NCBI GenBank assembly: GCA_022448265.1
Contig: JAKVCC010000010.1
Location: 62,001 to 126,000 of the forward strand
DNA length: 64,000 nucleotides
Source of the DNA: Pirellulales bacterium
Lineage (GTDB): Bacteria; Planctomycetota; Planctomycetia; Pirellulales; Lacipirellulaceae
Direction of reading: 5' to 3'
Shown here: positions 1 through 64,000 of the stretch, piece by piece
Position numbering within the stretch: position 1 is the stretch's first letter
How the letters are laid out: every line of letters begins with the position of its first letter
Program-made: the position numbers and the translations under genes
The notes under the pieces: generated by a model
What the model was told of the DNA's origin: nothing
Seen by the model: only the letters and a program-made list of their open reading frames with translations
Database searches by the model: none

Positions 1-905
1 GTCTGTCAAAGATCTACAACCGCCAAGAGGACTACGCGGCGGAAATAACTGCCCTTTCTAATGCAATTTCTACTTACAAGCCTGAGGAGAACACCGATCC
101 GGAAACCTTCATCCAAGGCTATCTCGACCGCTCGAGAGCCGCGCTGACCCTGGCAAATCGTGCTGATACGCCTCAAGCGCAGAAGGATGAGCTCTACGAT
201 GCGGTCATCGTCGATGCGGACGCGGTGCTGGCGGAAGAGCCCGACCGATATCCCGTATCAGGGCGGGCCCTCTATCGGCGAGGCCTAGCATTGCGAATGC
301 AAGGCCGTTTGAGCGAGGCCATCAAATCACTGGACGAAGCAATCCAAATAGCTCCGGTGGGTACTGAGGGCGGCTATCTTGCCGAAGCCTATCAAAAGCG
401 GGGAATTTGCTGGCACTATCAAGAGCAGGGAAGTCTGGCACGGGGCGATTTTGAAGCGGCAGCCAACATCAGTTTTGAGGATCCACTACCACCACTTTGG
501 ATCGGTTACACCTATGCCCAGGAAGGCGACTATCGCCAAGCGGTCAAGAGCTTTGGCGAGGCACTGGCCAAAAACCCGGCCTTCCCATTGGTCTATGTAA
601 ATCGAGGCTTGGCCTACGTGCAACTGAAAGAATACAAAAGGGGCGTAGACAACTTTAACGAAGCCATTCGCCACGAGTCTGAAGAAATAGCCAAGGCTAG
701 GCATTTCTACAAGCGTGGGGTCGCCTACTTGTGGCTCGAGGAGCATCAGAAGGCCTTTGAATCGTTTCACCATGCCACGCTCAACGACACCAAGTACCAG
801 GCGGCATTTAGTCAAGCGGCTGCGGCCCTGGAAAAATTGGGTAAATCAAACCTGGCAGAGCAATACCAGCAGCGAGCCCGTGCCTTGTCGACTTTACCAA
901 ACTAA
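1..905 (+). CDS. TPR-repeat protein, 5' end outside the window
   Basis: The reading frame is open from base 3 to the TAA at 903-905, so the gene starts left of the window; the GTG at 225 is internal. About 300 residues are visible. They form helical pairs of TPR type, with spacing such as RRGLALRMQG, YQKRGICWHY, WIGYTYAQEG, VNRGLAYVQL and YKRGVAYLWL at roughly 34-residue intervals. TPR arrays are protein-protein interaction scaffolds; planctomycetes carry many secreted ones. No catalytic domain is seen in the visible part, and the missing N-terminus could carry one. A hairpin terminator follows 28 bases downstream, so this is probably the last gene of its transcript. Confidence 0.85.
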   Translation, partial: LSKIYNRQEDYAAEITALSNAISTYKPEENTDPETFIQGYLDRSRAALTLANRADTPQAQKDELYDAVIVDADAVLAEEPDRYPVSGRALYRRGLALRMQGRLSEAIKSLDEAIQIAPVGTEGGYLAEAYQKRGICWHYQEQGSLARGDFEAAANISFEDPLPPLWIGYTYAQEGDYRQAVKSFGEALAKNPAFPLVYVNRGLAYVQLKEYKRGVDNFNEAIRHESEEIAKARHFYKRGVAYLWLEEHQKAFESFHHATLNDTKYQAAFSQAAAALEKLGKSNLAEQYQQRARALSTLPN

Positions 906-932
906 CTTATTGATGCAGAGTAATCCTGACGA

Positions 933-966
933 CCCGCGTCTCGCTCGTGAGCGGCGGGCTTTTTTT
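933..966 (+). terminator. Rho-independent terminator after the TPR gene
   Basis: CCCGC (933-937) pairs with GCGGG (954-958). Between them CGCTC/GAGCG can form an inner stem, and a run of seven T follows at 960-966. It lies just downstream of the stop at 905 in the correct orientation. Confidence 0.75.
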
Positions 967-1107
967 GTGCGCGGCGTTGGCACTGCTGCTTTCCAACAAA
1001 GGGCTATAGGCCGACCCTTTGTTGTCATTGCGGGACGGTAAGTTGGCGGTGGCACTCGGGGAAGGCCATGTGGCGGGGGGAGGTGTTACCAAGATTTGGG
1101 ACTGGTT

Positions 1108-2577
1108 TTACCCAATAACGTCATGAATTGGTTCGACGCGCTCCACGCCCACTAGTTTTTTATCAAGACCACCGTAGAAATAAGTAAGATTGTTGGGATC
1201 CAGGCCAAGCTGGTGCAGAATTGTGGCGTGAAGATGTTTGACATGCAGCGGCTTCTCGACGGCAGCAGAACCCAATTCGTCCGTCGTGCCGACGCTCATA
1301 CCGCCGCGGATTCCACCTCCCGCCATCCACATGGTAAATCCATAGGAATTGTGATCGCGCCCTGTTCCCTTGTCATACTCGGCCGTCGGCTGCCGACCAA
1401 ATTCTCCGCCCCATACGACAAGCGTATCGCTTAGCATGCCGCGCTGCTTGAGGTCTTTGAGCAGCCCCGCAATCGGTTTGTCGGTGCTGCCTGCGTGCTT
1501 ATTGTGGTTGTGCACTAGGTCGCCGTGCGCGTCCCAGTTGTCATCATTGTGAGCACCGCCCGAATAAAGCTGGATAAAACGAACACCCCGCTCAACCAGT
1601 CGTCTTGCCATCAAGCACTTGCGTCCAAAACCCTGTGTTCGACTATCGTCAATTCCGTAGAGCTTATGCGTGGCCGGCGTCTCATCGTCCAAATTGACGG
1701 CTTCCGGGGCATGATCTTGCATTTTATACGCCAGCTCATAGCTTGCGATGCGCGCCGCCAGATCAGAGTTGTCTGTCCGCGGGCTTTGATGGTTCTGATT
1801 TTTTTCGAGCAAGCGATCCAGAAGCCGTCGTTGCGTCGATCGGCTCATCCCCGCAGGCGGATTCAGATCTAGAATCGGCACCCCCCCCGATCGCATCACG
1901 ACGCCCTGGTGCGCAGCAGGCATATACCCGCTCGACCAGTTCTTGGCGCCGCTGATAGGACCACCAGTGTCGTCGAGCATGACGACGAAGCCGGGTAGAT
2001 TTTCATTCTCGCTGCCCAATCCATAGGTAACCCACGACCCGAGCGCTGGGCTGCCACTCAAGACTTTTCCCGAATTCATCATCAACATGGCTGAACCATG
2101 GACGGGCGAATCGGCGGTCATGGAGTTGAGAAAGGCAATATCGTCCACGCAGCCCCCGACGTACGGGAAAAGATCGCTCACCCACTTGCCACACTCACCG
2201 TACTGTTTAAATTTCCAGCGCGGTTCTACGATCCGGCCCTCATTCTTTTTCCCCCCCCGACCGAACGTTTTAACAGCAATTGTCTTGCCATCCATACCCA
2301 CCATGTTGGGCTTGTAATCGAACGTGTCGATGTGACTGGGCCCACCATACATAAACAGGAAAATAACGTGTTTTGCCTGGGCTGGAAAATGCGACTTCCG
2401 GGCCGCTAGCGGATTTAAATACTGCGGCTTGGCCTCGCTGGCAAGCGCCGGGTCGGCAAAAAAACCATCCTGGGACAGCAATGATAAAAGGGGCAGGGCG
2501 GTGAATCCGCCACCCGTCTGCCAGAGAAACTCGCGCCGCGTACGTCCGCAGAAATTAGCCTTGGGTTGAGTAGACAT
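1108..2577 (-). CDS. DUF1501 family protein (Tat-exported)
   Basis: About 489 residues from the ATG at 2577; a TTG one codon upstream is also possible. The N-terminus has a twin-arginine motif (RTRREFLW, R14-R15) and a hydrophobic stretch, so export by Tat is likely. The sequence FLFMYGGPSHIDTFDYKP and the later VVWGGEFGRQP and GRDHNSYGFTMWMAGG are hallmarks of DUF1501, a family with an alkaline-phosphatase/sulfatase-like fold that is abundant in planctomycetes and has no firmly established reaction. It starts 6 bases after the stop of the upstream DUF1549/DUF1553 gene (TGA, then AAATTTG, ATG), so the two are almost certainly translationally coupled. This gene pairing is the standard planctomycete arrangement. 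Confidence 0.93.
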   Translation of the reverse strand: MSTQPKANFCGRTRREFLWQTGGGFTALPLLSLLSQDGFFADPALASEAKPQYLNPLAARKSHFPAQAKHVIFLFMYGGPSHIDTFDYKPNMVGMDGKTIAVKTFGRGGKKNEGRIVEPRWKFKQYGECGKWVSDLFPYVGGCVDDIAFLNSMTADSPVHGSAMLMMNSGKVLSGSPALGSWVTYGLGSENENLPGFVVMLDDTGGPISGAKNWSSGYMPAAHQGVVMRSGGVPILDLNPPAGMSRSTQRRLLDRLLEKNQNHQSPRTDNSDLAARIASYELAYKMQDHAPEAVNLDDETPATHKLYGIDDSRTQGFGRKCLMARRLVERGVRFIQLYSGGAHNDDNWDAHGDLVHNHNKHAGSTDKPIAGLLKDLKQRGMLSDTLVVWGGEFGRQPTAEYDKGTGRDHNSYGFTMWMAGGGIRGGMSVGTTDELGSAAVEKPLHVKHLHATILHQLGLDPNNLTYFYGGLDKKLVGVERVEPIHDVIG

Positions 2578-2583
2578 CAAATT

Positions 2584-5538
2584 TCAATCCACGTAAATGA
2601 ATTCATTAGTATTCAGAAGCATCAAACAATAAACCGACAGCGCGCGGGCTGAGTCGAGATTTTCATGGAGCTTCAGCTCGTTGAAAAAATCCGTGTCCGC
2701 CTCGATTTCTTCCTCGCTCGGAACTCGGCCAGTCAGCAAGCGAATCGCGGCGGCGACTTGGTCCTCCAAATCCTTGCTTGACTCGATAGCAACGCGTTCC
2801 GCCAATCGCTCTGCCTGAGTGTTCAAAAATTCGCTGTTAAGCATGCCGAGCGCCTGCGTTGGCACGGTGGTCGTCAGGCGAACGGCACACGGACTGTCCG
2901 TATCGGGAACATCAAAATTTGCCAGCATCGGCGGGCGCAAGCTTCGCTTGACGTGAACATAAATAGTACGGCGGGCACCCTCCTCAATTGGCGAATTGCC
3001 CCACGCTCGCCCGGGCATCGAAGCAGTTGCTAAGACCTCCCTGGAAAGCTTGGGGAAGATGGGAGGCCCGTACATCTTACTGTTGAGAGTGTCCGTAACG
3101 GTAAGAATCGAATCGCGGATCTCCTCAGCAGTTAAACGCCGCATATTGAACCGCCAAAACAGGTCGTTCGTGGGATCAACCTGGATCGCCCTTTCATCGG
3201 ACGAAGAACCCATCTGGTAGGCGCTGGAGAGCATGATCGTCTTGTGAAACTGCTTCAGACTCCAACCGCTGTCAATGAGTTCAGCGGCCAACCAATCCAG
3301 CAGTTCCGGGTGCGTAGGAGGCGTGCCCTGGTAGCCGAAATCGCTACTGGTGCGCACGATACCGCGTCCAAAGTGGTGCTGCCACACGCGATTGGCGATC
3401 ACGCGGGCCGTAAGCGGGTTGTCACGGCTCGTAATCCATTTCGCCAACGCCAGGCGTTTGCCCGAGGAATTGGTACGGGCCTGAACCTTGGCCTGCGGAG
3501 GGTTGAGCACCAACGGGAATCTTGGTTCGACCAAATCACCCTTCAGGGCAGGCAGACCGCGCCCAAGAATCCATGTTTTGCGCCGCTCGTCTTCGGCGAC
3601 CGCCATGACGTGGTTCGGTGTGAATTCGAGGTGCGTCGACTTGCTTTTCGCCAATTCGTTTTTTTTCTGCGTCCACTCCTGGACCGTCGCCGGACCGATT
3701 AATTCATTGCCTCGGCCATGCATCAAGCTACCGATGGGATCCATAGGCATTATAATCAGTCCGACGTCGATGTACTGCCCGCCGCCCGCCTGATGGCAAT
3801 GGATTGCCAACGTGTTGCGCCCCGTCTGCCATACGTCCTTGGCTTGCTCAGTCACGTCGACCTCATCGTACGACGCATTATGACCGCCCAAGGTGAGGAT
3901 TTGTTTGCCGTTTAGAAAGACCGTTGCATCATCATCATGATAAATCTTGATGATCATTTTGCCCGCCGGCACGCGCGCCAGGCGAAAGTCTTTTCGCATC
4001 CAAATGTCGGCCGAATGCCACTCGGTTCGCAACACGGGGCCAGGAGTTCCTCGCCGGCCAAAACCGCCGGGAGCCGCAGCCCAATGGTCGTCGTCGAATG
4101 CGATCTGGAACCAATGGTCCCCGGGAGGAGACTCGGTGTATTTCCAGATTTGCCCGGTACGAATCGAGTCGGCAATGACGACCGTGGATTGGTCGCCGCC
4201 GATTTCCAGCTCGAACTTAGGATTCAGAGCGCGAGCCGCCTCCACCAACTGATGCTCGATCTGCTGGATTTCTGCCTCAAGCTCTGCCTGGCGGGCCTTC
4301 TTTTCGGCAACTGACTGCTCAAACTCCTGGTACTGATCAGGATCGACAACTGGCACGTGGTTGGTGACGCCTTTTCCGTGGGCCGAGATGTCGGAAAAAA
4401 ACGACAACATGGAGTAGTAGTCAGATTGAAGGATGGGATCGATCTTGTGATCGTGGCAGCGCGCACATCCGATGGTCATGCCAAGCAGGCCTTCGCCGGT
4501 CGTACGCAGGATGTCGTCCAGGTAATCATAGCGAGCCAGCTCTCGGTCGGCCGGCTCGTCGTCCCAAAGCCCTAACCGGTAGTAGCCAGTTGCCGTGATG
4601 CTCTCGGCATCCATATCTTCCAACTCGTCGCCGGCCAGTTGCTCCAAGACAAAACGGTCAAACGGCTTGTCATCATTGAGTGCGCGGATCACGTAGTCCC
4701 GGTATTTCCAAATAAGATCCTTGGCTCCGTCGCGCTCGTAACCATTGGTTTCGGCATAGCGTACTAAGTCGAGCCAATGCCTAGCCCATTTCTCACCGTA
4801 TTGGCGGGAAGCCAACAACGTATCGATCACGTTTTCCAGTGCGCCCGGAGAATCGTCGCTGATAAACTCCTCGATTTGCGCAAACGTCGGTGGCAGGCCG
4901 ACCAGATCGTAATAGGCGCGGCGGATGAGGGTACGCTTGTCGGCCGGTGCAGCGGGCGCAAGCTCCCCACGGGCAAGCTGCCGGAGGATAAAAGCATCGA
5001 TTGGCGAACTGCCCCAGCGGCGGTTTCGCGTTGTTGGTACTACTGGACGCTCGATCGGCTGGAAGGACCAATGGTCGGCCCAGGGCGCGCCTTCCGCGAC
5101 CCAGCGCTCCAAAAGGGCGACTTCTTCCGCCGAGAGACCTTTGCCTTCAGGCGGCATCCGCAGCGACTCATCCTCGGAGGCCACGCGCGCCAGGAGTGCG
5201 CTGGCATGCGGATCGCCGGCAACAACCGCAGTCGCACCCGATTCGAGCTCCGCCTTGGCAACGTTTCCATTACTCAGGCGCAAGCCCCCCTCGGCGTTGT
5301 TGGGGCCGTGGCACTTGTAGCAATGTCGCGCAAAGAGGGGCTGGATCTGACGAGAAAAATCCACCTTGGCCGCCCGGCAGGGTACCGCAAACACCAGCGA
5401 CAGGCCACTCAACAACAGCACTAAAGGCAGGCTCAACAACTGTTGCACGGGGCGTGGACATTGGCTTGACCACAAGGGAATCGCACCACTTAAACGATGT
5501 GGCTCGAGAAGTTCGTGCTGTGTAGCTTGCCGAGTCAA
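2584..5538 (-). CDS. PSCyt1-DUF1549-DUF1553 cytochrome-like protein
   Basis: 984 residues from a TTG at 5538. A GTG at 5448 would give a more compact signal peptide (VQQLLSLPLVLLLSG onward), so the exact start is uncertain. After the signal, a c-type haem motif CYKCHG (C73, C76, H77) marks the PSCyt1 domain. DUF1549 (PSCyt2) follows at roughly 175-380, with a second CxxCH, CARCHDH (C358, C361, H362). A galactose-binding/CBM-like insert at about 455-600 contains DDDATVFLNGKQ. The C-terminal DUF1553 (PSD1) is at about 700-960. The family is extracytoplasmic and planctomycete-enriched, proposed to act in redox or carbohydrate metabolism; no reaction is established. It is the first gene of a two-gene unit with the DUF1501 gene. 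Confidence 0.92.
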   Translation of the reverse strand: MTRQATQHELLEPHRLSGAIPLWSSQCPRPVQQLLSLPLVLLLSGLSLVFAVPCRAAKVDFSRQIQPLFARHCYKCHGPNNAEGGLRLSNGNVAKAELESGATAVVAGDPHASALLARVASEDESLRMPPEGKGLSAEEVALLERWVAEGAPWADHWSFQPIERPVVPTTRNRRWGSSPIDAFILRQLARGELAPAAPADKRTLIRRAYYDLVGLPPTFAQIEEFISDDSPGALENVIDTLLASRQYGEKWARHWLDLVRYAETNGYERDGAKDLIWKYRDYVIRALNDDKPFDRFVLEQLAGDELEDMDAESITATGYYRLGLWDDEPADRELARYDYLDDILRTTGEGLLGMTIGCARCHDHKIDPILQSDYYSMLSFFSDISAHGKGVTNHVPVVDPDQYQEFEQSVAEKKARQAELEAEIQQIEHQLVEAARALNPKFELEIGGDQSTVVIADSIRTGQIWKYTESPPGDHWFQIAFDDDHWAAAPGGFGRRGTPGPVLRTEWHSADIWMRKDFRLARVPAGKMIIKIYHDDDATVFLNGKQILTLGGHNASYDEVDVTEQAKDVWQTGRNTLAIHCHQAGGGQYIDVGLIIMPMDPIGSLMHGRGNELIGPATVQEWTQKKNELAKSKSTHLEFTPNHVMAVAEDERRKTWILGRGLPALKGDLVEPRFPLVLNPPQAKVQARTNSSGKRLALAKWITSRDNPLTARVIANRVWQHHFGRGIVRTSSDFGYQGTPPTHPELLDWLAAELIDSGWSLKQFHKTIMLSSAYQMGSSSDERAIQVDPTNDLFWRFNMRRLTAEEIRDSILTVTDTLNSKMYGPPIFPKLSREVLATASMPGRAWGNSPIEEGARRTIYVHVKRSLRPPMLANFDVPDTDSPCAVRLTTTVPTQALGMLNSEFLNTQAERLAERVAIESSKDLEDQVAAAIRLLTGRVPSEEEIEADTDFFNELKLHENLDSARALSVYCLMLLNTNEFIYVD

Positions 5539-5739
5539 ATGATCTGGTTTTAATCAAGATAAGACGAGTCATAACAGAAGGCGATCGGCCATCCTGCTTC
5601 TCAATCATAACTGCATTCTCCCCAGCTGTCTAACCAGCGTCCGCAGATCTAGCGCTTGGTTACTGGACCCGTAGGCTGCGCCGCACCTGCACGGTCTCCC
5701 AGATTGAACGCGAAAGAGGAAAAGAGTGCCGGCGGGAAA

Positions 5740-6726
5740 TCACTTCCACCGCGACACAATTTCCTGGAGTTGTTCGTAAATCTTTCCGAGGACCAGTCGG
5801 TCGCTTGCAGGACGCGCGGGACTATCGGGGTGGGTCCGGTCAGTCTGAATCCAACCACGGAGGTTGAGGAACATAGCAGCCGAATGCTTGTAGGCTGGAA
5901 CAGGTGCGCGAAACGCAAAGAATCCCAAATACTGCAGCACGTCATTGAGTTCAAAGAACCGTCGATCGCCTTCCCACCAATATCGGTCGCGCAGCGCAAA
6001 CAGGTCCGGGGCAAAGGTACTTAGACCAAGTAGATAGTCGCTACCGTACACCACCATGTCGATGGCCAGGTCGTTACCAGTTAATAGCTTAAAGTCGGGA
6101 CGATGCTGATTGCGCAGTGCCAATCGCTCCCACTCCAGATCGCGTCGGAGTGACGCATGCTTGGCACCATGGCACTCCGGTATGTCAAGCAAACCACGGA
6201 TTACATCCAGCGAGTAGATCTTTCCAAATGGGGCGAAGGTCTCAGCCAACTCGAATGCGAAGAATTTCTGGCACAACGATCCAAGAAAAGCGTAACTTTC
6301 GATTATCTGCTGATCGGGCTGCCCAACTAATCCGAAGGATTGGAATATTATTGGCGTTCCGTGGTGCCGCTGAATCAACTCGATCTGTGATTGGTAGGCC
6401 TTGCGGTCGAATACCGATCTGTGCGTGTCGGCCACAAAGGCGCCGGCGACGTAACCATCGGCACCGGCAATCGCGGCGGTTCGTTTGAGGACTTCTTCCC
6501 GAGTAGGTTCGTCCAACAAATGCGCGTAACCGGTGTCCATGTTTACCGCAGGCGTGAGCCCAGCCTCCACGGTACGCGCTACGTGCGTCTCAAATCCTGC
6601 CCAGTCCACACCGCCCTGGGTATCAAATGGCAACAGCAGGGCAGAGATGCCAGTGATTTTTCGTCGTGGGGAAAACAGAGACTGCGGATCTATCATGATT
6701 CGGGCCAAGTACCTGGTCGTCGTCAA
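5740..6726 (-). CDS. Dihydrodipicolinate synthase-family (DapA-like) aldolase
   Basis: 328 residues; a second ATG lies at codon 11 (6696). The N-terminus [19 protein letters not shown] and [19 protein letters not shown] follow the first strands of the N-acetylneuraminate lyase/DHDPS TIM barrel, and the length fits the family. The Schiff-base lysine appears to be K189 in [10 protein letters not shown], aligned with the family KEAT-type strand. The conserved YNxP tyrosine region instead reads [14 protein letters not shown], so that tyrosine is probably absent. It therefore probably acts on another substrate than DHDPS itself. It stands alone, transcribed toward the DUF1549 gene. Confidence 0.75.
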
Positions 6727-7380
6727 TGAGCGGTAAGGCCGACACCCGCATGTGCCTAATCACGCGAGACCGCCAAGAATCAACACACCATCTATACCAG
6801 GATACAACGATTCATTCCAGCTACTGCAGGGGCGGGCGCGTGCACCATGCTGGTCAACGGTTCTGGAATTAGCCACATCTGCCTAATTCGGCTCAAACAC
6901 CTGCGCCCCGATTCATGCCGCCCCCGTTGGTGCTTCCTTCTGAAACGCGGCCCACCGAATTGCGGTCCAGCGGGAAGTTGATGGCCGTGTCGCCGCGGAC
7001 CTTCCTGCTGATTCTATTTCTCCTTTGGTCGAATCGGTTTCCATGTTGTGAAGCCGGTTTCCTTGTCTATTCCCGGCGCAGGTCCAAAATCCTCTTCAAC
7101 GGCTTGGGATTGCGCTCTTTCAACTGGAAAGATAGGTCCACTGCCGATCTGTCACGTGGGCTCTTCGTCTTTTGAGAACTGTTCGATGCTTCTGGGCGGA
7201 TCGTTGACCTTCGACTGTGCGCTGCTGATCCGCAGAACACACCACAAATGGCACAGTCGAGAAACCACGTGCTGCGCCCGCACAGGCTAACGAATTCGAT
7301 GAGAATCCATTTGAAACCCATCGGTTGACGGCAAGATCTGGAAAGCCGATTCAAACCAGGTTTTAAAACTGGTTCTTGTG
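6727..7380. other. Gene-free region
   Basis: No open frame here resembles a known family or has convincing start signals. An imperfect inverted repeat, AACCAG (7354-7359) with CTGGTT (7369-7374) around TTTTAAAA, lies just past the stop of the minus-strand thioredoxin gene. It could be a weak terminator for that gene. Confidence 0.5.
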
Positions 7381-8601
7381 CTAGAGAATTTTCGGCGAGG
7401 ACACATCTGCCGATTCGCCGTCGGGGCCATCACCGGCTGGGGAAGCCGATTTGGATCGGGCCGTGTAATCTTGCAGGGCCTCTTCCATCTCTGCCGAGCC
7501 GGGTCCGGCCTGAACAGCGCGGGTTTGCCAGGAAATGGCTTGTTGCAAATCGCCCAGTTCCGCGTGTACCCGCGCCAACGTATTCAGCGTAGTCGCATTG
7601 GCATAGCCAGTCAGTTCACAGGCCCGCTCTGCAACCCCCAAGGCCGTTCGGAGCAGCCCTTTGTCACCGACCTCGTCCGTGGCAATCCGCCAGGCCAGAG
7701 CATCAAGCATGGGAGCCTTCTCGTTGGCTTCCTCGGCCAACTCGCTCAACAATTGATTCGCGTCCTCGGTACGCCCCATTTGGATAAGGATAGAAAGCCT
7801 GTAGTTTCTTAGCACTGGCGAGTTTGGCAGCAGCTCTTCCAATTCGTCGAGGTGAGAAAAAGCGTTGTCCCACTGCTCGCCATGCACGGCCGTTGAGAGG
7901 GCTTCGGTGAGTAGTTTTGAACGAGCGTCGCGCTGGGCTGCTTCCCGCCGGTGCGCAAGTACGGCGTCGCGGTTCCAGGTACCGGCAGCGATCGCCTCCA
8001 GCGGCTCGTCCAGCGCATTGGGATGGCCGATCCACTCGACGATGCCGTCAACGCCGATTACAAATACGGTGGGAAGGCCCCTTGCGCCAGCAGCTTGCAT
8101 AAATGCGGAGTCCGACGCGCCGTCCGCGTCGACTGCTAGGCGATAGCGCACGACCTCATTCCACGTCTGCCCCACTGCGGCAATTCCTGTGTCGGCAGGT
8201 TTCCGCAGAAATGCCTGTACGATCTCCGGCCTTTCATCGGTAATACCAATGAAAGTTACCTTTTCGCCATAAGTTTCTTGCAGCTCGCTAAGGTGAGGCA
8301 TGCCCCGCCGGCACGGCTTGCACCACGTGGCCCAGAACTCGATAACGTAAATCTTGCCCGGCTGATATGCAGCAACCGGCTCACCCTTAACCCACGTGGC
8401 CACTCGAAAGGCAGGGGCCGGCGACGCAATGTCCAAACGGGAACCTGCGGCAGAAGATTTGGCGATCTGCTGCTGGCGCGAATCGGTCGCACTGGAGGCC
8501 GCTGCTGAGGAATTCGAGGCCGGGCCTGTCGCGTCAACACAGCCCTGGGTCAGACACAACAGAAAAATAGCGGCAACAGATTGGTAACAGGTTACGGGCA
8601 T
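7381..8601 (-). CDS. Thioredoxin-like (TlpA/ResA type) lipoprotein with TPR tail
   Basis: 406 residues. The N-terminus is a hydrophobic signal ending LTQGC, an imperfect lipobox, with C21 as the possible lipidated cysteine. After a Ser/Ala-rich linker comes a TlpA/ResA-like thioredoxin domain (about 57-200) with YVIEFWATWCKPC (C94, C97) and the cis-proline region GLPTVFVIG. The C-terminal 180 residues are helical and TPR-like (NTLARVHAELGDLQQAISW). It probably reduces disulfides or haem-binding cysteines outside the cytoplasm, where the CxxCH-bearing proteins encoded in this window would be substrates; that link is inference. It appears to be a single-gene transcript. Confidence 0.88.
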   Translation of the reverse strand: MPVTCYQSVAAIFLLCLTQGCVDATGPASNSSAAASSATDSRQQQIAKSSAAGSRLDIASPAPAFRVATWVKGEPVAAYQPGKIYVIEFWATWCKPCRRGMPHLSELQETYGEKVTFIGITDERPEIVQAFLRKPADTGIAAVGQTWNEVVRYRLAVDADGASDSAFMQAAGARGLPTVFVIGVDGIVEWIGHPNALDEPLEAIAAGTWNRDAVLAHRREAAQRDARSKLLTEALSTAVHGEQWDNAFSHLDELEELLPNSPVLRNYRLSILIQMGRTEDANQLLSELAEEANEKAPMLDALAWRIATDEVGDKGLLRTALGVAERACELTGYANATTLNTLARVHAELGDLQQAISWQTRAVQAGPGSAEMEEALQDYTARSKSASPAGDGPDGESADVSSPKIL

Positions 8602-8817
8602 GGAAGCTTTCTATGAAATGGCCGGGGTGCCCCGATAAACTTGGCACCGTTCACCGTCTACGGCACACTGTGTACCGTACACTATCCACGGCCAAATGCT
8701 ACCTGCCACAGTGGGTCGACGTTGGGACCTTACTCGCCGATCGGCCAGACAGGATTTTTTCAAATAACCAGCGTGCCGTTCCACAACGCACCATCCCACG
8801 GCAAGCCGTCAAGCCAA

Positions 8818-9837
8818 TTAAGCAGTCCGCTCGTAGTTGCCAAAGACCATCCTGCCGGCACTCGTTTGCAGCACACTGGTCACGTTGACAAAGATATTCA
8901 TATTCACGTACTCGCAGCCACCCTCGATCACTACCATCGTGCCATCCTCCAGGTAGCCGACGCCCTGGCCCTGCTCTTCGCCCGGTTTGATGACCCGTAC
9001 TTCCAGCTTTTCGCCAGGCAGAAAAATGGGCTTCAGTGCATTTGACAAGTCATTGAGGTTAATGACGTCGACCTCGTGCAACTGGGCAACTTTGTTGAGA
9101 TTATAATCGTTGGTAACAATCTTGCCGTCGAGATGCTTCGCCAAAAGGACTAGCTTCAAATCCACCGCTTGACCGGAAAACTGGGGCAGTTCCCGGTTGT
9201 ACACAACCAGCTCCACTTTGGGGTCGCTGCGCAAACGATTGAGAATATCGAGTCCACGCCGTCCCCGGCTGCGCCGTAAGCGGTCACTGGAATCAGCAAT
9301 GGCCTGCAGCTCGGAAATAACAAACTGTGGCATCACTAACTGGTTATCGACCACCCGCGTTTCCACAACATCAGCCAGCCGTCCGTCGATCACGACACTT
9401 GTATCAAGCACATAGGGCTTGAGTCCCTTGATCTCCTTGGCAAACTCGACATAGGGAATGATAAAGCGAAAATCATCCTTGGTTTGCATGAGAACGCTGA
9501 TGCATGCGTAGCAAAGTACCATGCCAAGCACCGTCGGAATCCACTCCGCCTCAATCGAGCTGGCCTCCGGGAGCACAGGACTGAGGGCGATCTGCAATAC
9601 GTAGGTAAGCAGCATGCCGATCAATAAGCCAAAATAGACTGACGTGATCGTGTCGAGACGCTTGCGACCCGCCACGCAGTCGATGGCAATCACTCCGCCA
9701 GACAGCAGCAGCAGTCCGCCGACCACCACCCAAGGGATGTAGGCGGCATCGCGGGAAAGTTCTTCCGAACTAATAACCTGAAAGCCAATGCCTGCCGCGA
9801 CCAGGACAAAGACGCAGCGAAGGATCACTAGAGCCAT
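8818..9837 (-). CDS. PIN-TRAM domain membrane protein (YacL-like)
   Basis: 339 residues. The first 130 or so hold four hydrophobic segments (VILRCVFVLVAAGIGF, VVVGGLLLLSGGVIAI, VYFGLLIGMLLTYVL, VLGMVLCYACISVLM). A PIN nuclease domain follows (about 140-265): YVLDTSVVIDGR gives the first acidic residue, with later ELQAIADSS and KIVTNDYNLNKVA. The C-terminus (about 270-330) has a TRAM-like RNA-binding motif, VIKPGEEQGQGVGYLEDGT. Family members resemble Bacillus YacL; the proposed role is membrane-anchored RNA cleavage, without a defined target. Monocistronic by position. Confidence 0.92.
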   Translation of the reverse strand: MALVILRCVFVLVAAGIGFQVISSEELSRDAAYIPWVVVGGLLLLSGGVIAIDCVAGRKRLDTITSVYFGLLIGMLLTYVLQIALSPVLPEASSIEAEWIPTVLGMVLCYACISVLMQTKDDFRFIIPYVEFAKEIKGLKPYVLDTSVVIDGRLADVVETRVVDNQLVMPQFVISELQAIADSSDRLRRSRGRRGLDILNRLRSDPKVELVVYNRELPQFSGQAVDLKLVLLAKHLDGKIVTNDYNLNKVAQLHEVDVINLNDLSNALKPIFLPGEKLEVRVIKPGEEQGQGVGYLEDGTMVVIEGGCEYVNMNIFVNVTSVLQTSAGRMVFGNYERTA

Positions 9838-10076
9838 AACGATCGTTTTGGATAAAAGAATGACGGCTAAAGCACAAGCAGCTTGGCAAGCTGCCTGCGC
9901 ATGAAAACTTTCCGCCTAGAAAAGTCATTCTAGCAGCTGCAATGCGCGAAGTCATCCCAAAAAGGGCCATCGGGCACCCATCGAAATGCATGCCGCATCC
10001 GTTTCCAGCTTGGCTGCCGCTCGGATGACACTACCCTCGCCTAGCACCAACAGCTCTAGTCCGAAAAGCAACGTAA

Positions 10077-11189
10077 TTAATAATTCACGCCGTTTCGGTA
10101 TTCTTCGAGTGCATGCCGGTCGGTCATGCCGGCCAAAAAGTCGCATACCGATCGCGCCACATCCTTTTCCGCCATCTGGCTGGTCGCCGTGCCAGGCAAA
10201 AGCTGGGGTGTGGCAGAGAAACGCTCGAACATCTCACGGAGGGCTGCGCCGGCAACCGAGCGCTCCGCCAACACAGTCGGGTGGCGGTATACTCGCTCGA
10301 AAAGAAATTCTTCAAGCTCCGTTTTTTTTTCGCGAAATTCAGCAGACGGAGCAACAAGGAAATCTGCATGGGCAGCAACATCGGCGGGACTGTCGACCTG
10401 GGCGTCAGTCAGGCGCAGGCGGGTCGTATCGATCAGGTCGCTTACTAGCGTTTCGATCAGCTGGTGAATTGCGGCGCGACGCAGCTGCTCGGTGCTAAGC
10501 GAGGTGTAACGGTCTTGTACTCGTTTAGCAGCATCGTACCACAGCGATACGCCTAGGAGTTCCTTCACATCGAGTAGACCCAGCTCAAGCGCATCGTCAG
10601 CATCATGCGTATCGTAAGCAATGCTATCGGCCGCATCGACAACTTGCACTTCCAGGAGAGGCTGCTCCGAACTGGGGGCCGACTTGTTAGACCGTGTCGC
10701 TTGTCCTGAGAGCACCTCATTGGTCAGGTTTAGTCCGGGAAAACCTGGGTAACGGCTCTCCAGCAGCGTGACGATGCGAAGCGCGTGGGCATTGTGGTTG
10801 AATCCACCACAGGACTGCGTGCAGTCGTTTAGTACGTCTTCGCCCGCATGGCCAAATGGAGGATGACCGATGTCGTGCATCAGCGCCATAGCTTCGATCA
10901 AGTCTTCGTTGAGGCAAAGCGCACGACCAACTGTGCGCGCGATGGAAGCAACCTCCAGCGTGTGGGTCAGACGCGAGCGATGATAGTCACCCATGTCGCC
11001 AGTAAAAACCTGAGTCTTGTGCGCCAGGCGACGATAGGCGCTGCTGTGCACCACGCGATCGCGGTCCCGCTGAAAGGGTCCACGGTACGGGTGCGCATCT
11101 TCCGGATGTTGACGTCCAGTCGAGTTGCTGCTGTGCATTGCATAGGGGGCCAGTGCGCTGGATTCGAGTTGCGTATCAGGCACTTTCAT
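10077..11189 (-). CDS. Deoxyguanosinetriphosphate triphosphohydrolase-like (HD domain)
   Basis: About 371 residues starting at the ATG at 11189, which overlaps the last 14 bases of the upstream HIT gene; the longer frame to 11324 runs inside that gene and is unlikely. The HD superfamily metal ligands are visible: H76 in SRLTHTLEVA, H105-D106 in MALMHDIGHPPFGHAGE, and a later aspartate in VVDAADSIAYDTHD. RDRDRVVHSSAYRRLAHKTQVF at 41-62 is the characteristic dGTPase N-terminal signature. Family enzymes convert dNTPs to deoxynucleosides and triphosphate, controlling nucleotide pools. The overlap implies translational coupling with the HIT hydrolase, another nucleotide-processing enzyme. Confidence 0.93.
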   Translation of the reverse strand: MKVPDTQLESSALAPYAMHSSNSTGRQHPEDAHPYRGPFQRDRDRVVHSSAYRRLAHKTQVFTGDMGDYHRSRLTHTLEVASIARTVGRALCLNEDLIEAMALMHDIGHPPFGHAGEDVLNDCTQSCGGFNHNAHALRIVTLLESRYPGFPGLNLTNEVLSGQATRSNKSAPSSEQPLLEVQVVDAADSIAYDTHDADDALELGLLDVKELLGVSLWYDAAKRVQDRYTSLSTEQLRRAAIHQLIETLVSDLIDTTRLRLTDAQVDSPADVAAHADFLVAPSAEFREKKTELEEFLFERVYRHPTVLAERSVAGAALREMFERFSATPQLLPGTATSQMAEKDVARSVCDFLAGMTDRHALEEYRNGVNY

Positions 11190-11721
11190 CAACCAGCGCT
11201 TCCCACAAAGATTCGAGCGACTGAGGAATAACCCGGGTCCCGGCGAGCGTGGGCATAAAGTTGTGATCGCCTCGCCAGCGTGGTACCAGATGCCAATGCA
11301 AATGGCCCGGTACTCCCGCGCCACCGGCTAGCCCTAGATTGAGCCCCACATTAAACCCTTCAGCCAAAAGCTGCTTGCCAAGGGCAAGCGTAAATGTGGC
11401 CAGGGAGTGCATGATTTCGAGGTGTTCGTCGCCGGTCAGATCGCCCAAATCGCCCACATGTCGCTGTGGGGCCACCAACAGATGGCCGTTGCTATACGGG
11501 TAGCGATTTAGCAGGACCAGTGAATGCTGACCCGCATCCACAACCAGATTTCGTCGCCGGGACGCCGGTGTATCGGCATAGATGGCCGCCGCGCGGCACA
11601 TGAAGCACTCGCGATCTGCCCCTTCCAGCCAACGGCTGGGTTCGGGAGGCGATTCCGCATCTACCTCCTTCCCGGCAATATAACCCAGCCGCCAGGGCGC
11701 CCAAATACGATTTTCATCCAC
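11176..11721 (-). CDS. HIT-domain protein (Ap4A phosphorylase/hydrolase-like)
   Basis: About 181 residues from a GTG at 11721 (VDENRIWAPWRLGYI); this start matches the conserved N-terminus of the family, and the 23 upstream codons in frame look non-conserved. The histidine triad HLHWHLVPRW gives H140, H142 and H144 in this numbering. A CFMC pair (C39, C42) resembles the zinc-binding cysteines of actinobacterial Ap4A-phosphorylase-like HIT proteins. NRYPYSNGHLLVAP is also typical. It is predicted to cleave dinucleoside polyphosphates or AMP conjugates in the cytoplasm. Its 3' end overlaps the dGTPase start by 14 bases. Confidence 0.92.
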   Translation of the reverse strand: MDENRIWAPWRLGYIAGKEVDAESPPEPSRWLEGADRECFMCRAAAIYADTPASRRRNLVVDAGQHSLVLLNRYPYSNGHLLVAPQRHVGDLGDLTGDEHLEIMHSLATFTLALGKQLLAEGFNVGLNLGLAGGAGVPGHLHWHLVPRWRGDHNFMPTLAGTRVIPQSLESLWEALVDESA

Positions 11722-11899
11722 GTCGCCTCGCCCCCTCTCCCCGCGGCTGCTTATTCCGCCGAGTTTAGAGCTGCTAGCGAGCGAAAACAAGAGCGGACTA
11801 GCGACCGCAGGCCGAGGGGCGCATAATCCCCTCCGCTTTCCGCTGTACCCCTTTCCAGTCCCTCCGGCTCGCGCTCGCCCCTATTTGCGTTTCCGAACA

Positions 11900-12640
11900 A
11901 TGCGATTTCGCGTCCAACTCGATATGTTCTCCGGTCCGATGGACTTGCTGTGGTACCTAGTGCGCAAACACGAGCTCGACATCCTTGATATTCCGATTGC
12001 CCTAGTGACGGAGCAGTACCTTGAAATGATTGCCGTCCTCGAGCAAGTCGATGTCAACGCGGTTGGCGACTTTCTGGAAGTTGCAACGCGGCTGATGGAA
12101 ATCAAGTCGAAGCTCATATTGCCTCGGCCAGATGAAGAAGGCGAAGAAGAGATCGAAGACCCGCGTCGAGATATGGTACAGCGACTGCTAGATTATAAGC
12201 GATACAAGGATGCTGCCAGCATGCTTGAGGATCGTCGTCGTGCCTGGGAGCAACGATTCGCCCGTCGTGCCAATGATCTGCCTCCCCGCACGGTTGATGC
12301 CTCCGAGCAACCCATTCAAGAGGTTGAGATGTGGGACCTGGTCAGTGCGTTCGCGCAGGTCATACGGAACAACGAGGCCGTGCAGCCATCTGCCATCCGC
12401 TACGACGATACGCCTATCGATGTGTACATGGATGTCATCCGCACCCGGCTGGACGGTGAACCGCGTTTGGCATTTACTAGTTTGTTTAGCAAGGACATGA
12501 CCAAGTCGCAGATGGTAGGCCTCTTTCTCGCCATATTAGAACTCATTCGTCATCATCACGTGCATGTCGAACAGGCAGAAATTTTTGGCGAACTTTGGAT
12601 ATTGGCGAACCAATCGACTGGCATGAACATTCCCAACTAA
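11900..12640 (+). CDS. scpA: Segregation and condensation protein A
   Basis: 247 residues from the ATG at 11900; an in-frame TTG at 11885 is less likely. FRVQLDMFSGPMDLLWYLV and HELDILDIPIALVTEQYL are the hallmark N-terminal kleisin sequence of ScpA, and FLEVATRLMEIKSKLILP follows. The C-terminal winged-helix part includes MVGLFLAILELIRHHHVHVEQ. ScpA bridges SMC heads and recruits ScpB in the condensin complex for chromosome compaction and segregation. No scpB follows; the next gene, 15 bases downstream, encodes a uracil-DNA glycosylase, probably in the same transcript. Confidence 0.96.
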   Translation: MRFRVQLDMFSGPMDLLWYLVRKHELDILDIPIALVTEQYLEMIAVLEQVDVNAVGDFLEVATRLMEIKSKLILPRPDEEGEEEIEDPRRDMVQRLLDYKRYKDAASMLEDRRRAWEQRFARRANDLPPRTVDASEQPIQEVEMWDLVSAFAQVIRNNEAVQPSAIRYDDTPIDVYMDVIRTRLDGEPRLAFTSLFSKDMTKSQMVGLFLAILELIRHHHVHVEQAEIFGELWILANQSTGMNIPN

Positions 12641-12655
12641 GGAAGCGCGCTGACG

Positions 12656-13387
12656 ATGGCGGATAGTGCACGTGAAGCGGTCGCGGCTGCCCGCAAACTC
12701 TCTCGGGCAGTCGACCACCTTCGATTCGGCCATCCGACAACACACGTATACAACCCACTCGACTATGCGTGGGGGGCCCACCAACAGTATCTGCAGCGAA
12801 TCAACCCCTCGGGCGTCCGCGTGCTTCTGATGGGCATGAACCCGGGGCCGTGGGGAATGGCTCAGACGGGCGTGCCATTTGGGCAAATTGAATTAGTTCG
12901 CGATTGGCTTGGTATTGACCAGCAGATCGGCCACCCCGCCCTCGAGCATCCCAAGCGTCCCATCACGGGCTTTGCCTGCACGCGGAGAGAAGTTTCGGGC
13001 GAACGGCTTTGGAGTTTGTTCCGCGCCCGGTTTGGCACTCCGGACTGTTTTTTCCAAGAGCACTTCGTCGCCAACTATTGCCCGCTGGTCTTCATGGAAG
13101 CGAGTGGTCGAAACCGTACGCCCGACAAACTACCAGCCGGCGAACGGGATGCACTAAATGCAGTCTGCGACGAGCATCTGCGGGCACTTTTCCGGGCCCT
13201 CAAGCCCGAATGGGTCGTCGGCATAGGCGCTTATGCCCACGCATGCTTGGAGCGAGTCGTAGGTGCATCGACAATCCAAGTCGCCCGAATTCTCCATCCC
13301 AGCCCCGCTAGCCCAGCAGCCAATCGCGGCTGGGCCGCCACTGCCACCAAACAACTGGTGAATGCCGGAATTTGGACATCAGACTGA
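12656..13387 (+). CDS. SMUG1-type uracil-DNA glycosylase
   Basis: 243 residues. The water-activating motif GMNPGPWGMAQTGVPFG (60-76, with N62 as the catalytic Asn by family analogy) and the intercalating/His motif HPSPASP (H214) are those of single-strand-selective monofunctional uracil-DNA glycosylase (UDG family 3). ANYCPLVFM at about 139-147 also fits. The enzyme removes uracil and oxidised pyrimidines from DNA. SMUG1 was first described in animals and is known in scattered bacteria including planctomycetes. It follows scpA by 15 bases, suggesting co-transcription. Confidence 0.93.
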   Translation: MADSAREAVAAARKLSRAVDHLRFGHPTTHVYNPLDYAWGAHQQYLQRINPSGVRVLLMGMNPGPWGMAQTGVPFGQIELVRDWLGIDQQIGHPALEHPKRPITGFACTRREVSGERLWSLFRARFGTPDCFFQEHFVANYCPLVFMEASGRNRTPDKLPAGERDALNAVCDEHLRALFRALKPEWVVGIGAYAHACLERVVGASTIQVARILHPSPASPAANRGWAATATKQLVNAGIWTSD

Positions 13388-13626
13388 GCCGGCAGCACGA
13401 CACCTAGTCTGCTAGTCTGCGCGACCATTCAGGCCTAAAGCGACAGGCTGCTGGCCGCGAATGGCGCCGCAAAAAATGATAATGTCTTGGACTGCGACCT
13501 TTGGACACCGACTCATAAGATCATGCAACATTCCATTGGCTCGTCCTTTTCCAACTCCCCTTGCTCATCTACGATGAACAGCTTGGCGCTTGCCCCGCTG
13601 CCCCCAATACTGACTTGCTGCAATCC

Positions 13627-14466
13627 ATGGTCGATAACGCCCCCTTGAAGTCTATTCAGCACGATGGCCTTACGATCGAAGGCTATTCTCGTGCTGCAGT
13701 GCAAACCTACTGGCGCGTGCCAGAACTAAAAATCGGCTTCGATTTAGGCGCTCAGCCCTGGTCGTTCATGGGCACCGAAACGTGGTTCATTTCCCACGCC
13801 CATTTGGACCATATTGTGGCTCTACCCGTCTACGTTGCTCGTCGGCGGATGATGAAAATGGAGCCACCGACCATTTATATGCCCGCCCATGCGATTGATC
13901 CGGCCCGTGAAATCATGCGCCAGTTTACTCGTCTTGACCGAGGCCGCATGCCATGCCAACTCAAGCCGCTCAACGCGGGCGATGAATTGGAACTATCCCG
14001 CGAACTGGTGGTGACGGTAAGTGCCATGAAGCATAGCGTGCCCGCCTTGGGCTTTGTGGTATGGGACCGTCGTCGCAAGCTAAAGGCCGAGTATCACGGC
14101 CTCTCCGGTGACCAGGTCCGAGACTTGCGACTTGCCGGGACCGAAGTCACCACTGAACAGCGGAGTCCGCTTTTGGCTTACGCTGGCGATACGGCGCCAG
14201 CCGGCCTCGATAACTGCCCCGACATGTACCGGGCTAAGGTGCTGATTTGTGAAATGACCTTTGTTTCTCCGCAGCACCGCAGGGAAAAAATCCACAAATA
14301 CGGCCACATGCACCTGGACGACTACGTCGAGCGGCGCGACAAGTTCCAAAACGAGTTGATCATTGCCGGCCATTCCAGCACGCGTTACCACCCCAATACC
14401 ATCGCGGCCTTGGTTCAGAAGGCAATCCCCGACATGCTAAACGACCGCCTCAAGCTCTGGCTATAA
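13627..14466 (+). CDS. RNase Z-like metallo-beta-lactamase-fold hydrolase
   Basis: 279 residues from the ATG at 13627 (MVDNAPLKSI); a TTG at 13561 would add 22 residues without family character. The metal-binding motif is SHAHLDHI (H57, H59, D61, H62). Further ligands are likely in LAYAGDTAPAGLD and in KIHKYGHMHLDDY, and AGHSSTRYH closes the site. This layout resembles tRNase Z (ELAC) family enzymes that trim tRNA 3' ends. That would fit the tRNA at 52.2 kb, which lacks an encoded CCA, but other MBL-fold nucleases are possible. It lies 239 bases after the SMUG1 gene. Confidence 0.82.
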   Translation: MVDNAPLKSIQHDGLTIEGYSRAAVQTYWRVPELKIGFDLGAQPWSFMGTETWFISHAHLDHIVALPVYVARRRMMKMEPPTIYMPAHAIDPAREIMRQFTRLDRGRMPCQLKPLNAGDELELSRELVVTVSAMKHSVPALGFVVWDRRRKLKAEYHGLSGDQVRDLRLAGTEVTTEQRSPLLAYAGDTAPAGLDNCPDMYRAKVLICEMTFVSPQHRREKIHKYGHMHLDDYVERRDKFQNELIIAGHSSTRYHPNTIAALVQKAIPDMLNDRLKLWL

Positions 14467-14527
14467 TTCAAGCATCACTGCAACTCTCAATAGGTATTCC
14501 TTGATTGGCATCTCGACTCCACGCCTC

Positions 14528-16615
14528 TCAATGCACCCGCTGTCCCGGCACAGCCCCTTCGTCGGGCGACAATACGAAAACTTCGCTCCCGCCAGGACCG
14601 CTGGCAACGACCATGCCTTCGCTAAGGCCAAATTTCATTTGCCGCGGGGTCAGGTTGGCTACGCACACGACGAGTCGGCCCACGAGTTCGTCGGGCTCGT
14701 AAGCGGCCTTAATCCCGGCGAAGACCTGGCGGTACTGCCCACCACCCAGGCTCAATCGCAACTTTAGCAGCTTTCGCGCGCCAGACACGTGTTCCGCCGC
14801 AACCACGCGCGCTACGCGAAGATCTACTTTCAAGAACTCGTCAAAATTACACTCCGGGGCAAGTGGCTCAGCCGCCAGCGCATCCCCGCTATCGTTCCAA
14901 GGGTCCGCGTCTCCCGTTTCCCCACGACAGTCATCGCCTTCGCCGCGTCCCTGGTCACCGGTGTCTTCACGACTTTCTTCAATCATAGTGCGTACATCCT
15001 TTTCTTCGACCCGTTTGAGCATATGACGGAACTTTGCGACCGGCGTGCCTGTCAGAGGCACCTTTGCTTGGTCCCAATGCGTGATCGGGCTATTCAACAG
15101 CTCACCAGTCTGTTCCGCCACGCGAGGCAGCACAGGTGCGAGATAAATGGCCAATTGACGAAAGAGGTTGAGAGCGATAGTGCAAACATCCTGCAGCTCA
15201 GAAAGCCGCTCCGAATCCTTACGCAACTCCCATGGTTTGTTTTCCTCAACAAATGGATTGGCGCGATCAGCCAGCGCCATGATTAGGCGCATCGCCCGGC
15301 CGGTGTCGCACGATTCATAAGCCTCAGCGATTTCGTCGCCGGTGGCGGCTGCGGCAGCGAATAAGCCGCCGTCCTCCGGATATACGGCCGACAAGCCGAT
15401 TTCCGCGACAAACTTCGCCGATCGGCTGGCGAGATTAACAAATTTTCCCACCAGGTCCGTATTGACCTTCGTGACGAATTCATTGAGCGAGAGGTCGAAA
15501 TCGTCAATGCGGTTCGATAACTTCGACGCGTAATAATACCGCAAGTACGCCGGGTTCAGGTGATTCAAGTAGGCCCTTGCTTTGACATAGGTTCCCTTGC
15601 TCTTCGACATCTTCTCACCATCGATCGTGAGAAAGCCATGCACGTGAACCTTGGCCGGTAGCGTGAACCCAGCCGCGGATAACATGCCTGGCCAAAACAG
15701 TGTGTGGAAGTACGTTATGTCTTTGCCGATGAAGTGGTGAATCTCGCAATCATCTGAGCGCCACCAATCATCAAAGTTCTCGCCATGTTTGTCGCACCAT
15801 TGCTGGGTGGACGCCATGTAGCCAATGGGCGCGTCGAACCAGACATACCAGTAGTTGCCGGGAGCGTCGGGAATCTCAAATCCGAAATAAGGCGCCGGGC
15901 GGCTGACATCCCAGTCGCGCAGCGGCTCGGGCTGGTCGGGGGGGCCGAGAAAGTGGCCTCGCAAGTAGTTAGCAGTCTCGTCCTGCAAGGCGCCTGAGCC
16001 CTGCGTCCAGTTTTCCAAAAATTCGTGGAACTGCTCTAGCTCAATGAACAGGTGATCCGCGTCGCGAGGCTCGGGCACGGTGCCGCTGAGCGTACTGCGC
16101 GGGTCGACGAGTTCAGCGGGAGAGTAAGTGCAGCCACATTTGCTGCAGTTGTCGCCCGGCTGGTCCTGAGCCCCACATTTTGGGCAAGTACCACGAACGA
16201 AACGGTCGGCCAAAAAAATACCTTCCTCTGCATCATAGAGTTGGCGGACGCGATCGCTCTTGACGAGTCCCACCTCGCGTATTCGACTCCAGATTTCGCC
16301 GCAAAGCGACCGGCATTCGGCGCTGTGTGTGCTACCAAAATTATCCAGTGAAATATCAAAATCTCGCAGGTCGGCCTCATGGGCGACATGGACTTCGGCG
16401 ATTAGCTCTTCTTCCGTCCGCCCTTCGCGCCGCGCGCGAATCATGGTCGCCGTACCATGGGTGTCGTCCGCACACACGTAAACGCACAAAGCGCCTCGCA
16501 ATCGCTGGAACCGAACCCAGATATCGGTCTGAATTGCCTCAACCATGTAGCCGAGGTGGATGTCGGCGTTCACGTAGGGTAAGGCGGACGTAACAAGTAA
16601 GCGGCGCTGGGACAT
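14528..16615 (-). CDS. metG: Methionyl-tRNA synthetase with C-terminal tRNA-binding domain
   Basis: About 695 residues from the ATG at 16615; three more codons upstream also open with ATG at 16624. Numbering below is from 16624. Class I signatures: HLGY (23-26, the HIGH equivalent) and KMSKS (338-342). The zinc knuckle of the MetG1 type is CPKC...CSKC (147-163). The core is followed by an anticodon-binding helical domain. Next is an acidic, glycine-rich linker (about 550-595), then a Trbp111/EMAPII-like OB domain ([17 protein letters not shown] to the end). It charges tRNA-Met in the cytoplasm. Monocistronic; its 3' end converges with the RNase Z-like gene. Confidence 0.97.
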
Positions 16616-17062
16616 GGATGGCAACTTGCTGGTGGGAACGGGTTAAGTATCGAGGCGGTACGCTTAATAGCAAAACGATAGCAGTGCAGGCGGCGCCGAC
16701 GATCGGCCCATTGTAGCCGCACATCCGCTGGGCCGGGAACCCATGATTGGCATGCAAGATGCATCTGTAGGCATTGTCCTGGACAATGTTGACACTCTCT
16801 GCATTGCCAGCATGTTCCGCATCACCAAGCGGAGCTGGTGTGCCCAAGTCGGCACGCCGGCATCCCCGAAGTTGGTATTGTAAGAATTACGAAACTCGAG
16901 CAAATTATTGGCTTGCTCCTGCCGCTAGCGACAGGAGCAAGAGAAACTGTTGTTGCGATAATGGTGGACTAGGCCCAAACCGGCAAAGAAGGATCTTTAC
17001 CGGGTGGGACACACATTGGGTGCGCCATTGATCAAGCGACCTGGTATCCATGGAGGGAACCG
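16616..17062. other. Gene-free region with two inverted repeats
   Basis: This 447-base divergent spacer between metG and the thioredoxin-protease gene holds no convincing gene. It contains the palindrome CATTGTCC-T-GGACAATG (16772-16788). It also contains a strong hairpin: CTTGCTCCTG (16912-16921) pairs perfectly with CAGGAGCAAG (16932-16941), with an inner CGC/GCG. Neither is followed by a T-run, so they look regulatory rather than terminating. Confidence 0.6.
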
Positions 17063-18586
17063 ATGGTCTGGAAGCGTTCTAAGCACGTACTTGCACTTGC
17101 ATCAAGTCTTCTAGCACTGGGTATCTATCCGGCAGGGGCAGAAACTGTTCTTCTTGATTTCAATTCGGCCACCTGCAGGCCTTGCCAACAAATGCGACCG
17201 GTGGTACGCGGGCTGGTCTCCGCTGGTTATGAAGTACGCGACATCGACATCCAGCGCAAGCCTCAAATTGCAAACCAGTTTGGCATCGTCAAGGTTCCCA
17301 CCTTTGTGGTCTTGGTAGATGGCAGGGAAACCGATCGCGTGGTCGGACCTGCAAGTTTTGCGCGGCTAGAACAAATGCTGGCCCGCTCGAGTGCCCACCC
17401 TACTTCGAGTCCCTTACACACGGTCACCCACGAGAATCGTGCGGGTTCACAGACTCGAGAGCCTGCTCAACCTCTAGTGGGACCCGTCGTGCAGATTGAA
17501 GGCCCGGCCGTTGCTGCAGGTTCGGGAGACGCCGCAGCCGGCCCTGTTCCGGATCGACCTGGAGCGCCGCCGGCGCTGCTAAAGAGCGCATCCACCGAAC
17601 AACGCGCACTGATTGAAGCCTCTGTCAAAATCACGGTGGACGACCCCAAAGGCAAGTCCGCTGGCACCGGCACGCTGGTCGACGCCCGCCAAGGTGAAGC
17701 ATTGGTGCTGACCTGCGGCCACCTGTTTCGCGAATCGGGCGGACAGGGCCAGATCACAGTGACTCTATTCCATCAAACCCCGCAGGGCGTGCAACCCGGC
17801 GCCTCGTTTTCCGGAAAGCTCATTGAGGTGGATTTAGAACGCGATTTGGGCCTAGTGAGCATCCGCCCCAACGTGCAAGTGCAGCCAGTCAAAATTGCCA
17901 CCCGCAGCGGTTCGCTCCCACCCGGCAGCCGGGTGACGTCAATTGGCTGTGACAGGGGCGCAGCACCAAGCGCCCGCCAATCGCAGGTCACCGCCAACAA
18001 CCGTTACCAGGGCCCCGGCAATATTGAGGTAGCCGGGGCACCGGTCGACGGTCGCAGCGGAGGAGGACTATTCAACGAATCGGGCGAACTAGTAGGCGTA
18101 TGTTTTGCCGCCGACCATCAAGACGATGAAGGGCTCTACGCATCGCTCCGTTCAGTACACGCGAAGTTCGATAGCCTGGGCTTGTCTGCAATCTACCTGG
18201 GTCCCGCCGTCAAAACACCAACGCGTCCCGCACAGCTACAACAAGGGCCACAAGTTGCAGCAACACCGAGTCCCGGTTTTTCCGTGCGAGGCCAGGAGCC
18301 GGCCCAGATTCCGACCAGTGAAAGTGGCGTCATGATCCAGACGGGTCCACCCAGTCTGCGTCCGGTTGAACAGGCGGCTTGGGAAGAGATTCAGCGCCGC
18401 GGTGCCAACTCGGAAGTAATATGTATCATTCGTCCGCACGATCCTGCTGGCAAAAGCGAAGTGATCACCCTCAACAACGCTTCGCCCGAGTTCGTGCGAG
18501 AACTCAAGCGTCCGCGTGCCGTACCGGGCGGAACGGCATCGTCGCCACCGGCGACCGCCGCCGTCGTGGAACGCCTCTTGCGTTAG
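17063..18586 (+). CDS. Secreted thioredoxin-trypsin fusion protein
   Basis: 507 residues. A signal peptide (about 1-26) is followed by a thioredoxin domain (27-108) with the redox pair C38-RP-C41 and cis-proline region KVPTFVV. After a Pro/Ala-rich linker (110-180) comes a trypsin-like serine protease domain (183-375). Its likely triad is H220 (LTCGHLF), D261 (ERDLGLV) and S332 (GRSGGGLF), so it appears active. The C-terminal 130 residues are low-complexity and hypothetical. Acting in the periplasm or outside the cell, it could couple disulfide state to proteolysis; this is inference. The start at 17063 follows AGGGAACCG, a usable ribosome-binding site. No partner gene is adjacent. Confidence 0.87.
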   Translation: MVWKRSKHVLALASSLLALGIYPAGAETVLLDFNSATCRPCQQMRPVVRGLVSAGYEVRDIDIQRKPQIANQFGIVKVPTFVVLVDGRETDRVVGPASFARLEQMLARSSAHPTSSPLHTVTHENRAGSQTREPAQPLVGPVVQIEGPAVAAGSGDAAAGPVPDRPGAPPALLKSASTEQRALIEASVKITVDDPKGKSAGTGTLVDARQGEALVLTCGHLFRESGGQGQITVTLFHQTPQGVQPGASFSGKLIEVDLERDLGLVSIRPNVQVQPVKIATRSGSLPPGSRVTSIGCDRGAAPSARQSQVTANNRYQGPGNIEVAGAPVDGRSGGGLFNESGELVGVCFAADHQDDEGLYASLRSVHAKFDSLGLSAIYLGPAVKTPTRPAQLQQGPQVAATPSPGFSVRGQEPAQIPTSESGVMIQTGPPSLRPVEQAAWEEIQRRGANSEVICIIRPHDPAGKSEVITLNNASPEFVRELKRPRAVPGGTASSPPATAAVVERLLR

Positions 18587-19116
18587 GTGACGTGATATCC
18601 CAATCTGCAGGGACGCGCCTGGTGGCTACCAGCTGCGGGAGATGGCGCTGATGGGCCAAAGGCCCCGTGTGCTTTCGCAGCGGCCCCAAAGCAAGTCCGT
18701 CCACCAACGATCCCGAAGTAGCGCAATGTATCGGTGCATCGCCCCGATCTCTGCGATAAATATCGCCTTAGGTATGCCCACCCAGTCTGCCTGAGCAAGA
18801 GCCGTTTGGAGAGTCGCTCTCCGTCTCCCATCTCCAGACGTCGAGCCGCACGCCTCACTGGACACATCGATCCCTGCTAAAGAAATCATGCCAGAAAGCT
18901 CCGGCGTTGCGGAAGCAGACTCCGCGCAGACGAAGCCCTCCGAAAAAAATGCGTTGGAATTGATTTCGCGGCAGATGTTGGCAGGCCTGTAATTCGAAAC
19001 GGCTGCCACGTCCAAGCCGGAAGCAGCAAAGTGCGATGATCCCGTAACGAGAGAAGAAATCCCAATTTAAACGGGTCGCATCTCACTTCGCACCTATCTA
19101 TCGGTCTGATCCTTTA
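18587..19116. other. Gene-free region
   Basis: 530 bases between the convergent thioredoxin-protease gene and hisI. A 129-codon minus-strand frame (18626-19015) has no recognisable family, domain or signal and is probably spurious. No terminator with a clear T-run was found. Confidence 0.5.
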
Positions 19117-19554
19117 TCAAACAGATCCTGGCGCGCCTTTGGAAATGTAGACTTGCTGGGGATCAAAAACCGGCTTGCTCATAATCTTCCATCCATCTGC
19201 AGTGCGCTTACGATAAAAGCAACTCGCGTAGCCCTGGTGACAGGCCGCGCCACCAACTTGTTCGACCTTTAGCAGAATCGTGTCCGCATCGCAGTCGATA
19301 TATATCTCGCGAATTTTCTGCACGTGCCCACTCGACTCGCCCTTTTTCCAAAGTCGGCCCCGGCTGCGACTGAAGTAAACCGCCTCACCCGTGGCCAGGG
19401 TTTCTTCCCAAGCCGCCCGGTTCATGTAAGCCAGCATCAGCACCTCGCCGGTTTGGGCGTCTTGGGCCACCGTCGGGAGCAATTGATTGTCGTTGGCAAA
19501 TTTCGGAATGTTTTCCAAGGGAATGACCTGCGCGTGGGGACCGCCTCCCAGCAT
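19117..19554 (-). CDS. hisI: Phosphoribosyl-AMP cyclohydrolase
   Basis: About 145 residues from the ATG at 19554; an in-frame TTG at 19644 would add 30 non-conserved residues. HisI signatures are complete: [21 protein letters not shown], the region from [31 protein letters not shown] (metal-binding aspartates) and [14 protein letters not shown] (zinc cysteines). It opens the purine ring of PR-AMP in the third step of histidine biosynthesis. The domain stands alone without HisE fusion, and no other his gene is nearby. Confidence 0.96.
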
Positions 19555-19817
19555 ACTTCGCGTAGAACCCGTTGGCCACCTTGCCCAAGACCCCTCAAGC
19601 CGTACGACCCGTGCGAAGCGCAATTTTGGTCGAACTGGCGCCAATCACTGTTTCGCTATTGGAAGATACCCGATTATGCCGATCCAATCGCGTAGGCTCA
19701 GACCAACGGGGGTCTTGGCCCAAATTGCCTGGAGCTAGTCTTGGTCGTCAACCCTGCCTCGCTGTGTCGAACCACGCCGGCCAAAGGGCCGCTCCTACTG
19801 CCTGAAGAGGAGTTGCC

Positions 19818-20396
19818 GTGGATCAGCCATTAACCGTGGTCTTGCCGATGTACAATCGAGTACGTCTGCTGCGCTGTGCGGTGCTGGATATCTTCGAGCT
19901 GGCACATGAGATCGATTCCCCGCTGGCGGTAATTGTCGTCGACGACGGTTCAGTGGACGAAACCTACGAAACGGCCTGTGAGTTAGCCCGTGTTTATCCC
20001 CAACTCAAGGTATTACGCCAACCCACACGACGGGGGCTGGCAGCAGCGCTGGCTCTGGTGCGAAACAACTTCTGGCCGGAAATCGTAGTCGTCCACGACG
20101 GCCTGTCGTCCATCGATGCGGCTGACCTGAAACTCCTGCTAGAATCCCGTACCCAAGTGACCGATGCGCACTGTACGGCGAGCGCTCCCGGCGAGCAATC
20201 GATCGATGCAGTGGGTTCACGCCGTTTTGCCTCGCTGCATGCGCTGCAAGAAGGTCCGGAAAAGACGCATCGCGGCATCACAAGCTTTTCCTGGATTCGT
20301 CTCGAGAAGCCCCTGATTCCCCGCCGCGCTAGCGCAAGCCTGGCACCGGCATTCAGCGCCATAGTTTCACCAGAACTCCCAGTGTCAACTTATTGA
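19818..20396 (+). CDS. Truncated or degenerate family 2 glycosyltransferase
   Basis: 192 residues from a GTG at 19818, with a good Shine-Dalgarno AGGAG at 19808-19812. LTVVLPMYNRVRLLRCAVLDI and VIVVDDGSVDETYETA are the nucleotide-binding start of a GT2 (GT-A fold) enzyme, and KVLRQPTRRGLAAAL continues the pattern. The metal-binding DxD position, however, reads VVVHDGLSS. The protein then ends after about 75 further residues without the acceptor half of the fold. It is therefore either a non-catalytic regulator-like relative or a decayed gene; the intact start signals favour expression. Confidence 0.65.
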   Translation: MDQPLTVVLPMYNRVRLLRCAVLDIFELAHEIDSPLAVIVVDDGSVDETYETACELARVYPQLKVLRQPTRRGLAAALALVRNNFWPEIVVVHDGLSSIDAADLKLLLESRTQVTDAHCTASAPGEQSIDAVGSRRFASLHALQEGPEKTHRGITSFSWIRLEKPLIPRRASASLAPAFSAIVSPELPVSTY

Positions 20397-20851
20397 CCTC
20401 TGCGCAGCAATGGTTTCCTGGCAGGAAGATCGCAAGTTGTAGTGGGGGCACGGGGCCATTCGAAGCGCAGGTGTCGACAGAATCATTTTAAAAATCTCGT
20501 TTGCGGCTATTGATTCTTGGGGACCTTGCCGCCAACGAATGGTTTTGAAATAGGTTGCAGGTAATGCCCGCAAAAAACTGCTCCGGCAACAATGCACTTG
20601 CCTTTGCAGGCCTTGCCGCTTATTATGTGTTGCGGTAGTTTGGTAGTTAGCTAATCATTCTGTAGCGTGAAGGCACTGATGGCCGCTCGCTGCGTACACA
20701 TCTTTTCGTATACCAGCTTTTCTAGGAACTGAAAAAATCTAGGCACAGCGTGCGCTATCGCAGCATGCGCTGACGGAACACCCTGTCTATTCCTTATCTC
20801 TCATTTCGCGCAGTAAATCGGAATACTGGCGAGACAAAGGAGGCTATAGGG
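20397..20851. other. Gene-free region
   Basis: 455 bases upstream of the XRE regulator with no supported gene. It should hold the regulator's promoter, but no clear -35/-10 pair could be identified by eye. Confidence 0.45.
20836..20843 (+). promoter_or_regulatory. Strong Shine-Dalgarno for the XRE gene
   Basis: AAAGGAGG lies eight bases before the ATG at 20852. It is one of the best ribosome-binding sites seen in this window and fixes that start. Confidence 0.8.
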
Positions 20852-21385
20852 ATGAGTACGGTCGAATACAATTGTGAAACCAATGGCGTAGGTATCCCCC
20901 GGCACAATGCCGCGATGAACGACAAGCCTCGGCAGATGCACCGGCTCGGTGAAGTCCGCCAGCAACAGGGGGTCTCTTTGCGATCCATAGCTCGCAGGCT
21001 AAACCTGTCCATCCAAGAGGCCCGCGAGCATGAAAATCCTCATGCAGATTTAAAGATCTCCGATCTACTGAAATGGCAGGCCGCGTTGGACGTGCCCCTG
21101 GCGGACCTGCTAGTTGATTCTGAAGGGCCGCTCTCCGTGCCGGTATCCAGCCGCGCCAGCATGTTGCGGATCATGAAAACGGCCAAGGCAATTCATGAAT
21201 CTGCCCCCGTGGGCGGAGTTAAGCGACTTGCTAATATGTTGGTGGGTCAATTGGTGAAAATCATGCCGGAGCTTGCGGACGTGGCCGCCTGGCACACCGT
21301 TGGCCAGCGACGCACGCAAGACGAAGTGGGGCGGATCGTGGAGAGGACCATCCCCGACAATTTCTTCAACGACTCTTTGCGCTAG
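20852..21385 (+). CDS. XRE-type helix-turn-helix protein
   Basis: 177 residues, start fixed by a strong Shine-Dalgarno. Residues about 30-70 form a Cro/cI-type HTH (LGEVRQQQGVSLRSIARRLN, then LSIQEAREHENP, and a recognition-like segment DLLKWQAALDVPLADLL). The remaining 100 residues are helical, contain ASMLRIMKTAKAIHESAP, and match no family I recognise. It is predicted to be a cytoplasmic DNA-binding regulator; its targets are unknown. It stands alone between two gene-free stretches. Confidence 0.82.
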   Translation: MSTVEYNCETNGVGIPRHNAAMNDKPRQMHRLGEVRQQQGVSLRSIARRLNLSIQEAREHENPHADLKISDLLKWQAALDVPLADLLVDSEGPLSVPVSSRASMLRIMKTAKAIHESAPVGGVKRLANMLVGQLVKIMPELADVAAWHTVGQRRTQDEVGRIVERTIPDNFFNDSLR

Positions 21386-21625
21386 CAGAAAAGCGGCAGC
21401 GATCCTGCGGCACTGAGCCGAAGCAACAACCACCAGAAAAATCCCGCAGCCAAAGCGATTGTGTGCGCCAAGTTCGTGCGCTGCCCCGCACCCGCGCCTG
21501 GGCCAGTAACCGGATCGCTTTGGCGATTCGCGTCCTTAAGACGTGCATCCCTGGGTTGGAGAGTGGGAAGAGACGCGGGCGAAAACTCACCATTGCATTC
21601 CGGCGAAAGCGGTACTAAAGCGACT

Positions 21626-22405
21626 TTAAATCATGACCAGGCCTTGCAGGGCCTGGTAAAGAGCCGCTTGAGACGCCACAAAGTAATTTCCTGCAGCAAG
21701 CTGGTACTCGCCTCCCTGACTGGCCGTGGCGATTCCCCCTGCTTCGCGGACGAGCAAGATCCCGGCTGCGGAGTCCCAAGGATGGATAAAATGAGCCCAG
21801 TGGGCGTCCAACCGTCCGCAGGCGACGTAGGCCAAATTCAGCGCCGCCGAACCAGTCCGCCGAACCGCCTGACAGTGAGGGGCCACCCGTAGAAAGGTCA
21901 GAAAATCTGGCGAGTCACTCTCGAGCTCGGGAGGCAAGCTAATTGCCACCAGTGCTTCGCCGAGCGATGCGACCCTGCTGACTGCAATCCTGCTACCATT
22001 GAGGTGGGCGCCCTGCCCTTTCGCAGCAGAAAATACCTCGCCTCGTAGAGGATCCAGGATCGTCGCAGCCATCAACTGACCGTCGCAGGCGACAGCCACA
22101 GAAACTGCAAAACATGGGAAATCGTGGACATAATTGGTCGTCCCGTCGAGCGGATCGACGACCCAGCAATAAGGCTTACAAAGTTGTTCAGGGTCAGGGC
22201 TTTCCTCACCCAGAAAACCATGCTCGGGATATCTACTGCGAATAACACGATGAATCGCCTGTTGGGAGGCGAGGTCGGCGTCGGTAACCAGATCGCGAGG
22301 CGACTTTTGCCGCGACTCGAAGCGTCCCCGCCATGCCATCAATTCTGCCGCTCCCGCCTCAGCAGCCAAGCTACAAACGGCCAGTAAGTCCTCTAATGCA
22401 GGCAT
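21626..22405 (-). CDS. Inositol monophosphatase family protein
   Basis: 259 residues from the ATG at 22405 (MPALEDLLAV), preceded by a purine-rich run; a TTG at 22468 would add 21 basic residues. Metal-binding motifs of the family are present: the GEES motif (67-70), WVVDPLDGTTNYVH (81-94, with D84 and D87) and HPWDSAAGILLVREAGG near the C-terminus. Substrates in this family include inositol phosphates, histidinol phosphate and PAP. With hisI 2 kb away, a histidinol-phosphatase role is conceivable but unproven. Probably monocistronic. Confidence 0.93.
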   Translation of the reverse strand: MPALEDLLAVCSLAAEAGAAELMAWRGRFESRQKSPRDLVTDADLASQQAIHRVIRSRYPEHGFLGEESPDPEQLCKPYCWVVDPLDGTTNYVHDFPCFAVSVAVACDGQLMAATILDPLRGEVFSAAKGQGAHLNGSRIAVSRVASLGEALVAISLPPELESDSPDFLTFLRVAPHCQAVRRTGSAALNLAYVACGRLDAHWAHFIHPWDSAAGILLVREAGGIATASQGGEYQLAAGNYFVASQAALYQALQGLVMI

Positions 22406-22468
22406 TTTTTCTTTCTTGGGCTCTAATTTTTTTCGGGTCGGGAGACGTAAGGCTAATTTTGCCAACAA

Positions 22469-22821
22469 TTAACGGCGATTATGACATACCTCCGTACACC
22501 AAAATCATGTTTTTCTAGGAAAGACATAGCACCAAAAGCTAGACACAGCCATCCAAATGATTAAGATCACTTTAGTGAGCTAGGAGTAGTGGTTGGAGGG
22601 TTTGCAAGCATTACTGTCGCATATTTGCGAATGGCAATTGCCTAATATCTTTTATACCCCACTGCAAACTGTTTGGCCTCTTCTCTGTTCCGGCCCCGTC
22701 GCAACACCTTGGTGTTCGGCGGGGTTTTTTTATTGGGGCTTATTTTAGTTTATTGGGGTTTTTGATTCGGTATTCTTTTCAGTTTATTTAATACTTTGGG
22801 TCGCGGCTTGGAAATTGTGAT
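22469..22821. other. Spacer with a possible small RNA
   Basis: This 353-base spacer lies between the divergent IMPase and 22822 genes. It has no protein gene but holds a strong plus-strand terminator (22694-22731) that no upstream plus-strand gene explains: the nearest, the XRE gene, ends 1.3 kb earlier. A palindrome GGCAATTGCC lies at 22632-22641. Confidence 0.5.
22694..22731 (+). terminator. Orphan rho-independent terminator
   Basis: CCCCGTCG (22694-22701) pairs with CGGCGGGG (22717-22724), allowing one G-T pair. An inner AACACC/GGTGTT stem extends it, and seven T follow (22725-22731). Its strand does not match the IMPase gene, so it points to an unannotated plus-strand transcript. Confidence 0.8.
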
Positions 22822-23619
22822 ATGGATCGTTCTGGAAATCGGAAGGCAGAATGCCATTCAGCACGGTTGCCAACACGGCTTCCGGCACCGTGGCGCCTCG
22901 CTGACGACGTTGCCGTCCTGAAGACCGGCGCCCTTTCGGCTACGCTTCGAGTGGGCGATCCCGGACAGGGTCTTGGTGAGCTGGCGTGGAATGGCGGTGC
23001 AGTGGGCGGCCGCATTTTAGGCGTAACGACCCACTCGGCACCACTTGCTACTGGGAGGTCTCGCCCAACGGCATTTACTCGCGGCGACGACCTAGTCGCG
23101 TCCTATTCCGTTGACCCGCAACAGCCAACCTCTTGTCAAATCTATTGGCGAGCCACCCCCCAGGCCAATGGTTCGGTGGTCGTGGATACGATTGTCTCGG
23201 TCCAAACCGACCTTCTCGAAAGCTTTCCGGAGATTGTCTTAGAGACGCAACTGGCAAGTGAGCAATTGTGGTTACTGCGGCCTGACGAAGCGCGCGGCCA
23301 GCAAGATGACCGTTGGCACCTAGCCGAGCAAACGACTGCAACAGGACTCGATGTGGGATGCCTGATACTCCGCCCAGAAAGGGCGGATTGGAGCTATGCT
23401 GAAATGACCCACCCTGACGATCGAGACCGTTGGAAGGTTCAGCGCGCCGACTCCGGCCAGTACGTGATGCAGCGGAGATTGGGTGGATCGTTTCTGGAAA
23501 AAGGAGTAATTCGCGTGATGCGCATTCGCGGTGCCTTCTTGCCGCGTGCTGATGATTTACACTTGGCGGAAGAGTGTTTCTTGGCGCTGACGGCCGCAGC
23601 GCCGCCTCTGACGGCCTAG
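22822..23619 (+). CDS. Conserved-looking protein of unknown function
   Basis: 265 residues, no signal peptide or membrane segment. The composition and even pattern of beta-strand-like segments (LSATLRVGDPGQGLGELAW, YWRATPQANGSVVVDTIVSV, QLWLLRPDEARG) suggest an all-beta protein, and codon use matches neighbouring genes. I do not recognise the family. It is isolated, begins about 90 bases after the orphan terminator, and converges with the ClpP-like gene. Confidence 0.65.
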   Translation: MDRSGNRKAECHSARLPTRLPAPWRLADDVAVLKTGALSATLRVGDPGQGLGELAWNGGAVGGRILGVTTHSAPLATGRSRPTAFTRGDDLVASYSVDPQQPTSCQIYWRATPQANGSVVVDTIVSVQTDLLESFPEIVLETQLASEQLWLLRPDEARGQQDDRWHLAEQTTATGLDVGCLILRPERADWSYAEMTHPDDRDRWKVQRADSGQYVMQRRLGGSFLEKGVIRVMRIRGAFLPRADDLHLAEECFLALTAAAPPLTA

Positions 23620-23782
23620 CAGTGCCGGCAAATGCGGGGGGGGACGTCGGCGCGTCCCCACATCCCATGGGCAAAGCCTCAGACCGCCAAAACCCCAATA
23701 ATGCCAAATCGCAAAATACCAGATCCCAGGACGCCAGACTCCGGGCTGCCGGATCCTGGCCCTTAAGATCGCCTCTCGCGAC

Positions 23783-24397
23783 CTAAGACGTTTTCCGCAA
23801 CTTTGGTTTCGCCATTTCGTGAGGCGCACCATTCTGAGGCTCAATAAGTTGCTGCATCAGGATGCCTGCAGAGCTGACCAGATCTGCCGCAGAAATCAAT
23901 TCTGCCAGTCCGGCTGCAGCCAACGTGGGGCCGGAAATATAACGACCCGGGTTGATCCACTCGTCCATTGCCTCTCGCGACACGCCAAACAAATCGGCAA
24001 GCAGCGAATCCATGTCCTTTTCCAATTGGCCGAAGTGGCGCGCCCATTCAGCGGCTTCGGCCAGGGCGACATTCTCTTCACTTTGCCACTTCATCGGGTG
24101 AAACAATAAAACGCTATAGGCGGTGACAAAGCGTCGTTCGCAAGCGGCAAAGGGCCACAGGGCCGCGGACGAACATTCACCGGTCACGATCCCCGTCGCA
24201 CGCAACCCGCGTAGACGGATGAGCGTCATCAACGACATCGCGCAATAGGGGCTCCCGCCTGGAGAATCAAAGTAAAACGTACACTCGCCGCCGGGTTCGA
24301 TCTCGAGCAAGCGGTCAGTGAGATCTGACTCGTGTTCTGTCAGATCGCCGGTGATAGAAATTTCGGCGATACGATCATCTTTCTGGTCCTGATTCAT
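23783..24397 (-). CDS. ClpP-like serine peptidase
   Basis: 204 residues from the ATG at 24397. The sequence follows the ClpP/crotonase fold: FYFDSPGGSPYCAMSLMTLI (oxyanion glycine region), GECSSAALWP with S77 as the likely nucleophile, and LLFHPMK with H100 as the likely base, 23 residues on as in ClpP. Sequence divergence is high and no ClpX- or ClpA-type partner is nearby, so it may be a stand-alone or specialised paralogue. The leader upstream of the ATG has a 13-base tandem repeat. A frame extending to 24505 is open but lacks family character. Confidence 0.83.
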   Translation of the reverse strand: MNQDQKDDRIAEISITGDLTEHESDLTDRLLEIEPGGECTFYFDSPGGSPYCAMSLMTLIRLRGLRATGIVTGECSSAALWPFAACERRFVTAYSVLLFHPMKWQSEENVALAEAAEWARHFGQLEKDMDSLLADLFGVSREAMDEWINPGRYISGPTLAAAGLAELISAADLVSSAGILMQQLIEPQNGAPHEMAKPKLRKTS

Positions 24398-24770
24398 ATA
24401 CCTAAAGCTCCAGGAGTTGCTATAGCGATACGAGTTGAGCAAAATGCGATCCAAGCTCTGCCTCGAAGCAGTGCCTCGAAGCAGTGTCTCGAAACCCCGC
24501 CCCAAAATACCCCAGCGCCGCTCAACTGCCAGCTATCTAACCCTAGCATAGAAAGCATAACCGTTGGCGAATTAATTTGGCTGCACGATCTTTTCATCCC
24601 TCTATTATATATGTAAAAGAGAACACCGCCAGTTTCTGGTTAACTAGGCAGAATAAATGAAGAAATTTAGAGACCTTTAGCGCCCCCCTCAAAAAAAACA
24701 CTCCTACAGAAACGCGGGCGACGCCTTTCGCTGCCCACAAAGGCGCTTTCCGCAGAATTGCAACTATCCC
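24398..24770. other. Divergent spacer with short tandem repeat
   Basis: 373 bases between the ClpP-like and UbiD genes, with no gene seen. It is AT-rich around 24600-24720 and should contain both promoters. The 13-base unit GCCTCGAAGCAGT is repeated at 24460-24472 and 24473-24485, with a partial third copy (GTCTCGAA) to 24493. Confidence 0.5.
24460..24493. repeat. 13-bp tandem repeat, 2.6 copies
   Basis: Two perfect copies of GCCTCGAAGCAGT followed by GTCTCGAA, located 63-96 bases upstream of the ClpP-like gene's ATG on the minus strand. Confidence 0.85.
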
Positions 24771-26654
24771 ATGGGCTACCGCAGCTTGCAACACTGTGTT
24801 GAGGATTTGGAGCGCAACGGCCACCTCGTGCGCATCTCGCAACCCGTCGATCCTTTTCTGGAAGTGGCCGCCATCCACCGGCGGGTATTTGCGGCCGGGG
24901 GGCCAGCAGTTTTATTCACTAATATCCGTGGCTGCGAATTTCCGATGGTTAGCAACCTCTTCGGTACGATGGACCGGGTTCGTTTTATGTTCCGCGACGG
25001 CTTGGGGGCGGTGCAGCAGCTCATCGAGCTGCGATCGCAGCCGAAAGAGTTCTTCAAACGGCCTTGGCGCTATTTGGGAACGCCACTCAGCGCGCTGACG
25101 ATGCTGCCTGCTCAAGTGAAAAACGGTCCCGTACTTGCAAATCGTTCGACGATTGGTGAGTTACCTCAGCTTCAAAGTTGGCCTGAAGACGGCGGTGCAT
25201 TCATCACGTTGCCGCAGGTCTATACCGAGAACGTCGATCACCCGGGCATGCGCCGTTCGAACCTTGGCATGTACCGCATTCAGCTGTCGGGCGACTCGTA
25301 CAAAGCCGACCACGAGGTCGGATTGCACTACCAAATACATCGTTCGATCGGTGTACATCATGCAGCAGCCATTCGGTCCAGCAAGCCGTTTCGCATTAAT
25401 ATTTTCGTCGGAGGTCCTCCATCGATGACGGTAGCTGCGGTGATGCCTTTACCTGAAGGCATGTCTGAACTCACCTTTGCCGGCGCGCTAGGCAGGCGCC
25501 GCGTGCGTATGATCCGACAACCTGACGGTTTACCCATTCACGCCGACACTGACTTTTGCATTACCGGAGTGGTTGATCCTGAAAGGCTTCTTCCCGAAGG
25601 TCCGTTTGGTGATCATTTAGGATATTACAGTCTCGCGCATCTGTTTCCGGTGCTACGCGTCCAAAGCGTTTTTTGTCGAAAGGGAGCCATCTGGCCGTTT
25701 ACAGTGGTGGGTCGGCCACCACAGGAAGACACGCTCCTTGGCCAATTGATCCACGAGCTGACCGGGCCGCTGATTCCGGAGGTTTTACCCGGGGTCCATG
25801 CGGTACATGCGGTCGATGCCGCCGGCGTTCATCCGCTTTTATTAGCAATCGGCAGCGAGCGCTACATGCCTTTCGTCGATCCCCGCCGTCCCCAGGAACT
25901 GCTGACGCAAGCCCACGCGATCCTGGGACAGGGCCAATTGTCGCTGGCAAAGTTTCTATTGATTGTGGCGCAAAGCGATGCTCCAAATCTCAACGTCCAA
26001 GATGTCTCAGCTTTTTTTGCGCACTTACTTGCGCGAGCCGATTGGTCGCGCGACTTGCACTTCCACACCCAAACCACCATCGACACTCTCGACTATTCAG
26101 GTGCAGGACTCAACTCTGGATCGAAGGCAGTGATTGCGGCGACAGGTCCAGCTCGTTTTTCCCTGGCAACCGAGCTGCCCAGCGAGTTGCGGTTGCCGGA
26201 TGGATTCAGTTCTCCGCGGGTTGTCATGCCGGGTGTACTTGCTGTCCAGGGGCCGCGTTGCCCGGCCCCGACGTTTAATTCTGAAGTTGCAACCAGAGCC
26301 CGCAGCAAGATGCAAAAGGAAGTGACTGCGGCCATGGAACGGTTCTGCGACAACGTGGATGCGTCCAGCCCGATCAATGCCTTTCGTTGGGTTGTAGTCG
26401 TCGATGACAGCCATTTCGTCGTCGAATCTTTGCGCAATTTTATTTGGGCAATGTTTACGCGGACCAACCCTGCCAGTGACATTTATGGGGTCCAAGCGTT
26501 CACGGAGGAAAAACATTGGGGGTGCCGTGGAGCGCTGGTGATTGATGCTCGCACTAAACCCCATCATGCCCCTGTGCTGGAAGAGGACCCGGAAATTACT
26601 CGGCGGGTCGACGCCCTGGCCGTTCGAGGAGGTCCGCTGCAAGGCATTGTGTAA
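24771..26654 (+). CDS. UbiD family decarboxylase
   Basis: 627 residues, ATG start. N-terminal YRSLQHCVEDLERNGHLVRI and GPAVLFTNIRGCEFPMVSNL are typical of UbiD, as are GMYRIQL and the prenylated-FMN site region. The catalytic-site motif PEGPFGDHLGYY (around E276) and the region PFTVVGRPPQEDTLLGQL support the call. Enzymes of this family reversibly decarboxylate aromatic or unsaturated acids and need prFMN made by a UbiX-type prenyltransferase. No ubiX is in this window. The length exceeds E. coli UbiD (about 500) because of an extended C-terminus. Monocistronic. Confidence 0.94.
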   Translation: MGYRSLQHCVEDLERNGHLVRISQPVDPFLEVAAIHRRVFAAGGPAVLFTNIRGCEFPMVSNLFGTMDRVRFMFRDGLGAVQQLIELRSQPKEFFKRPWRYLGTPLSALTMLPAQVKNGPVLANRSTIGELPQLQSWPEDGGAFITLPQVYTENVDHPGMRRSNLGMYRIQLSGDSYKADHEVGLHYQIHRSIGVHHAAAIRSSKPFRINIFVGGPPSMTVAAVMPLPEGMSELTFAGALGRRRVRMIRQPDGLPIHADTDFCITGVVDPERLLPEGPFGDHLGYYSLAHLFPVLRVQSVFCRKGAIWPFTVVGRPPQEDTLLGQLIHELTGPLIPEVLPGVHAVHAVDAAGVHPLLLAIGSERYMPFVDPRRPQELLTQAHAILGQGQLSLAKFLLIVAQSDAPNLNVQDVSAFFAHLLARADWSRDLHFHTQTTIDTLDYSGAGLNSGSKAVIAATGPARFSLATELPSELRLPDGFSSPRVVMPGVLAVQGPRCPAPTFNSEVATRARSKMQKEVTAAMERFCDNVDASSPINAFRWVVVVDDSHFVVESLRNFIWAMFTRTNPASDIYGVQAFTEEKHWGCRGALVIDARTKPHHAPVLEEDPEITRRVDALAVRGGPLQGIV

Positions 26655-26686
26655 TCCACTGCCCGGCGCGGCGGATCATTCAAGGT

Positions 26687-27083
26687 ATGGCAGAAGCGAA
26701 AAACTCGTTAAGATCGCGGGTGGTTTGGCTACGGAGACTCCCTTTGAAAAAGATTGCTTTTCACGGCACGACACAGACGGCAACCACCTCGAAATACTTA
26801 TTGGAGGCGGGCCACGCGCGCGTCCTGACTGACTGTGGCATGTTTCAACCGCAAAGTCTATTGCACACCTGCTACGTCCAAACTGGATGAACTGATCCTG
26901 CTCGACTCCGTCAAGATTCAAGAATACAACACAAAGCATGCCAATAAAAAAAGGCATCCCAAGCACAAACCGGCGATACCTCTTTACAAAGGCAAGATGG
27001 CACCGCTGCATTCGCCAAACAACTCAAGTGGATGCGGCAGCGGGACACTCAGGTTCCCGGACTTAGAGAAACCTGCAAATTGA
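26687..27083 (+). pseudogene. Decayed MBL-fold (Ysh1/CPSF-type) hydrolase gene
   Basis: Two plus-strand frames together read like the N-terminus of a beta-CASP-type metallo-beta-lactamase RNA hydrolase. Frame one (26687-26855) gives KIAFHGTTQTATTSKYLLEA and VLTDCGMFQ. Frame two (from about 26852) gives VYCTPATSKLDELILLDS, VKIQEYNTKHANKK and KPAIPLY. In intact family members about 45 residues lie between DCGxFQ and YCTPAT, including the catalytic HxHxDH motif. Here that stretch is deleted and the frame is shifted. The rest of the protein (over 300 residues) is missing. It sits between the ubiD-type gene and the LOG-family gene. Confidence 0.85.
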
Positions 27084-27123
27084 CTTGAACCTTTATCCGC
27101 AACTCATAATGAAATGAATCCCC

Positions 27124-27969
27124 ATGGAATTGCAACACAACGCAGCACAAAACCGTCGAGAGATTCTCGAATCGCATAGCTATCGCCTAGCGGAGCAGGA
27201 CATCGATTTTCTAGGTCGCCATGAGCAACGTCCTGTACGGATGCAATTGGAACTGCAAAAAGTCGAGACCCTACTCCATGAAAATCACATCAATTCGACA
27301 GTCGTGGTATTTGGTGGTACGCAGGTTCTTCCACACGAGCAGGCCGAAGCTCGACTCGCAGGTGCGAAGCGCATCTTAGCCAAGACTCCGAACGAACCCC
27401 GTGCGATTCGAGCGGTCAAGCGAGCAGAAAGCGTTTTGGAAAAATCGCATTTTTATGACGATGCAAGGGAATTTGGTCGGTTGGTATCAACCACCTGCCA
27501 GATCAATAACCATTGTGATTTTGTCATCGCTACGGGCGGTGGCCCCGGAATCATGGAAGCTGCGAATCGCGGTGCTTTCGATGCGGGCTGCAAGAGCATC
27601 GGGTTCAACATTGAGCTTCCTCACGAACAAGAACCCAACGCATATATTACTCCCGAACTTTGTTTCCAGTTCAGCTATTTCGCCTTGCGCAAGTTTCACT
27701 TCGTTTTGCGTGCCCGGGCGCTAGTGGTCTTCCCGGGCGGATTTGGGACGCTGGACGAATTGTTCAACACGTTGACCTTGCGGCAAACGGGCCGCATGCA
27801 AGAGATTCCCATTATTCTTTACGGCGAAGAATATTGGCGCCGCTTGATCAACTTTCAAGCGATTGCGGACGAGGGCGTCATCGCCGATGAGCATCTTGAC
27901 TTAATCCACTTTGCCGAAACGCCGGACGAAGCCTGGACGATCATTGCCGAATTCCACCAGTTGAACTGA
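27124..27969 (+). CDS. LOG family protein (TIGR00730-type)
   Basis: 281 residues. The Rossmann-type core (about 58-270) carries both LOG signatures: GGGPGIMEAA (138-147) and PGGFGTLDE (204-212), with the RK pair at 189-190. Characterised family members release cytokinin bases from nucleotides (phosphoribohydrolase) or cleave AMP/IMP (PpnN). The 55-residue N-terminal helical extension (RLAEQDIDFLGRHEQRPVRM) is longer than in minimal LOG proteins. Start ATG at 27124; no strong Shine-Dalgarno. Monocistronic, just after the MBL pseudogene. Confidence 0.92.
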   Translation: MELQHNAAQNRREILESHSYRLAEQDIDFLGRHEQRPVRMQLELQKVETLLHENHINSTVVVFGGTQVLPHEQAEARLAGAKRILAKTPNEPRAIRAVKRAESVLEKSHFYDDAREFGRLVSTTCQINNHCDFVIATGGGPGIMEAANRGAFDAGCKSIGFNIELPHEQEPNAYITPELCFQFSYFALRKFHFVLRARALVVFPGGFGTLDELFNTLTLRQTGRMQEIPIILYGEEYWRRLINFQAIADEGVIADEHLDLIHFAETPDEAWTIIAEFHQLN

Positions 27970-28397
27970 TCGATTCGGCCAGCCCCTTCTCTGAGGCCTC
28001 TGGGCACCCCGGGTTGTAGCCGGCAAGGCGAGGGCCGGCCAACCGGTGAGCCATTAGCCTTGCGGCACAGAGGACTTGTGTCCAATATAGGCACCCAGAA
28101 AATGGCCAGTCATACTTCCGTCTGGCAAGACGCTTAGAGCCCGCTGGTTCGCCATCTTTACTTGCAGCTGGCCCGTCATTCCCCATAATGAGATGTAGCC
28201 TGGCGTTCTCCGCCCAATTCCTTCCTCTGGCTTTCGACCGCATAGCTTTGCCTGCCTTCCACGGGACTCGACACAAAACTGTTTACCGCAATGCGTCGCG
28301 CCGCCCGCCCCACAGAGTGGCAACAATACAATTATTTCCATGGCGAGTGATAGTATCCAATTATTCAACCGTTTTCTCAGCTAGGTGGCTCAGGTAC
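27970..28397. other. Gene-free region
   Basis: 428 bases. A minus-strand frame (28054-28368) and the upstream extension of the TlpA-like gene frame look like chance openings. No terminator or clear promoter was found. Confidence 0.45.
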
Positions 28398-29585
28398 ATG
28401 ACGCAACCAACAGTTCAAAGTACGTTCCGCAATTTTTCCAACAGAATTTGGCTTTCGGTGATATCGGCAATTGTGTTGGTGAACCTTGCAGCGCAAGTGC
28501 AGGCAGCAGAGGGCCTAGCTGCGAATACCACGAAATCACCGGTCGCCGACATCTTTCCCCTTCCTGAAGAAGCCAAGTCGTTCCAGGACGTTTTTAACTT
28601 CGTCCGCGAAATAGACAGCCGCGAAACCAGCGGCATGCATCAGGACGAGATGCAGGACTACCAGCGAAAAGTTGCCCGCTCGGTCCTGGCTATCGCGGAG
28701 AAAGTTCTCAAAGAGAAGCTCGAGAATCAGGACTTAATGCAGACAGTGGCAATCAAGCTGCAGGCGCTCGAGGTCATGGACGATCTTGGTGAACCGCGCG
28801 CCGACAAGTTATTCGCCCAGGCCATTAAAAAAGCGACCCAGGACGAGCACCCGGACGTGCGCGCGGTTGGCATGAAGTATCTTGTCGAATCAGGCTTCAA
28901 GCGATGGGATACCATGAACGCCAAGGAGCGAAAGGCATGGCGCAATCACATTACCGCCTACCTACAGGAAGTCGAAAATCTGCAAATGCTGATGGCGGTG
29001 ATCGATTTCTTGAGTGCGGTAGGGGGAGAGCATTTGTCCAAAGACATGCTGGCCGAGCTCTTGCCGGTTTTCCGCAAGAGTGGCAATCCAAGATTGGTCA
29101 CCGCCGCCGGGCGATTGGAAGGAATCGCCCGGCGTATGAACTTGCCGGGAAATAAAATCGAGATGCAAGGCATGCTCCTCGATGGTACCCAACTAAATTG
29201 GTCTGCCTATCGAGGCAAAGTCGTACTAGTTGACTTTTGGGCGACCTGGTGCGGACCCTGTCGCGTGGAGGTACCCAATTTATTGCGATTGTACAACGCC
29301 TATCATGAAAAAGGCTTCGACGTACTGGGCATCAGCCTCGACAAAACCGCAAAAGAAGCCGAAGAGTACATCGCGCAAATGGAAATTCCTTGGGCAACCC
29401 TGTTTAGCGAAGATAAGGGGCAGCGCGGCTGGCAGCACCCGTTGGCCGTCCATTATGGAATTAACGGCATTCCGAGGGCCATTCTTGTTGATCGTGACGG
29501 CACGGTCGTCCACATGAATGCGCGTGGCGGAATTCTTGCCAATGAACTTCGTCGCATGCTTGGCGAGCCGGCGTCAAGTAAGTAA
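28398..29585 (+). CDS. TlpA/ResA-like thioredoxin protein with long helical N-domain
   Basis: 395 residues from the ATG at 28398. The open frame reaches 28188, but the ATG precedes a clear signal peptide (IWLSVISAIVLVNLAAQVQA). Residues about 45-240 are helical and unlike any catalytic domain I know. The C-terminal thioredoxin domain (about 255-390) has VVLVDFWATWCGPCR (C285, C288) and the cis-proline segment GINGIPRAILVD. It probably acts as an extracytoplasmic thiol-disulfide reductase or haem-ligation factor. It resembles the thioredoxin protein at 7.4-8.6 kb but with the domain order reversed. Monocistronic. Confidence 0.9.
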   Translation: MTQPTVQSTFRNFSNRIWLSVISAIVLVNLAAQVQAAEGLAANTTKSPVADIFPLPEEAKSFQDVFNFVREIDSRETSGMHQDEMQDYQRKVARSVLAIAEKVLKEKLENQDLMQTVAIKLQALEVMDDLGEPRADKLFAQAIKKATQDEHPDVRAVGMKYLVESGFKRWDTMNAKERKAWRNHITAYLQEVENLQMLMAVIDFLSAVGGEHLSKDMLAELLPVFRKSGNPRLVTAAGRLEGIARRMNLPGNKIEMQGMLLDGTQLNWSAYRGKVVLVDFWATWCGPCRVEVPNLLRLYNAYHEKGFDVLGISLDKTAKEAEEYIAQMEIPWATLFSEDKGQRGWQHPLAVHYGINGIPRAILVDRDGTVVHMNARGGILANELRRMLGEPASSK

Positions 29586-29939
29586 TGAAATTGCACTGGA
29601 AAACCGACTTCTCCGCCGGTTGCCTGCACGCGACCGCCTTGTGCTTAGCGCTGAAAAACAGGTTGAATGGGCCGCGCTCACCGAAGCATCACTCTCCTAG
29701 ACCCTGCCTGGATGGCATTTTCCAAATGACCTGTCGCAGGATGCGGCCGAGCGTCCCCTTGACTGGCGGCATGCCTATGAACAGGGACGCACGCGCTGGT
29801 CCGTGGGAATGGGGTCCTCGATGCGCTGATTGAAGATTGGAGACCAAACACCTGATCTCGGGCATAGCTTTTCTACGGCACGCCAAGGCCGTATAATTCC
29901 GGAGTGGGGTGTGCCTTTTTTTCTAAAACAGGAACAATC
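29586..29939. other. Spacer with a possible decayed reading frame
   Basis: In one plus-strand frame from about 29587 to the TGA at 29827-29829 the translation looks protein-like (RDRLVLSAEKQVEWAAL, then DWRHAYEQGRTRWSVG). It is cut by a TAG at 29698-29700 and has no start of its own. It may be a gene remnant; no family is recognised. Confidence 0.3.
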
Positions 29940-32180
29940 ATGGCGGTTGCTGCGCTGAGACGCACCGGGCTGGTGGCCTCGACATGGACGGGACTGATGG
30001 CCGTGCTGGTCGCGGTGCTGGCTACGCGCGGAGAAATCGTGGCTGAGGATGCTCCGCACTCGGAGGAAAACACGGCCCTGGTGCGAGTCCGATTGCCCAT
30101 CACCGGCACCGCCGATCAGGCGCTGCAGAAAACACTGGCCCGCACTTGCGATGCGCTGCTGGCCCAGGCCAGGCGAAGAGGCGCAGCCCGCCGCCCATTG
30201 CTCGTACTACAACTGGATTCGCCATCCGGCAACCAGGCAGAGCGCGCTGGAAGTCAATTTGAACGGGTCTTGTCCTTGGCAAAATTCTTGTGCAGCCGAC
30301 AAATGGCAGGCGTAAAAACGGTTGCATTTGTACCCCGTTCGATCCGGGGCCATGGATCGCTCCTAGCGTTTGCCTGCGAAGAAATCGCCATGTCGCCAGA
30401 TGCCCTCTTGGGCCAAGCCGCTGAAAATGACAACGCTCCCAAGGCTATTTTGGGTATGGAAGTCACAGCCTATCGAGGAATCGCTGAAACAAGGCGGACC
30501 ATCCCAGTCGCGCTGGCGGTCGGCATGGTCGACGCCCATGCCGAAGTGCTACAGATAGAAACTGCGGAAGGCGATGAATTCGTTCTCGGCAGAGATCTTG
30601 AGAGTTTTGCCGCGAATCACGTTATTGCTAGCGAAAAAGTTCTGGTCCCACGCGGTACGCTGGCCCAGTTCGATGGTCGGGAAGGCAGGCAGTTTGGATT
30701 CGTCAAATACCTTGCCTCCAATAGAGAGGGTTTAGCCCGGGTATTAGGCCTGCCACCGGCAGCACTTCGCGAACACGACGTATTGGCTGCCCACTGGCAA
30801 CCCGTCATGGTCGATGTGGCGGGTGCGTTGACCCCGCGTCTCGCCAGTCAAGTCGAAACGATAGTAGGCAGAGAATTGGAAGGCGGGCAAGCCAATTGGA
30901 TTGGTGTGAGGATCGATAGCAGTGGAGGCGACCTGGCAGCGAGCGTGCGTCTGGCAACGTTTTTGGCGCACCTCGATGCCAACACAGTGCGAACAGTGGC
31001 TTACGTACCTGCCGAAGCGACGGGAGGTGCAGCGCTAGTTGCCCTGAGTTGCCATCAGCTCGTCATGCACTCTGGGGCGCGGCTTCAGGCAAGAAGCGCA
31101 GACGCACCGCCCCACGAAGCTGGATTTCCTGCCTCGCTGCAGGCCGCTCGTACGTCTATTCGCGATTCGCTGGCCCCCCAAGCTGAAAAGAACTGGTCCC
31201 TGCTCACTGCGATGATTGATCCCAGCGTTGTATTATTTCAATACCGCAATAAGACGACCGGAGAAAAAAGCGTGATGAGCGTTGCAGAAGCTGCCGGTCG
31301 AGAGGATGCCCAGCAGTGGCAACAAACGGCCCCAGTTCAGGAGAATGAGGCCACTCTGAGTCTGGAAGGGGCGCGGGCCCAGCAGCTTGACCTTGCTTGG
31401 CAAACGGTCGAAAGCATTGACGACCTAAAACAGGCCTACGGGTTCGATAATGATCCACGCACTCTCAAACCTAACTGGGCCTTGGAATTCATTGAGGCGC
31501 TGGCTTCGCCAGGCGTGGCCGGCCTGCTAATCGCGATCAGTCTTTGGGGAATCTACTTCGAGCTCAGGGCGCCAGGGATTGGCGTGGGTGCGTTTGTATG
31601 TACATTGGGCCTGATGCTCTTCTTTTGGAGCATGTACCTCAACGGGACGGCTGGTTGGCTGGAAACCATACTACTACTGGGAGGAATCTGCTTTATTTTG
31701 CTAGAGATTTTTGTCCTGCCAGGCTTTGGTATTTTTGGCCTTGGCGGCACCGCGATGGTTATTGCGGCCTTGGTCTTGGCAAGCGTGACTTTTGTTTTTC
31801 CCCAGAGCGAAGCAGAGATTGCGGAACTTACACGGTCCGTGGGCACGATCGCGGTTGCCGCTTTTGGGGTCATGTCGCTGGTTCTGATTTCGCGACGCTA
31901 CTTGCCGCAAGCTCCCATTTTTCGCAATTTCGTCCTGGAGTCTCCGACTTCGGAAGAGCAGGCAGTGCTCAGGGAGCGCGAAGCGCTGGTCGATTATTCA
32001 AACTTAATCGGCCAACGTGGCATGGTAACAGTCGCACTACGGCCAGCCGGAAAAGCGGAAATCGACCATGAGCTGATTAACGTGATCGCCGAAGGCGAGC
32101 CACTCGCTCGAGGTACTCCCATCGTTGTGGTCGATGCCCACGCCAACCGCGTGGTCGTGCGCGCGGTCGGACCTGCGTAA
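29940..32180 (+). CDS. NfeD1a-type membrane protease with tandem ClpP-like domains
   Basis: 746 residues from the ATG at 29940 (Shine-Dalgarno AGGAA). After an N-terminal signal/TM there are two ClpP-fold regions. The first (about 48-165) reads LLVLQLDSPSGNQAERAG and GHGSLLAFACEEIAMSPDAL, with S140 as the likely nucleophile. The second (about 285-380) reads WIGVRIDSSGGDLAASVRLA but has TGGAALVALSCHQLVM where a serine would be expected. About 520-650 forms a multi-TM block (IAISLWGIYFELRAPGIGVG and onward). The C-terminal NfeD OB domain begins GQRGMVTVALRP. NfeD proteins act with flotillin/stomatin-type proteins. It leads an operon with NfeD1b and FloA. Confidence 0.9.
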   Translation: MAVAALRRTGLVASTWTGLMAVLVAVLATRGEIVAEDAPHSEENTALVRVRLPITGTADQALQKTLARTCDALLAQARRRGAARRPLLVLQLDSPSGNQAERAGSQFERVLSLAKFLCSRQMAGVKTVAFVPRSIRGHGSLLAFACEEIAMSPDALLGQAAENDNAPKAILGMEVTAYRGIAETRRTIPVALAVGMVDAHAEVLQIETAEGDEFVLGRDLESFAANHVIASEKVLVPRGTLAQFDGREGRQFGFVKYLASNREGLARVLGLPPAALREHDVLAAHWQPVMVDVAGALTPRLASQVETIVGRELEGGQANWIGVRIDSSGGDLAASVRLATFLAHLDANTVRTVAYVPAEATGGAALVALSCHQLVMHSGARLQARSADAPPHEAGFPASLQAARTSIRDSLAPQAEKNWSLLTAMIDPSVVLFQYRNKTTGEKSVMSVAEAAGREDAQQWQQTAPVQENEATLSLEGARAQQLDLAWQTVESIDDLKQAYGFDNDPRTLKPNWALEFIEALASPGVAGLLIAISLWGIYFELRAPGIGVGAFVCTLGLMLFFWSMYLNGTAGWLETILLLGGICFILLEIFVLPGFGIFGLGGTAMVIAALVLASVTFVFPQSEAEIAELTRSVGTIAVAAFGVMSLVLISRRYLPQAPIFRNFVLESPTSEEQAVLREREALVDYSNLIGQRGMVTVALRPAGKAEIDHELINVIAEGEPLARGTPIVVVDAHANRVVVRAVGPA

Positions 32181-32211
32181 ATCGTCAATTTTCAGTCGCG
32201 GAGTAAAAAAC

Positions 32212-32796
32212 ATGAGCGGTTTGGAACCGGTTTCCTGGGCCATCATTCTCATGCTCATCGGCTGTGGCCTGGTGGTGATGGAGGTATTTATTCCCTCGGG
32301 CGGCGTGCTCAGCTTATTTTCCGCGCTGACCATCCTTGCCAGCCTAGTTATCGCCTTCCTAAAGGGCGGCATGACAACCGGATTGAGTTTTCTGCTGTTC
32401 GCGCTTGTTGCCGTTCCATCGGCGGTTGCAATTGCCTTTAAGACCTGGCCACTGACCCCCATGGGAAAGGCTTTTTTGGGCGAGCTGCACACCTCGGCCG
32501 AGTTGACTCCGCCAGATCCGAGACGAAGTTTGGTGGGCCGCGTCGGTGTGGCCAAATCGAAGATGCTGCCAGCTGGCTCGGTGTTCATCGATGGCAAGTA
32601 TATAGATGCGATCAGCCAGGGAGAGGCCATCGAACTGGGGCAAGCCGTGGTGGTGGTCGAGGTGCGGGCCAATCGGATGGTTGTCCGGCCAGCCGACCCC
32701 GGTGAAGCAGCCCAAGTAGTCGAGGATCCTCGTGAATTGTTTGCCAAGCCTATTGAAGAGCTTGGCCTGGACTCCTTCGACGACCCGCTCGCTTGA
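32212..32796 (+). CDS. NfeD1b-type membrane protein
   Basis: 194 residues from the ATG at 32212 (Shine-Dalgarno GGAG). Three or four TM segments ([58 protein letters not shown]) precede an NfeD OB-fold domain (about 105-170: [34 protein letters not shown]). It lacks the protease domain of its upstream neighbour, so it is the short NfeD form that pairs with flotillin. It lies 31 bases after NfeD1a and 62 before FloA, in the order expected for membrane-microdomain operons. Confidence 0.9.
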
Positions 32797-32858
32797 TTTT
32801 GGGTTGTATCCACGCTAGAAAACACCTTGTGGTCACTCCTCCTTTCGAAAGTGATGCG

Positions 32859-33926
32859 ATGTCTATGCTCCCTGGTGTCGTTGGCAGCCAACTCCTGACA
32901 AATCCGATTGGGGCAATGAGCGCCCAATTGCTGCTTATTCTTGGTTTCGCAGTCATCGTCGTCGGCATCGTATTCATTGCCGTAATGTGGCGCTACGCTC
33001 GACTGTGGATTCAATCGGTTTCCACCGGCGCAAGGATCGGCATTTTTGATTTGCTGCGCATGACTTTCCGCAAAGTGAATCCAACGGTAATCGTCCGCAG
33101 TAAGATCATGGCGGTGAAGGCCGGGATTGATGAAGACGAAGGCCTGACAACCAAGGCACTAGAGGCCCATTATCTCGCCGGGGGTAATGTTCCGCTGATT
33201 ATTCGCTCGATGATTGCCGCCCGCAAAGCCAAGATCATCGACCTCTCCTTCAAACAGGCGACAGCTATCGATTTAGCTGGACGCAACGTATTGGAAGCCG
33301 TACAAACAAGCGTTTATCCTCGCGTGATCGATTGCCCGTCGCGCGAGTCCAAACGGCCAACCCTTGATGCGGTGGCGAAAGACGGAATTCAACTGAAGGT
33401 GCGTGCACGCGTCACAGTTCGCGCCAACCTTAAACAACTAGTCGGTGGTGCCACCGAGGAGACGGTCATCGCGAGAGTTGGCGAAGGCATTGTGAGCGCG
33501 ATTGGATCATCGAAAACGCACGCTCACGTGCTGGAAAATCCGGACACTATATCCACAGCCGTATTGGCCCGCAAACTGGATTCGCAGACGGCCTTTGAAA
33601 TTGTATCGATTGATATTGCCGACATCGACGTGGGCGACAACATTGGAGCGCGACTCCAAGCAGACCAAGCGGAGGCCGACACGCGCGTGGCTCGGGCACA
33701 GGCGGAAGGCCGGCGAGCCATGGCAGTTTCTGAAGAACAAGAGAGCTTTGCCAAGATGGAGGAGAATCGCGGCTTGCTTGTCGAAGCCGAAGCCGAAGTC
33801 CCGCGGGCGATGGCCGAGGCCTTTCGCTCGGGCAAACTGGGAATCCTCGACTATTACAAAATGAAGAACGTCCAGGCCGACACAGACATGCGGGATTCCA
33901 TTGCCAATGTCGGCGGCCGTGAATAG
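32859..33926 (+). CDS. floA: Flotillin-like protein FloA
   Basis: 355 residues from the ATG at 32859. An N-terminal TM ([19 protein letters not shown]) is followed by sequence typical of FloA (YqfA): [40 protein letters not shown], and an SPFH-like domain with [20 protein letters not shown]. The Ala/Glu-rich C-terminal coiled region ([20 protein letters not shown]) mediates oligomerisation in the family. FloA organises functional membrane microdomains, and its partner NfeD is encoded just upstream. The 22 codons before the chosen ATG have no family character. Confidence 0.95.
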
Positions 33927-33959
33927 CAGCGCGCGCTGCCCTTTCGAGGAACCGGACCT

Positions 33960-34679
33960 ATGGCAACCTTCTCAGGACTTTCCGTGGTCTTTGCCGCAGA
34001 CGTGGGGCAGATCGTCTTCGCTGTCATCGTGTTCATTTTCTACATTGTTGGACACGTGCTCAGTGCGAAGGACAATGCGAAGGACAAGCCTCGTCGCAAT
34101 CGGCCGCCAGTTGCACCTGTTGGCAACCCGGATGATCCTGTTTTAACAGTCGAACCACCAAAACCTGAGGGACGCGCTCCAGCCGACCAGGCTGAATCGC
34201 TGCGATCCGAGATCGAAGACTTTGTCCGCCGCGCTAAGGGAAAGCCCCCCCAGCGCGAACAACCAACCCCAACCCCAAAACTACAACCTGGGCGCCAGAC
34301 CGTTGACAACAGACAAACACTGCCACAGCAGCCGCGACGACTTCCCCAACTGCAGCAAGAAGAACTCCAACCTCAGCTCGAACCGCGCGCCGATGGCGTT
34401 GCAGAACATGTTACCAAGCATTTGAGTTCGCGCCACGTTACTGAGAACGCCGAACAATTGGGCGGCCAATTAAGCCAAGTCGATAAGCCCGTGGAAAAGT
34501 TTTTGCAATCGAAATTCGATCGCCAGCTCGGCCGTCTGGAGCACGCAGAAATGGTCACAGACGACACGAAACCGACACAAGACGTCGCTGGCGAGATTGC
34601 CGCCATGCTCCGTAGTCCAGAGGACATGCGACAATTAATTATCGCCCATGAAATCCTCCGACGCCCCGACTGGAAGTGA
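33960..34679 (+). CDS. Membrane-anchored Pro/Gln-rich protein in the floA operon
   Basis: 239 residues. A single N-terminal TM (about 10-32, GQIVFAVIVFIFYIVGHVL) is followed by a disordered Pro/Gln/Arg-rich region (about 40-150). It ends in a helical tail that includes AGEIAAMLRSPEDMRQLIIA and HEILRRPDWK. The tail, predicted to be cytoplasmic, is reminiscent of short conserved tails in planctomycete proteins that follow floA. I recognise no enzyme domain. It starts 33 bases after floA, so co-expression is likely, and it may be a microdomain accessory protein; that is inference. Confidence 0.78.
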   Translation: MATFSGLSVVFAADVGQIVFAVIVFIFYIVGHVLSAKDNAKDKPRRNRPPVAPVGNPDDPVLTVEPPKPEGRAPADQAESLRSEIEDFVRRAKGKPPQREQPTPTPKLQPGRQTVDNRQTLPQQPRRLPQLQQEELQPQLEPRADGVAEHVTKHLSSRHVTENAEQLGGQLSQVDKPVEKFLQSKFDRQLGRLEHAEMVTDDTKPTQDVAGEIAAMLRSPEDMRQLIIAHEILRRPDWK

Positions 34680-35015
34680 ACTCGCGAAACTGACTTGGGC
34701 CCATTCTCCTTGACTGACGCACAATGCCTCTGCGGCGCCACGCGCGCGGGCTACTGCCCGCCTCTTGTCCCCCTGCACCTCACACGTGGGGGCTAGGGAG
34801 TACGGCCCTGGGATCCCCTGTCCCTGCAGCTTGAACTGAGGCATTTCTCCGCATCGCAGCGACCCCCTTCGACTATTCCAGGCCGCATAACTTGCAGGAC
34901 CAACCTGGATTGGACCACCTCGGGCCGAATGCCAGCCGTAAGTTTGACACTGGTTTCGCAGGCTGATTATACTGCGTCTGTAGCACCTGTCTCCTCCGGA
35001 TCGAGGTTTGATTAG
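34680..35015. other. Gene-free region
   Basis: 336 bases between the floA-operon membrane protein and the coiled-coil gene. No gene was seen. CCCCC/GGGGG around 34770-34800 could pair, but no T-run follows. Confidence 0.4.
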
Positions 35016-35855
35016 ATGAATTTACTCGCCAAGATCATTACCGTCGTCATCTTGATTGCTTCGCTGATGATGATGTTTCTGTCGGTCACCGTCTACAGCA
35101 CCCACAAAAACTGGAAGGCGATCGCCGCAAATTTGACAACCGAGCGTGACTCCGCGCGAGACGAGGTCAAACAGAATATCAGCAAACACGATCGGGCCAA
35201 AAGGCAGTTGGACGCCGACAAGAAAGCCACCCTCGAGGAAAACATCAAATTAAAAACTGAGCGGCAGCAATTGTTGGATCAAAATTCCACCATCCAACTA
35301 GATCTTGAATCGCTCAGAAAAAAAGAGCGAGCCAATACGACCGCTTTGGCGTTGACCCAAGAGAACAACGAAAAACTAGCGACGGAGGTCGAAAGGCTCA
35401 CCACGGAAATTCGTATCAACCAACAATCGCGCGACGAAGCCTTCGCGACCGCGCTCGAAGCAACCGGTGACCTGCACGAGGCACAGGGCAGGCTGACCTT
35501 GCTATTGGAGCAAAACGCCCAATTGGCGCAAGACCTGGGCACCAAGACAAGCTTGCTTAGATCGAAAGGCGTTGACCCCAACACGCCTTCGGGACAGATC
35601 GTACCGATCCTTCGGGGCGTCGTAAGTGCCATGCACCGCAATGCAGGTACGCAACTCATTGAAATCACAATTGGCGCAGACGATGGCTTGAAGAAGGGCC
35701 ACACCGTCGAGGTTTTCCGTGGCGATCGCTATCTCGGGCGTGCTGAAATCATGAAGACCGAGCCGGATCGGGCCGTTGGCCGCGTTCTGCGTCGATTTCA
35801 ACAGGGACAGATCCAGGAGAACGACAATGTCGCAACCAAACTTAGAATCGGTTAG
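35016..35855 (+). CDS. Coiled-coil membrane protein with C-terminal beta domain
   Basis: 279 residues. A signal-anchor (LAKIITVVILIASLMMMFLS) is followed by about 140 residues of heptad-like coiled coil (30-175, rich in E, K, Q). The C-terminal domain is about 80 residues, from VVSAMHRNAGTQLIEITIG through HTVEVFRGDRYLGRAEIM, and its pattern recalls MreC-like or OB-type beta domains. It probably spans the membrane with the coiled coil outside; function unknown. The stop overlaps the next gene by 29 bases, so the two proteins are likely made together and may interact. Confidence 0.82.
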   Translation: MNLLAKIITVVILIASLMMMFLSVTVYSTHKNWKAIAANLTTERDSARDEVKQNISKHDRAKRQLDADKKATLEENIKLKTERQQLLDQNSTIQLDLESLRKKERANTTALALTQENNEKLATEVERLTTEIRINQQSRDEAFATALEATGDLHEAQGRLTLLLEQNAQLAQDLGTKTSLLRSKGVDPNTPSGQIVPILRGVVSAMHRNAGTQLIEITIGADDGLKKGHTVEVFRGDRYLGRAEIMKTEPDRAVGRVLRRFQQGQIQENDNVATKLRIG

Positions 35856-36060
35856 CGCGCCCAGCGTCATCATCAAGAAGCCTCAAATGACGATCTATAC
35901 CGTCCTCTTGATCATTGCGCTGATCGCGCTGCTGATAACGAATTTGTTTCTGCTGTTGGAACTGCGAGCCTACGAGTTTGACGGGGGCAGCCAGGTCGCT
36001 TCGATCCCCTCTCATCTCCAACAGTTTCTTGCAGCCAGCCTGCCTGTTGACTTGGCCTAG
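35827..36060 (+). CDS. Small membrane protein overlapping the coiled-coil gene
   Basis: 77 residues from the ATG at 35827, overlapping the upstream gene's last 29 bases. The preceding GGGACAGATCCAGGAGAA provides a Shine-Dalgarno (AGGAG). It has one long hydrophobic segment (MTIYTVLLIIALIALLITNL, about 21-45) flanked by short hydrophilic ends, with no known domain. The overlap and shared membrane location suggest a two-protein membrane unit. Confidence 0.8.
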   Translation: MSQPNLESVSAPSVIIKKPQMTIYTVLLIIALIALLITNLFLLLELRAYEFDGGSQVASIPSHLQQFLAASLPVDLA

Positions 36061-36226
36061 GGGCAAAATTGCCGGCCACCAGAAGAAAGCCTGTAGGCTA
36101 CGGGAGATACCAGCGGAGTGGGCTCATGGGCTATCGTCGGTTGCGAGACGCGGCAGCGGCTCACCGGTGGGCCCTGTGTAGCAGCTGCACCCTTTTTTTA
36201 TCTAAGGCCCGGCTTTTTACTCAAGC

Positions 36227-36727
36227 CTATTCTACCACTACGGTTCGTTCATTCATTTCGCGATCAAGATCCAAGAGCGAGGCCGGGTCGTCTTTAACCA
36301 TCTGGAACTTGTGGACGATTTCCCGGGCAGTTTTTTCTTCTTCTACCTGCTCGGTAATAAACCACTCCAGTTCCACGAGCGCCGCAAACGCCTTTTCGTG
36401 GAAGGCCAACTCATAGAGCGCGTCGATCTGGCCCGTGACCATTTGCTCCTGGGCAAGCGCTTTCTCAAAAACTGCGGCTACCGATTCAAAATCATTATCG
36501 GGCTCACCAATTTCCTTAAACGTGACACGGCAATTGCGGGCGATCAAAAAGTCGTGCAGCCGCATCGCGTGTACCCGCTCCTCGTCACTTTGCAAACGGA
36601 GCCAGTGTGCACAGCCGACAAACTGCTTGTGCTCGCACCAGGCCGACATCGACAAATAGCTATACGAAGCAAACAACTCATTAAGAATCTGGGCGTTAAT
36701 CGCATCCTGCATCACTTGGTTAAGCAT
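36227..36727 (-). CDS. Ferritin
   Basis: 166 residues from the ATG at 36727, with GGAG nine bases upstream (GTG at 36730 also possible). Four-helix-bundle ferritin: INAQILNELFASYSYLSMSA holds the first glutamate ligand, LRLQSDEERVHAMRLHDFL holds E and H ligands, and ELEWFITEQVEEEKTAREI holds the later ligands. It stores iron as a ferric mineral in a 24-mer with ferroxidase activity (bacterial FtnA type). Monocistronic; no Fur-box-like operator could be identified by eye. Confidence 0.95.
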   Translation of the reverse strand: MLNQVMQDAINAQILNELFASYSYLSMSAWCEHKQFVGCAHWLRLQSDEERVHAMRLHDFLIARNCRVTFKEIGEPDNDFESVAAVFEKALAQEQMVTGQIDALYELAFHEKAFAALVELEWFITEQVEEEKTAREIVHKFQMVKDDPASLLDLDREMNERTVVVE

Positions 36728-37238
36728 CACAATTCACTCCGGGATGAGTCTTACTATAGAAAATTGTAGACTCTTGCAGCACTATGTCCACGCCTAGCGG
36801 GAGTCAAGAAAACAGTCAACAACTGTTGGCAACGAGCCTCAGTCTCAAGACGTCATTCGCCCCTCAGGCTTAGACCCACTTCATGGCGTGCTGCCTGCCC
36901 AATAAAAGGTGGGGCCTAGCGCCCTGCCTCAACTACCCGCTGCAACTCATCGAGTGCAGCCTATCGCCGGGCGACGACAAGCAAGAGTCAAACAATGTGC
37001 CCGGCAAGCAGCCGCGGCTACCCCGGACGTGAGACCTGCGTGGCGGTCCATGCCGAAAGCTCCAGGTGTTTATTCCAGTGGCTTTTCTAGAAAAGCTAAG
37101 GCAGCATATCCCCGAGAAAAATGAACACCTCGTATGTTTCTACGAATGATACGGCGATCAACTGCGTAGGATGCACTACGATGCCCATGAACGAAACGGC
37201 CCGCCGACCAGCAGAAACAAGTTATCTCTTCCGGATGG
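36728..37238. other. Gene-free region
   Basis: 511 bases between ferritin and the PPOX gene, with several short open frames on the plus strand that show no family character. It should contain the ferritin promoter; none could be assigned confidently. Confidence 0.45.
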
Positions 37239-37856
37239 TCATTGGCTCTGTTCTTTCGTCCTGCCGGCAGCAAAAAAATCTCCCCCCTTGCAGGATTCAT
37301 CATCCGAGCCCCAATGAATCTTCTTATCCACCTTTGCCAACCGAGGAACATGTTTTGAGCAGTGGATATAAGCTTCCTCTACCGAGACCTGGACCCAGCG
37401 TTCCGGATGCCGACCACCGCCGACCTGAATCGCTTCGCGAACCGCGACTGGAACATCATCCCGCCCCAGGAGCTGCTCGTTGTCAACCAAGGCTACTTTT
37501 CCGTTGACATGCAGACCAACCGTCGTCTCCAGGAAATCGACGAACAGGATACCAATGTGCGGATTTTCGGCAATATTCCCCAGGCTGGCATAGACACCGT
37601 TGCCACGATACTCCGGGTAAATCAACGTCTTATCGTTGAGAACAAGAACAAACCCAGCTAGTCCAGCCCGAAATGAGCTGTCGCATTCGCCCTCTCCATC
37701 GGCAGTTGCGACAAACATCATCTCCTGACGTTCGATCAACCTGATCATGCGCTCATTTAAATGATCAAGCATCTGCGTATCGTAAAACGCATCGGCTCGC
37801 TGCTGGCTGCCATATTCCTCTTGCAACCGATGTTCGCCACTAGAACCGGGCTTCAT
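37239..37856 (-). CDS. Pyridoxamine 5'-phosphate oxidase-family protein
   Basis: 205 residues. The split-barrel flavin-binding pattern is visible: QEMMFVATADGEGECDSSFRAG (strands 1-2), LIYPEYRGNGVYASLGNI (about 79-96) and NPHIGILFVDFLETTVGLHV. RWVQVSVEEAYIHCSKHVPRL is typical of the uncharacterised PPOX branch that lacks true PdxH substrate-binding motifs. It is predicted to bind FMN or a related cofactor, reaction unknown. Monocistronic; the gene-free kilobase to its right should hold its promoter. Confidence 0.88.
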   Translation of the reverse strand: MKPGSSGEHRLQEEYGSQQRADAFYDTQMLDHLNERMIRLIERQEMMFVATADGEGECDSSFRAGLAGFVLVLNDKTLIYPEYRGNGVYASLGNIAENPHIGILFVDFLETTVGLHVNGKVALVDNEQLLGRDDVPVAVREAIQVGGGRHPERWVQVSVEEAYIHCSKHVPRLAKVDKKIHWGSDDESCKGGDFFAAGRTKEQSQ

Positions 37857-38921
37857 TCGACTGATCCTTTATTTTGCTTATCTTGGTTTACTACTCTTCA
37901 TTGTACGTACCGCACTGAGGGCTAATCATCACTTTCGTCAAGCACTAACTCAGACAATCAGCGCTTTGACAATATTCCTCTATATCACTCTCGTGTACTC
38001 AATCACGGAAAATTGCTTGGTGCGCAGGTCAATTGCCACGCAACTGGTAAGTGCAGATAACGATCCACGCCGCTTTACCTTTAGGAAAAGCTATACTCGC
38101 CGCGGGCTTCAGTGTACTAGAAAAACACTGACTGCCTTACCGGCATTCTACCGTTCAGGACAGCTCATGACAGCCACCAGTGATTAATTGGGCCTTGGCA
38201 ATTGCCGCCAAGGCCCAATCAGTCTCCACCTAGACACCACTTTAGCCGACAGCATTCACACTGATCGTGCTGACAAGAAATATCACCCTGGCTAAAAAAT
38301 GCCCGCCACAATGTAATCCAGAAAACAATACTTGCCACACCTGCATGACCTCCGCAAGCCAAATGCTCTGTCATTGTGCCGGGGCACACACGCCCCCTTC
38401 ACTACCTTTACACCGTTGCGAGAAATCTGCCTGGCACAGACCTCTGCCCACCCGGAATGCGCAGGCACCACAGTTCTCACGCACCCCCCTGGACGGAACA
38501 TCGAACAGGCCGGAGGATGTAGTCATGGAGAATTGCAGATCTCGCAGAAGGCGCGCTGGCTGCGCAATCTCTATACATTGAAATTCCGAAAAGATGTCCG
38601 AAAATACGCGATGCATCGATTCGTCAGCAAGCAAGTTCGATCTGTCGTTCTATTGACCATCACTTCACAATCGCTGCATCAAGTCGGCCAGGGACTGGAA
38701 AATATTGTGCCTCTTAAGGTGCGGCGCTGAAAGCAATTTATAGGCAATCCACGGAAAATCGCAAAGGACCGTCCCCTGGTGGGACGACGTATTGGCGCGG
38801 CTTTGATCTACCGCAAATAATAGAGCCGTTTCCCTGGCCGCTGGCATTGCCTGCTTGCTAGATCAAAATGGCACCAAACTTTTTTCCATCGTGAACGAAC
38901 CGTTTTCTGGAATCCTAAAAC
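37857..38921. other. 1-kb gene-free region with a perfect hairpin
   Basis: 1065 bases between the divergent PPOX and MoxR genes. Candidate short frames (37966-38187 plus, 38267-38581 plus, 38371-38634 minus) have no recognisable content. The one landmark is the perfect inverted repeat at 38187-38219. Confidence 0.5.
38187..38219. repeat. Perfect 13-bp-stem hairpin
   Basis: ATTGGGCCTTGGC (38187-38199) pairs perfectly with GCCAAGGCCCAAT (38207-38219) around a 7-base loop. No T-run follows on either strand. It directly follows the stop (38185-38187) of an otherwise unconvincing 73-codon plus-strand frame beginning with TTG at 37966. Confidence 0.9.
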
Positions 38922-39920
38922 ATGACAACAACACGCGAAAAAATTGATGGTTTGACAACTCAGATTAACTCCCAAAGCGAACCCTTTCGAAAGGTTGCCT
39001 CGGAGGTTAATCGCGTGTTGGTGGGGCAGGATGAATTGATTCACCGAATGCTCGTGGGCCTCTTGACCGGCGGACACCTGCTGATCGAGGGAGTACCTGG
39101 GCTAGCCAAAACGACCGCCGTGGCAAGTCTGGCCAAGGCGGTGAACACCGGGTTTCAGCGGATCCAGTTTACACCCGACTTGTTGCCTGCCGATTTGATC
39201 GGAACACAAATTTATCGACCCCAGGACCAGTCGTTTGTGGTTCAAAAAGGCCCCATTTTTTCCAACCTCATACTGGCCGACGAAATCAACCGCGCGCCGG
39301 CAAAAGTTCAAAGCGCACTGCTTGAAGCGATGCAAGAACGACAAATCACGATCGGTAGTGAAACTTTTCCGCTGGATGATCCATTCCTTGTGATGGCGAC
39401 CCAGAATCCCGTAGAGCAGGAAGGGACCTACAACCTTCCAGAGGCTCAAACCGACCGCTTTATGTTGAAAGTAGTTATTGGTTATCCCAACCGGGACGAA
39501 GAACTCCAGATTTTACGCCGCATGGGTAAAACCGGCAATTCGGTTGAAGTTCATCCCGTGTTGAGTCCAGCGAACATCAAGGCGGCCCGTACCTTGATTG
39601 ATGAAATCCACATCGATGAAAAAGTCGAGGAGTACGTTGTCGACCTAGTCATGGCTACCCGGAACCCGCAAGCGTATGGATTGCTTTTAGGGCCAATGAT
39701 CCGCTATGGCGGATCGCCCAGAGCGACAATCAACCTCACCCTGGCCGCCAAGGCAGCTGCGTTTCTGGCGGGGCGGGCTTATGTAACCCCGGAAGATGTC
39801 AAAGAAATGGCACTGGATGTATTGAGACACCGAATAGTAATCACCTACGAAGCAGAAGCAGAAGACCGATCGTCGGAGTCGATTGTCACTGAGATTGTGA
39901 ATCACGTTTCACTTCCCTGA
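38922..39920 (+). CDS. MoxR family AAA+ ATPase
   Basis: 332 residues. Walker A GVPGLAKT, Walker B ILADEINRAP and the adjacent KVQSALLEAMQERQ, plus sensor ATQNPVEQEGTYNLPEAQTD, are MoxR signatures. The C-terminal helical lid includes SPRATINLTLAAKAAAFLAG. MoxR ATPases act as chaperones that activate VWA-domain partners; here they head the Bat operon (39-48 kb). Cytoplasmic. The gap to the next gene is 84 bases. Confidence 0.96.
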   Translation: MTTTREKIDGLTTQINSQSEPFRKVASEVNRVLVGQDELIHRMLVGLLTGGHLLIEGVPGLAKTTAVASLAKAVNTGFQRIQFTPDLLPADLIGTQIYRPQDQSFVVQKGPIFSNLILADEINRAPAKVQSALLEAMQERQITIGSETFPLDDPFLVMATQNPVEQEGTYNLPEAQTDRFMLKVVIGYPNRDEELQILRRMGKTGNSVEVHPVLSPANIKAARTLIDEIHIDEKVEEYVVDLVMATRNPQAYGLLLGPMIRYGGSPRATINLTLAAKAAAFLAGRAYVTPEDVKEMALDVLRHRIVITYEAEAEDRSSESIVTEIVNHVSLP

Positions 39921-40004
39921 TCGATCGCACCTGGCGGCCCTAGGCACAACCGACAAGTCGACAGGAAAGACCGATTTCCGTAAAATCCTTCGCCTTTGCC
40001 GGGC

Positions 40005-40916
40005 ATGCTGGACTTGAGGAAGGAGCAACTTTTAGCCGCCGTGATCCCACCAGAATTTTTACGCAAAATACGACGCATTCAAATTCGCAGCTCACACAAA
40101 GTCAACGAGTTGCTGGCCGGTTCGTGGCATTCGGCCTTCAAAGGGCAGGGGATCGAGTTTGAAGAGGTTCGGCCGTATCAGGCGGGCGATGACGTGCATT
40201 CGATCGACTGGAACGTAACAGCTCGCAGTGACCGGCCGTTCATCAAGTTGTTTCGCGAAGAGCGTGAAATGACGGTCATATTGCTGGTTGACTTGAGCCT
40301 CTCGCAAAACTTTGGCAGTTCAACCCAGAGCAAGCGCGAACTGGTAAGCGAACTGGGAGCGACGCTTGCGTTGTCTGCCATTAAAAACAATGATCGGGTT
40401 GGGCTAACGTTGTTCACCAGTGACGTTGAGAAAAGCGTTCCGCCAGGCAAAGGTTCGACACATGTCCTGCGACTGATTCGCGATCTCTTGTACTGTGATC
40501 CTGTGGGAACGGGTACCGATTTGCGGCAGGCACTCGAACATGTCAACCGCACCAGAAAACGTCGTTCGGTAGTATTTTTGATCAGCGACTTCCAGGACTC
40601 TGATTTCGAGGCCATGCTAAAAGTTGCCCGTCGCCGACACGATATTATTCCTATCGTTGTCAGTGATCCGCGCGAAACAGAGATTCCCAATGTTGGCCTA
40701 GTTCGACTTCAGGATGCCGAAACAGGGGAAGTAGTCATGCTCGACACGGCCAGGGGAAAAAACCGCGATCTTTATCGACAGCTTGGTTTGCAGAAGGCAG
40801 AAAATCGCGATGCTGCGCTCCGCAGATTGGAAATGGAGCCAATCCACGTGGTTACCGGCGAAGATTTCATCAAACCACTGAGGCGATATTTCGATGCGAG
40901 GGAGGGCCGAAAATGA
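40005..40916 (+). CDS. DUF58 domain protein
   Basis: 303 residues from the ATG at 40005. KVNELLAGSWHSAFKGQGIE, FEEVRPYQAGDDVHSIDWNV and ARSDRPFIKLFREEREM form the DUF58 signature. The following VILLVDLSLSQNFG starts a VWA-like fold with a DxSxS MIDAS (DLSLS). DUF58 proteins always accompany MoxR and Bat genes; biochemical function is undefined. Its last four bases (ATGA) overlap the next gene. Confidence 0.93.
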   Translation: MLDLRKEQLLAAVIPPEFLRKIRRIQIRSSHKVNELLAGSWHSAFKGQGIEFEEVRPYQAGDDVHSIDWNVTARSDRPFIKLFREEREMTVILLVDLSLSQNFGSSTQSKRELVSELGATLALSAIKNNDRVGLTLFTSDVEKSVPPGKGSTHVLRLIRDLLYCDPVGTGTDLRQALEHVNRTRKRRSVVFLISDFQDSDFEAMLKVARRRHDIIPIVVSDPRETEIPNVGLVRLQDAETGEVVMLDTARGKNRDLYRQLGLQKAENRDAALRRLEMEPIHVVTGEDFIKPLRRYFDAREGRK

Positions 40917-41881
40917 ACAAGACAAGCTGTTCTTTTGGTCTGCTATTCGTGATTGGCATCACAACCGGAAGGCAGGGGCTCGCCAAAGAGGCCTCAGTGT
41001 CGACAAGCATCAGCAAGCATTCGGTGCAGGTCGCAGAACCCTTTACCGTGGAAACCCAGATCACCGCACCGGCTGGTACCCGCGTGAATTTTCCTGAAGT
41101 TCCAACCGCGTTCGGCGAACTGGAAGTCCTAGGTTCAAAAGATACATTCGACATCCCCGATCAACACGATACGGCGCTCCGCAAGTGGACACGACAAGTG
41201 ACCCTCGAAAGCCTGGTAGCCGGTGAACACGAGATTTCTGCCCAGGAATTTCAAACCGAGCGCGACTCGAAAAAAGAGGTTCTCCGGACACGGCGACAGC
41301 AAGTGCAAGTTACGAGTGTGCTTGAAAACCAAGTCGACCCTTTAAGCTTTCGGGATATCAAGAGTGCGGTCGATGCCAAAATGCCCGAGGATGTTTCGCA
41401 TGCCTGGATTGTCTGGCTGGCAGGTTGTGCGGTCACCCTAGGAGCATGTATCGCTACGGTTGTGACCGTCGCAACCCGCAAGAGATGGAAGACACCACGA
41501 CAGTGGGCCGCCGGCGAACTGGACCAGTTACAGCAGGATTGTGCTACCGGATCGCCAAGAACCAAGGCCGTGTTTACTCAGATCGAAACCATTGTCAAAA
41601 CGTACCTGGAGGCTCAGTTTTCAATTCTGGCCACCAAGCAAACAACAAGTCAGTTGCTTGAGGAGATGGCTGCGGTCAACGGGATGAGTGACCTTACCAA
41701 AAATTTGGCCAACTTGCTCAAGACAGCCGATCAGGTCAAGTATGCGGGCTGCGAGCTGAGCTCTAGAGAACTTGAAAAGGCGACGTGCGATACGCGTGAG
41801 CTGATCTATGGCCTGGATCATTCCAGCAGCCTTGCCCTGGCCCACTCCACTGGCGTACCAAAAAAACGGGAGGAACCCTAA
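40913..41881 (+). CDS. DUF4381-like membrane protein of the Bat operon
   Basis: 322 residues. Signal peptide, then an Ig-like extracytoplasmic domain (about 30-145: VAEPFTVETQITAPAGTRVN), one TM (about 162-184: IVWLAGCAVTLGACIATVVT) and a helical cytoplasmic tail (190-310) resembling DUF4381. It starts in ATGA with DUF58 and its stop codon (TAATG) shares a base with the BatA start, so translation is tightly coupled through this part of the operon. The N-domain resembles a truncated BatD. It probably links the MoxR/DUF58 pair to the membrane. Confidence 0.75.
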   Translation: MNKTSCSFGLLFVIGITTGRQGLAKEASVSTSISKHSVQVAEPFTVETQITAPAGTRVNFPEVPTAFGELEVLGSKDTFDIPDQHDTALRKWTRQVTLESLVAGEHEISAQEFQTERDSKKEVLRTRRQQVQVTSVLENQVDPLSFRDIKSAVDAKMPEDVSHAWIVWLAGCAVTLGACIATVVTVATRKRWKTPRQWAAGELDQLQQDCATGSPRTKAVFTQIETIVKTYLEAQFSILATKQTTSQLLEEMAAVNGMSDLTKNLANLLKTADQVKYAGCELSSRELEKATCDTRELIYGLDHSSSLALAHSTGVPKKREEP

Positions 41882-42951
41882 TGTTTTACTCCCCATGGTT
41901 TTTTGGACTATTGCTCCTTTTACCGGCTGTTGCATGGTGGCTATTTGACCGCCGGCGAAAATCGGCAATCCGTTTCAGTTCGGTTAGCGTTGCCAGGTCG
42001 ATTGCACCGACCTTTCGGCAAAGAGTGCTGTGGTTACCCAAGGCGCTTACGATTGCTGCCATACTATTTTTGATTGTGGGCCTGGCCCGACCACGCGAAG
42101 GACGAGAGCAAACGGTCGTTGACAGCGAGGGAATCGCAATTGAAATGGTAGTTGATCGCAGTGGAAGCATGCGGGCGATGGATTTCAAAGTGGACGGTGA
42201 GCATGTTGACCGCTTGACTGCCATCAAGAATGTTGCCGGCAAGTTCGTCGCGGGCGGCGACCAGCTTGATGGCAGGTTTGCCGACCTCATCGGGTTGATC
42301 ACGTTTGCCGGGTACGCCGATGGCATCACACCACCAACGCTCGATCATGCCTTCGTGGTAGCCAACCTGAACGACACCCAGATTGTCACCCAGCGTGATG
42401 AGGATGGGACGGCAATCGGTGACGCAATTGCACTGGCCGTTGAAAAACTCAATGCACTCGATGACCGGCAGCCGGAAAAAATAAAGAGCAAGGTGATGAT
42501 CCTTCTGACCGACGGGGAGAATACCGCCGGTGATTTTGATCCGATTGCGGCCGCCGAAGTTGCCCAAACGATGGGAATCAAGGTTTACACGATTGGAGTT
42601 GGAACTAAGGGAAAGGCGCCCATTCCTGTGCAAGATCCATTTTCGGGACGGCAAGTGGTTCGCTGGATGTCTGTCAACATCGATGAAGAGACACTCAAAG
42701 GCGTTGCCAAAACGACGGGCGGGAAATATTTCCGTGCCACCGATACCGACTCGCTTGCAAAAATTTACCAGGAAATCGATCGTCTGGAAAAAACCAAAGT
42801 TCAGGCGACGCATTTTGTCGACTACCGCGAATTGGCTATTCAGTCCTTCCATATTGGCTCCTTTACCGCACCACCCTTGTTGCTCATTGCTTTTATGTTA
42901 CTGGCGGCGCGCGTTGTCTTGCAGCACACCTGGCTGAGAGAATTTGCATAG
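41881..42951 (+). CDS. batA: VWA-domain membrane protein BatA
   Basis: 356 residues. N-terminal TMs (WFFGLLLLLPAVAWWLF, ALTIAAILFLIVGLARP) flank a short basic loop. A VWA domain (about 78-280) follows, with a complete MIDAS (DRSGSMRAMDF), threonine in LITFAGYADGITPP and aspartate in LLTDGENTAGDFD. A C-terminal TM (PPLLLIAFMLLAARVVL) ends it. BatA is a divalent-metal-dependent VWA protein of the Bacteroides aerotolerance type. It overlaps the previous gene by one base and ends three bases before the next. Confidence 0.94.
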   Translation: MFYSPWFFGLLLLLPAVAWWLFDRRRKSAIRFSSVSVARSIAPTFRQRVLWLPKALTIAAILFLIVGLARPREGREQTVVDSEGIAIEMVVDRSGSMRAMDFKVDGEHVDRLTAIKNVAGKFVAGGDQLDGRFADLIGLITFAGYADGITPPTLDHAFVVANLNDTQIVTQRDEDGTAIGDAIALAVEKLNALDDRQPEKIKSKVMILLTDGENTAGDFDPIAAAEVAQTMGIKVYTIGVGTKGKAPIPVQDPFSGRQVVRWMSVNIDEETLKGVAKTTGGKYFRATDTDSLAKIYQEIDRLEKTKVQATHFVDYRELAIQSFHIGSFTAPPLLLIAFMLLAARVVLQHTWLREFA

Positions 42952-42954
42952 GTC

Positions 42955-45096
42955 ATGGATATTCAAACTGGCAATCCGGAGTTCGCCTGGCTGTGTTTGT
43001 TTGGCATCGTCGTGGTAGCCCTTGCGATTTGGAGCGGCGCCGCACACAAGCGGGCAGCTGCCCGCTTTGCACTGGCTCCCATGCGCAAACGACTGGTTCC
43101 CGATTGCTCTAAATCGGTTGGCCTAATGTCGACCACACTGGTCGTACTGAGCGTGGTCTTCCTGGGACTAGCACTGATGGATTTGCGGTGGGGAACGACC
43201 AGTCGCAAGGTGCCTCAAAAAGGCATTGAGGTCATGTTTGCGCTCGACGTGTCGCGCAGTATGCTCGCCGAAGATGCCGCTCCCAACCGGCTGGGACGTG
43301 CCAAGCAGCAAATCAAGGATATGGCCGATGAAATGGCTGGTGATCGGATCGGACTGGTTGTGTTTGCTGGGTCCGCCAAGCGGGCCGTACCGCTCACAAG
43401 CCACTACGACGACTTCAAAAAAATTCTTGATAGTGTTGGTCCGCACACTGTCCCCCGCGGTGGGTCGCGACTGGGAGTTGCTATCCAGGAAGCTGCTGAT
43501 GGCTTCATTGACAAAACGAACAACCACAAGACGATTGTGCTGTTTACCGATGGCGAAGACCAGGAGAGCCACCCGCTAGAGTTAGCCCGCAAACTGCACA
43601 CTGAGGAGGGCATGAGGATATTCACTGTTGGCCTGGGAGACACGGGTCAAGGCGCCCGGATTCCACAATCGAGCCCGGGTGACGACCAGTTTCTCAAGCA
43701 TCAGGGACAGCAGGTATGGTCCAAGCTCAACGGCCAGGTACTGCGGGCACTGGCAACCGAAACCGATGGGGCCTATATCCCAGCAGGAACTAAGCGGGTA
43801 AACATGGCCGACGTTTACCACCACTACGTTGCATCAGTCCAGCAAACTGAATTTGAGACAGCTAAAATCAATACAGCTATCCCCCGCTTTCAGTGGTTTG
43901 CCAGCGCGGCACTCCTGCTGTTACTGCTGGAATGCTTCCTTGCCAGGGATCCATTGCAGGCAGGGCTCTTAGACGTTACCCAACGTCGATCAACTCACGG
44001 CGCAAACACCGCGGACCCACCTGCCCCGATTGCGCCGCTGGGCAGTTATCGCCAGGGGGCCGCTGGTACGGCAGCAATTCTGCTTTGTTTGAAATTTACC
44101 GCCGGAGCGGCAGCACAAGAGGCACTCTCGGTCGCTGAAAAAATTAACATGGCTAACCAGTACCTCCGCGAAAACAACGTGGCCCAGGCACTCGAGTCTT
44201 TCCAGGATATCGACGACCAGTCGGGACAGTATCAGGATCTGCTGAATTACAACCTAGCTGTGGCTCACTATCGAAATGAGGACGTCTCCGCCGCACAGGC
44301 CCTGTTTGCAATCTCGGCACAGTCGGCCGATACTGCGATTGCTGCGGCCGGGCGATACAACCTGGGAAATTGTCATTACTCCAAGGCTCTGGAGGTGACA
44401 AAACAGGATCGCCAGACAGCTATCGACCAACTCCAAAGTGCCATTACCTACTATCGCAGTTCACTTCGCTTGAATGCCGACAATGCCGATGCCCGGGCCA
44501 ACATCGAACTGGCCAAGCAGTTGATGGAACAACTGCAAAAAGAACAAGAGCAGCAGCAACAGAACCAGGACGAGCAGAATCAGAACGAACAGAATCAGAA
44601 CGAACAGAATCAGAACGAACAGAATCAGAACGAACAGAATCAGAACGAACAGAATCAGAACGAGCAGAATCAGAACGAACAGAATCAGAACGAGCAGAAT
44701 CAGAACGAACAGAATCAGGACGGAAAGAATCAGGACCAGGACGGCTCGGACCAGCCGCAAAACTCAGGCCAACAGGATCAGGGCAGCCAGAGTCCGAAGC
44801 CTCAAAGCCAGCAAGGTAACCGACAGCAACAAAACCAGCGGGATGCAGAATCCGCTGCGGCCAAGGCCCCAAAGGGCAGTTCCTCCGAGACGCCCACCGG
44901 CGACCTGACAGCGGTCAATGACGACCAGGATGTAGCTCATTCGTCTGAGTCCCTGCGAGCGGCTGTAACCGGCGAGATGACCCGGGAAGAGGCACTCAAG
45001 ATGCTACAGTCGGTCCGCGACCGCGACCTGCTCCGCAGGCTTCATCAGCAACAGCGCAAACATTCACGTCGGGTACACGTAGATAAAGACTGGTGA
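42955..45096 (+). CDS. BatB-BatC fusion with Asn/Gln-rich repeat
   Basis: 713 residues. The BatB half has two N-terminal TMs (12-28, 56-76), a VWA domain (about 88-285) with MIDAS D98-S100-S102 (FALDVSRSM), and a TM at about 312-330. A hydrophobic segment at about 372-388 resembles a retained BatC signal. TPR-like helices follow (390-520: YNLGNCHYSKALEVTKQDRQ). Ten exact EQNQN repeats (540-589) are then flanked by a Gln/Asn-rich, acidic tail. It is the third structural member of the Bat operon. Confidence 0.92.
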   Translation: MDIQTGNPEFAWLCLFGIVVVALAIWSGAAHKRAAARFALAPMRKRLVPDCSKSVGLMSTTLVVLSVVFLGLALMDLRWGTTSRKVPQKGIEVMFALDVSRSMLAEDAAPNRLGRAKQQIKDMADEMAGDRIGLVVFAGSAKRAVPLTSHYDDFKKILDSVGPHTVPRGGSRLGVAIQEAADGFIDKTNNHKTIVLFTDGEDQESHPLELARKLHTEEGMRIFTVGLGDTGQGARIPQSSPGDDQFLKHQGQQVWSKLNGQVLRALATETDGAYIPAGTKRVNMADVYHHYVASVQQTEFETAKINTAIPRFQWFASAALLLLLLECFLARDPLQAGLLDVTQRRSTHGANTADPPAPIAPLGSYRQGAAGTAAILLCLKFTAGAAAQEALSVAEKINMANQYLRENNVAQALESFQDIDDQSGQYQDLLNYNLAVAHYRNEDVSAAQALFAISAQSADTAIAAAGRYNLGNCHYSKALEVTKQDRQTAIDQLQSAITYYRSSLRLNADNADARANIELAKQLMEQLQKEQEQQQQNQDEQNQNEQNQNEQNQNEQNQNEQNQNEQNQNEQNQNEQNQNEQNQNEQNQDGKNQDQDGSDQPQNSGQQDQGSQSPKPQSQQGNRQQQNQRDAESAAAKAPKGSSSETPTGDLTAVNDDQDVAHSSESLRAAVTGEMTREEALKMLQSVRDRDLLRRLHQQQRKHSRRVHVDKDW
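44572..44721 (+). repeat. 15-bp coding tandem repeat, 10 copies (EQNQN)
   Basis: The unit GARCAGAATCAGAAC repeats ten times without indels from 44572 (R is G in units 1, 7 and 9). The tenth ends GAC instead of AAC, and a degenerate eleventh unit (GGAAAGAATCAGGAC) runs to 44736. The near-identity of units points to recent expansion by slippage or recombination; copy number probably varies between strains. Confidence 0.97.
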
Positions 45097-45157
45097 TCCC
45101 TGGTAGCACCGCTAGACAAGCTTGGCCAGGTGTGAATCCGGCTACGCGAGGAAGCCT

Positions 45158-48028
45158 ATGAATAGCATCCGCATAAATGCCGTGTTAGCTTTAACGTTAA
45201 CCTGCGTGTTTGCTCTGGCCACAGCGGCTGATGCCCAGCAGGTTGTGGCAAAAATTTCGACCCGGGAGGCCTACGTGGGGTTGCCGGTGGTGCTACAGGT
45301 GCAGATCACCAATGCCAAAAACTATCAGCTTCCGGACATTCCCGAGATTGGTGGCTGCAAGGTAACCGCTACAGGTACCCCTTCGCAAAGTTCACGCATT
45401 ACGATCATCAACGGCAAGCGAAGCGAGAGCAGCAGCGTAACGGCTCAGTACCTCGTAACGCCACGGCGGGCTGGTACCTTTGAGATTCCATCGCTCAGTG
45501 TTGAGGTCAATGGGAAAGTTCAAAAAACAGAACCACTTCGGTTTGTAGCTACCAAGAGTGAAACAGGTGACCTGCTGTTTGTGGAGATCGAAGGGGACCA
45601 AGACGAAGTGTATGTGGGTGAGGCGCTCGATTTGCAACTCAAGATATGGATTAAGCCGTTCCGGGAACGGGGGAAAGAGATTGTTGTTAAGGGAGACAAT
45701 GGGCAATTAGAGGACCAGGAGAACAAGATTGTCTTTTCCGAGGGCAACATGTGGCAACTTGTGTCGCAAAATTCCTCGTGGGGCAACTTTGCCGAGAACA
45801 TTGAGGAGATGATTAAGAACAACCAGCGGCCTCGTGGTCACGAAGTTCTGCAGGCCGACGGCCAGGGGATTGAGCGGAGTTATTACCTCTACGAAATTGG
45901 CGCGACTGTGTACCCTAAGCGGCCGGGAAAAATTGATGCCAGTGATGTACAAATTGTCGTCAATTACCCTACCGCGATTGGAAAGTCCCGCGATCCATTC
46001 AGCGGTTTTTTTGACAGGTCCGTTTTTGGTTCCAGCAGTCGACTGCAGCAAATGATGGACGGTGAACTGTTTGCCTCGCCGTTCGGCCAGCGTTTAACAG
46101 TTACGGAAAGTCGCCCGATCGTGGCCGACGCCAAAATAGACTCCACCCGGGTGCTACCAGTACCGACTGCTGGAAGGCCGGCCGATTATCGTGGTGCCGT
46201 GGGACAGTACCGAATTGTGACCGATGCTAATCCCGTAACGGTCGATGCGGGCGATCCAATCACGTTGCGGATCGCAGTTACAGGCGATGGGCCGATGGAC
46301 CTAGTTGAAGCACCACCCCTGGCTGAGATCGAGACGGTCACCAGCGACTTTAAGGTCACCGACCAGTCGCTGGCCGGATTTGTGCACGATGAAACCAAAA
46401 TGTTTGTGACCACCCTTCGACCCCGGCGCGAGGGCGTTTCTAAAATCCCTCCCATTCCCCTCAGCTATTTCGATCCCAGTTCGGCATCATTTAAGACTGT
46501 TACCAGCAACCCAATTTCCATCACCGTCCGCGCAGCCGAAACCCTTTCGATGGATGGAATTGTGAGCAACATTAAGGCAGGTTCCGACACCACAACTGAT
46601 GATGGCACCTCCAGTGGCTTGTTGGGAACAGGGCCCCTGAAAAGGGTATCGCTCGAAAACAGTTTCTCGGGCGACCTGCTCCTTCCTGAGTCGCCGTCGT
46701 CCAGTGGCTATACATGGTGGTTTTTGCTTCTAGCACCGCCGGTTATTTGGGCGGGGTTTGCACTCGACCGGTTGCGCAAATGGCTGGCAGGCTATTTCAC
46801 CAGCATGCGTTCGTCCAGCCGTGTTTGCCTATCTGCGATCCAGGCCGCCGGCGACCAGCCTGGCCTGGTTGCGGCACTGGTGCATTACATCCGTTCGCGA
46901 TCCAGAAAAGCGTGTGATTCGCCATCGCAGGCGGTCGGCCTGCTGCGCTTGGCAGGGCTCAGGCCCGAGGCAAACGAGGTGGAATTGTTTTTCGAAAGCC
47001 TAGAGCGTCCAGGTGTGGCTGAGCGGCTCAGTAAAAGCGATCCGCTCGACGAGCAAAAAGCTGCTTGTTGTCGTTTGGTGGAGAAGCTAGAAAATTCCTT
47101 TGGCACAATCTCCAATCAGCACCTTCGCAGCCCGTATAAAAAGGCCGGTGACCAGCTGGCAGGTATCGGTTTGCTACTTTTGATGGCACCAGCGATGACA
47201 ACTGCCTCTGAGCCTTCCGGCCAGGAGGAAAATCTGGCAACCAGCCAGCCTGGCCTGAACCGGGCGCAGCAACAGGTTCTTTTTGACGAGGCCAATCAGT
47301 GTTATCAGCAGGCCAAAAAAATCTCGGCCACCGATCAAGCGGAGGCCAAGTCGCTCTTCTGGAATTCGGCGGAAAAATACCAATTGCTGGTCGACGCGGG
47401 GCCATCCAACAGCCGGCTCTACCAAAACCTAGCGAACACCTGTTTGCAGAGCGGCCAGCTGGGCCGCGCCATTGCCAATTATCATCACGCCCTGCGGCTC
47501 GACCCTGCTAACTGGCAGGCGGCCGTCAATCTGCGCTTTGCGCAGGCAAAGGTCGCCACAACCGGCCCGTCACCGGCAGTCGACGATCGGACCACCAGCA
47601 GCCAACAGCCGACTTTTGGCTGGCTGCATTCAGTCAGCCAGGTCCTCATGGCTTGGCCTGGGCCGGAGGCGATTTGGGCCGTGCTGGTGACCGCATCGGG
47701 ATTGTTCTGGGGAGTGTTGATTTTCAAGCTCCTGGAGTGGCCGTTTACGGCCTGGAAATTTGCCTTCGTGCCGGGCGTGTTGATGGTGGCCTGCGGCCTG
47801 TCGTTGCTAACCTCTGGCGCCTCGGGCGACCAGACGAAGGGGATCCTGATCACCAACGAAGTAACCCTGCGTGAAGGCGATGGTAGCGAGTTTCCCACAC
47901 AACTCAATCTTACCAGTGCCCAGGGACAACAGGTCACAATTCTTGCTAGGCGTGGAACCTGGGTGGAAATCCAAACCGCCAGTGGCACAACTGGCTGGGT
48001 TCCGGGCAAATCCCTCGAGCAGATCTAG
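45158..48028 (+). CDS. BatD-BatE fusion with C-terminal SH3 domain
   Basis: 956 residues from the ATG at 45158 (Shine-Dalgarno GAGGAA). Signal peptide to AADAQQ; BatD-type tandem beta domains (about 28-480: EAYVGLPVVLQVQITNA, DEVYVGEALDLQLKIWI); a TM at about 515. A second hydrophobic stretch (about 665-678) is followed by BatE-type TPRs (690-790: LYQNLANTCLQSGQLGRAIA). Two more TMs (about 838-885) precede a final bacterial SH3-like domain (EVTLREGDGSEFPTQLNL, TGWVPGKSLEQI). In Bacteroides-type operons BatD and BatE are separate. It ends the operon. Confidence 0.9.
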   Translation: MNSIRINAVLALTLTCVFALATAADAQQVVAKISTREAYVGLPVVLQVQITNAKNYQLPDIPEIGGCKVTATGTPSQSSRITIINGKRSESSSVTAQYLVTPRRAGTFEIPSLSVEVNGKVQKTEPLRFVATKSETGDLLFVEIEGDQDEVYVGEALDLQLKIWIKPFRERGKEIVVKGDNGQLEDQENKIVFSEGNMWQLVSQNSSWGNFAENIEEMIKNNQRPRGHEVLQADGQGIERSYYLYEIGATVYPKRPGKIDASDVQIVVNYPTAIGKSRDPFSGFFDRSVFGSSSRLQQMMDGELFASPFGQRLTVTESRPIVADAKIDSTRVLPVPTAGRPADYRGAVGQYRIVTDANPVTVDAGDPITLRIAVTGDGPMDLVEAPPLAEIETVTSDFKVTDQSLAGFVHDETKMFVTTLRPRREGVSKIPPIPLSYFDPSSASFKTVTSNPISITVRAAETLSMDGIVSNIKAGSDTTTDDGTSSGLLGTGPLKRVSLENSFSGDLLLPESPSSSGYTWWFLLLAPPVIWAGFALDRLRKWLAGYFTSMRSSSRVCLSAIQAAGDQPGLVAALVHYIRSRSRKACDSPSQAVGLLRLAGLRPEANEVELFFESLERPGVAERLSKSDPLDEQKAACCRLVEKLENSFGTISNQHLRSPYKKAGDQLAGIGLLLLMAPAMTTASEPSGQEENLATSQPGLNRAQQQVLFDEANQCYQQAKKISATDQAEAKSLFWNSAEKYQLLVDAGPSNSRLYQNLANTCLQSGQLGRAIANYHHALRLDPANWQAAVNLRFAQAKVATTGPSPAVDDRTTSSQQPTFGWLHSVSQVLMAWPGPEAIWAVLVTASGLFWGVLIFKLLEWPFTAWKFAFVPGVLMVACGLSLLTSGASGDQTKGILITNEVTLREGDGSEFPTQLNLTSAQGQQVTILARRGTWVEIQTASGTTGWVPGKSLEQI

Positions 48029-48245
48029 CCCAACTCTTCTTGTGCCCCACCGGAAGTGTTCATATTGGGCACTACAGCCAGCCAGCATTTTGCAACTCGA
48101 CCATTTGCGACTTGAGTGCAAGAACGATTACTGATTGTGCATGGTACATTTAGCATTTAAAATGATGGCCAGTGGATCTGAGAGACCCTGTCTGTTGCCT
48201 AAGGCTACGGCATCCGTTGGCTAATACAACCCAAAGGCAAAAACT

Positions 48246-50678
48246 ATGTGGATAGCAAATCGTGTCAACACCGCACGGAACCTCCGTCGGGCAATCACTT
48301 TTGGACTAACCTGCGCGGTACTCAGCGGACCTGCCTACCAATCGAATCCAGCCAGAGCTGTGGAGGCCGAGAATCCCTCGGCCAAAGGCCATCACTTCTG
48401 GCAATGGGGCATGGGGTACTACTATGCCGGCATCTCGGGACGACTCACGGACCTGGACGCCGCACGTGCCGATTGGTTATTGCTTCGTTTTCCCGACCTG
48501 CCCACCAGCAAGGAAACGGTCGAAGGACTCAACCGCTTGATTGAGATGAACCCGCGGCTGAAGATCATGATCCGCGTCTGGCCAATGCAAAATTTCTATC
48601 CCCAAAAGGGAGATTTCACCAAGAACACACCGGTAGGACTGGCCAGCCGGATGATGTACGACTACTTTTATGCCCCGGGAGTGAAGGAAAAAATCCTGAC
48701 TGAAACCCGCCGGCAAATTCGCGTGGTTATTGACAACATCAACAAGCCCGAGAACGTCGTCGGCATGTTCCTGTTGGAAGAAATGCCTCAGTTTCTCACC
48801 GACATGGCCCCCTTATACCTCAAGGATGGACAGACGAACTGGGCCATCGAGGCCTATCGTGAAGAAATTGAAGCGGAATACGGCAAGCCCTTCGTGTGGA
48901 ACGATGAAGCCCGCAGATGGTGGGCCAAAAAGTACATCCAAATCTTCGATGAAATCCACCAGGTCATGAACGAATCCGGCGAAGAGCAGACTGTTTTCTA
49001 TTGGCCAGCCACCGGCTACTTGCACCTGGACCAACTAGCTCCGGACGCACCGCTGTCGACGTCCAGCCTGATTCCCGTCCATTTAAACGACATTGTCAAA
49101 CCGGGACTTTGCGATGGCCTGTTTGGATACGGTAGCATTTCCCGATTTGAGTCCGAGGCCCTGCGATTTGCCCGCGAGCGGGATTGGCCCATCTGGACAC
49201 AACTCTCGCACCCGTGCTTCATGCGAGATGGTTCTTGGGAGGACACGGTCAAGCTAGTTAAGACCCCCGTGCCTCAGAATCTCGGCACAGTCTTCTTTTG
49301 CGGTGGATCGTGCGCCGGATACCCGGGAAACCCACATCCACAACACGTCGACCCCTCCATCCCTGCCAACGAACGTGGCAGCGCCGCAACCTATTTTGGC
49401 CATCACCGAATCGAACATACGCGGCGCGTCTTTGCCCAGCAAAAGGTCGGCTTGGATGTTGTGGAAAAGTATCTCGTACCGGAGTTGCTGCTGGATTACA
49501 AAATCGATGCAGTTGGAGCCGAGCAATCAACCCGGATATTTCTGCAGATACACAACACCAAAGACAACTCCTGGTATGTAGATCCGCAGCAGGCGATTCT
49601 TAAAGATGTGGCGGTTGAACTGCTTGCCCCCGCTGGCATCGCCCTGGCTGACGGTGCCGGACCAGCGAAGATCTCACTGGAAGACATTGAAGCGGACGGC
49701 CACCGCGTTGTTTCCTGGCCTGTCCGAGTAAAAAAAGGCACGCGCCTTTCCAAAGACCTTCCGCTGAGGGTGAAATTGACCGCGGCTAATTGCCCGGACG
49801 TTGAAATTGCCTCCGGAGAATCCGCAAAGACCATCGCCGCTTTTGAGCCCCAGGGCATCTTTCGTTCCGGCGATTTCTGGGTAGAACCCCTCCATCGCCT
49901 CAAGCAGTCCTTCTCACCGAAGATACGCCTGCGCGCCTTGCAGGCTACAGCGAAAAACCCCTCCATTACCATCGGCTCCAGCAGCGTCAGCTACGACGGA
50001 ACGCTCCGGGCTGGACAAGAACTACAGATCGGCCCGGGAACCGAAGCACGCCTGATGCCCAGCAATTTGGTCGTCGGCGACCAGCAGGTGCTACGCGACC
50101 CGGCGGGTCCCCACGGGGCCAAAGCGTGGAACGATAAGGAAGAAGTTGTCAGCTTACGAGTCATGAACCCCTCAAAGCCAGGGGCCAAGATTCGGATAAA
50201 ACTATCTGGCAAAGTAGCCGGCGGCGCCCAATGCATGCTTCGCCTCGCAGGCTACAAACTACCGGCATCTTACCATGCCTGGAGAGGCGAACCCCTCTTG
50301 GTCAACGCCCTGACTGAGAACTGGCAGGACGAGGTAAGTGTCGATATCACCTTGCCTCCTGAAGCAGATATCAGGCAAGTGTTGCTATACCGGCACGGCA
50401 ATCAGGGCACAGTTTGGTACAGCTCAGTATCGGTTACGCCAATTGACATCCCGGCCGAGGGTATTGATGTGAGTGATCGCGTCCAGGGAGCCTTGCCAAC
50501 GATTGTGCCTGGCATGCCTGAGCCCCCACCGCGCCGCAGCCTGATACTTCTGCCCACCGCGCCCACTGTGGTCGAAGGCGCACCCAGCAGTCCCGTCCGG
50601 TTTGTGTACTCCGACCAGAGCGAGCCGTCAGGCGTGTTGCCGCGCATGCAGGTGCAGGTCATGCAATTGGACGAGTAG
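48246..50678 (+). CDS. Large secreted protein of unknown function, TIM-barrel-like start
   Basis: 810 residues. A long signal peptide (about 1-38) and secretion are likely. The N-half (about 45-400) alternates strand and helix like a TIM barrel of glycoside-hydrolase clan type: WLLLRFPDLPTSKETVEGL, KIMIRVWPMQNFYPQ, and VGMFLLEEMPQF with E178-E179 in a place where such enzymes carry an acid/base. The C-half holds beta domains (about 420-560 and 640-735). I do not recognise the family; a glycosidase or carbohydrate-binding role is only a possibility. It stands alone, just after the Bat operon. Confidence 0.8.
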   Translation: MWIANRVNTARNLRRAITFGLTCAVLSGPAYQSNPARAVEAENPSAKGHHFWQWGMGYYYAGISGRLTDLDAARADWLLLRFPDLPTSKETVEGLNRLIEMNPRLKIMIRVWPMQNFYPQKGDFTKNTPVGLASRMMYDYFYAPGVKEKILTETRRQIRVVIDNINKPENVVGMFLLEEMPQFLTDMAPLYLKDGQTNWAIEAYREEIEAEYGKPFVWNDEARRWWAKKYIQIFDEIHQVMNESGEEQTVFYWPATGYLHLDQLAPDAPLSTSSLIPVHLNDIVKPGLCDGLFGYGSISRFESEALRFARERDWPIWTQLSHPCFMRDGSWEDTVKLVKTPVPQNLGTVFFCGGSCAGYPGNPHPQHVDPSIPANERGSAATYFGHHRIEHTRRVFAQQKVGLDVVEKYLVPELLLDYKIDAVGAEQSTRIFLQIHNTKDNSWYVDPQQAILKDVAVELLAPAGIALADGAGPAKISLEDIEADGHRVVSWPVRVKKGTRLSKDLPLRVKLTAANCPDVEIASGESAKTIAAFEPQGIFRSGDFWVEPLHRLKQSFSPKIRLRALQATAKNPSITIGSSSVSYDGTLRAGQELQIGPGTEARLMPSNLVVGDQQVLRDPAGPHGAKAWNDKEEVVSLRVMNPSKPGAKIRIKLSGKVAGGAQCMLRLAGYKLPASYHAWRGEPLLVNALTENWQDEVSVDITLPPEADIRQVLLYRHGNQGTVWYSSVSVTPIDIPAEGIDVSDRVQGALPTIVPGMPEPPPRRSLILLPTAPTVVEGAPSSPVRFVYSDQSEPSGVLPRMQVQVMQLDE

Positions 50679-51086
50679 ACGCATTTGGCGAACATCTATC
50701 TGCTGATCGCAAATTTATCCAACCGCACATCCAACCAGCGATAAAGCTGGATTCGTGGCGACCGGCACAGCACCTGCATGAATCGCGGCGCACGGAGTCG
50801 CAAAGGAAAAGCCGGACATGAACGGAGCCCGCCAACATCGCTTAGGTGGCAGCGTGCCTGCGACATCGCCTCCGCAGTAGTGCGACCTGCGAAGATTCTG
50901 ATACAGTAGTTAGATACCATCGGTTGCCGTGTACTTGCAGAATGTCGACCACCAAAGAGGTCCGTTGGCAGATCAAAAGTGTCCTCCCTACGGTACCACC
51001 GGTGCTCTCAAAACATGTGGCGGACAATGAAGCCTGTGCAGTTTTGAAGACCTCGCTTCTATTGGCAACATTGCTGCAGCAACCCT
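50679..51086. other. Gene-free region with a dispersed repeat
   Basis: 408 bases between converging genes. It contains imperfect copies (50767-50820 and 50831-50875) of an element found again beside the tRNA at 52049-52121. No protein gene is supported. Confidence 0.5.
50767..50875. repeat. Copies of a hairpin-forming dispersed element
   Basis: CGCACGGAGTCGCAA (from 50789) followed by AAAAGCC and GACAT matches 52090-52121. GCCAACATCGCTTAGGTGGC at 50831-50850 matches 52049-52068 with three differences, and the similarity continues to about 50875. So at least one and a half copies of the element lie here in tandem. Confidence 0.7.
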
Positions 51087-51800
51087 CTATGGACTGCGGA
51101 AGAAATTTAGCGAGAGGATATGATTGTTGCGGTCACTACCGGAAGGAACTTCGATCACCTGGTTTAAATAGCCGATTTCCGCTCGCCAGCGACGGTCTGG
51201 CGAGGGTTTGTAACCGAGGCCGAAAAAGGCACGATTCTGATTGAATCCTCCCTGCGCTCCCCAATCGGTATGATTGAGATTGTAGAAAATCTCATCCCAC
51301 CAGACGAGCGTCATCTTGGGTAGCGTCGGCAGATTATACGTTGCGCGAAAGAACTGTCGGAATCGCAAGCCCAGGTCGTCGCCTGTTTCGACAAACCGCT
51401 GCTCGAACCGTGAGCGAAGACCCAGCTTCCAGTCCTTAAGGCTCTTTGACCATGTCCATTGTTGCCAAATACGGTGCTCGTCGAATTCTAGTCCCGACAA
51501 TGCCGAAGTGCGTATCCAGCCGTAACCGGCCCAGACAGTCGATCGCTCGTTGAGCGTCCAGCCAACACCTGGACGCACAATGCTCTGGTTAAATCCGCCG
51601 GCATCATCAAGATACCGGAGGTGTCCGTCAAACCACCACTTGAGTTTCTTGTTTTCCCACCCGCAGGCTTCAAAATTACCTTGAGTCAGCAAGGCATTCC
51701 AAAGCCCTGCATCGTCGACCGCCTGTGCGCAAGCCCGACCTGTCCAGGGCATGAGAATGAAGCAGGTCAGCAACCAGTAAAGGGCAGGAATCCGTCCCAT
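51087..51800 (-). CDS. DUF2490 family outer-membrane-type protein
   Basis: 237 residues from the ATG at 51800, which directly precedes a signal peptide (RIPALYWLLTCFILMPWTGRACA); upstream codons in frame to 51887 look unlikely. The rest is a string of alternating aromatic beta strands (STVWAGYGWIRTS, WKLGLRSRFEQRFVETG, MTLVWWDEIFYNL, RRWRAEIGYLNQV) ending in F-F-R-S-P, as in DUF2490. The pattern suggests an outer-membrane beta barrel of unknown function. Monocistronic. Confidence 0.85.
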   Translation of the reverse strand: MGRIPALYWLLTCFILMPWTGRACAQAVDDAGLWNALLTQGNFEACGWENKKLKWWFDGHLRYLDDAGGFNQSIVRPGVGWTLNERSTVWAGYGWIRTSALSGLEFDEHRIWQQWTWSKSLKDWKLGLRSRFEQRFVETGDDLGLRFRQFFRATYNLPTLPKMTLVWWDEIFYNLNHTDWGAQGGFNQNRAFFGLGYKPSPDRRWRAEIGYLNQVIEVPSGSDRNNHILSLNFFRSP

Positions 51801-52048
51801 CACACGCCTAGCTAAGAGCGACCAAAAGAAGAAACTACTGGTTGCCTTCGGATGAAATCGCCTTCGGCTTGAACTAAAGCCTGCCAATCGGTAAGGTCTC
51901 GCAGTCCGTGCAGACGGTCACGACACCCTGTTAACTTAATTGCTCGTGTTCCTGAGCTAAGCACACTGCGACTGGGGGCAATAGTAAGCCTGGGTTGCGT
52001 TGTAAATAATTGATGCTCGAATCGCCGCAATTCATGGAATCGTCGTCT

Positions 52049-52121
52049 GCCAACAAAGCTTCGGTGGCAAAGTACCTGCGGCGTCGCCTCGCACGGAGTC
52101 GCAAGGCGAAAAGCCAGACAT
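52049..52121. repeat. Dispersed element next to tRNA-Leu terminator
   Basis: A 73-base copy of the element also present at 50767-50875. It can fold through CGCCT (52085-52089) and AGGCG (52104-52108). Its right end abuts the tRNA-Leu terminator. Confidence 0.65.
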
Positions 52122-52148
52122 AAAAAAAGCCCCTGCAATGCAGGAGCT
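52122..52148 (-). terminator. Terminator of tRNA-Leu
   Basis: On the minus strand AGCTCCTGC pairs with GCAGGGGCT around a three-base loop, followed by a T-run (A-run 52122-52128 on plus). It lies 36 bases past the tRNA 3' end, so the tRNA is probably a single-gene transcript. Confidence 0.9.
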
Positions 52149-52183
52149 TGCGAGGAAATGCGAACTGGTGCAACCCCCCCTAG

Positions 52184-52267
52184 TGGGCCCGACTGGAGTC
52201 GAACCAGCACGCCCTTGCGGGCACATGCCCCTCAAGCATGCGCGTCTGCCAATTCCGCCACGAGCCC
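52184..52267 (-). tRNA. tRNA-Leu(GAG)
   Basis: 84 bases with a full cloverleaf including a long variable arm. The acceptor stem GGGCTCG pairs with CGGGCCC (one G-T pair), with discriminator A. The anticodon stem CATGC/GCATG encloses the loop TTGAGGG, giving anticodon GAG (reads CUC and CUU). The T arm contains GGTTCGACTCC. No CCA is encoded (ACTA follows), so CCA must be added after processing. Confidence 0.96.
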
Positions 52268-52396
52268 AATCTTGGCACAAGGATCTTTTCGAAAAAAGCT
52301 CGCCGTGACCAGGTATGTACCGAGTCTACCGAGCGCAACGGATCCGTCAAGCCGCAGCAGTAGCCCTTGGCATAGGGTGTCGCCCCAGCCGCCAGT

Positions 52397-53989
52397 CTAA
52401 ATATTTAGCTCGCTCGTGGCACCTCCGGCCTCAAAGCGGCTGACGACCGCACACCCACATGAATCGCTCCAAACGTTGACTGCCGTACGGCCCATATCGA
52501 GGACACGATCGACGGCGATGATAAGCCCCTGACTCTCGGTCGGCAAACCGACCGCTTGCAGGATGATCACCATCATCACCAAGCCCGCATGCGGAATGCC
52601 GGCCGCCCCAACGCTGGCCAACAGCGCGGTTAGTGCGACGACCACTTGCTGCGACAACGATAGGTCATGGCCTGTAAGTTGGGCGATAAACAGTACCGCT
52701 ACGACCTCATAGAGGGCAGTGCCATCCATGTTAACCGTGGCCCCTAATGGCAATACAAACGAACCGACACGATTACTAATCCCCGCTCGCTTTTCGACGC
52801 TCGTCAGCGTCAGTGGTAACGTCCCATTGCTCGAAGCTGAACTAAACGCGGTTAATAGGGCCGGGCTCATCGCTTGGGCAAATTGCCACGGACTGCGCTT
52901 GGCAACGAAGCGCAATATCAAAGGAAGCACGACGATCGCGTGTACTGCAAGTGCGCAAGCAACAGTAAGCATATACCAGCCAAGTGTCTGGAAAACGCCT
53001 GCGCCTTGTGTCGCTGTCACCGACATCATGAGAAAAAACACGCCTATCGGCGCCAGGCGAATAATAAAGAGAGTGAGTTTCATCATCACCTGAAATGCCG
53101 CATCGACCAATTCGTTAATCCGCTGTGCCACCGAGCCGCCGACTAGGATCGTGGAAATTCCAATCAAGAGGCTAAATGTGATGATCGATAAAAAATTCCC
53201 CTGCGCAAGCGCGCCAAACGGATTGGGAGTAATCATGTTTTGCACTTGTTCAAAGAGGACCACAGCCAGGCCCTTACCCTCCGGATTACCTGCAGCGGAT
53301 GCCTCGGCAGCTAGGACCGCGCCATTGGCTCCAGGCTGGATCATATTCACCAAGACAAGGCCGATCGAAATGGCCAATATGCTGGTGGCAAGGTAGTAAA
53401 GCACAGTTCGCCCAAACATCCGTCCCAAGCGCTCCGCCTGACCCAGCCCAGTTACCCCTGACAAAAGTGAGGTGATAATCAACGGAATGGAAATCATCTT
53501 GAGCATCTGCAAAAAGAGATTGCCCAAGAGCTTAGACGCGTCTCCCCAACGACGGGCCAGCGAGCGGCCATAGCGCTGAAACAAAGCGTAGGCCTCCGGG
53601 TCGGCCAATTCGAGCTGATCGAGGGTCGCAATAACCCGGCGGACCATTGGCTCGCCGTCAGCCCTCGCAGGCCAGGGTTCGCCCACATCGGCAAGCATGG
53701 ACTCAATCAGACGATGATCGCCGACCACAATCTGGCGAGACGAAGCAGCTGGCCGCCCGTCACGCGGATGAATCTGGATAAGAATTCGCTCGGGTGTGTC
53801 GAGCGTCCAGAGCTCTCCGGCCGCCACACGGATGGACCGGCGCATGCCCACCCGCTGGATGGACTCGTCCGGATGCGCAACAGCTTGCCCAGTCAATTGC
53901 CAACCGCTGCTCGCGTTGATCCCAATTCCGATCGCTCCCCCGAGCACCATCGCAAGCAGAATCTGCCAATGTAGTGCAATCCGTAGCAT
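52397..53989 (-). CDS. Dicarboxylate/amino acid:cation symporter (DAACS, GltP type)
   Basis: About 530 residues from the ATG at 53989, two bases beyond the stop of the upstream TPR gene; the frame continues to 54037 inside that gene. Family motifs are present: the serine-rich hairpin FSSASSNGTLPLTL, NMDGTALYEVVAVLFIAQL and a glycine-rich helical pore region. It imports glutamate, aspartate or C4-dicarboxylates with protons or sodium. Unusually, about 110 hydrophilic residues (ending QRYGRSLARRWGD) separate TM1 from the next membrane segment, much more than in GltPh. It is translationally coupled to the TPR gene. Confidence 0.92.
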   Translation of the reverse strand: MLRIALHWQILLAMVLGGAIGIGINASSGWQLTGQAVAHPDESIQRVGMRRSIRVAAGELWTLDTPERILIQIHPRDGRPAASSRQIVVGDHRLIESMLADVGEPWPARADGEPMVRRVIATLDQLELADPEAYALFQRYGRSLARRWGDASKLLGNLFLQMLKMISIPLIITSLLSGVTGLGQAERLGRMFGRTVLYYLATSILAISIGLVLVNMIQPGANGAVLAAEASAAGNPEGKGLAVVLFEQVQNMITPNPFGALAQGNFLSIITFSLLIGISTILVGGSVAQRINELVDAAFQVMMKLTLFIIRLAPIGVFFLMMSVTATQGAGVFQTLGWYMLTVACALAVHAIVVLPLILRFVAKRSPWQFAQAMSPALLTAFSSASSNGTLPLTLTSVEKRAGISNRVGSFVLPLGATVNMDGTALYEVVAVLFIAQLTGHDLSLSQQVVVALTALLASVGAAGIPHAGLVMMVIILQAVGLPTESQGLIIAVDRVLDMGRTAVNVWSDSCGCAVVSRFEAGGATSELNI

Positions 53990-53990
53990 T

Positions 53991-55796
53991 CTATTCCGCG
54001 CCCGGTTGCGCCCCGAGATCGCCTGGCTGTTCCCCATCGTCCGGACTCAGTTCGTCCAGCCCCTCATCACCAAGAATCTTATCGCCTGGATTCTTAAAGC
54101 TGGGGATTTCAGGGTGCGACGGATCCTGTGGCATATCAGCCAGCGGTTCATTCGCACTCTCTTCCAGGCCGTCTATCTCTTGCCTTTCCCGCCAAGGTTT
54201 TCCGGAACGATAACTAGTCAATTCTTTTTTCAAGTCCTCGCTGTATTGCGGATCATTCATATCAACCGACTTTTGAGACCATTTAATTGCAGATTCAAAA
54301 TTTCCCGACTCGGCAAAGGTTGCCGCCAACGTACTGATGATATGTGGCAGCTTATATTCGGTGAGTTCACACGCCTTAGTGGCCAATTTGATGGCCCGGG
54401 GACCATCCCGGAGCCCATCGACCGGCGACGTAGCCAGGACCCAGGCGAGGTTATTCAACATGCTTGAATCCTCAGGCTGTTGCTTGAGAGCCCTTTCGAA
54501 ATCTGCGATCGCCTCTTTGTGCTTGCCAATCGTCAAATATAGGTCGGCTCGGCTGCGCAACACGAGAAAGTTGTCGTGATCAACTGCAAGCACCTCCGAA
54601 TAAGCATCTACAGCCTTAGCTGGCCGATTGTCTGCCAGATAATAAAGCGCCAACTGGATGTGCACTTCGGGCTCAGCGGGGAGCGCTTCGGCGAGCCGTT
54701 CCATTTCTGTAATGGCCTCTTCCAGGCGATCCAGCTTCGAAAGCGCATCCGCCCGTATTCGATGGGCGGCGATCAAGGGCTGTTTTTCCAGGACTAATTC
54801 ACTATCCGTCAGAGCGAGCTCCGGCTTATCGGCATTCAAGTAGGCTTCCGCCCGTTGCACCAGGGTCATCAGCACTCCCGGCTTCAACTCAAGCACCTTG
54901 CTAAACTGCTCGACTGCCTTTTCAAATTCGCCCCGTACTCGATAAATTTCGCCACGGCTTTGATAAGGGATTGGGGCGGTCGGAACCAAGTCTGTTGCCG
55001 AATCAAAGCTTGCTATTGCCTCGTCCAAGCGGTCGAGGCTGCGATATATTTGGCCCTGTAGCAGCAGCGCGTTGGCCACATCAGGGTTGCGCTCCAGAAT
55101 TTCCCCAATGGCCTCCAGCGCCTCCTCAAGCTTACCATGAGACCGCAACAATGCGGCGCGAGCCAATCGGTACGTTTCGTTTTCGGGAACAAGCTCAACC
55201 GCCTCGTCAAAATCGGCCAGCGCTTTAGCGGCCTCCTTGATTAACCCTCCTCGCAGCACGAGTGCCTCGGCCCGTTTTTCGCGAGGCAGCTCTTCGTTCT
55301 GGAGATAGTCGTTCAAGACGCGTCTGGCTTCATACGGATCGCCTTCCGGCAATGCCTGCAGGCGTCCCAGCATGAGACCTGCTTCCACAGGCGGATCGTC
55401 GCAGTCCAGCACACGTCGCAAATCCGACGCGAGCAATTGGCGCACGCGCTTAATCTGAGGATTTTGCAGCGGCCGCATGTTGATCACCTGCATGAATGTG
55501 GTGGCTCGTTCCATGAGCGCATTGACCAACATGTTGCTTGCAAAAACTTTGTCCTCCCCGTCCAACCCCTTGTCAAGCGAGGATTCCACTAGCTCGACGA
55601 CACGATTGAGGTCCTTAAAATCTTGGGAAGTGACTCGGACGCGTAGTGCTTCGTCTAAATCCTCCAGTCCCGGACTCTGAGCGGGGGTCTCTGCGGAAAT
55701 GGTGTCCTCGGCAAGGCCGTGGTTTCCGGTCCCACTGATGACAGCGAAGGCGCACGCCACAATTAATGCCGAGAAAACCCAATGCCTGGTATCCAT
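53991..55796 (-). CDS. Secreted TPR protein
   Basis: 601 residues. Signal peptide (VFSALIVACAFAVISGTG), then about twelve TPR-like repeats (residues 90-520), e.g. ANALLLQGQIYRSLDRLDEA, PIPYQSRGEIYRVRGEFEKA, LVLRSRADLYLTIGKHKEA. The C-terminal 90 residues are acidic and disordered (ends DDGEQPGDLGAQPGAE). It likely forms a periplasmic or extracellular scaffold. Its TAG stop is separated from the symporter ATG by one base, so the pair is co-translated. Confidence 0.9.
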   Translation of the reverse strand: MDTRHWVFSALIVACAFAVISGTGNHGLAEDTISAETPAQSPGLEDLDEALRVRVTSQDFKDLNRVVELVESSLDKGLDGEDKVFASNMLVNALMERATTFMQVINMRPLQNPQIKRVRQLLASDLRRVLDCDDPPVEAGLMLGRLQALPEGDPYEARRVLNDYLQNEELPREKRAEALVLRGGLIKEAAKALADFDEAVELVPENETYRLARAALLRSHGKLEEALEAIGEILERNPDVANALLLQGQIYRSLDRLDEAIASFDSATDLVPTAPIPYQSRGEIYRVRGEFEKAVEQFSKVLELKPGVLMTLVQRAEAYLNADKPELALTDSELVLEKQPLIAAHRIRADALSKLDRLEEAITEMERLAEALPAEPEVHIQLALYYLADNRPAKAVDAYSEVLAVDHDNFLVLRSRADLYLTIGKHKEAIADFERALKQQPEDSSMLNNLAWVLATSPVDGLRDGPRAIKLATKACELTEYKLPHIISTLAATFAESGNFESAIKWSQKSVDMNDPQYSEDLKKELTSYRSGKPWRERQEIDGLEESANEPLADMPQDPSHPEIPSFKNPGDKILGDEGLDELSPDDGEQPGDLGAQPGAE

Positions 55797-56157
55797 GGAA
55801 ACTCACTTTCCAGCGGCAACTGATTCATGTCGCCTGGCGACGGTACAGATGTGATGTTGACATCGTGCATTATTACCGTTGTGGCCTGTTTTGACCACTT
55901 GAGATTTGGCCTGCTTCTCCGGCTAGCAGGCAAAACGTTAGGCCCCGCGCTTGTGAGAGAACGTACCATTGAGCTAGAATCTTGGGCTTTGCAGATTTCG
56001 TGAGGCAACTGCGGATGGGCCGAGCGAAAAACGCCCGTAACCAGAAGCCTGGCTGCGAAATCCTGGCACCATTGTGGCGGATTTGCGCTACCCCCGTCCA
56101 TCAGGGTATAGCGACCCGAGGGCGGCCAGCCATCCTATTTTCTGACGAAAGAATGCC
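55797..56157. other. Gene-free region
   Basis: 361 bases between the divergent TPR and ychF genes, with no gene or clear structured element. It should hold both promoters. Confidence 0.45.
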
Positions 56158-57249
56158 ATGGAAGCTGGAATCGTTGGCTTGCCGAACGTGGGAAAGTCCA
56201 CCCTTTTCAATGCTCTCACCTGCGCCGGGATCGCCAGCGAGAATTACCCGTTTTGTACGATCGAGCCTAACGTCGGGGCCGTGCCCGTACCGGATCCAAG
56301 ATTAGCGGTGATTGAATCGCACATTGCCACGCAAAAAGTAATCCCTGCGGTACTCAAGCTGGCTGACATTGCTGGCATCGTTCGTGGAGCATCGGAAGGA
56401 GAGGGACTTGGCAATAAGTTTTTGTCGCACATCCGCACAGTCGATGCAATCTTGCATGTGGTACGCTGTTTCGACGACGCAGATGTCACGCACGTCGATG
56501 GTAAGGTTGATTCGCTTCGCGACGTAGACACCATTGACACAGAGTTGATGCTCGCAGATTTGCAGTCCGTTGAGTCAATGATCGATAAGGCGCAGCGCAC
56601 CGCGCGCATAGGTGACAAAGAAGCAAAGCTTCGTTTGGCTATTCTGGACAAGTGCCAAGAGCAGCTGGCCGCGGGCAGGCCTATTCGCGGGCTTTCTTTT
56701 GAAGACCCCGCCCAGTCAAAAGCTCTTCACGAGTTGCAGCTCTTGACCGCAAAATCCGTGCTCTATGTGGCCAACGTTGATGAAGATGATCTTTCGGGTA
56801 GCAGCGTTCAGGTCGAAAGATTGCGAGAACGGACGGCAAGCCAGCACAGCGCCGTCGTGCCCGTCTGTGCAAGCCTGGAAGCAGAGTTGGCCGAGCTGAA
56901 TGAGGCCGAAGGTGCCACGATTTTAGAGAGCCTCGGGTTGCCGGAACCCGCGCTGGCATCGCTGGCACGGGCGACCTATGAATTGCTGGGCTTGCAAAGT
57001 TTTTTTACTGCTGGCGAGAAACAGGTGCGTGCCTGGCCGGTGCCAATCGGCGCAACGGCCCCTCAAGCAGCGGGTGTAATCCACTCGGACTTTGAGCGAG
57101 GCTTTATCCGCTGCGAAACATATTCTGTGGCAGATCTTGAGCAGTACGGCAGCGAAAAATCTATCCGCGATGCCGGCAAGATGCGCGTCGAAGGCAAAGA
57201 CTACGTGATGCAAGATTCCGACGTGTGCCACTTTCTGTTTAACGTGTGA
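56158..57249 (+). CDS. ychF: Obg-like GTPase/ATPase YchF
   Basis: 363 residues. G1 GLPNVGKST (about 6-14), G2/G3 region [20 protein letters not shown] and LHVVRCFDD, and the variant G4 NVDEDD show the HAS-NxxE-type Obg family that prefers ATP. The C-terminal TGS domain (about 280-363) includes [20 protein letters not shown] and ends DVCHFLFNV, the conserved YchF end. It binds ribosomes and is linked to oxidative-stress response. Start at the ATG; monocistronic. Confidence 0.97.
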
Positions 57250-57256
57250 GCTGGCT

Positions 57257-58558
57257 CTATCCAATCAACTCTTCGACCACCTCCCCACCATCGACCAACT
57301 TGATCGGCCGGCCAATGTGGCTGACGTTTTCGTGCTCGGCATCGATTTGCAGAGTATGGTAAATTGTACGGAAGAGGTCTTGGACACTGACCGGACGATC
57401 AACGACGGTGGTCCCACCTGGGTCCGTTTGCCCGACAACTTGGCCGCCTTGCAGGCCACCACCAGCAACTACCGCATTGAACGCTTTGGGGTAGTGGTCA
57501 CGGCCTGCACTCGGATTAATCCGTGGCGTGCGGCCAAATTCACCCATCCAGACGACAAGGGTACTTTCAAGTAGACCCCGTTGTTTCAAGTCGGAAATGA
57601 GTGCAGCCATCGGTTGATCGATCTGCTGAGACAGCGCTTGCGTCCGCGAGAAGCCGTCCCGATGGGTATCCCAGCCACGCGAGGTGACTTCGACAAACGT
57701 AACACCGTGTTCGACCAGCCGTCGAGCCAGCATGCAGCCCGCGGCAAAGTCGCCGGTGCCGTATGTATCGCGCAAGCCGCTAGGTTCATTGCTGAGAGCA
57801 AAAGCTTCCATACTGGGGCTGAGAATCATGTCTGAGGCCCGTTTGGCCAGCTGGCGATGGTCGGCCACGACCTGAGCACCGGACCCATCGGCAAAGTCCT
57901 CCTGCAGCCCGTCCAGTAGGCGCAAACGGCGCTCGTAGCGCGATACATCTGTCTGAGGAGTTGTATTCTGCGGCGGTCGCGTAGCAACGGGCAAGATCAA
58001 GGGATCGTACTCAACGCCCAAGAAACCGCCACCGCCCGAGTTGGGAAGTCGCCCGCCAATCCGCACGCAACTTGGCAACTGGCTATTGGCAGTGCCAATT
58101 TGATGTGCAACATTGGATCCTAGCGTCGGAAACTTGACGCCGCCCATGGGCAAATAGCCGTGGTGCATCAAGTAGGTAGCCCGTTGGTGGTTGCCCTCTT
58201 TACTTGTCATAGACCGGATGATGGCCATGTCATCCATGATGTTTGCGCAATGCGGGAAGTTGTCGGCAATGTGGATTCCGGGAACGCTCGTTTGGATGGC
58301 CTTGGTATCGCCGCCATTGGCGTGATCGGGCTTGGGACTGAAGGTTTCAAATTGGGAGGGGCCGCCCTGCATCCACAGCATAATACATGCCATGCCGCGG
58401 CTGCGCATCTGTACGGCCGAAGCGCTCAGCATGTCAGTCAGGTTCAGCGAACCGGCCGCCAAACTGGCTGCCGAGACCTGGCGGAGAAAATCGCGCCGGC
58501 CGACGACGTGCCCGTATTGCAGGGAAAGGCAACTATGGCGCTGCATTTGCGTGTTCAT
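57257..58558 (-). CDS. DUF1501 family protein (second copy)
   Basis: 433 residues. The Tat motif GRRDFLRQVSAA (R21-R22) and MLWMQGGPSQFETFSPKP are DUF1501 hallmarks, as are VVWMGEFGRTPRINPSAGRD and the later HYPKAFNAVVAGGGLQGGQV. It is shorter than the first copy at 1.1-2.6 kb and pairs with the upstream DUF1549/1553 gene. A 354-base gap separates them, so coupling is looser than in the first pair. Its stop is eight bases from the convergent ychF stop. Confidence 0.93.
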   Translation of the reverse strand: MNTQMQRHSCLSLQYGHVVGRRDFLRQVSAASLAAGSLNLTDMLSASAVQMRSRGMACIMLWMQGGPSQFETFSPKPDHANGGDTKAIQTSVPGIHIADNFPHCANIMDDMAIIRSMTSKEGNHQRATYLMHHGYLPMGGVKFPTLGSNVAHQIGTANSQLPSCVRIGGRLPNSGGGGFLGVEYDPLILPVATRPPQNTTPQTDVSRYERRLRLLDGLQEDFADGSGAQVVADHRQLAKRASDMILSPSMEAFALSNEPSGLRDTYGTGDFAAGCMLARRLVEHGVTFVEVTSRGWDTHRDGFSRTQALSQQIDQPMAALISDLKQRGLLESTLVVWMGEFGRTPRINPSAGRDHYPKAFNAVVAGGGLQGGQVVGQTDPGGTTVVDRPVSVQDLFRTIYHTLQIDAEHENVSHIGRPIKLVDGGEVVEELIG

Positions 58559-58912
58559 GACTACTCTTCTCCAGTGTAAATCTTGCTACCGACTTTCCGC
58601 ATTGGCCAGTCCAAGCCGGGCCACCCATAGCCTACGGACCGTATTCTTTAAATCCCAAATGCCTCAACGCATATCCCTTGCTACTCGCTCCGCGGCAATC
58701 CGATTCCGAGCGATCCGAAAGCGCACCAGCTTTGTGTAGCAATGCGGCCATCCCTTCGGTACGGGCCATCCATCGGTTCACTTGAAACCATTTCAAAACC
58801 ATGCGTTTTAAAACATCCGGCGGCGCCACGATCCCGTAGAACTGTGGCACCAAGCCAGGCCATAAAAATGGTTCTACTTTTTGCTCACTCCTAGATCCCA
58901 GTACTTCTCACC
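58559..58912. other. Spacer inside the second PSD1-DUF1501 pair
   Basis: 354 bases with no supported gene; a 73-codon minus-strand frame (58632-58853) has no family character. Such a gap is long for this gene pair. Confidence 0.4.
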
Positions 58913-60580
58913 TCATCCGCGATGCCGAAACTCTGCAGAATTCAGCAAGGCCCAAAGTAAATCCTCGAAAACTTGAGTGCGGCTACCTACCTCATTATGA
59001 TAGGCGACCAGTTGCGAAAGTTCTTGGACCGTGGGCTCGCGACTGAGGCAGCGCAAGTAGAGTTCGACGATCAACTGCTCGTCATCCGGTATTTCCTCGA
59101 TCAGGCGGGTAATCAGGCTAGATCTAGTCGATTCGATGTAGCGATTCAGCTCGCCCGAATTCATTAGAGCCAGCATTTGGGGAATAGACGCCCCAACACT
59201 GTCGCGCGCCTGGCTGGGATCGTAGCCGAAAATCTGGCCAAACTGGCCGCGCATCCCGGTACGGCCGCGCCTGCCCAAGTCGCGATTCGGCGCGGCGTGG
59301 CGTTCGTCAACTTCCAGGGCTGACAATAGCGAATTGAAAAGCTGGTCACTTCGGAGCGGCTGCAGCACATTGGCCGCAAAGGATTTTTCCTCGGGCGCGC
59401 GACGCGGTCGGGCTTCGCGCTGGTACGTGTCGGTCAAGCAGATGGTCGTGAGCAACCATTTTAGATCGTAACCGCTGTCGCGAAACCCGTCAGCAAGTAG
59501 CTTCAAAGCTTGAGGAGCAGAGGCCTCGCGGTCCGGCCCAATGTCATCGATCGGATCGTAGAACCCTTCTCCAACAAGCTCAGACCACATGCGATTTACC
59601 ATCGCGATGGCAAACCACGGGTTGCTCGTTATCCACTCGGCCAGTTGGGCGCGACGGTCGAAGTCAGACGTGCCCTCAGGTAGACTTGCACCGGTCAGGA
59701 AAAACCGCGGCTGCATCGGCTTGCCCGGTACGGTCGGGTCCTCCAGAGAGGGCATCCGATGTTCGGCCTGCGGTCGGCCATTATCGTCCTTTCGTCGCGC
59801 GCCTTTGCGATAACGGTCGTTGGCAAAGACTTCAAAACTTCGCTTGGTTAAGGTGCGAACATTCCGCACGCCTACCCGTGGGAAGAACGCTGCCAATTCG
59901 TGAAATTGCTCACGCTTCCAGCGATCGTATGGATGATCGTGACACTGCGCACACTGGATCTGAATGCCGAGAAATATCCGCGAAATCTCGGCGGTTGTTT
60001 CTTCGGTGCGTCCATCTTGGGCCATGATAATCGCTGTGCTACCCTCTTCGCGAACATCGCCCCGGGCGGTTATGAAACGAGCAGCTATTTGATCCCAACG
60101 GTCACCGTCGTTTAGCCGCTGCGCAAGATCGGCCTCCATAGCGACAGCCGCAATCTGTGAGCGATCTTCCTGGGCACGAAAAAACACTACGTCGCGCCAA
60201 TACCGAGCCCAATTTTGTCCATAAGCGGGCGATTCGAGCAATTGTTCAACCAAGCGCTCACGCTTGTCGGGCCCCGGATCAAGGAGTTGTGCGATCACCT
60301 GCTCCGGCGGAGGAATGTCGCCAACCAGATCAAGATACGCGCGGCGCACGAAAACAGCGTCTTCCGTACGCAACGCCAACCGCGTACTTGCATCGCGAAA
60401 TCCGTCCGCGATTGCGGCATCGACGAGCCGAGCAATTCTGGCGGCATTCGGGCTGGTCGTGTCCTGCCCAACGTCCCCCAAATCAGCCGCCCAGAGATTG
60501 GCGGCCCCGACGCAAGAAACCCCGGACATTAACACGGCCCATTTCCACCACGCTTTACTTGAGCCAGACTGCTGAAACAT
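58913..60580 (-). CDS. DUF1549-DUF1553 protein without PSCyt1
   Basis: 555 residues. A signal peptide (WAVLMSGVSCVGAANLWAAD) leads directly into DUF1549 (about 45-240: FVRRAYLDLVGDIPPPEQV, YGQNWARYWRDVVFF), with the CAQCHDHPYDRWK motif (C210, C213, H214). DUF1553 follows (about 310-545: RAQLAEWITSNPWFAIAMVN, RMWSELVGEGFYDP). Unlike the 984-residue homologue at 2.6-5.5 kb it lacks the N-terminal PSCyt1 haem domain and the CBM-like insert. It is upstream of, and probably co-transcribed with, the second DUF1501 gene. Confidence 0.92.
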   Translation of the reverse strand: MFQQSGSSKAWWKWAVLMSGVSCVGAANLWAADLGDVGQDTTSPNAARIARLVDAAIADGFRDASTRLALRTEDAVFVRRAYLDLVGDIPPPEQVIAQLLDPGPDKRERLVEQLLESPAYGQNWARYWRDVVFFRAQEDRSQIAAVAMEADLAQRLNDGDRWDQIAARFITARGDVREEGSTAIIMAQDGRTEETTAEISRIFLGIQIQCAQCHDHPYDRWKREQFHELAAFFPRVGVRNVRTLTKRSFEVFANDRYRKGARRKDDNGRPQAEHRMPSLEDPTVPGKPMQPRFFLTGASLPEGTSDFDRRAQLAEWITSNPWFAIAMVNRMWSELVGEGFYDPIDDIGPDREASAPQALKLLADGFRDSGYDLKWLLTTICLTDTYQREARPRRAPEEKSFAANVLQPLRSDQLFNSLLSALEVDERHAAPNRDLGRRGRTGMRGQFGQIFGYDPSQARDSVGASIPQMLALMNSGELNRYIESTRSSLITRLIEEIPDDEQLIVELYLRCLSREPTVQELSQLVAYHNEVGSRTQVFEDLLWALLNSAEFRHRG

Positions 60581-60922
60581 TCGGTTCTCCGCTCAGGAAA
60601 TTACCGGCGGCCACGTGGTCATTCCAGGCTGTCAGCATAATATACTGACTCCTCTTCTATTCAACCCCAGGGAGATGGAGAGGTTTCGGTCAGAGAAATA
60701 CCGTACCATCACAGTGATAGCCGCGATGCAAGGGCACCATGGCTGAATCTGCGGCCGTACCGCGCGTTGGTCGACTGCTTGGTGCAACTGCGCCGTTGCG
60801 CCAGTAGGGGAAATCCACTAGGAAAAACCCGTTAGCGCAAATTCAGCAACTTAGAAACAGAAGTGGGCAATCACCGTCATTGCCCAAAACGGCTGGCCAC
60901 TGTTAACGCTTGGAGAACACTG
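60581..60922. other. Gene-free region
   Basis: 342 bases upstream of the second PSD1 gene and downstream of rpsI. It contains the end of the 20-bp tandem duplication at 60898-60937. No terminator with a T-run was found. Confidence 0.45.
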
Positions 60923-60937
60923 TTAACGCTTGGAGAA
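60898..60937. repeat. 20-bp perfect tandem duplication at the rpsI stop
   Basis: CACTGTTAACGCTTGGAGAA occurs twice back to back (60898-60917, 60918-60937). The second copy contains the last codons and TAA of rpsI (stop at 60923-60925); the first lies just downstream. Confidence 0.95.
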
Positions 60938-61324
60938 CTGGGTTCCGCGCCGCGCGCCGTGCAAACCTGGTTTCTTGCGTTCTTTCATGCGTGAATCGCG
61001 TGTCAGGAAGTTTTTTTCGCGTAGCTTCTCGGAAAGATCGCTGTCGTGCTTCAGCAGCGCGCGGGCGATGCCCTGCATGCAGGCTCCCGCTTGCCCCGTG
61101 GTTCCACCGCCATGGACGCGGATGATAACGTCGACCGTGTCGCGCACCTCGCAATGGTCCAGCGGCGCCACTGCGGCATTGCGGTCTTGTTGCACGCAAA
61201 AATAATCGTTCAGCTCTCGCCGATTGATCGTGATCTTACCACTGCCCGCACGAATGCGCACGCGGGCCACGGAACTCTTGCGACGTCCAGTACCAAGGGC
61301 TTCTTCTGCGGCGGCTGTTGCCAT
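60923..61324 (-). CDS. rpsI: Ribosomal protein uS9
   Basis: 133 residues. ALGTGRRKSSVARVRIRAGS at the start, GGGTTGQAGACMQGIARALL and the C-terminal GARRGTQFSKR match uS9. The conserved K-R end contacts the P-site tRNA anticodon region in the 30S subunit. It follows rplM by 26 bases, the standard rplM-rpsI pair. Shine-Dalgarno AGGAAA precedes the ATG. Its stop codon lies in a 20-bp tandem duplication. Confidence 0.97.
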   Translation of the reverse strand: MATAAAEEALGTGRRKSSVARVRIRAGSGKITINRRELNDYFCVQQDRNAAVAPLDHCEVRDTVDVIIRVHGGGTTGQAGACMQGIARALLKHDSDLSEKLREKNFLTRDSRMKERKKPGLHGARRGTQFSKR

Positions 61325-61350
61325 CTGGGGGTTTCCTACTTTCTAGTCGG

Positions 61351-61782
61351 CTAGGATTTCGACGGGGTCGCCAATGCCGTGGGTTCGGGTTGCTGCGCGG
61401 CGTGCGGATGAGTGGGGCCTGCGTAAATTTTCAATTTGGCAAGCATTGCCCTGCCGAGCTTATTTTTGGGTAGCATCCGCCGAACGGCTTCACTAAGAAT
61501 CATCTCCGGCTTATTTTCCCGCCGTGCTTCAGCTGTAATCGTGCGCTGCCGAGGGTACCCCGTATACCAGGCGTACTTTTTCTGCTCCCACTTCTTGCCG
61601 CTAAAATGAATCTTCTCGGCGTTGACAACTACGACAAAATCGCCCGTATCGACATGGGGCGTGTAGGTAGGGCGATGCTTGCCCATGAGAATCACGGCAA
61701 TCTCGCTCGCTAGGCGGCCGACGATCTTTTCGGTGGCGTCGACCAGCAGCCATTTTTGGTCAACTTCGCCCTTCTTAGCCAT
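61351..61782 (-). CDS. rplM: Ribosomal protein uL13
   Basis: 143 residues from the ATG at 61782; the frame runs to 62058 but upstream codons are unlike uL13. [40 protein letters not shown] and [20 protein letters not shown] are signatures of this 50S protein. It is first in the rplM-rpsI operon. The C-terminal tail ([18 protein letters not shown]) is a slightly extended end. Confidence 0.97.
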
Positions 61783-62086
61783 GTAGGTTTTCACCGGTAT
61801 CCGCCCCAATCCCAGTACAGGTCCAATCTCGTGATATCTGCCCAATCTGGACACCGGCGCACATGGTACACATTGCTCGCCCCGGCTGCACCGCCACCGG
61901 TCGAGAACCCACCAGTTTACCGCTCGCCGGCCCTGTCGGCAAGGGAGGCGGGTCGCATCCTCATTGTAGTGCGTCAAACTCCACCCAGGCACATAGGAGA
62001 CATCCCCCCCCAGGCCGCAGGCCCATTTCTTTGCCCCAACCGATAAAAGGTCAACCAAACCACATGTAGCGGGTAGGAGCCGTTGG
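61783..62086. other. Gene-free region
   Basis: 304 bases upstream of rplM with no supported gene; it should contain the rplM-rpsI promoter. Confidence 0.4.
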
Positions 62087-62332
62087 TCATTGGTCGTTAT
62101 CTCTTCTTCCCCTTCGCCGAACCTTGGCCACGCGGATCCACAGCACCAGGGCCCACAGCAACAAAAACAGGCCCATCGTGGCGGCGACCATCAGAAGTTT
62201 ACGCGGGTCCTTGGCCTGCGCTTCGTCGGCCGGAGCCAGAAAAGCCCCCAGCGATAGCAGGATAGCCCAAGCTGCCAAGGCACCTGCTACCACGACGACA
62301 GGCAGCCATTTCTGTTTGAACTCGCTGTGCAT
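62087..62332 (-). CDS. Small two-TM membrane protein
   Basis: 81 residues, ATG at 62332. Two hydrophobic segments ([20 protein letters not shown], about 9-31, and [20 protein letters not shown], about 46-65) are separated by an acidic loop and followed by a basic tail ([15 protein letters not shown]) that would face the cytoplasm. No family is recognised. It could be co-transcribed with rplM-rpsI, 304 bases upstream of them on the same strand. Confidence 0.65.
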
Positions 62333-62476
62333 AGGTGAACGATTGTAACCGACGACGGCCTGATTCCGTCAACCGGCGCGTGTGTTAGACTACCGTTTTC
62401 GCTCAGAACCTCGGCCCAGAGCCCATGGAGACCAATTGAGTGCCGAAGTGCACTGTCGGCGCCCACCACCCGACAG

Positions 62477-62737
62477 ATGAGTCGAGCCCCTATGATCATG
62501 GAAGCCTGCCGTGGAATCAATCGCAACAAATACCGTGTCCCCATACTGCCTGTTGGCGTCTACGAACTCGGGCGTCGCGGGAACCAAGTCCTGATTGCGG
62601 CCGGTGCTGTCGCGGGATCCGGTCTGGTGGACCAAGAATACCAGGACAACGGTGCCGAGATTGTGGGGGGGCAGCCGACATCTTTGACCAAAGCAGATTG
62701 GGTCCTCAAAGTTAAAGAATCCCAGCCAAGCATTTGA
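62477..62737 (+). pseudogene. Alanine dehydrogenase N-terminal remnant
   Basis: The 86-codon frame, entered near MIMEACRGINRNKYRV, aligns by eye with the N-terminus of alanine dehydrogenase: RNKYRVPILPVGVYELGRRG, VLIAAGAVAGSGLVDQEY, NGAEIV and ADWVLKVKE all fall in the family order. It ends in a stop after residue 86, and the NAD-binding and catalytic remainder (about 280 residues) is absent; the next gene, mtnA-like, starts about 100 bases on. This is therefore a truncated relic, not a functional ald. Confidence 0.85.
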
Positions 62738-62840
62738 TCAAAAAAACACTCGGCACCCGAGAGTTGCGCCGTCTAACTTGAATCTGGGCGGACAGTGAGT
62801 TGGCCAACCGGTTTGATTGCAGAGGTGGATTACTTATCTC

Positions 62841-63920
62841 ATGCATAAAACGATCGCAACGCTCCGCTGGGAAGGCGGCATTGATGGCTACCTGGTACTA
62901 CTCGACCAAACTCGTCTGCCTGGTACGGTGGTAGAAGTCGAGTGCCGCGATGTTGATACGGTTTTGGACGCCATTGTCCGACTGTGCATCCGAGGCGCGC
63001 CGGCGATCGGGTGTGCCGCCGCCTATGGTGTTTGCGTAAGCCTGCGCGGGCTACCAAGTGGAGGGAAGCTTTCTCTTGCCAACGCCAAGCAATTGGTCGA
63101 GCACGCATGCGATTCTCTCGCCACCAGTCGCCCCACCGCTGTAAATCTATTTTGGGCCCTCGATTCGATGCGGCAGATCGCCCGCCAAGCCACGGCGACC
63201 ACCACGACCCAACTTGCCGAGTTATTACTCGCCGAGGCCCGGGCGATTCACGAAGCCGACGTCCAGATGTGTGCCGGCATCGGCCGACACGGGGCAGACC
63301 TGCTCGCTGATTTACCAGTGGGAAGCAGCATACTTACCCACTGCAACGCCGGCGCACTGGCGACCGGAGGCGATGGCACCGCGCTCTCAGTTATTTTCGA
63401 ACTGGCGCGCCGCGGCCGCGAGCCTCACGTATGGATAGATGAAACCCGCCCCCTCTTGCAAGGCGCCCGGCTCACCGCATGGGAATTGCAACAAAGAGAG
63501 ATTGCATGCACGCTCATTTGCGATTCGGCCGCCGCTCGGGTGATGAGCGAGGGGCTTGTCCAAGCCGTTGTCACCGGCGCAGACCGCATTTCGGCCGCCG
63601 GCGATGCGGCAAATAAGATCGGCACGCAAAGCGTGGCCGTACTGGCGCGTCACTTTGATATCCCTTTCTATATTGCTGCCCCCACCAGCACCTTCGATCT
63701 GTCAGTTGACCAGGGCACTCAGATTCCGATCGAACAACGGGCCGCCGAAGAAGTCATATGCGGCTTCGGCATTACCACGGCCCCGGAGGGTGTCGCAGTT
63801 TACAATCCGGCTTTCGACGTCACGCCCGCCGCGCTGATCAACAAAATAGTCACTGAGCGGGGGTGCGTTGCCGCCTCGCTTCCAGCCATTCAGAAGCTAT
63901 TCCAGGAGAAATGCTCCTAG
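62841..63920 (+). CDS. mtnA: Methylthioribose-1-phosphate isomerase family protein
   Basis: 359 residues from the ATG at 62841 (GAGGTGG upstream); a TTG at 62817 would add eight residues. RGAPAIGCAAAYG, the catalytic cysteine in ILTHCNAGALATGGDG (C168), and the catalytic aspartate in VVTGADRISAAGDAANKIGT (D248) are MtnA signatures, and ETRPLLQGARLTAWEL is typical. MtnA isomerises MTR-1-P to MTRu-1-P in methionine salvage; some relatives act on other sugar phosphates or are eIF2B-like. No other salvage genes are in the window. Confidence 0.93.
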   Translation: MHKTIATLRWEGGIDGYLVLLDQTRLPGTVVEVECRDVDTVLDAIVRLCIRGAPAIGCAAAYGVCVSLRGLPSGGKLSLANAKQLVEHACDSLATSRPTAVNLFWALDSMRQIARQATATTTTQLAELLLAEARAIHEADVQMCAGIGRHGADLLADLPVGSSILTHCNAGALATGGDGTALSVIFELARRGREPHVWIDETRPLLQGARLTAWELQQREIACTLICDSAAARVMSEGLVQAVVTGADRISAAGDAANKIGTQSVAVLARHFDIPFYIAAPTSTFDLSVDQGTQIPIEQRAAEEVICGFGITTAPEGVAVYNPAFDVTPAALINKIVTERGCVAASLPAIQKLFQEKCS

Positions 63921-64000
63921 GCACAGCCGGGCTGCCCAAACGGAAAACCCGCCTGTTAACGGGGTCGACAGCCCGTCGATTGACGAGCATTTAATCCAGA

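Follow-up and report, generated by a model that had tools for sequence, protein, structure and literature searches.

Organization of the fusion gene

In a 64,000-nucleotide stretch of DNA from a Pirellulales bacterium, referred to here as the window, we identified an open reading frame at positions 17063 to 18586 on the plus strand, which begins with ATG and encodes a 507-amino-acid protein in which a thioredoxin domain is fused to a serine protease domain. The gene lies alone on its strand, between the divergent metG (14528 to 16624) and hisI, which is encoded on the opposite strand (19117 to 19644). Its features are listed below.

17052 to 17057, plus strand: Shine-Dalgarno-like GGAGGG, 5 bases upstream of the ATG (read from the sequence)
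17063 to 17140, plus strand: signal peptide-like segment, residues 1 to 26, with an AxA-type end, AGA/ET (from the sequence)
17141 to 17392, plus strand: thioredoxin domain, residues 27 to 110 (Pfam E 9.5e-11; pLDDT 94 to 97 over residues 31 to 110)
17174 to 17185, plus strand: CRPC redox motif, C38 to C41 (read from the sequence)
17393 to 17599, plus strand: low-confidence linker (pLDDT below 50 over residues 115 to 173)
17600 to 18196, plus strand: S1/HtrA-type protease domain, residues 180 to 378 (Trypsin_2, Foldseek, VIA-align)
17714 to 17716, plus strand: C218, two residues ahead of the catalytic His (column comparison)
17720 to 17722, plus strand: catalytic His220, in 149 of 149 fusions, aligned with the DegP His
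17843 to 17845, plus strand: catalytic Asp261, in 148 of 149 fusions (Glu in one, L018)
17948 to 17950, plus strand: C296, in 149 of 149 fusions
18056 to 18058, plus strand: catalytic Ser332 within GRSGGG, in 149 of 149 fusions
18101 to 18103, plus strand: C347, in 149 of 149 fusions
18197 to 18349, plus strand: Pro/Ala-rich linker (residues 389 to 395 and 397 to 429 at pLDDT below 50)
18350 to 18514, plus strand: small C-terminal domain, residues 430 to 484, helix-strand-strand-helix (folded alone)

Domain architecture and predicted fold

Comparison with Pfam placed Thioredoxin (PF00085) at residues 27 to 107 (42.1 bits against a cut-off of 23.5) and Trypsin_2 at residues 201 to 346 (E 3.9e-20; 73.5 bits against a cut-off of 27.6). 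Both families were matched at E ≤ 0.001 by all 60 members of alignment A2, which comprises the window protein and 59 relatives drawn from the best 80 loci in named genomes. As judged from its sequence, the fusion is an S1/Trypsin_2 peptidase that contains a PF00085 domain. A preliminary description of this DNA had reported a thioredoxin–protease fusion with both active sites intact, which was confirmed at the sequence level: C38, C41, H220, D261 and S332 all occupy the positions given there, and both domain profiles scored over their Pfam cut-offs.

AlphaFold2, supplied with the window protein and its 59 relatives, returned pLDDT values per ten-residue block of 94 to 97 for residues 31 to 110 and 81 to 98 for residues 181 to 380, with the two linkers of the fusion at low confidence. 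HtrA proteases were the best PDB matches identified by Foldseek (DegQ, E 4.3e-12), and VIA-align superposed residues 173 to 375 on DegP with a Z-score of 24.0 and an rmsd of 2.5 over 188 residues; the corresponding values for MarP (Rv3671c) were Z 23.2 and rmsd 2.0 over 174 residues for 3k6z, and Z 23.3 and rmsd 7.9 over 189 residues for 3k6y. In a profile alignment of the protease part (E 5.7e-11 to DegP), H220, D261 and S332 lined up with the His, Asp and Ser that we take to be the DegP catalytic triad, and no triad residue was misplaced at the level of sequence or fold. In the thioredoxin domain, the cis-proline Pro79 was kept in 149 of 149 fusions.

Scores against narrower families stayed below their cut-offs, with 31.0 bits against 416.2 for the Do/HtrA family proper (TIGR02037), 19.5 against 250 for the MarP family (NF033740) and 44.3 against 96.8, far from the cut-off, for the NCBIfam thioredoxin equivalog. 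Neither the Pfam matches of the window protein up to E 1 nor the 12 families found across the 60 members of A2 include a PDZ domain.

The preliminary description had also called the polypeptide secreted, and a signal-peptide-like start is indeed present, residues 6 to 18 of which form a helix in the AlphaFold2 model. By home-made rules, a hydrophobic 10-mer ahead of the thioredoxin strand was found in 57 of the 60 aligned members and an AxA-like site ahead of that strand likewise in 57 of 60, and the fusion protease is probably exported or secreted. The mature chain would then start at the central thioredoxin strand; the PF00085 match begins only at profile position 19.

Folded alone, residues 430 to 484 gave a mean pLDDT of 85.2. 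This C-terminal domain, which carries a conserved EVICIIRP...KSEVI motif (18350 to 18514), had no match in Pfam; comparison with the PDB likewise found nothing similar in sequence up to E 1 or in fold at E ≤ 0.001. A search for it in 40 genomes of the order yielded 38 matches in 37 genomes, 33 of which fall at fusion locations known from the genome surveys; the other five lie in genomes (G014, G031, G035, G037 and G039) that had no comparable fusion location among the matches listed.

Conservation across the class

Using the window protein as the query, we obtained matches at E ≤ 1e-3 in all 296 genomes of the order, its own included, and by hand count the best match reached E ≤ 1e-20 in 269 of them; 12 of the 27 genomes with weaker matches are from genus g77. 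Searching the class with the family alignment gave matches at E ≤ 1e-40 in 283 of 397 genomes. When 392 genomes were sampled across the phylum, all 40 from the class matched at E ≤ 4.4e-78, and the 352 sampled from outside it gave no full-length match, the best (1.7e-22) covering the thioredoxin part only. These surveys scored five candidates per genome in the order and three in the class and phylum, so that copies may have been missed. Within the class, family f22 matched in 41 of 41 genomes at E ≤ 1e-25, with one genome (G760) showing only a protease without thioredoxin, and no match on the scale of the fusion was seen in the 26 genomes of family f118, where the best (E 3.0e-24) was in the thioredoxin range. 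Six weakly matching genomes (G054, G212, G170, G190, G206 and G214) were searched again and no whole fusion was found; G212 holds a thioredoxin fragment at a contig end, at a locus that also contains metG.

Named genomes yielded no relative when searched with the window protein alone and 411 when searched with alignment A1. The best 80 of these 411, which we examined, carry planctomycete or unspecific titles (one a 'bacterium' MAG) and include Bythopirellula polymerisocia, Lacipirellula limnantheis, Botrimarina and Aeoliella. Two loci titled Candidatus Kuenenia stuttgartiensis (L091 and L096) also hold family members; these titles may be wrong, because L091 groups with Pirellulales MAGs in the tree (L096 lies outside the tree).

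The architecture recurs across the class and, on this sequence evidence, is therefore old and widely conserved there. The notion that an assembly or annotation error joined two genes is practically untenable, and we rejected it: many genomes carry the identical domain order within one open frame, so that the architecture is not confined to the genome in which it was noticed. The combination had been described as uncommon, which needs revision: inside the class the family is widespread (283 of 397), and the 352 sampled genomes of the phylum outside the class, with three candidates scored in each, gave no full-length match.

Eight neighbours of the gene in the window were looked for in the 80 named loci; upstream sequence exceeds 2.2 kb in 61 of these. 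A divergent upstream metG was present in 44 and hisI downstream on the opposite strand in 20, and same-strand downstream ORFs resembling a glycosyltransferase and an XRE protein, which in the window sit beyond hisI, were present in 16 and 14, respectively; the four remaining neighbours were found in 2, 2, 2 and 0 loci. An explanation of the fusion through a gene cluster was not supported by these counts. A role in defence was rejected; PADLOC returned three matches (best E 6.8e-8), all of them to the protease part. Among the listed titles and opening lines of abstracts of open-licence papers, we found no paper on this fusion.

Three invariant cysteines in the protease domain

For column comparisons we compiled 149 distinct fusions, defined as open frames with a thioredoxin and a protease match and deduplicated on their last 250 residues; frames were closed at TGA, so that selenocysteine forms would fall outside these counts. 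Sixteen protease columns were identical in all 149 (G203, T204, C218, H220, F222, G295, C296, G299, G330, R331, S332, G333, G334, G335, G345 and C347), three of which are cysteines. In the DegP alignment, C218, C296 and C347 stand opposite the Asn residues of TNNH, AIGNPFG and GINTA. In the chymotrypsin fold, the strands of C296 and C347 presumably flank the strand that starts right after the catalytic Ser, and C218 presumably faces them from the other barrel. Between the start of the thioredoxin domain and the end of the protease domain, 124 of the 149 fusions carry one or more additional cysteines that are not conserved.

The thioredoxin motif was comparably constant, with CxxC in 148 of 149 fusions; the remaining row (L160) lacks the stretch because the start of its thioredoxin domain is missing at a contig edge. 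The motif reads CGPC, which is the motif of reducing thioredoxins, in 114 of 149.

Relatives that lack the thioredoxin domain

We assembled 18 relatives without a thioredoxin domain, consisting of 13 paralogues from f22, one protein from f118 (L175), one from the window's own genome (L002) and three from outside the class (L224 to L226). Two proteins cut by contig ends (L164 and L165) and a second, unrelated weak ORF of L079 were left out, and L253 (G190), an L002-like protease without thioredoxin, is not among the 18. All 15 relatives inside the class keep the catalytic triad. Position 218 is Ala in 14 of them and Asn in one; position 296 is Ile or Val in 13, Tyr in one and Cys in one; and position 347 is Cys in 14 and Leu in one. 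The three out-of-class proteins have Ala at 218, Cys at 296 and, ungapped, Ser at 347, where a nearby Cys aligns only across a four-residue insertion in L224 and L225 and the alignment of L226 stops before. Across the 18, C218 is thus present in none, C296 in four and C347 in 14 (with three more doubtful), and none holds the full trio. The f22 paralogues (L183 to L195) share GRSGGG and C347 with the fusion and mostly read TAAH in place of TCGH.

These relatives bear on a reading in which the cysteines are structural (a buried thiol and a disulfide that lends stability, both handed down from a single ancestor) and the thioredoxin domain serves as a module for binding substrates or partners or as an aid to the protein's own folding, without redox regulation. 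Such a reading accommodates the presence of C347 in 14 of the 15 in-class relatives without thioredoxin, as well as a single fusion origin, which is compatible with the well-supported branches of the tree described below. Nevertheless, we consider it improbable: a plain binding module would not need the CxxC that is kept in every fusion but the fragmentary row, and C218 is dispensable for the active site as such because 15 of 15 in-class relatives hold the triad without it.

A protease tree was built from 93 rows, comprising 75 of the 149 fusions and the 18 relatives without thioredoxin. The branches leading to the latter measure 1.9 to 3.6 changes per column, so that the placement of these rows is unsure. 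Three label changes were needed on this tree; a single change is compatible with the well-supported branches and was obtained in 0 of 200 bootstrap trees. Because of these long branches and label changes, the association of C218 with the thioredoxin domain may reflect one or a few old events.

Decay of the fusion in genus g77

No intact copy of the fusion was found in 12 sampled g77 genomes (completeness 82–91%). C38 was lost in 7 of 7 aligned g77 genes that hold the thioredoxin region, and C296 was lost in 8 of 8. Three of these genes (L229, L230 and L232) keep H220, D261, S332, C218 and C347 and lack C296; two of the three show a thioredoxin domain without CxxC, and the thioredoxin part of L232 lies beyond its contig. 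In the other five (L233, L239, L241, L242 and L243), neither C38 nor any residue of the triad remains, and C218 and C296 are gone as well; C347 is left in L242 and a Cys at position 41 in four. A further gene, L244 (G197), appeared degenerate by eye and lies outside the eight aligned, and L250 and L254 were left out of the counts as duplicates of L229 and L239. The g77 genes (L229, L230, L232, L233, L239 and L241 to L244) thereby form a series of decay from loss of CxxC and C296 with the triad in place to full pseudoenzymes. Loss of DsbD was rejected as the cause of this decay, with DsbD_TM present in 12 of 12 g77 genomes and 12 of 12 other genomes of family f17.

The complete cysteine trio was found only alongside an intact CxxC. 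This comparison supports, short of proof, a functional link between the CxxC and the cysteines of the protease, C296 above all, with the joint loss of C296 and CxxC resting on one genus and few independent events. The trio is not a strict unit, because single cysteines persist without CxxC in the g77 genes and in most relatives that lack thioredoxin.

Genus g77 also contains a second protein of reversed order, with an S1-like protease followed by a CxxC thioredoxin domain (for example CAPC) and a long tail. It was found as L246 and L247 (G114), L248 (G282), L252 (G153) and L245 (G288), the protease of L246 being recognised by eye only, and seems to have brought the two domains together independently.

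Redox partners and the proposed mechanism

Two ORFs in the genome of the window are relevant here: one of 646 aa matches DsbD_TM and has CWTC close to its C-terminus, and one of 467 aa matches VKOR (L228:1441-2844) and has a further thioredoxin-like CxxC domain (CGRC); both motifs were recognised by eye. The VKOR-type protein is likely an envelope oxidant. With DsbD_TM and VKOR proteins both in the genome, reducing as well as oxidising power can probably reach the envelope.

Such a supply of electrons would suit a reductase and a protease working in series, in which the thioredoxin domain opens wrong or damage-formed disulfides of exported proteins, the tethered protease degrades the opened substrate, and the protease cysteines are structural. 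DsbD_TM in the window's own genome and in 24 of 24 f17 genomes tested fits this arrangement, as do the CxxC in 148 of 149 fusions and cis-proline in all 149, the long low-confidence linkers expected of independent domains, and the five g77 loci with the reversed protein, as if the pairing were useful. We regard this reading as plausible but on the doubtful side, since taken alone it leaves two observations without explanation, namely that C218 beside the catalytic His occurs solely in forms fused to thioredoxin and that g77 genes with the triad in place lost C296 together with CxxC.

We tentatively favour, at somewhat less than even confidence, a protease that would be gated by a thiol switch and reset by its own thioredoxin domain, which does not exclude the serial arrangement. 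In design, the protease resembles a thiol-regulated HtrA as far as its sequence indicates. A change in the redox state of the core cysteines, C218 by the catalytic His and C296 and C347 on other strands, would change proteolytic activity, possibly through a putative disulfide between two of the three; both the pairing and the cell compartment of the protease are presumed. The CxxC of the fused domain would reset the protease cysteines, presumably in cis, and would itself receive reducing power from DsbD or be opposed by the VKOR-type oxidant that this genome also encodes. If DegP is a guide, reduction would activate the protease.

In favour of this switch, the trio is invariant in the 149 fusions and broken up wherever CxxC was found to be missing, and we further count the CGPC motif in 114 of 149, the DsbD_TM and VKOR proteins of the genome and the DegP precedent. 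Against it, the DegP disulfide lies in loop LA, at other positions; long linkers predicted at low confidence separate the domains; 124 of 149 fusions carry further unconserved cysteines; and the trio is not a strict unit and reflects few independent events. The preliminary description had suggested that the fusion could link redox state to proteolysis. Comparison now speaks for this, as the trio is kept with CxxC, absent in full from all 18 relatives without thioredoxin and lost along with CxxC in g77; the link itself is something we infer. As a whole, the earlier interpretation is partly supported.

In its broadest form, the thiol-switch reading describes a protease found throughout a planctomycete class whose redox controller would lie in the same molecule: the protease, a three-cysteine switch at HtrA Asn positions and its operator would be combined in one polypeptide, a system caught decaying in g77; this wider proposal is possible, though a shade more doubtful again. 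If true, it would provide a first function for a protein encoded by most of the genomes sampled (283 of 397) in a major bacterial class. Redox control has been reported for DegP with a separate reductant, and the fusion carries a thioredoxin in the same chain, so that whether a protease is switched by a redox partner within its own chain becomes directly testable. The matching cysteines and the natural series of decaying relatives offer a clean system for studying how a thiol switch close to the active site of a serine protease operates.

Comparison with known systems

The fusion shares the protease fold and the H-D-S order of the triad with the HtrA proteases (HtrA, DegP, DegQ and DegS; S1C), but differs from them in its N-terminal thioredoxin domain, its own small C-terminal domain, the three cysteines at DegP Asn positions and the absence of a detected PDZ domain. 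Likewise, its thioredoxin domain shares CxxC, the cis-proline and a score above the Pfam cut-off with Thioredoxin (PF00085), whereas it is probably exported, is fused and matches the profile from position 19 only.

Compared by description alone, the fusion also resembles proteases of the GOS survey in being a serine protease with conserved, presumably redox-active cysteines; the relevant passage of that survey reports selenocysteine-containing trypsin-like and 'MucD' serine proteases with conserved, presumably redox-active Cys/Sec, one with CxxU (PMC2398784). MarP (Rv3671c) is presented, in the part of its report that concerns us, as an envelope serine protease with a disulfide that is tied to oxidative stress (PMC4992679). 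MarP has a multi-pass membrane N-terminus (PMC4992679) and cysteines at other positions, whereas the N-terminus of the fusion is a thioredoxin domain. The passages on DegP and MarP describe no fused thioredoxin (PMC4339722, PMC4992679).

The closest parallel in regulation is E. coli DegP, for which, according to the passages on its redox control, activity rises when the Cys57–Cys69 disulfide is lost, and the protein is reduced in vitro by human thioredoxin 1 (PMC4339722). Both are HtrA-type proteases, exported in the case of DegP and probably so in the fusion, and DegP activity shifts with a thioredoxin-reducible disulfide (PMC4339722); the fusion is known from sequence. In DegP, as those passages have it, the disulfide lies in loop LA and thioredoxin is a separate protein, whereas the fusion carries the thioredoxin in its own chain and its cysteines at core positions of the protease.
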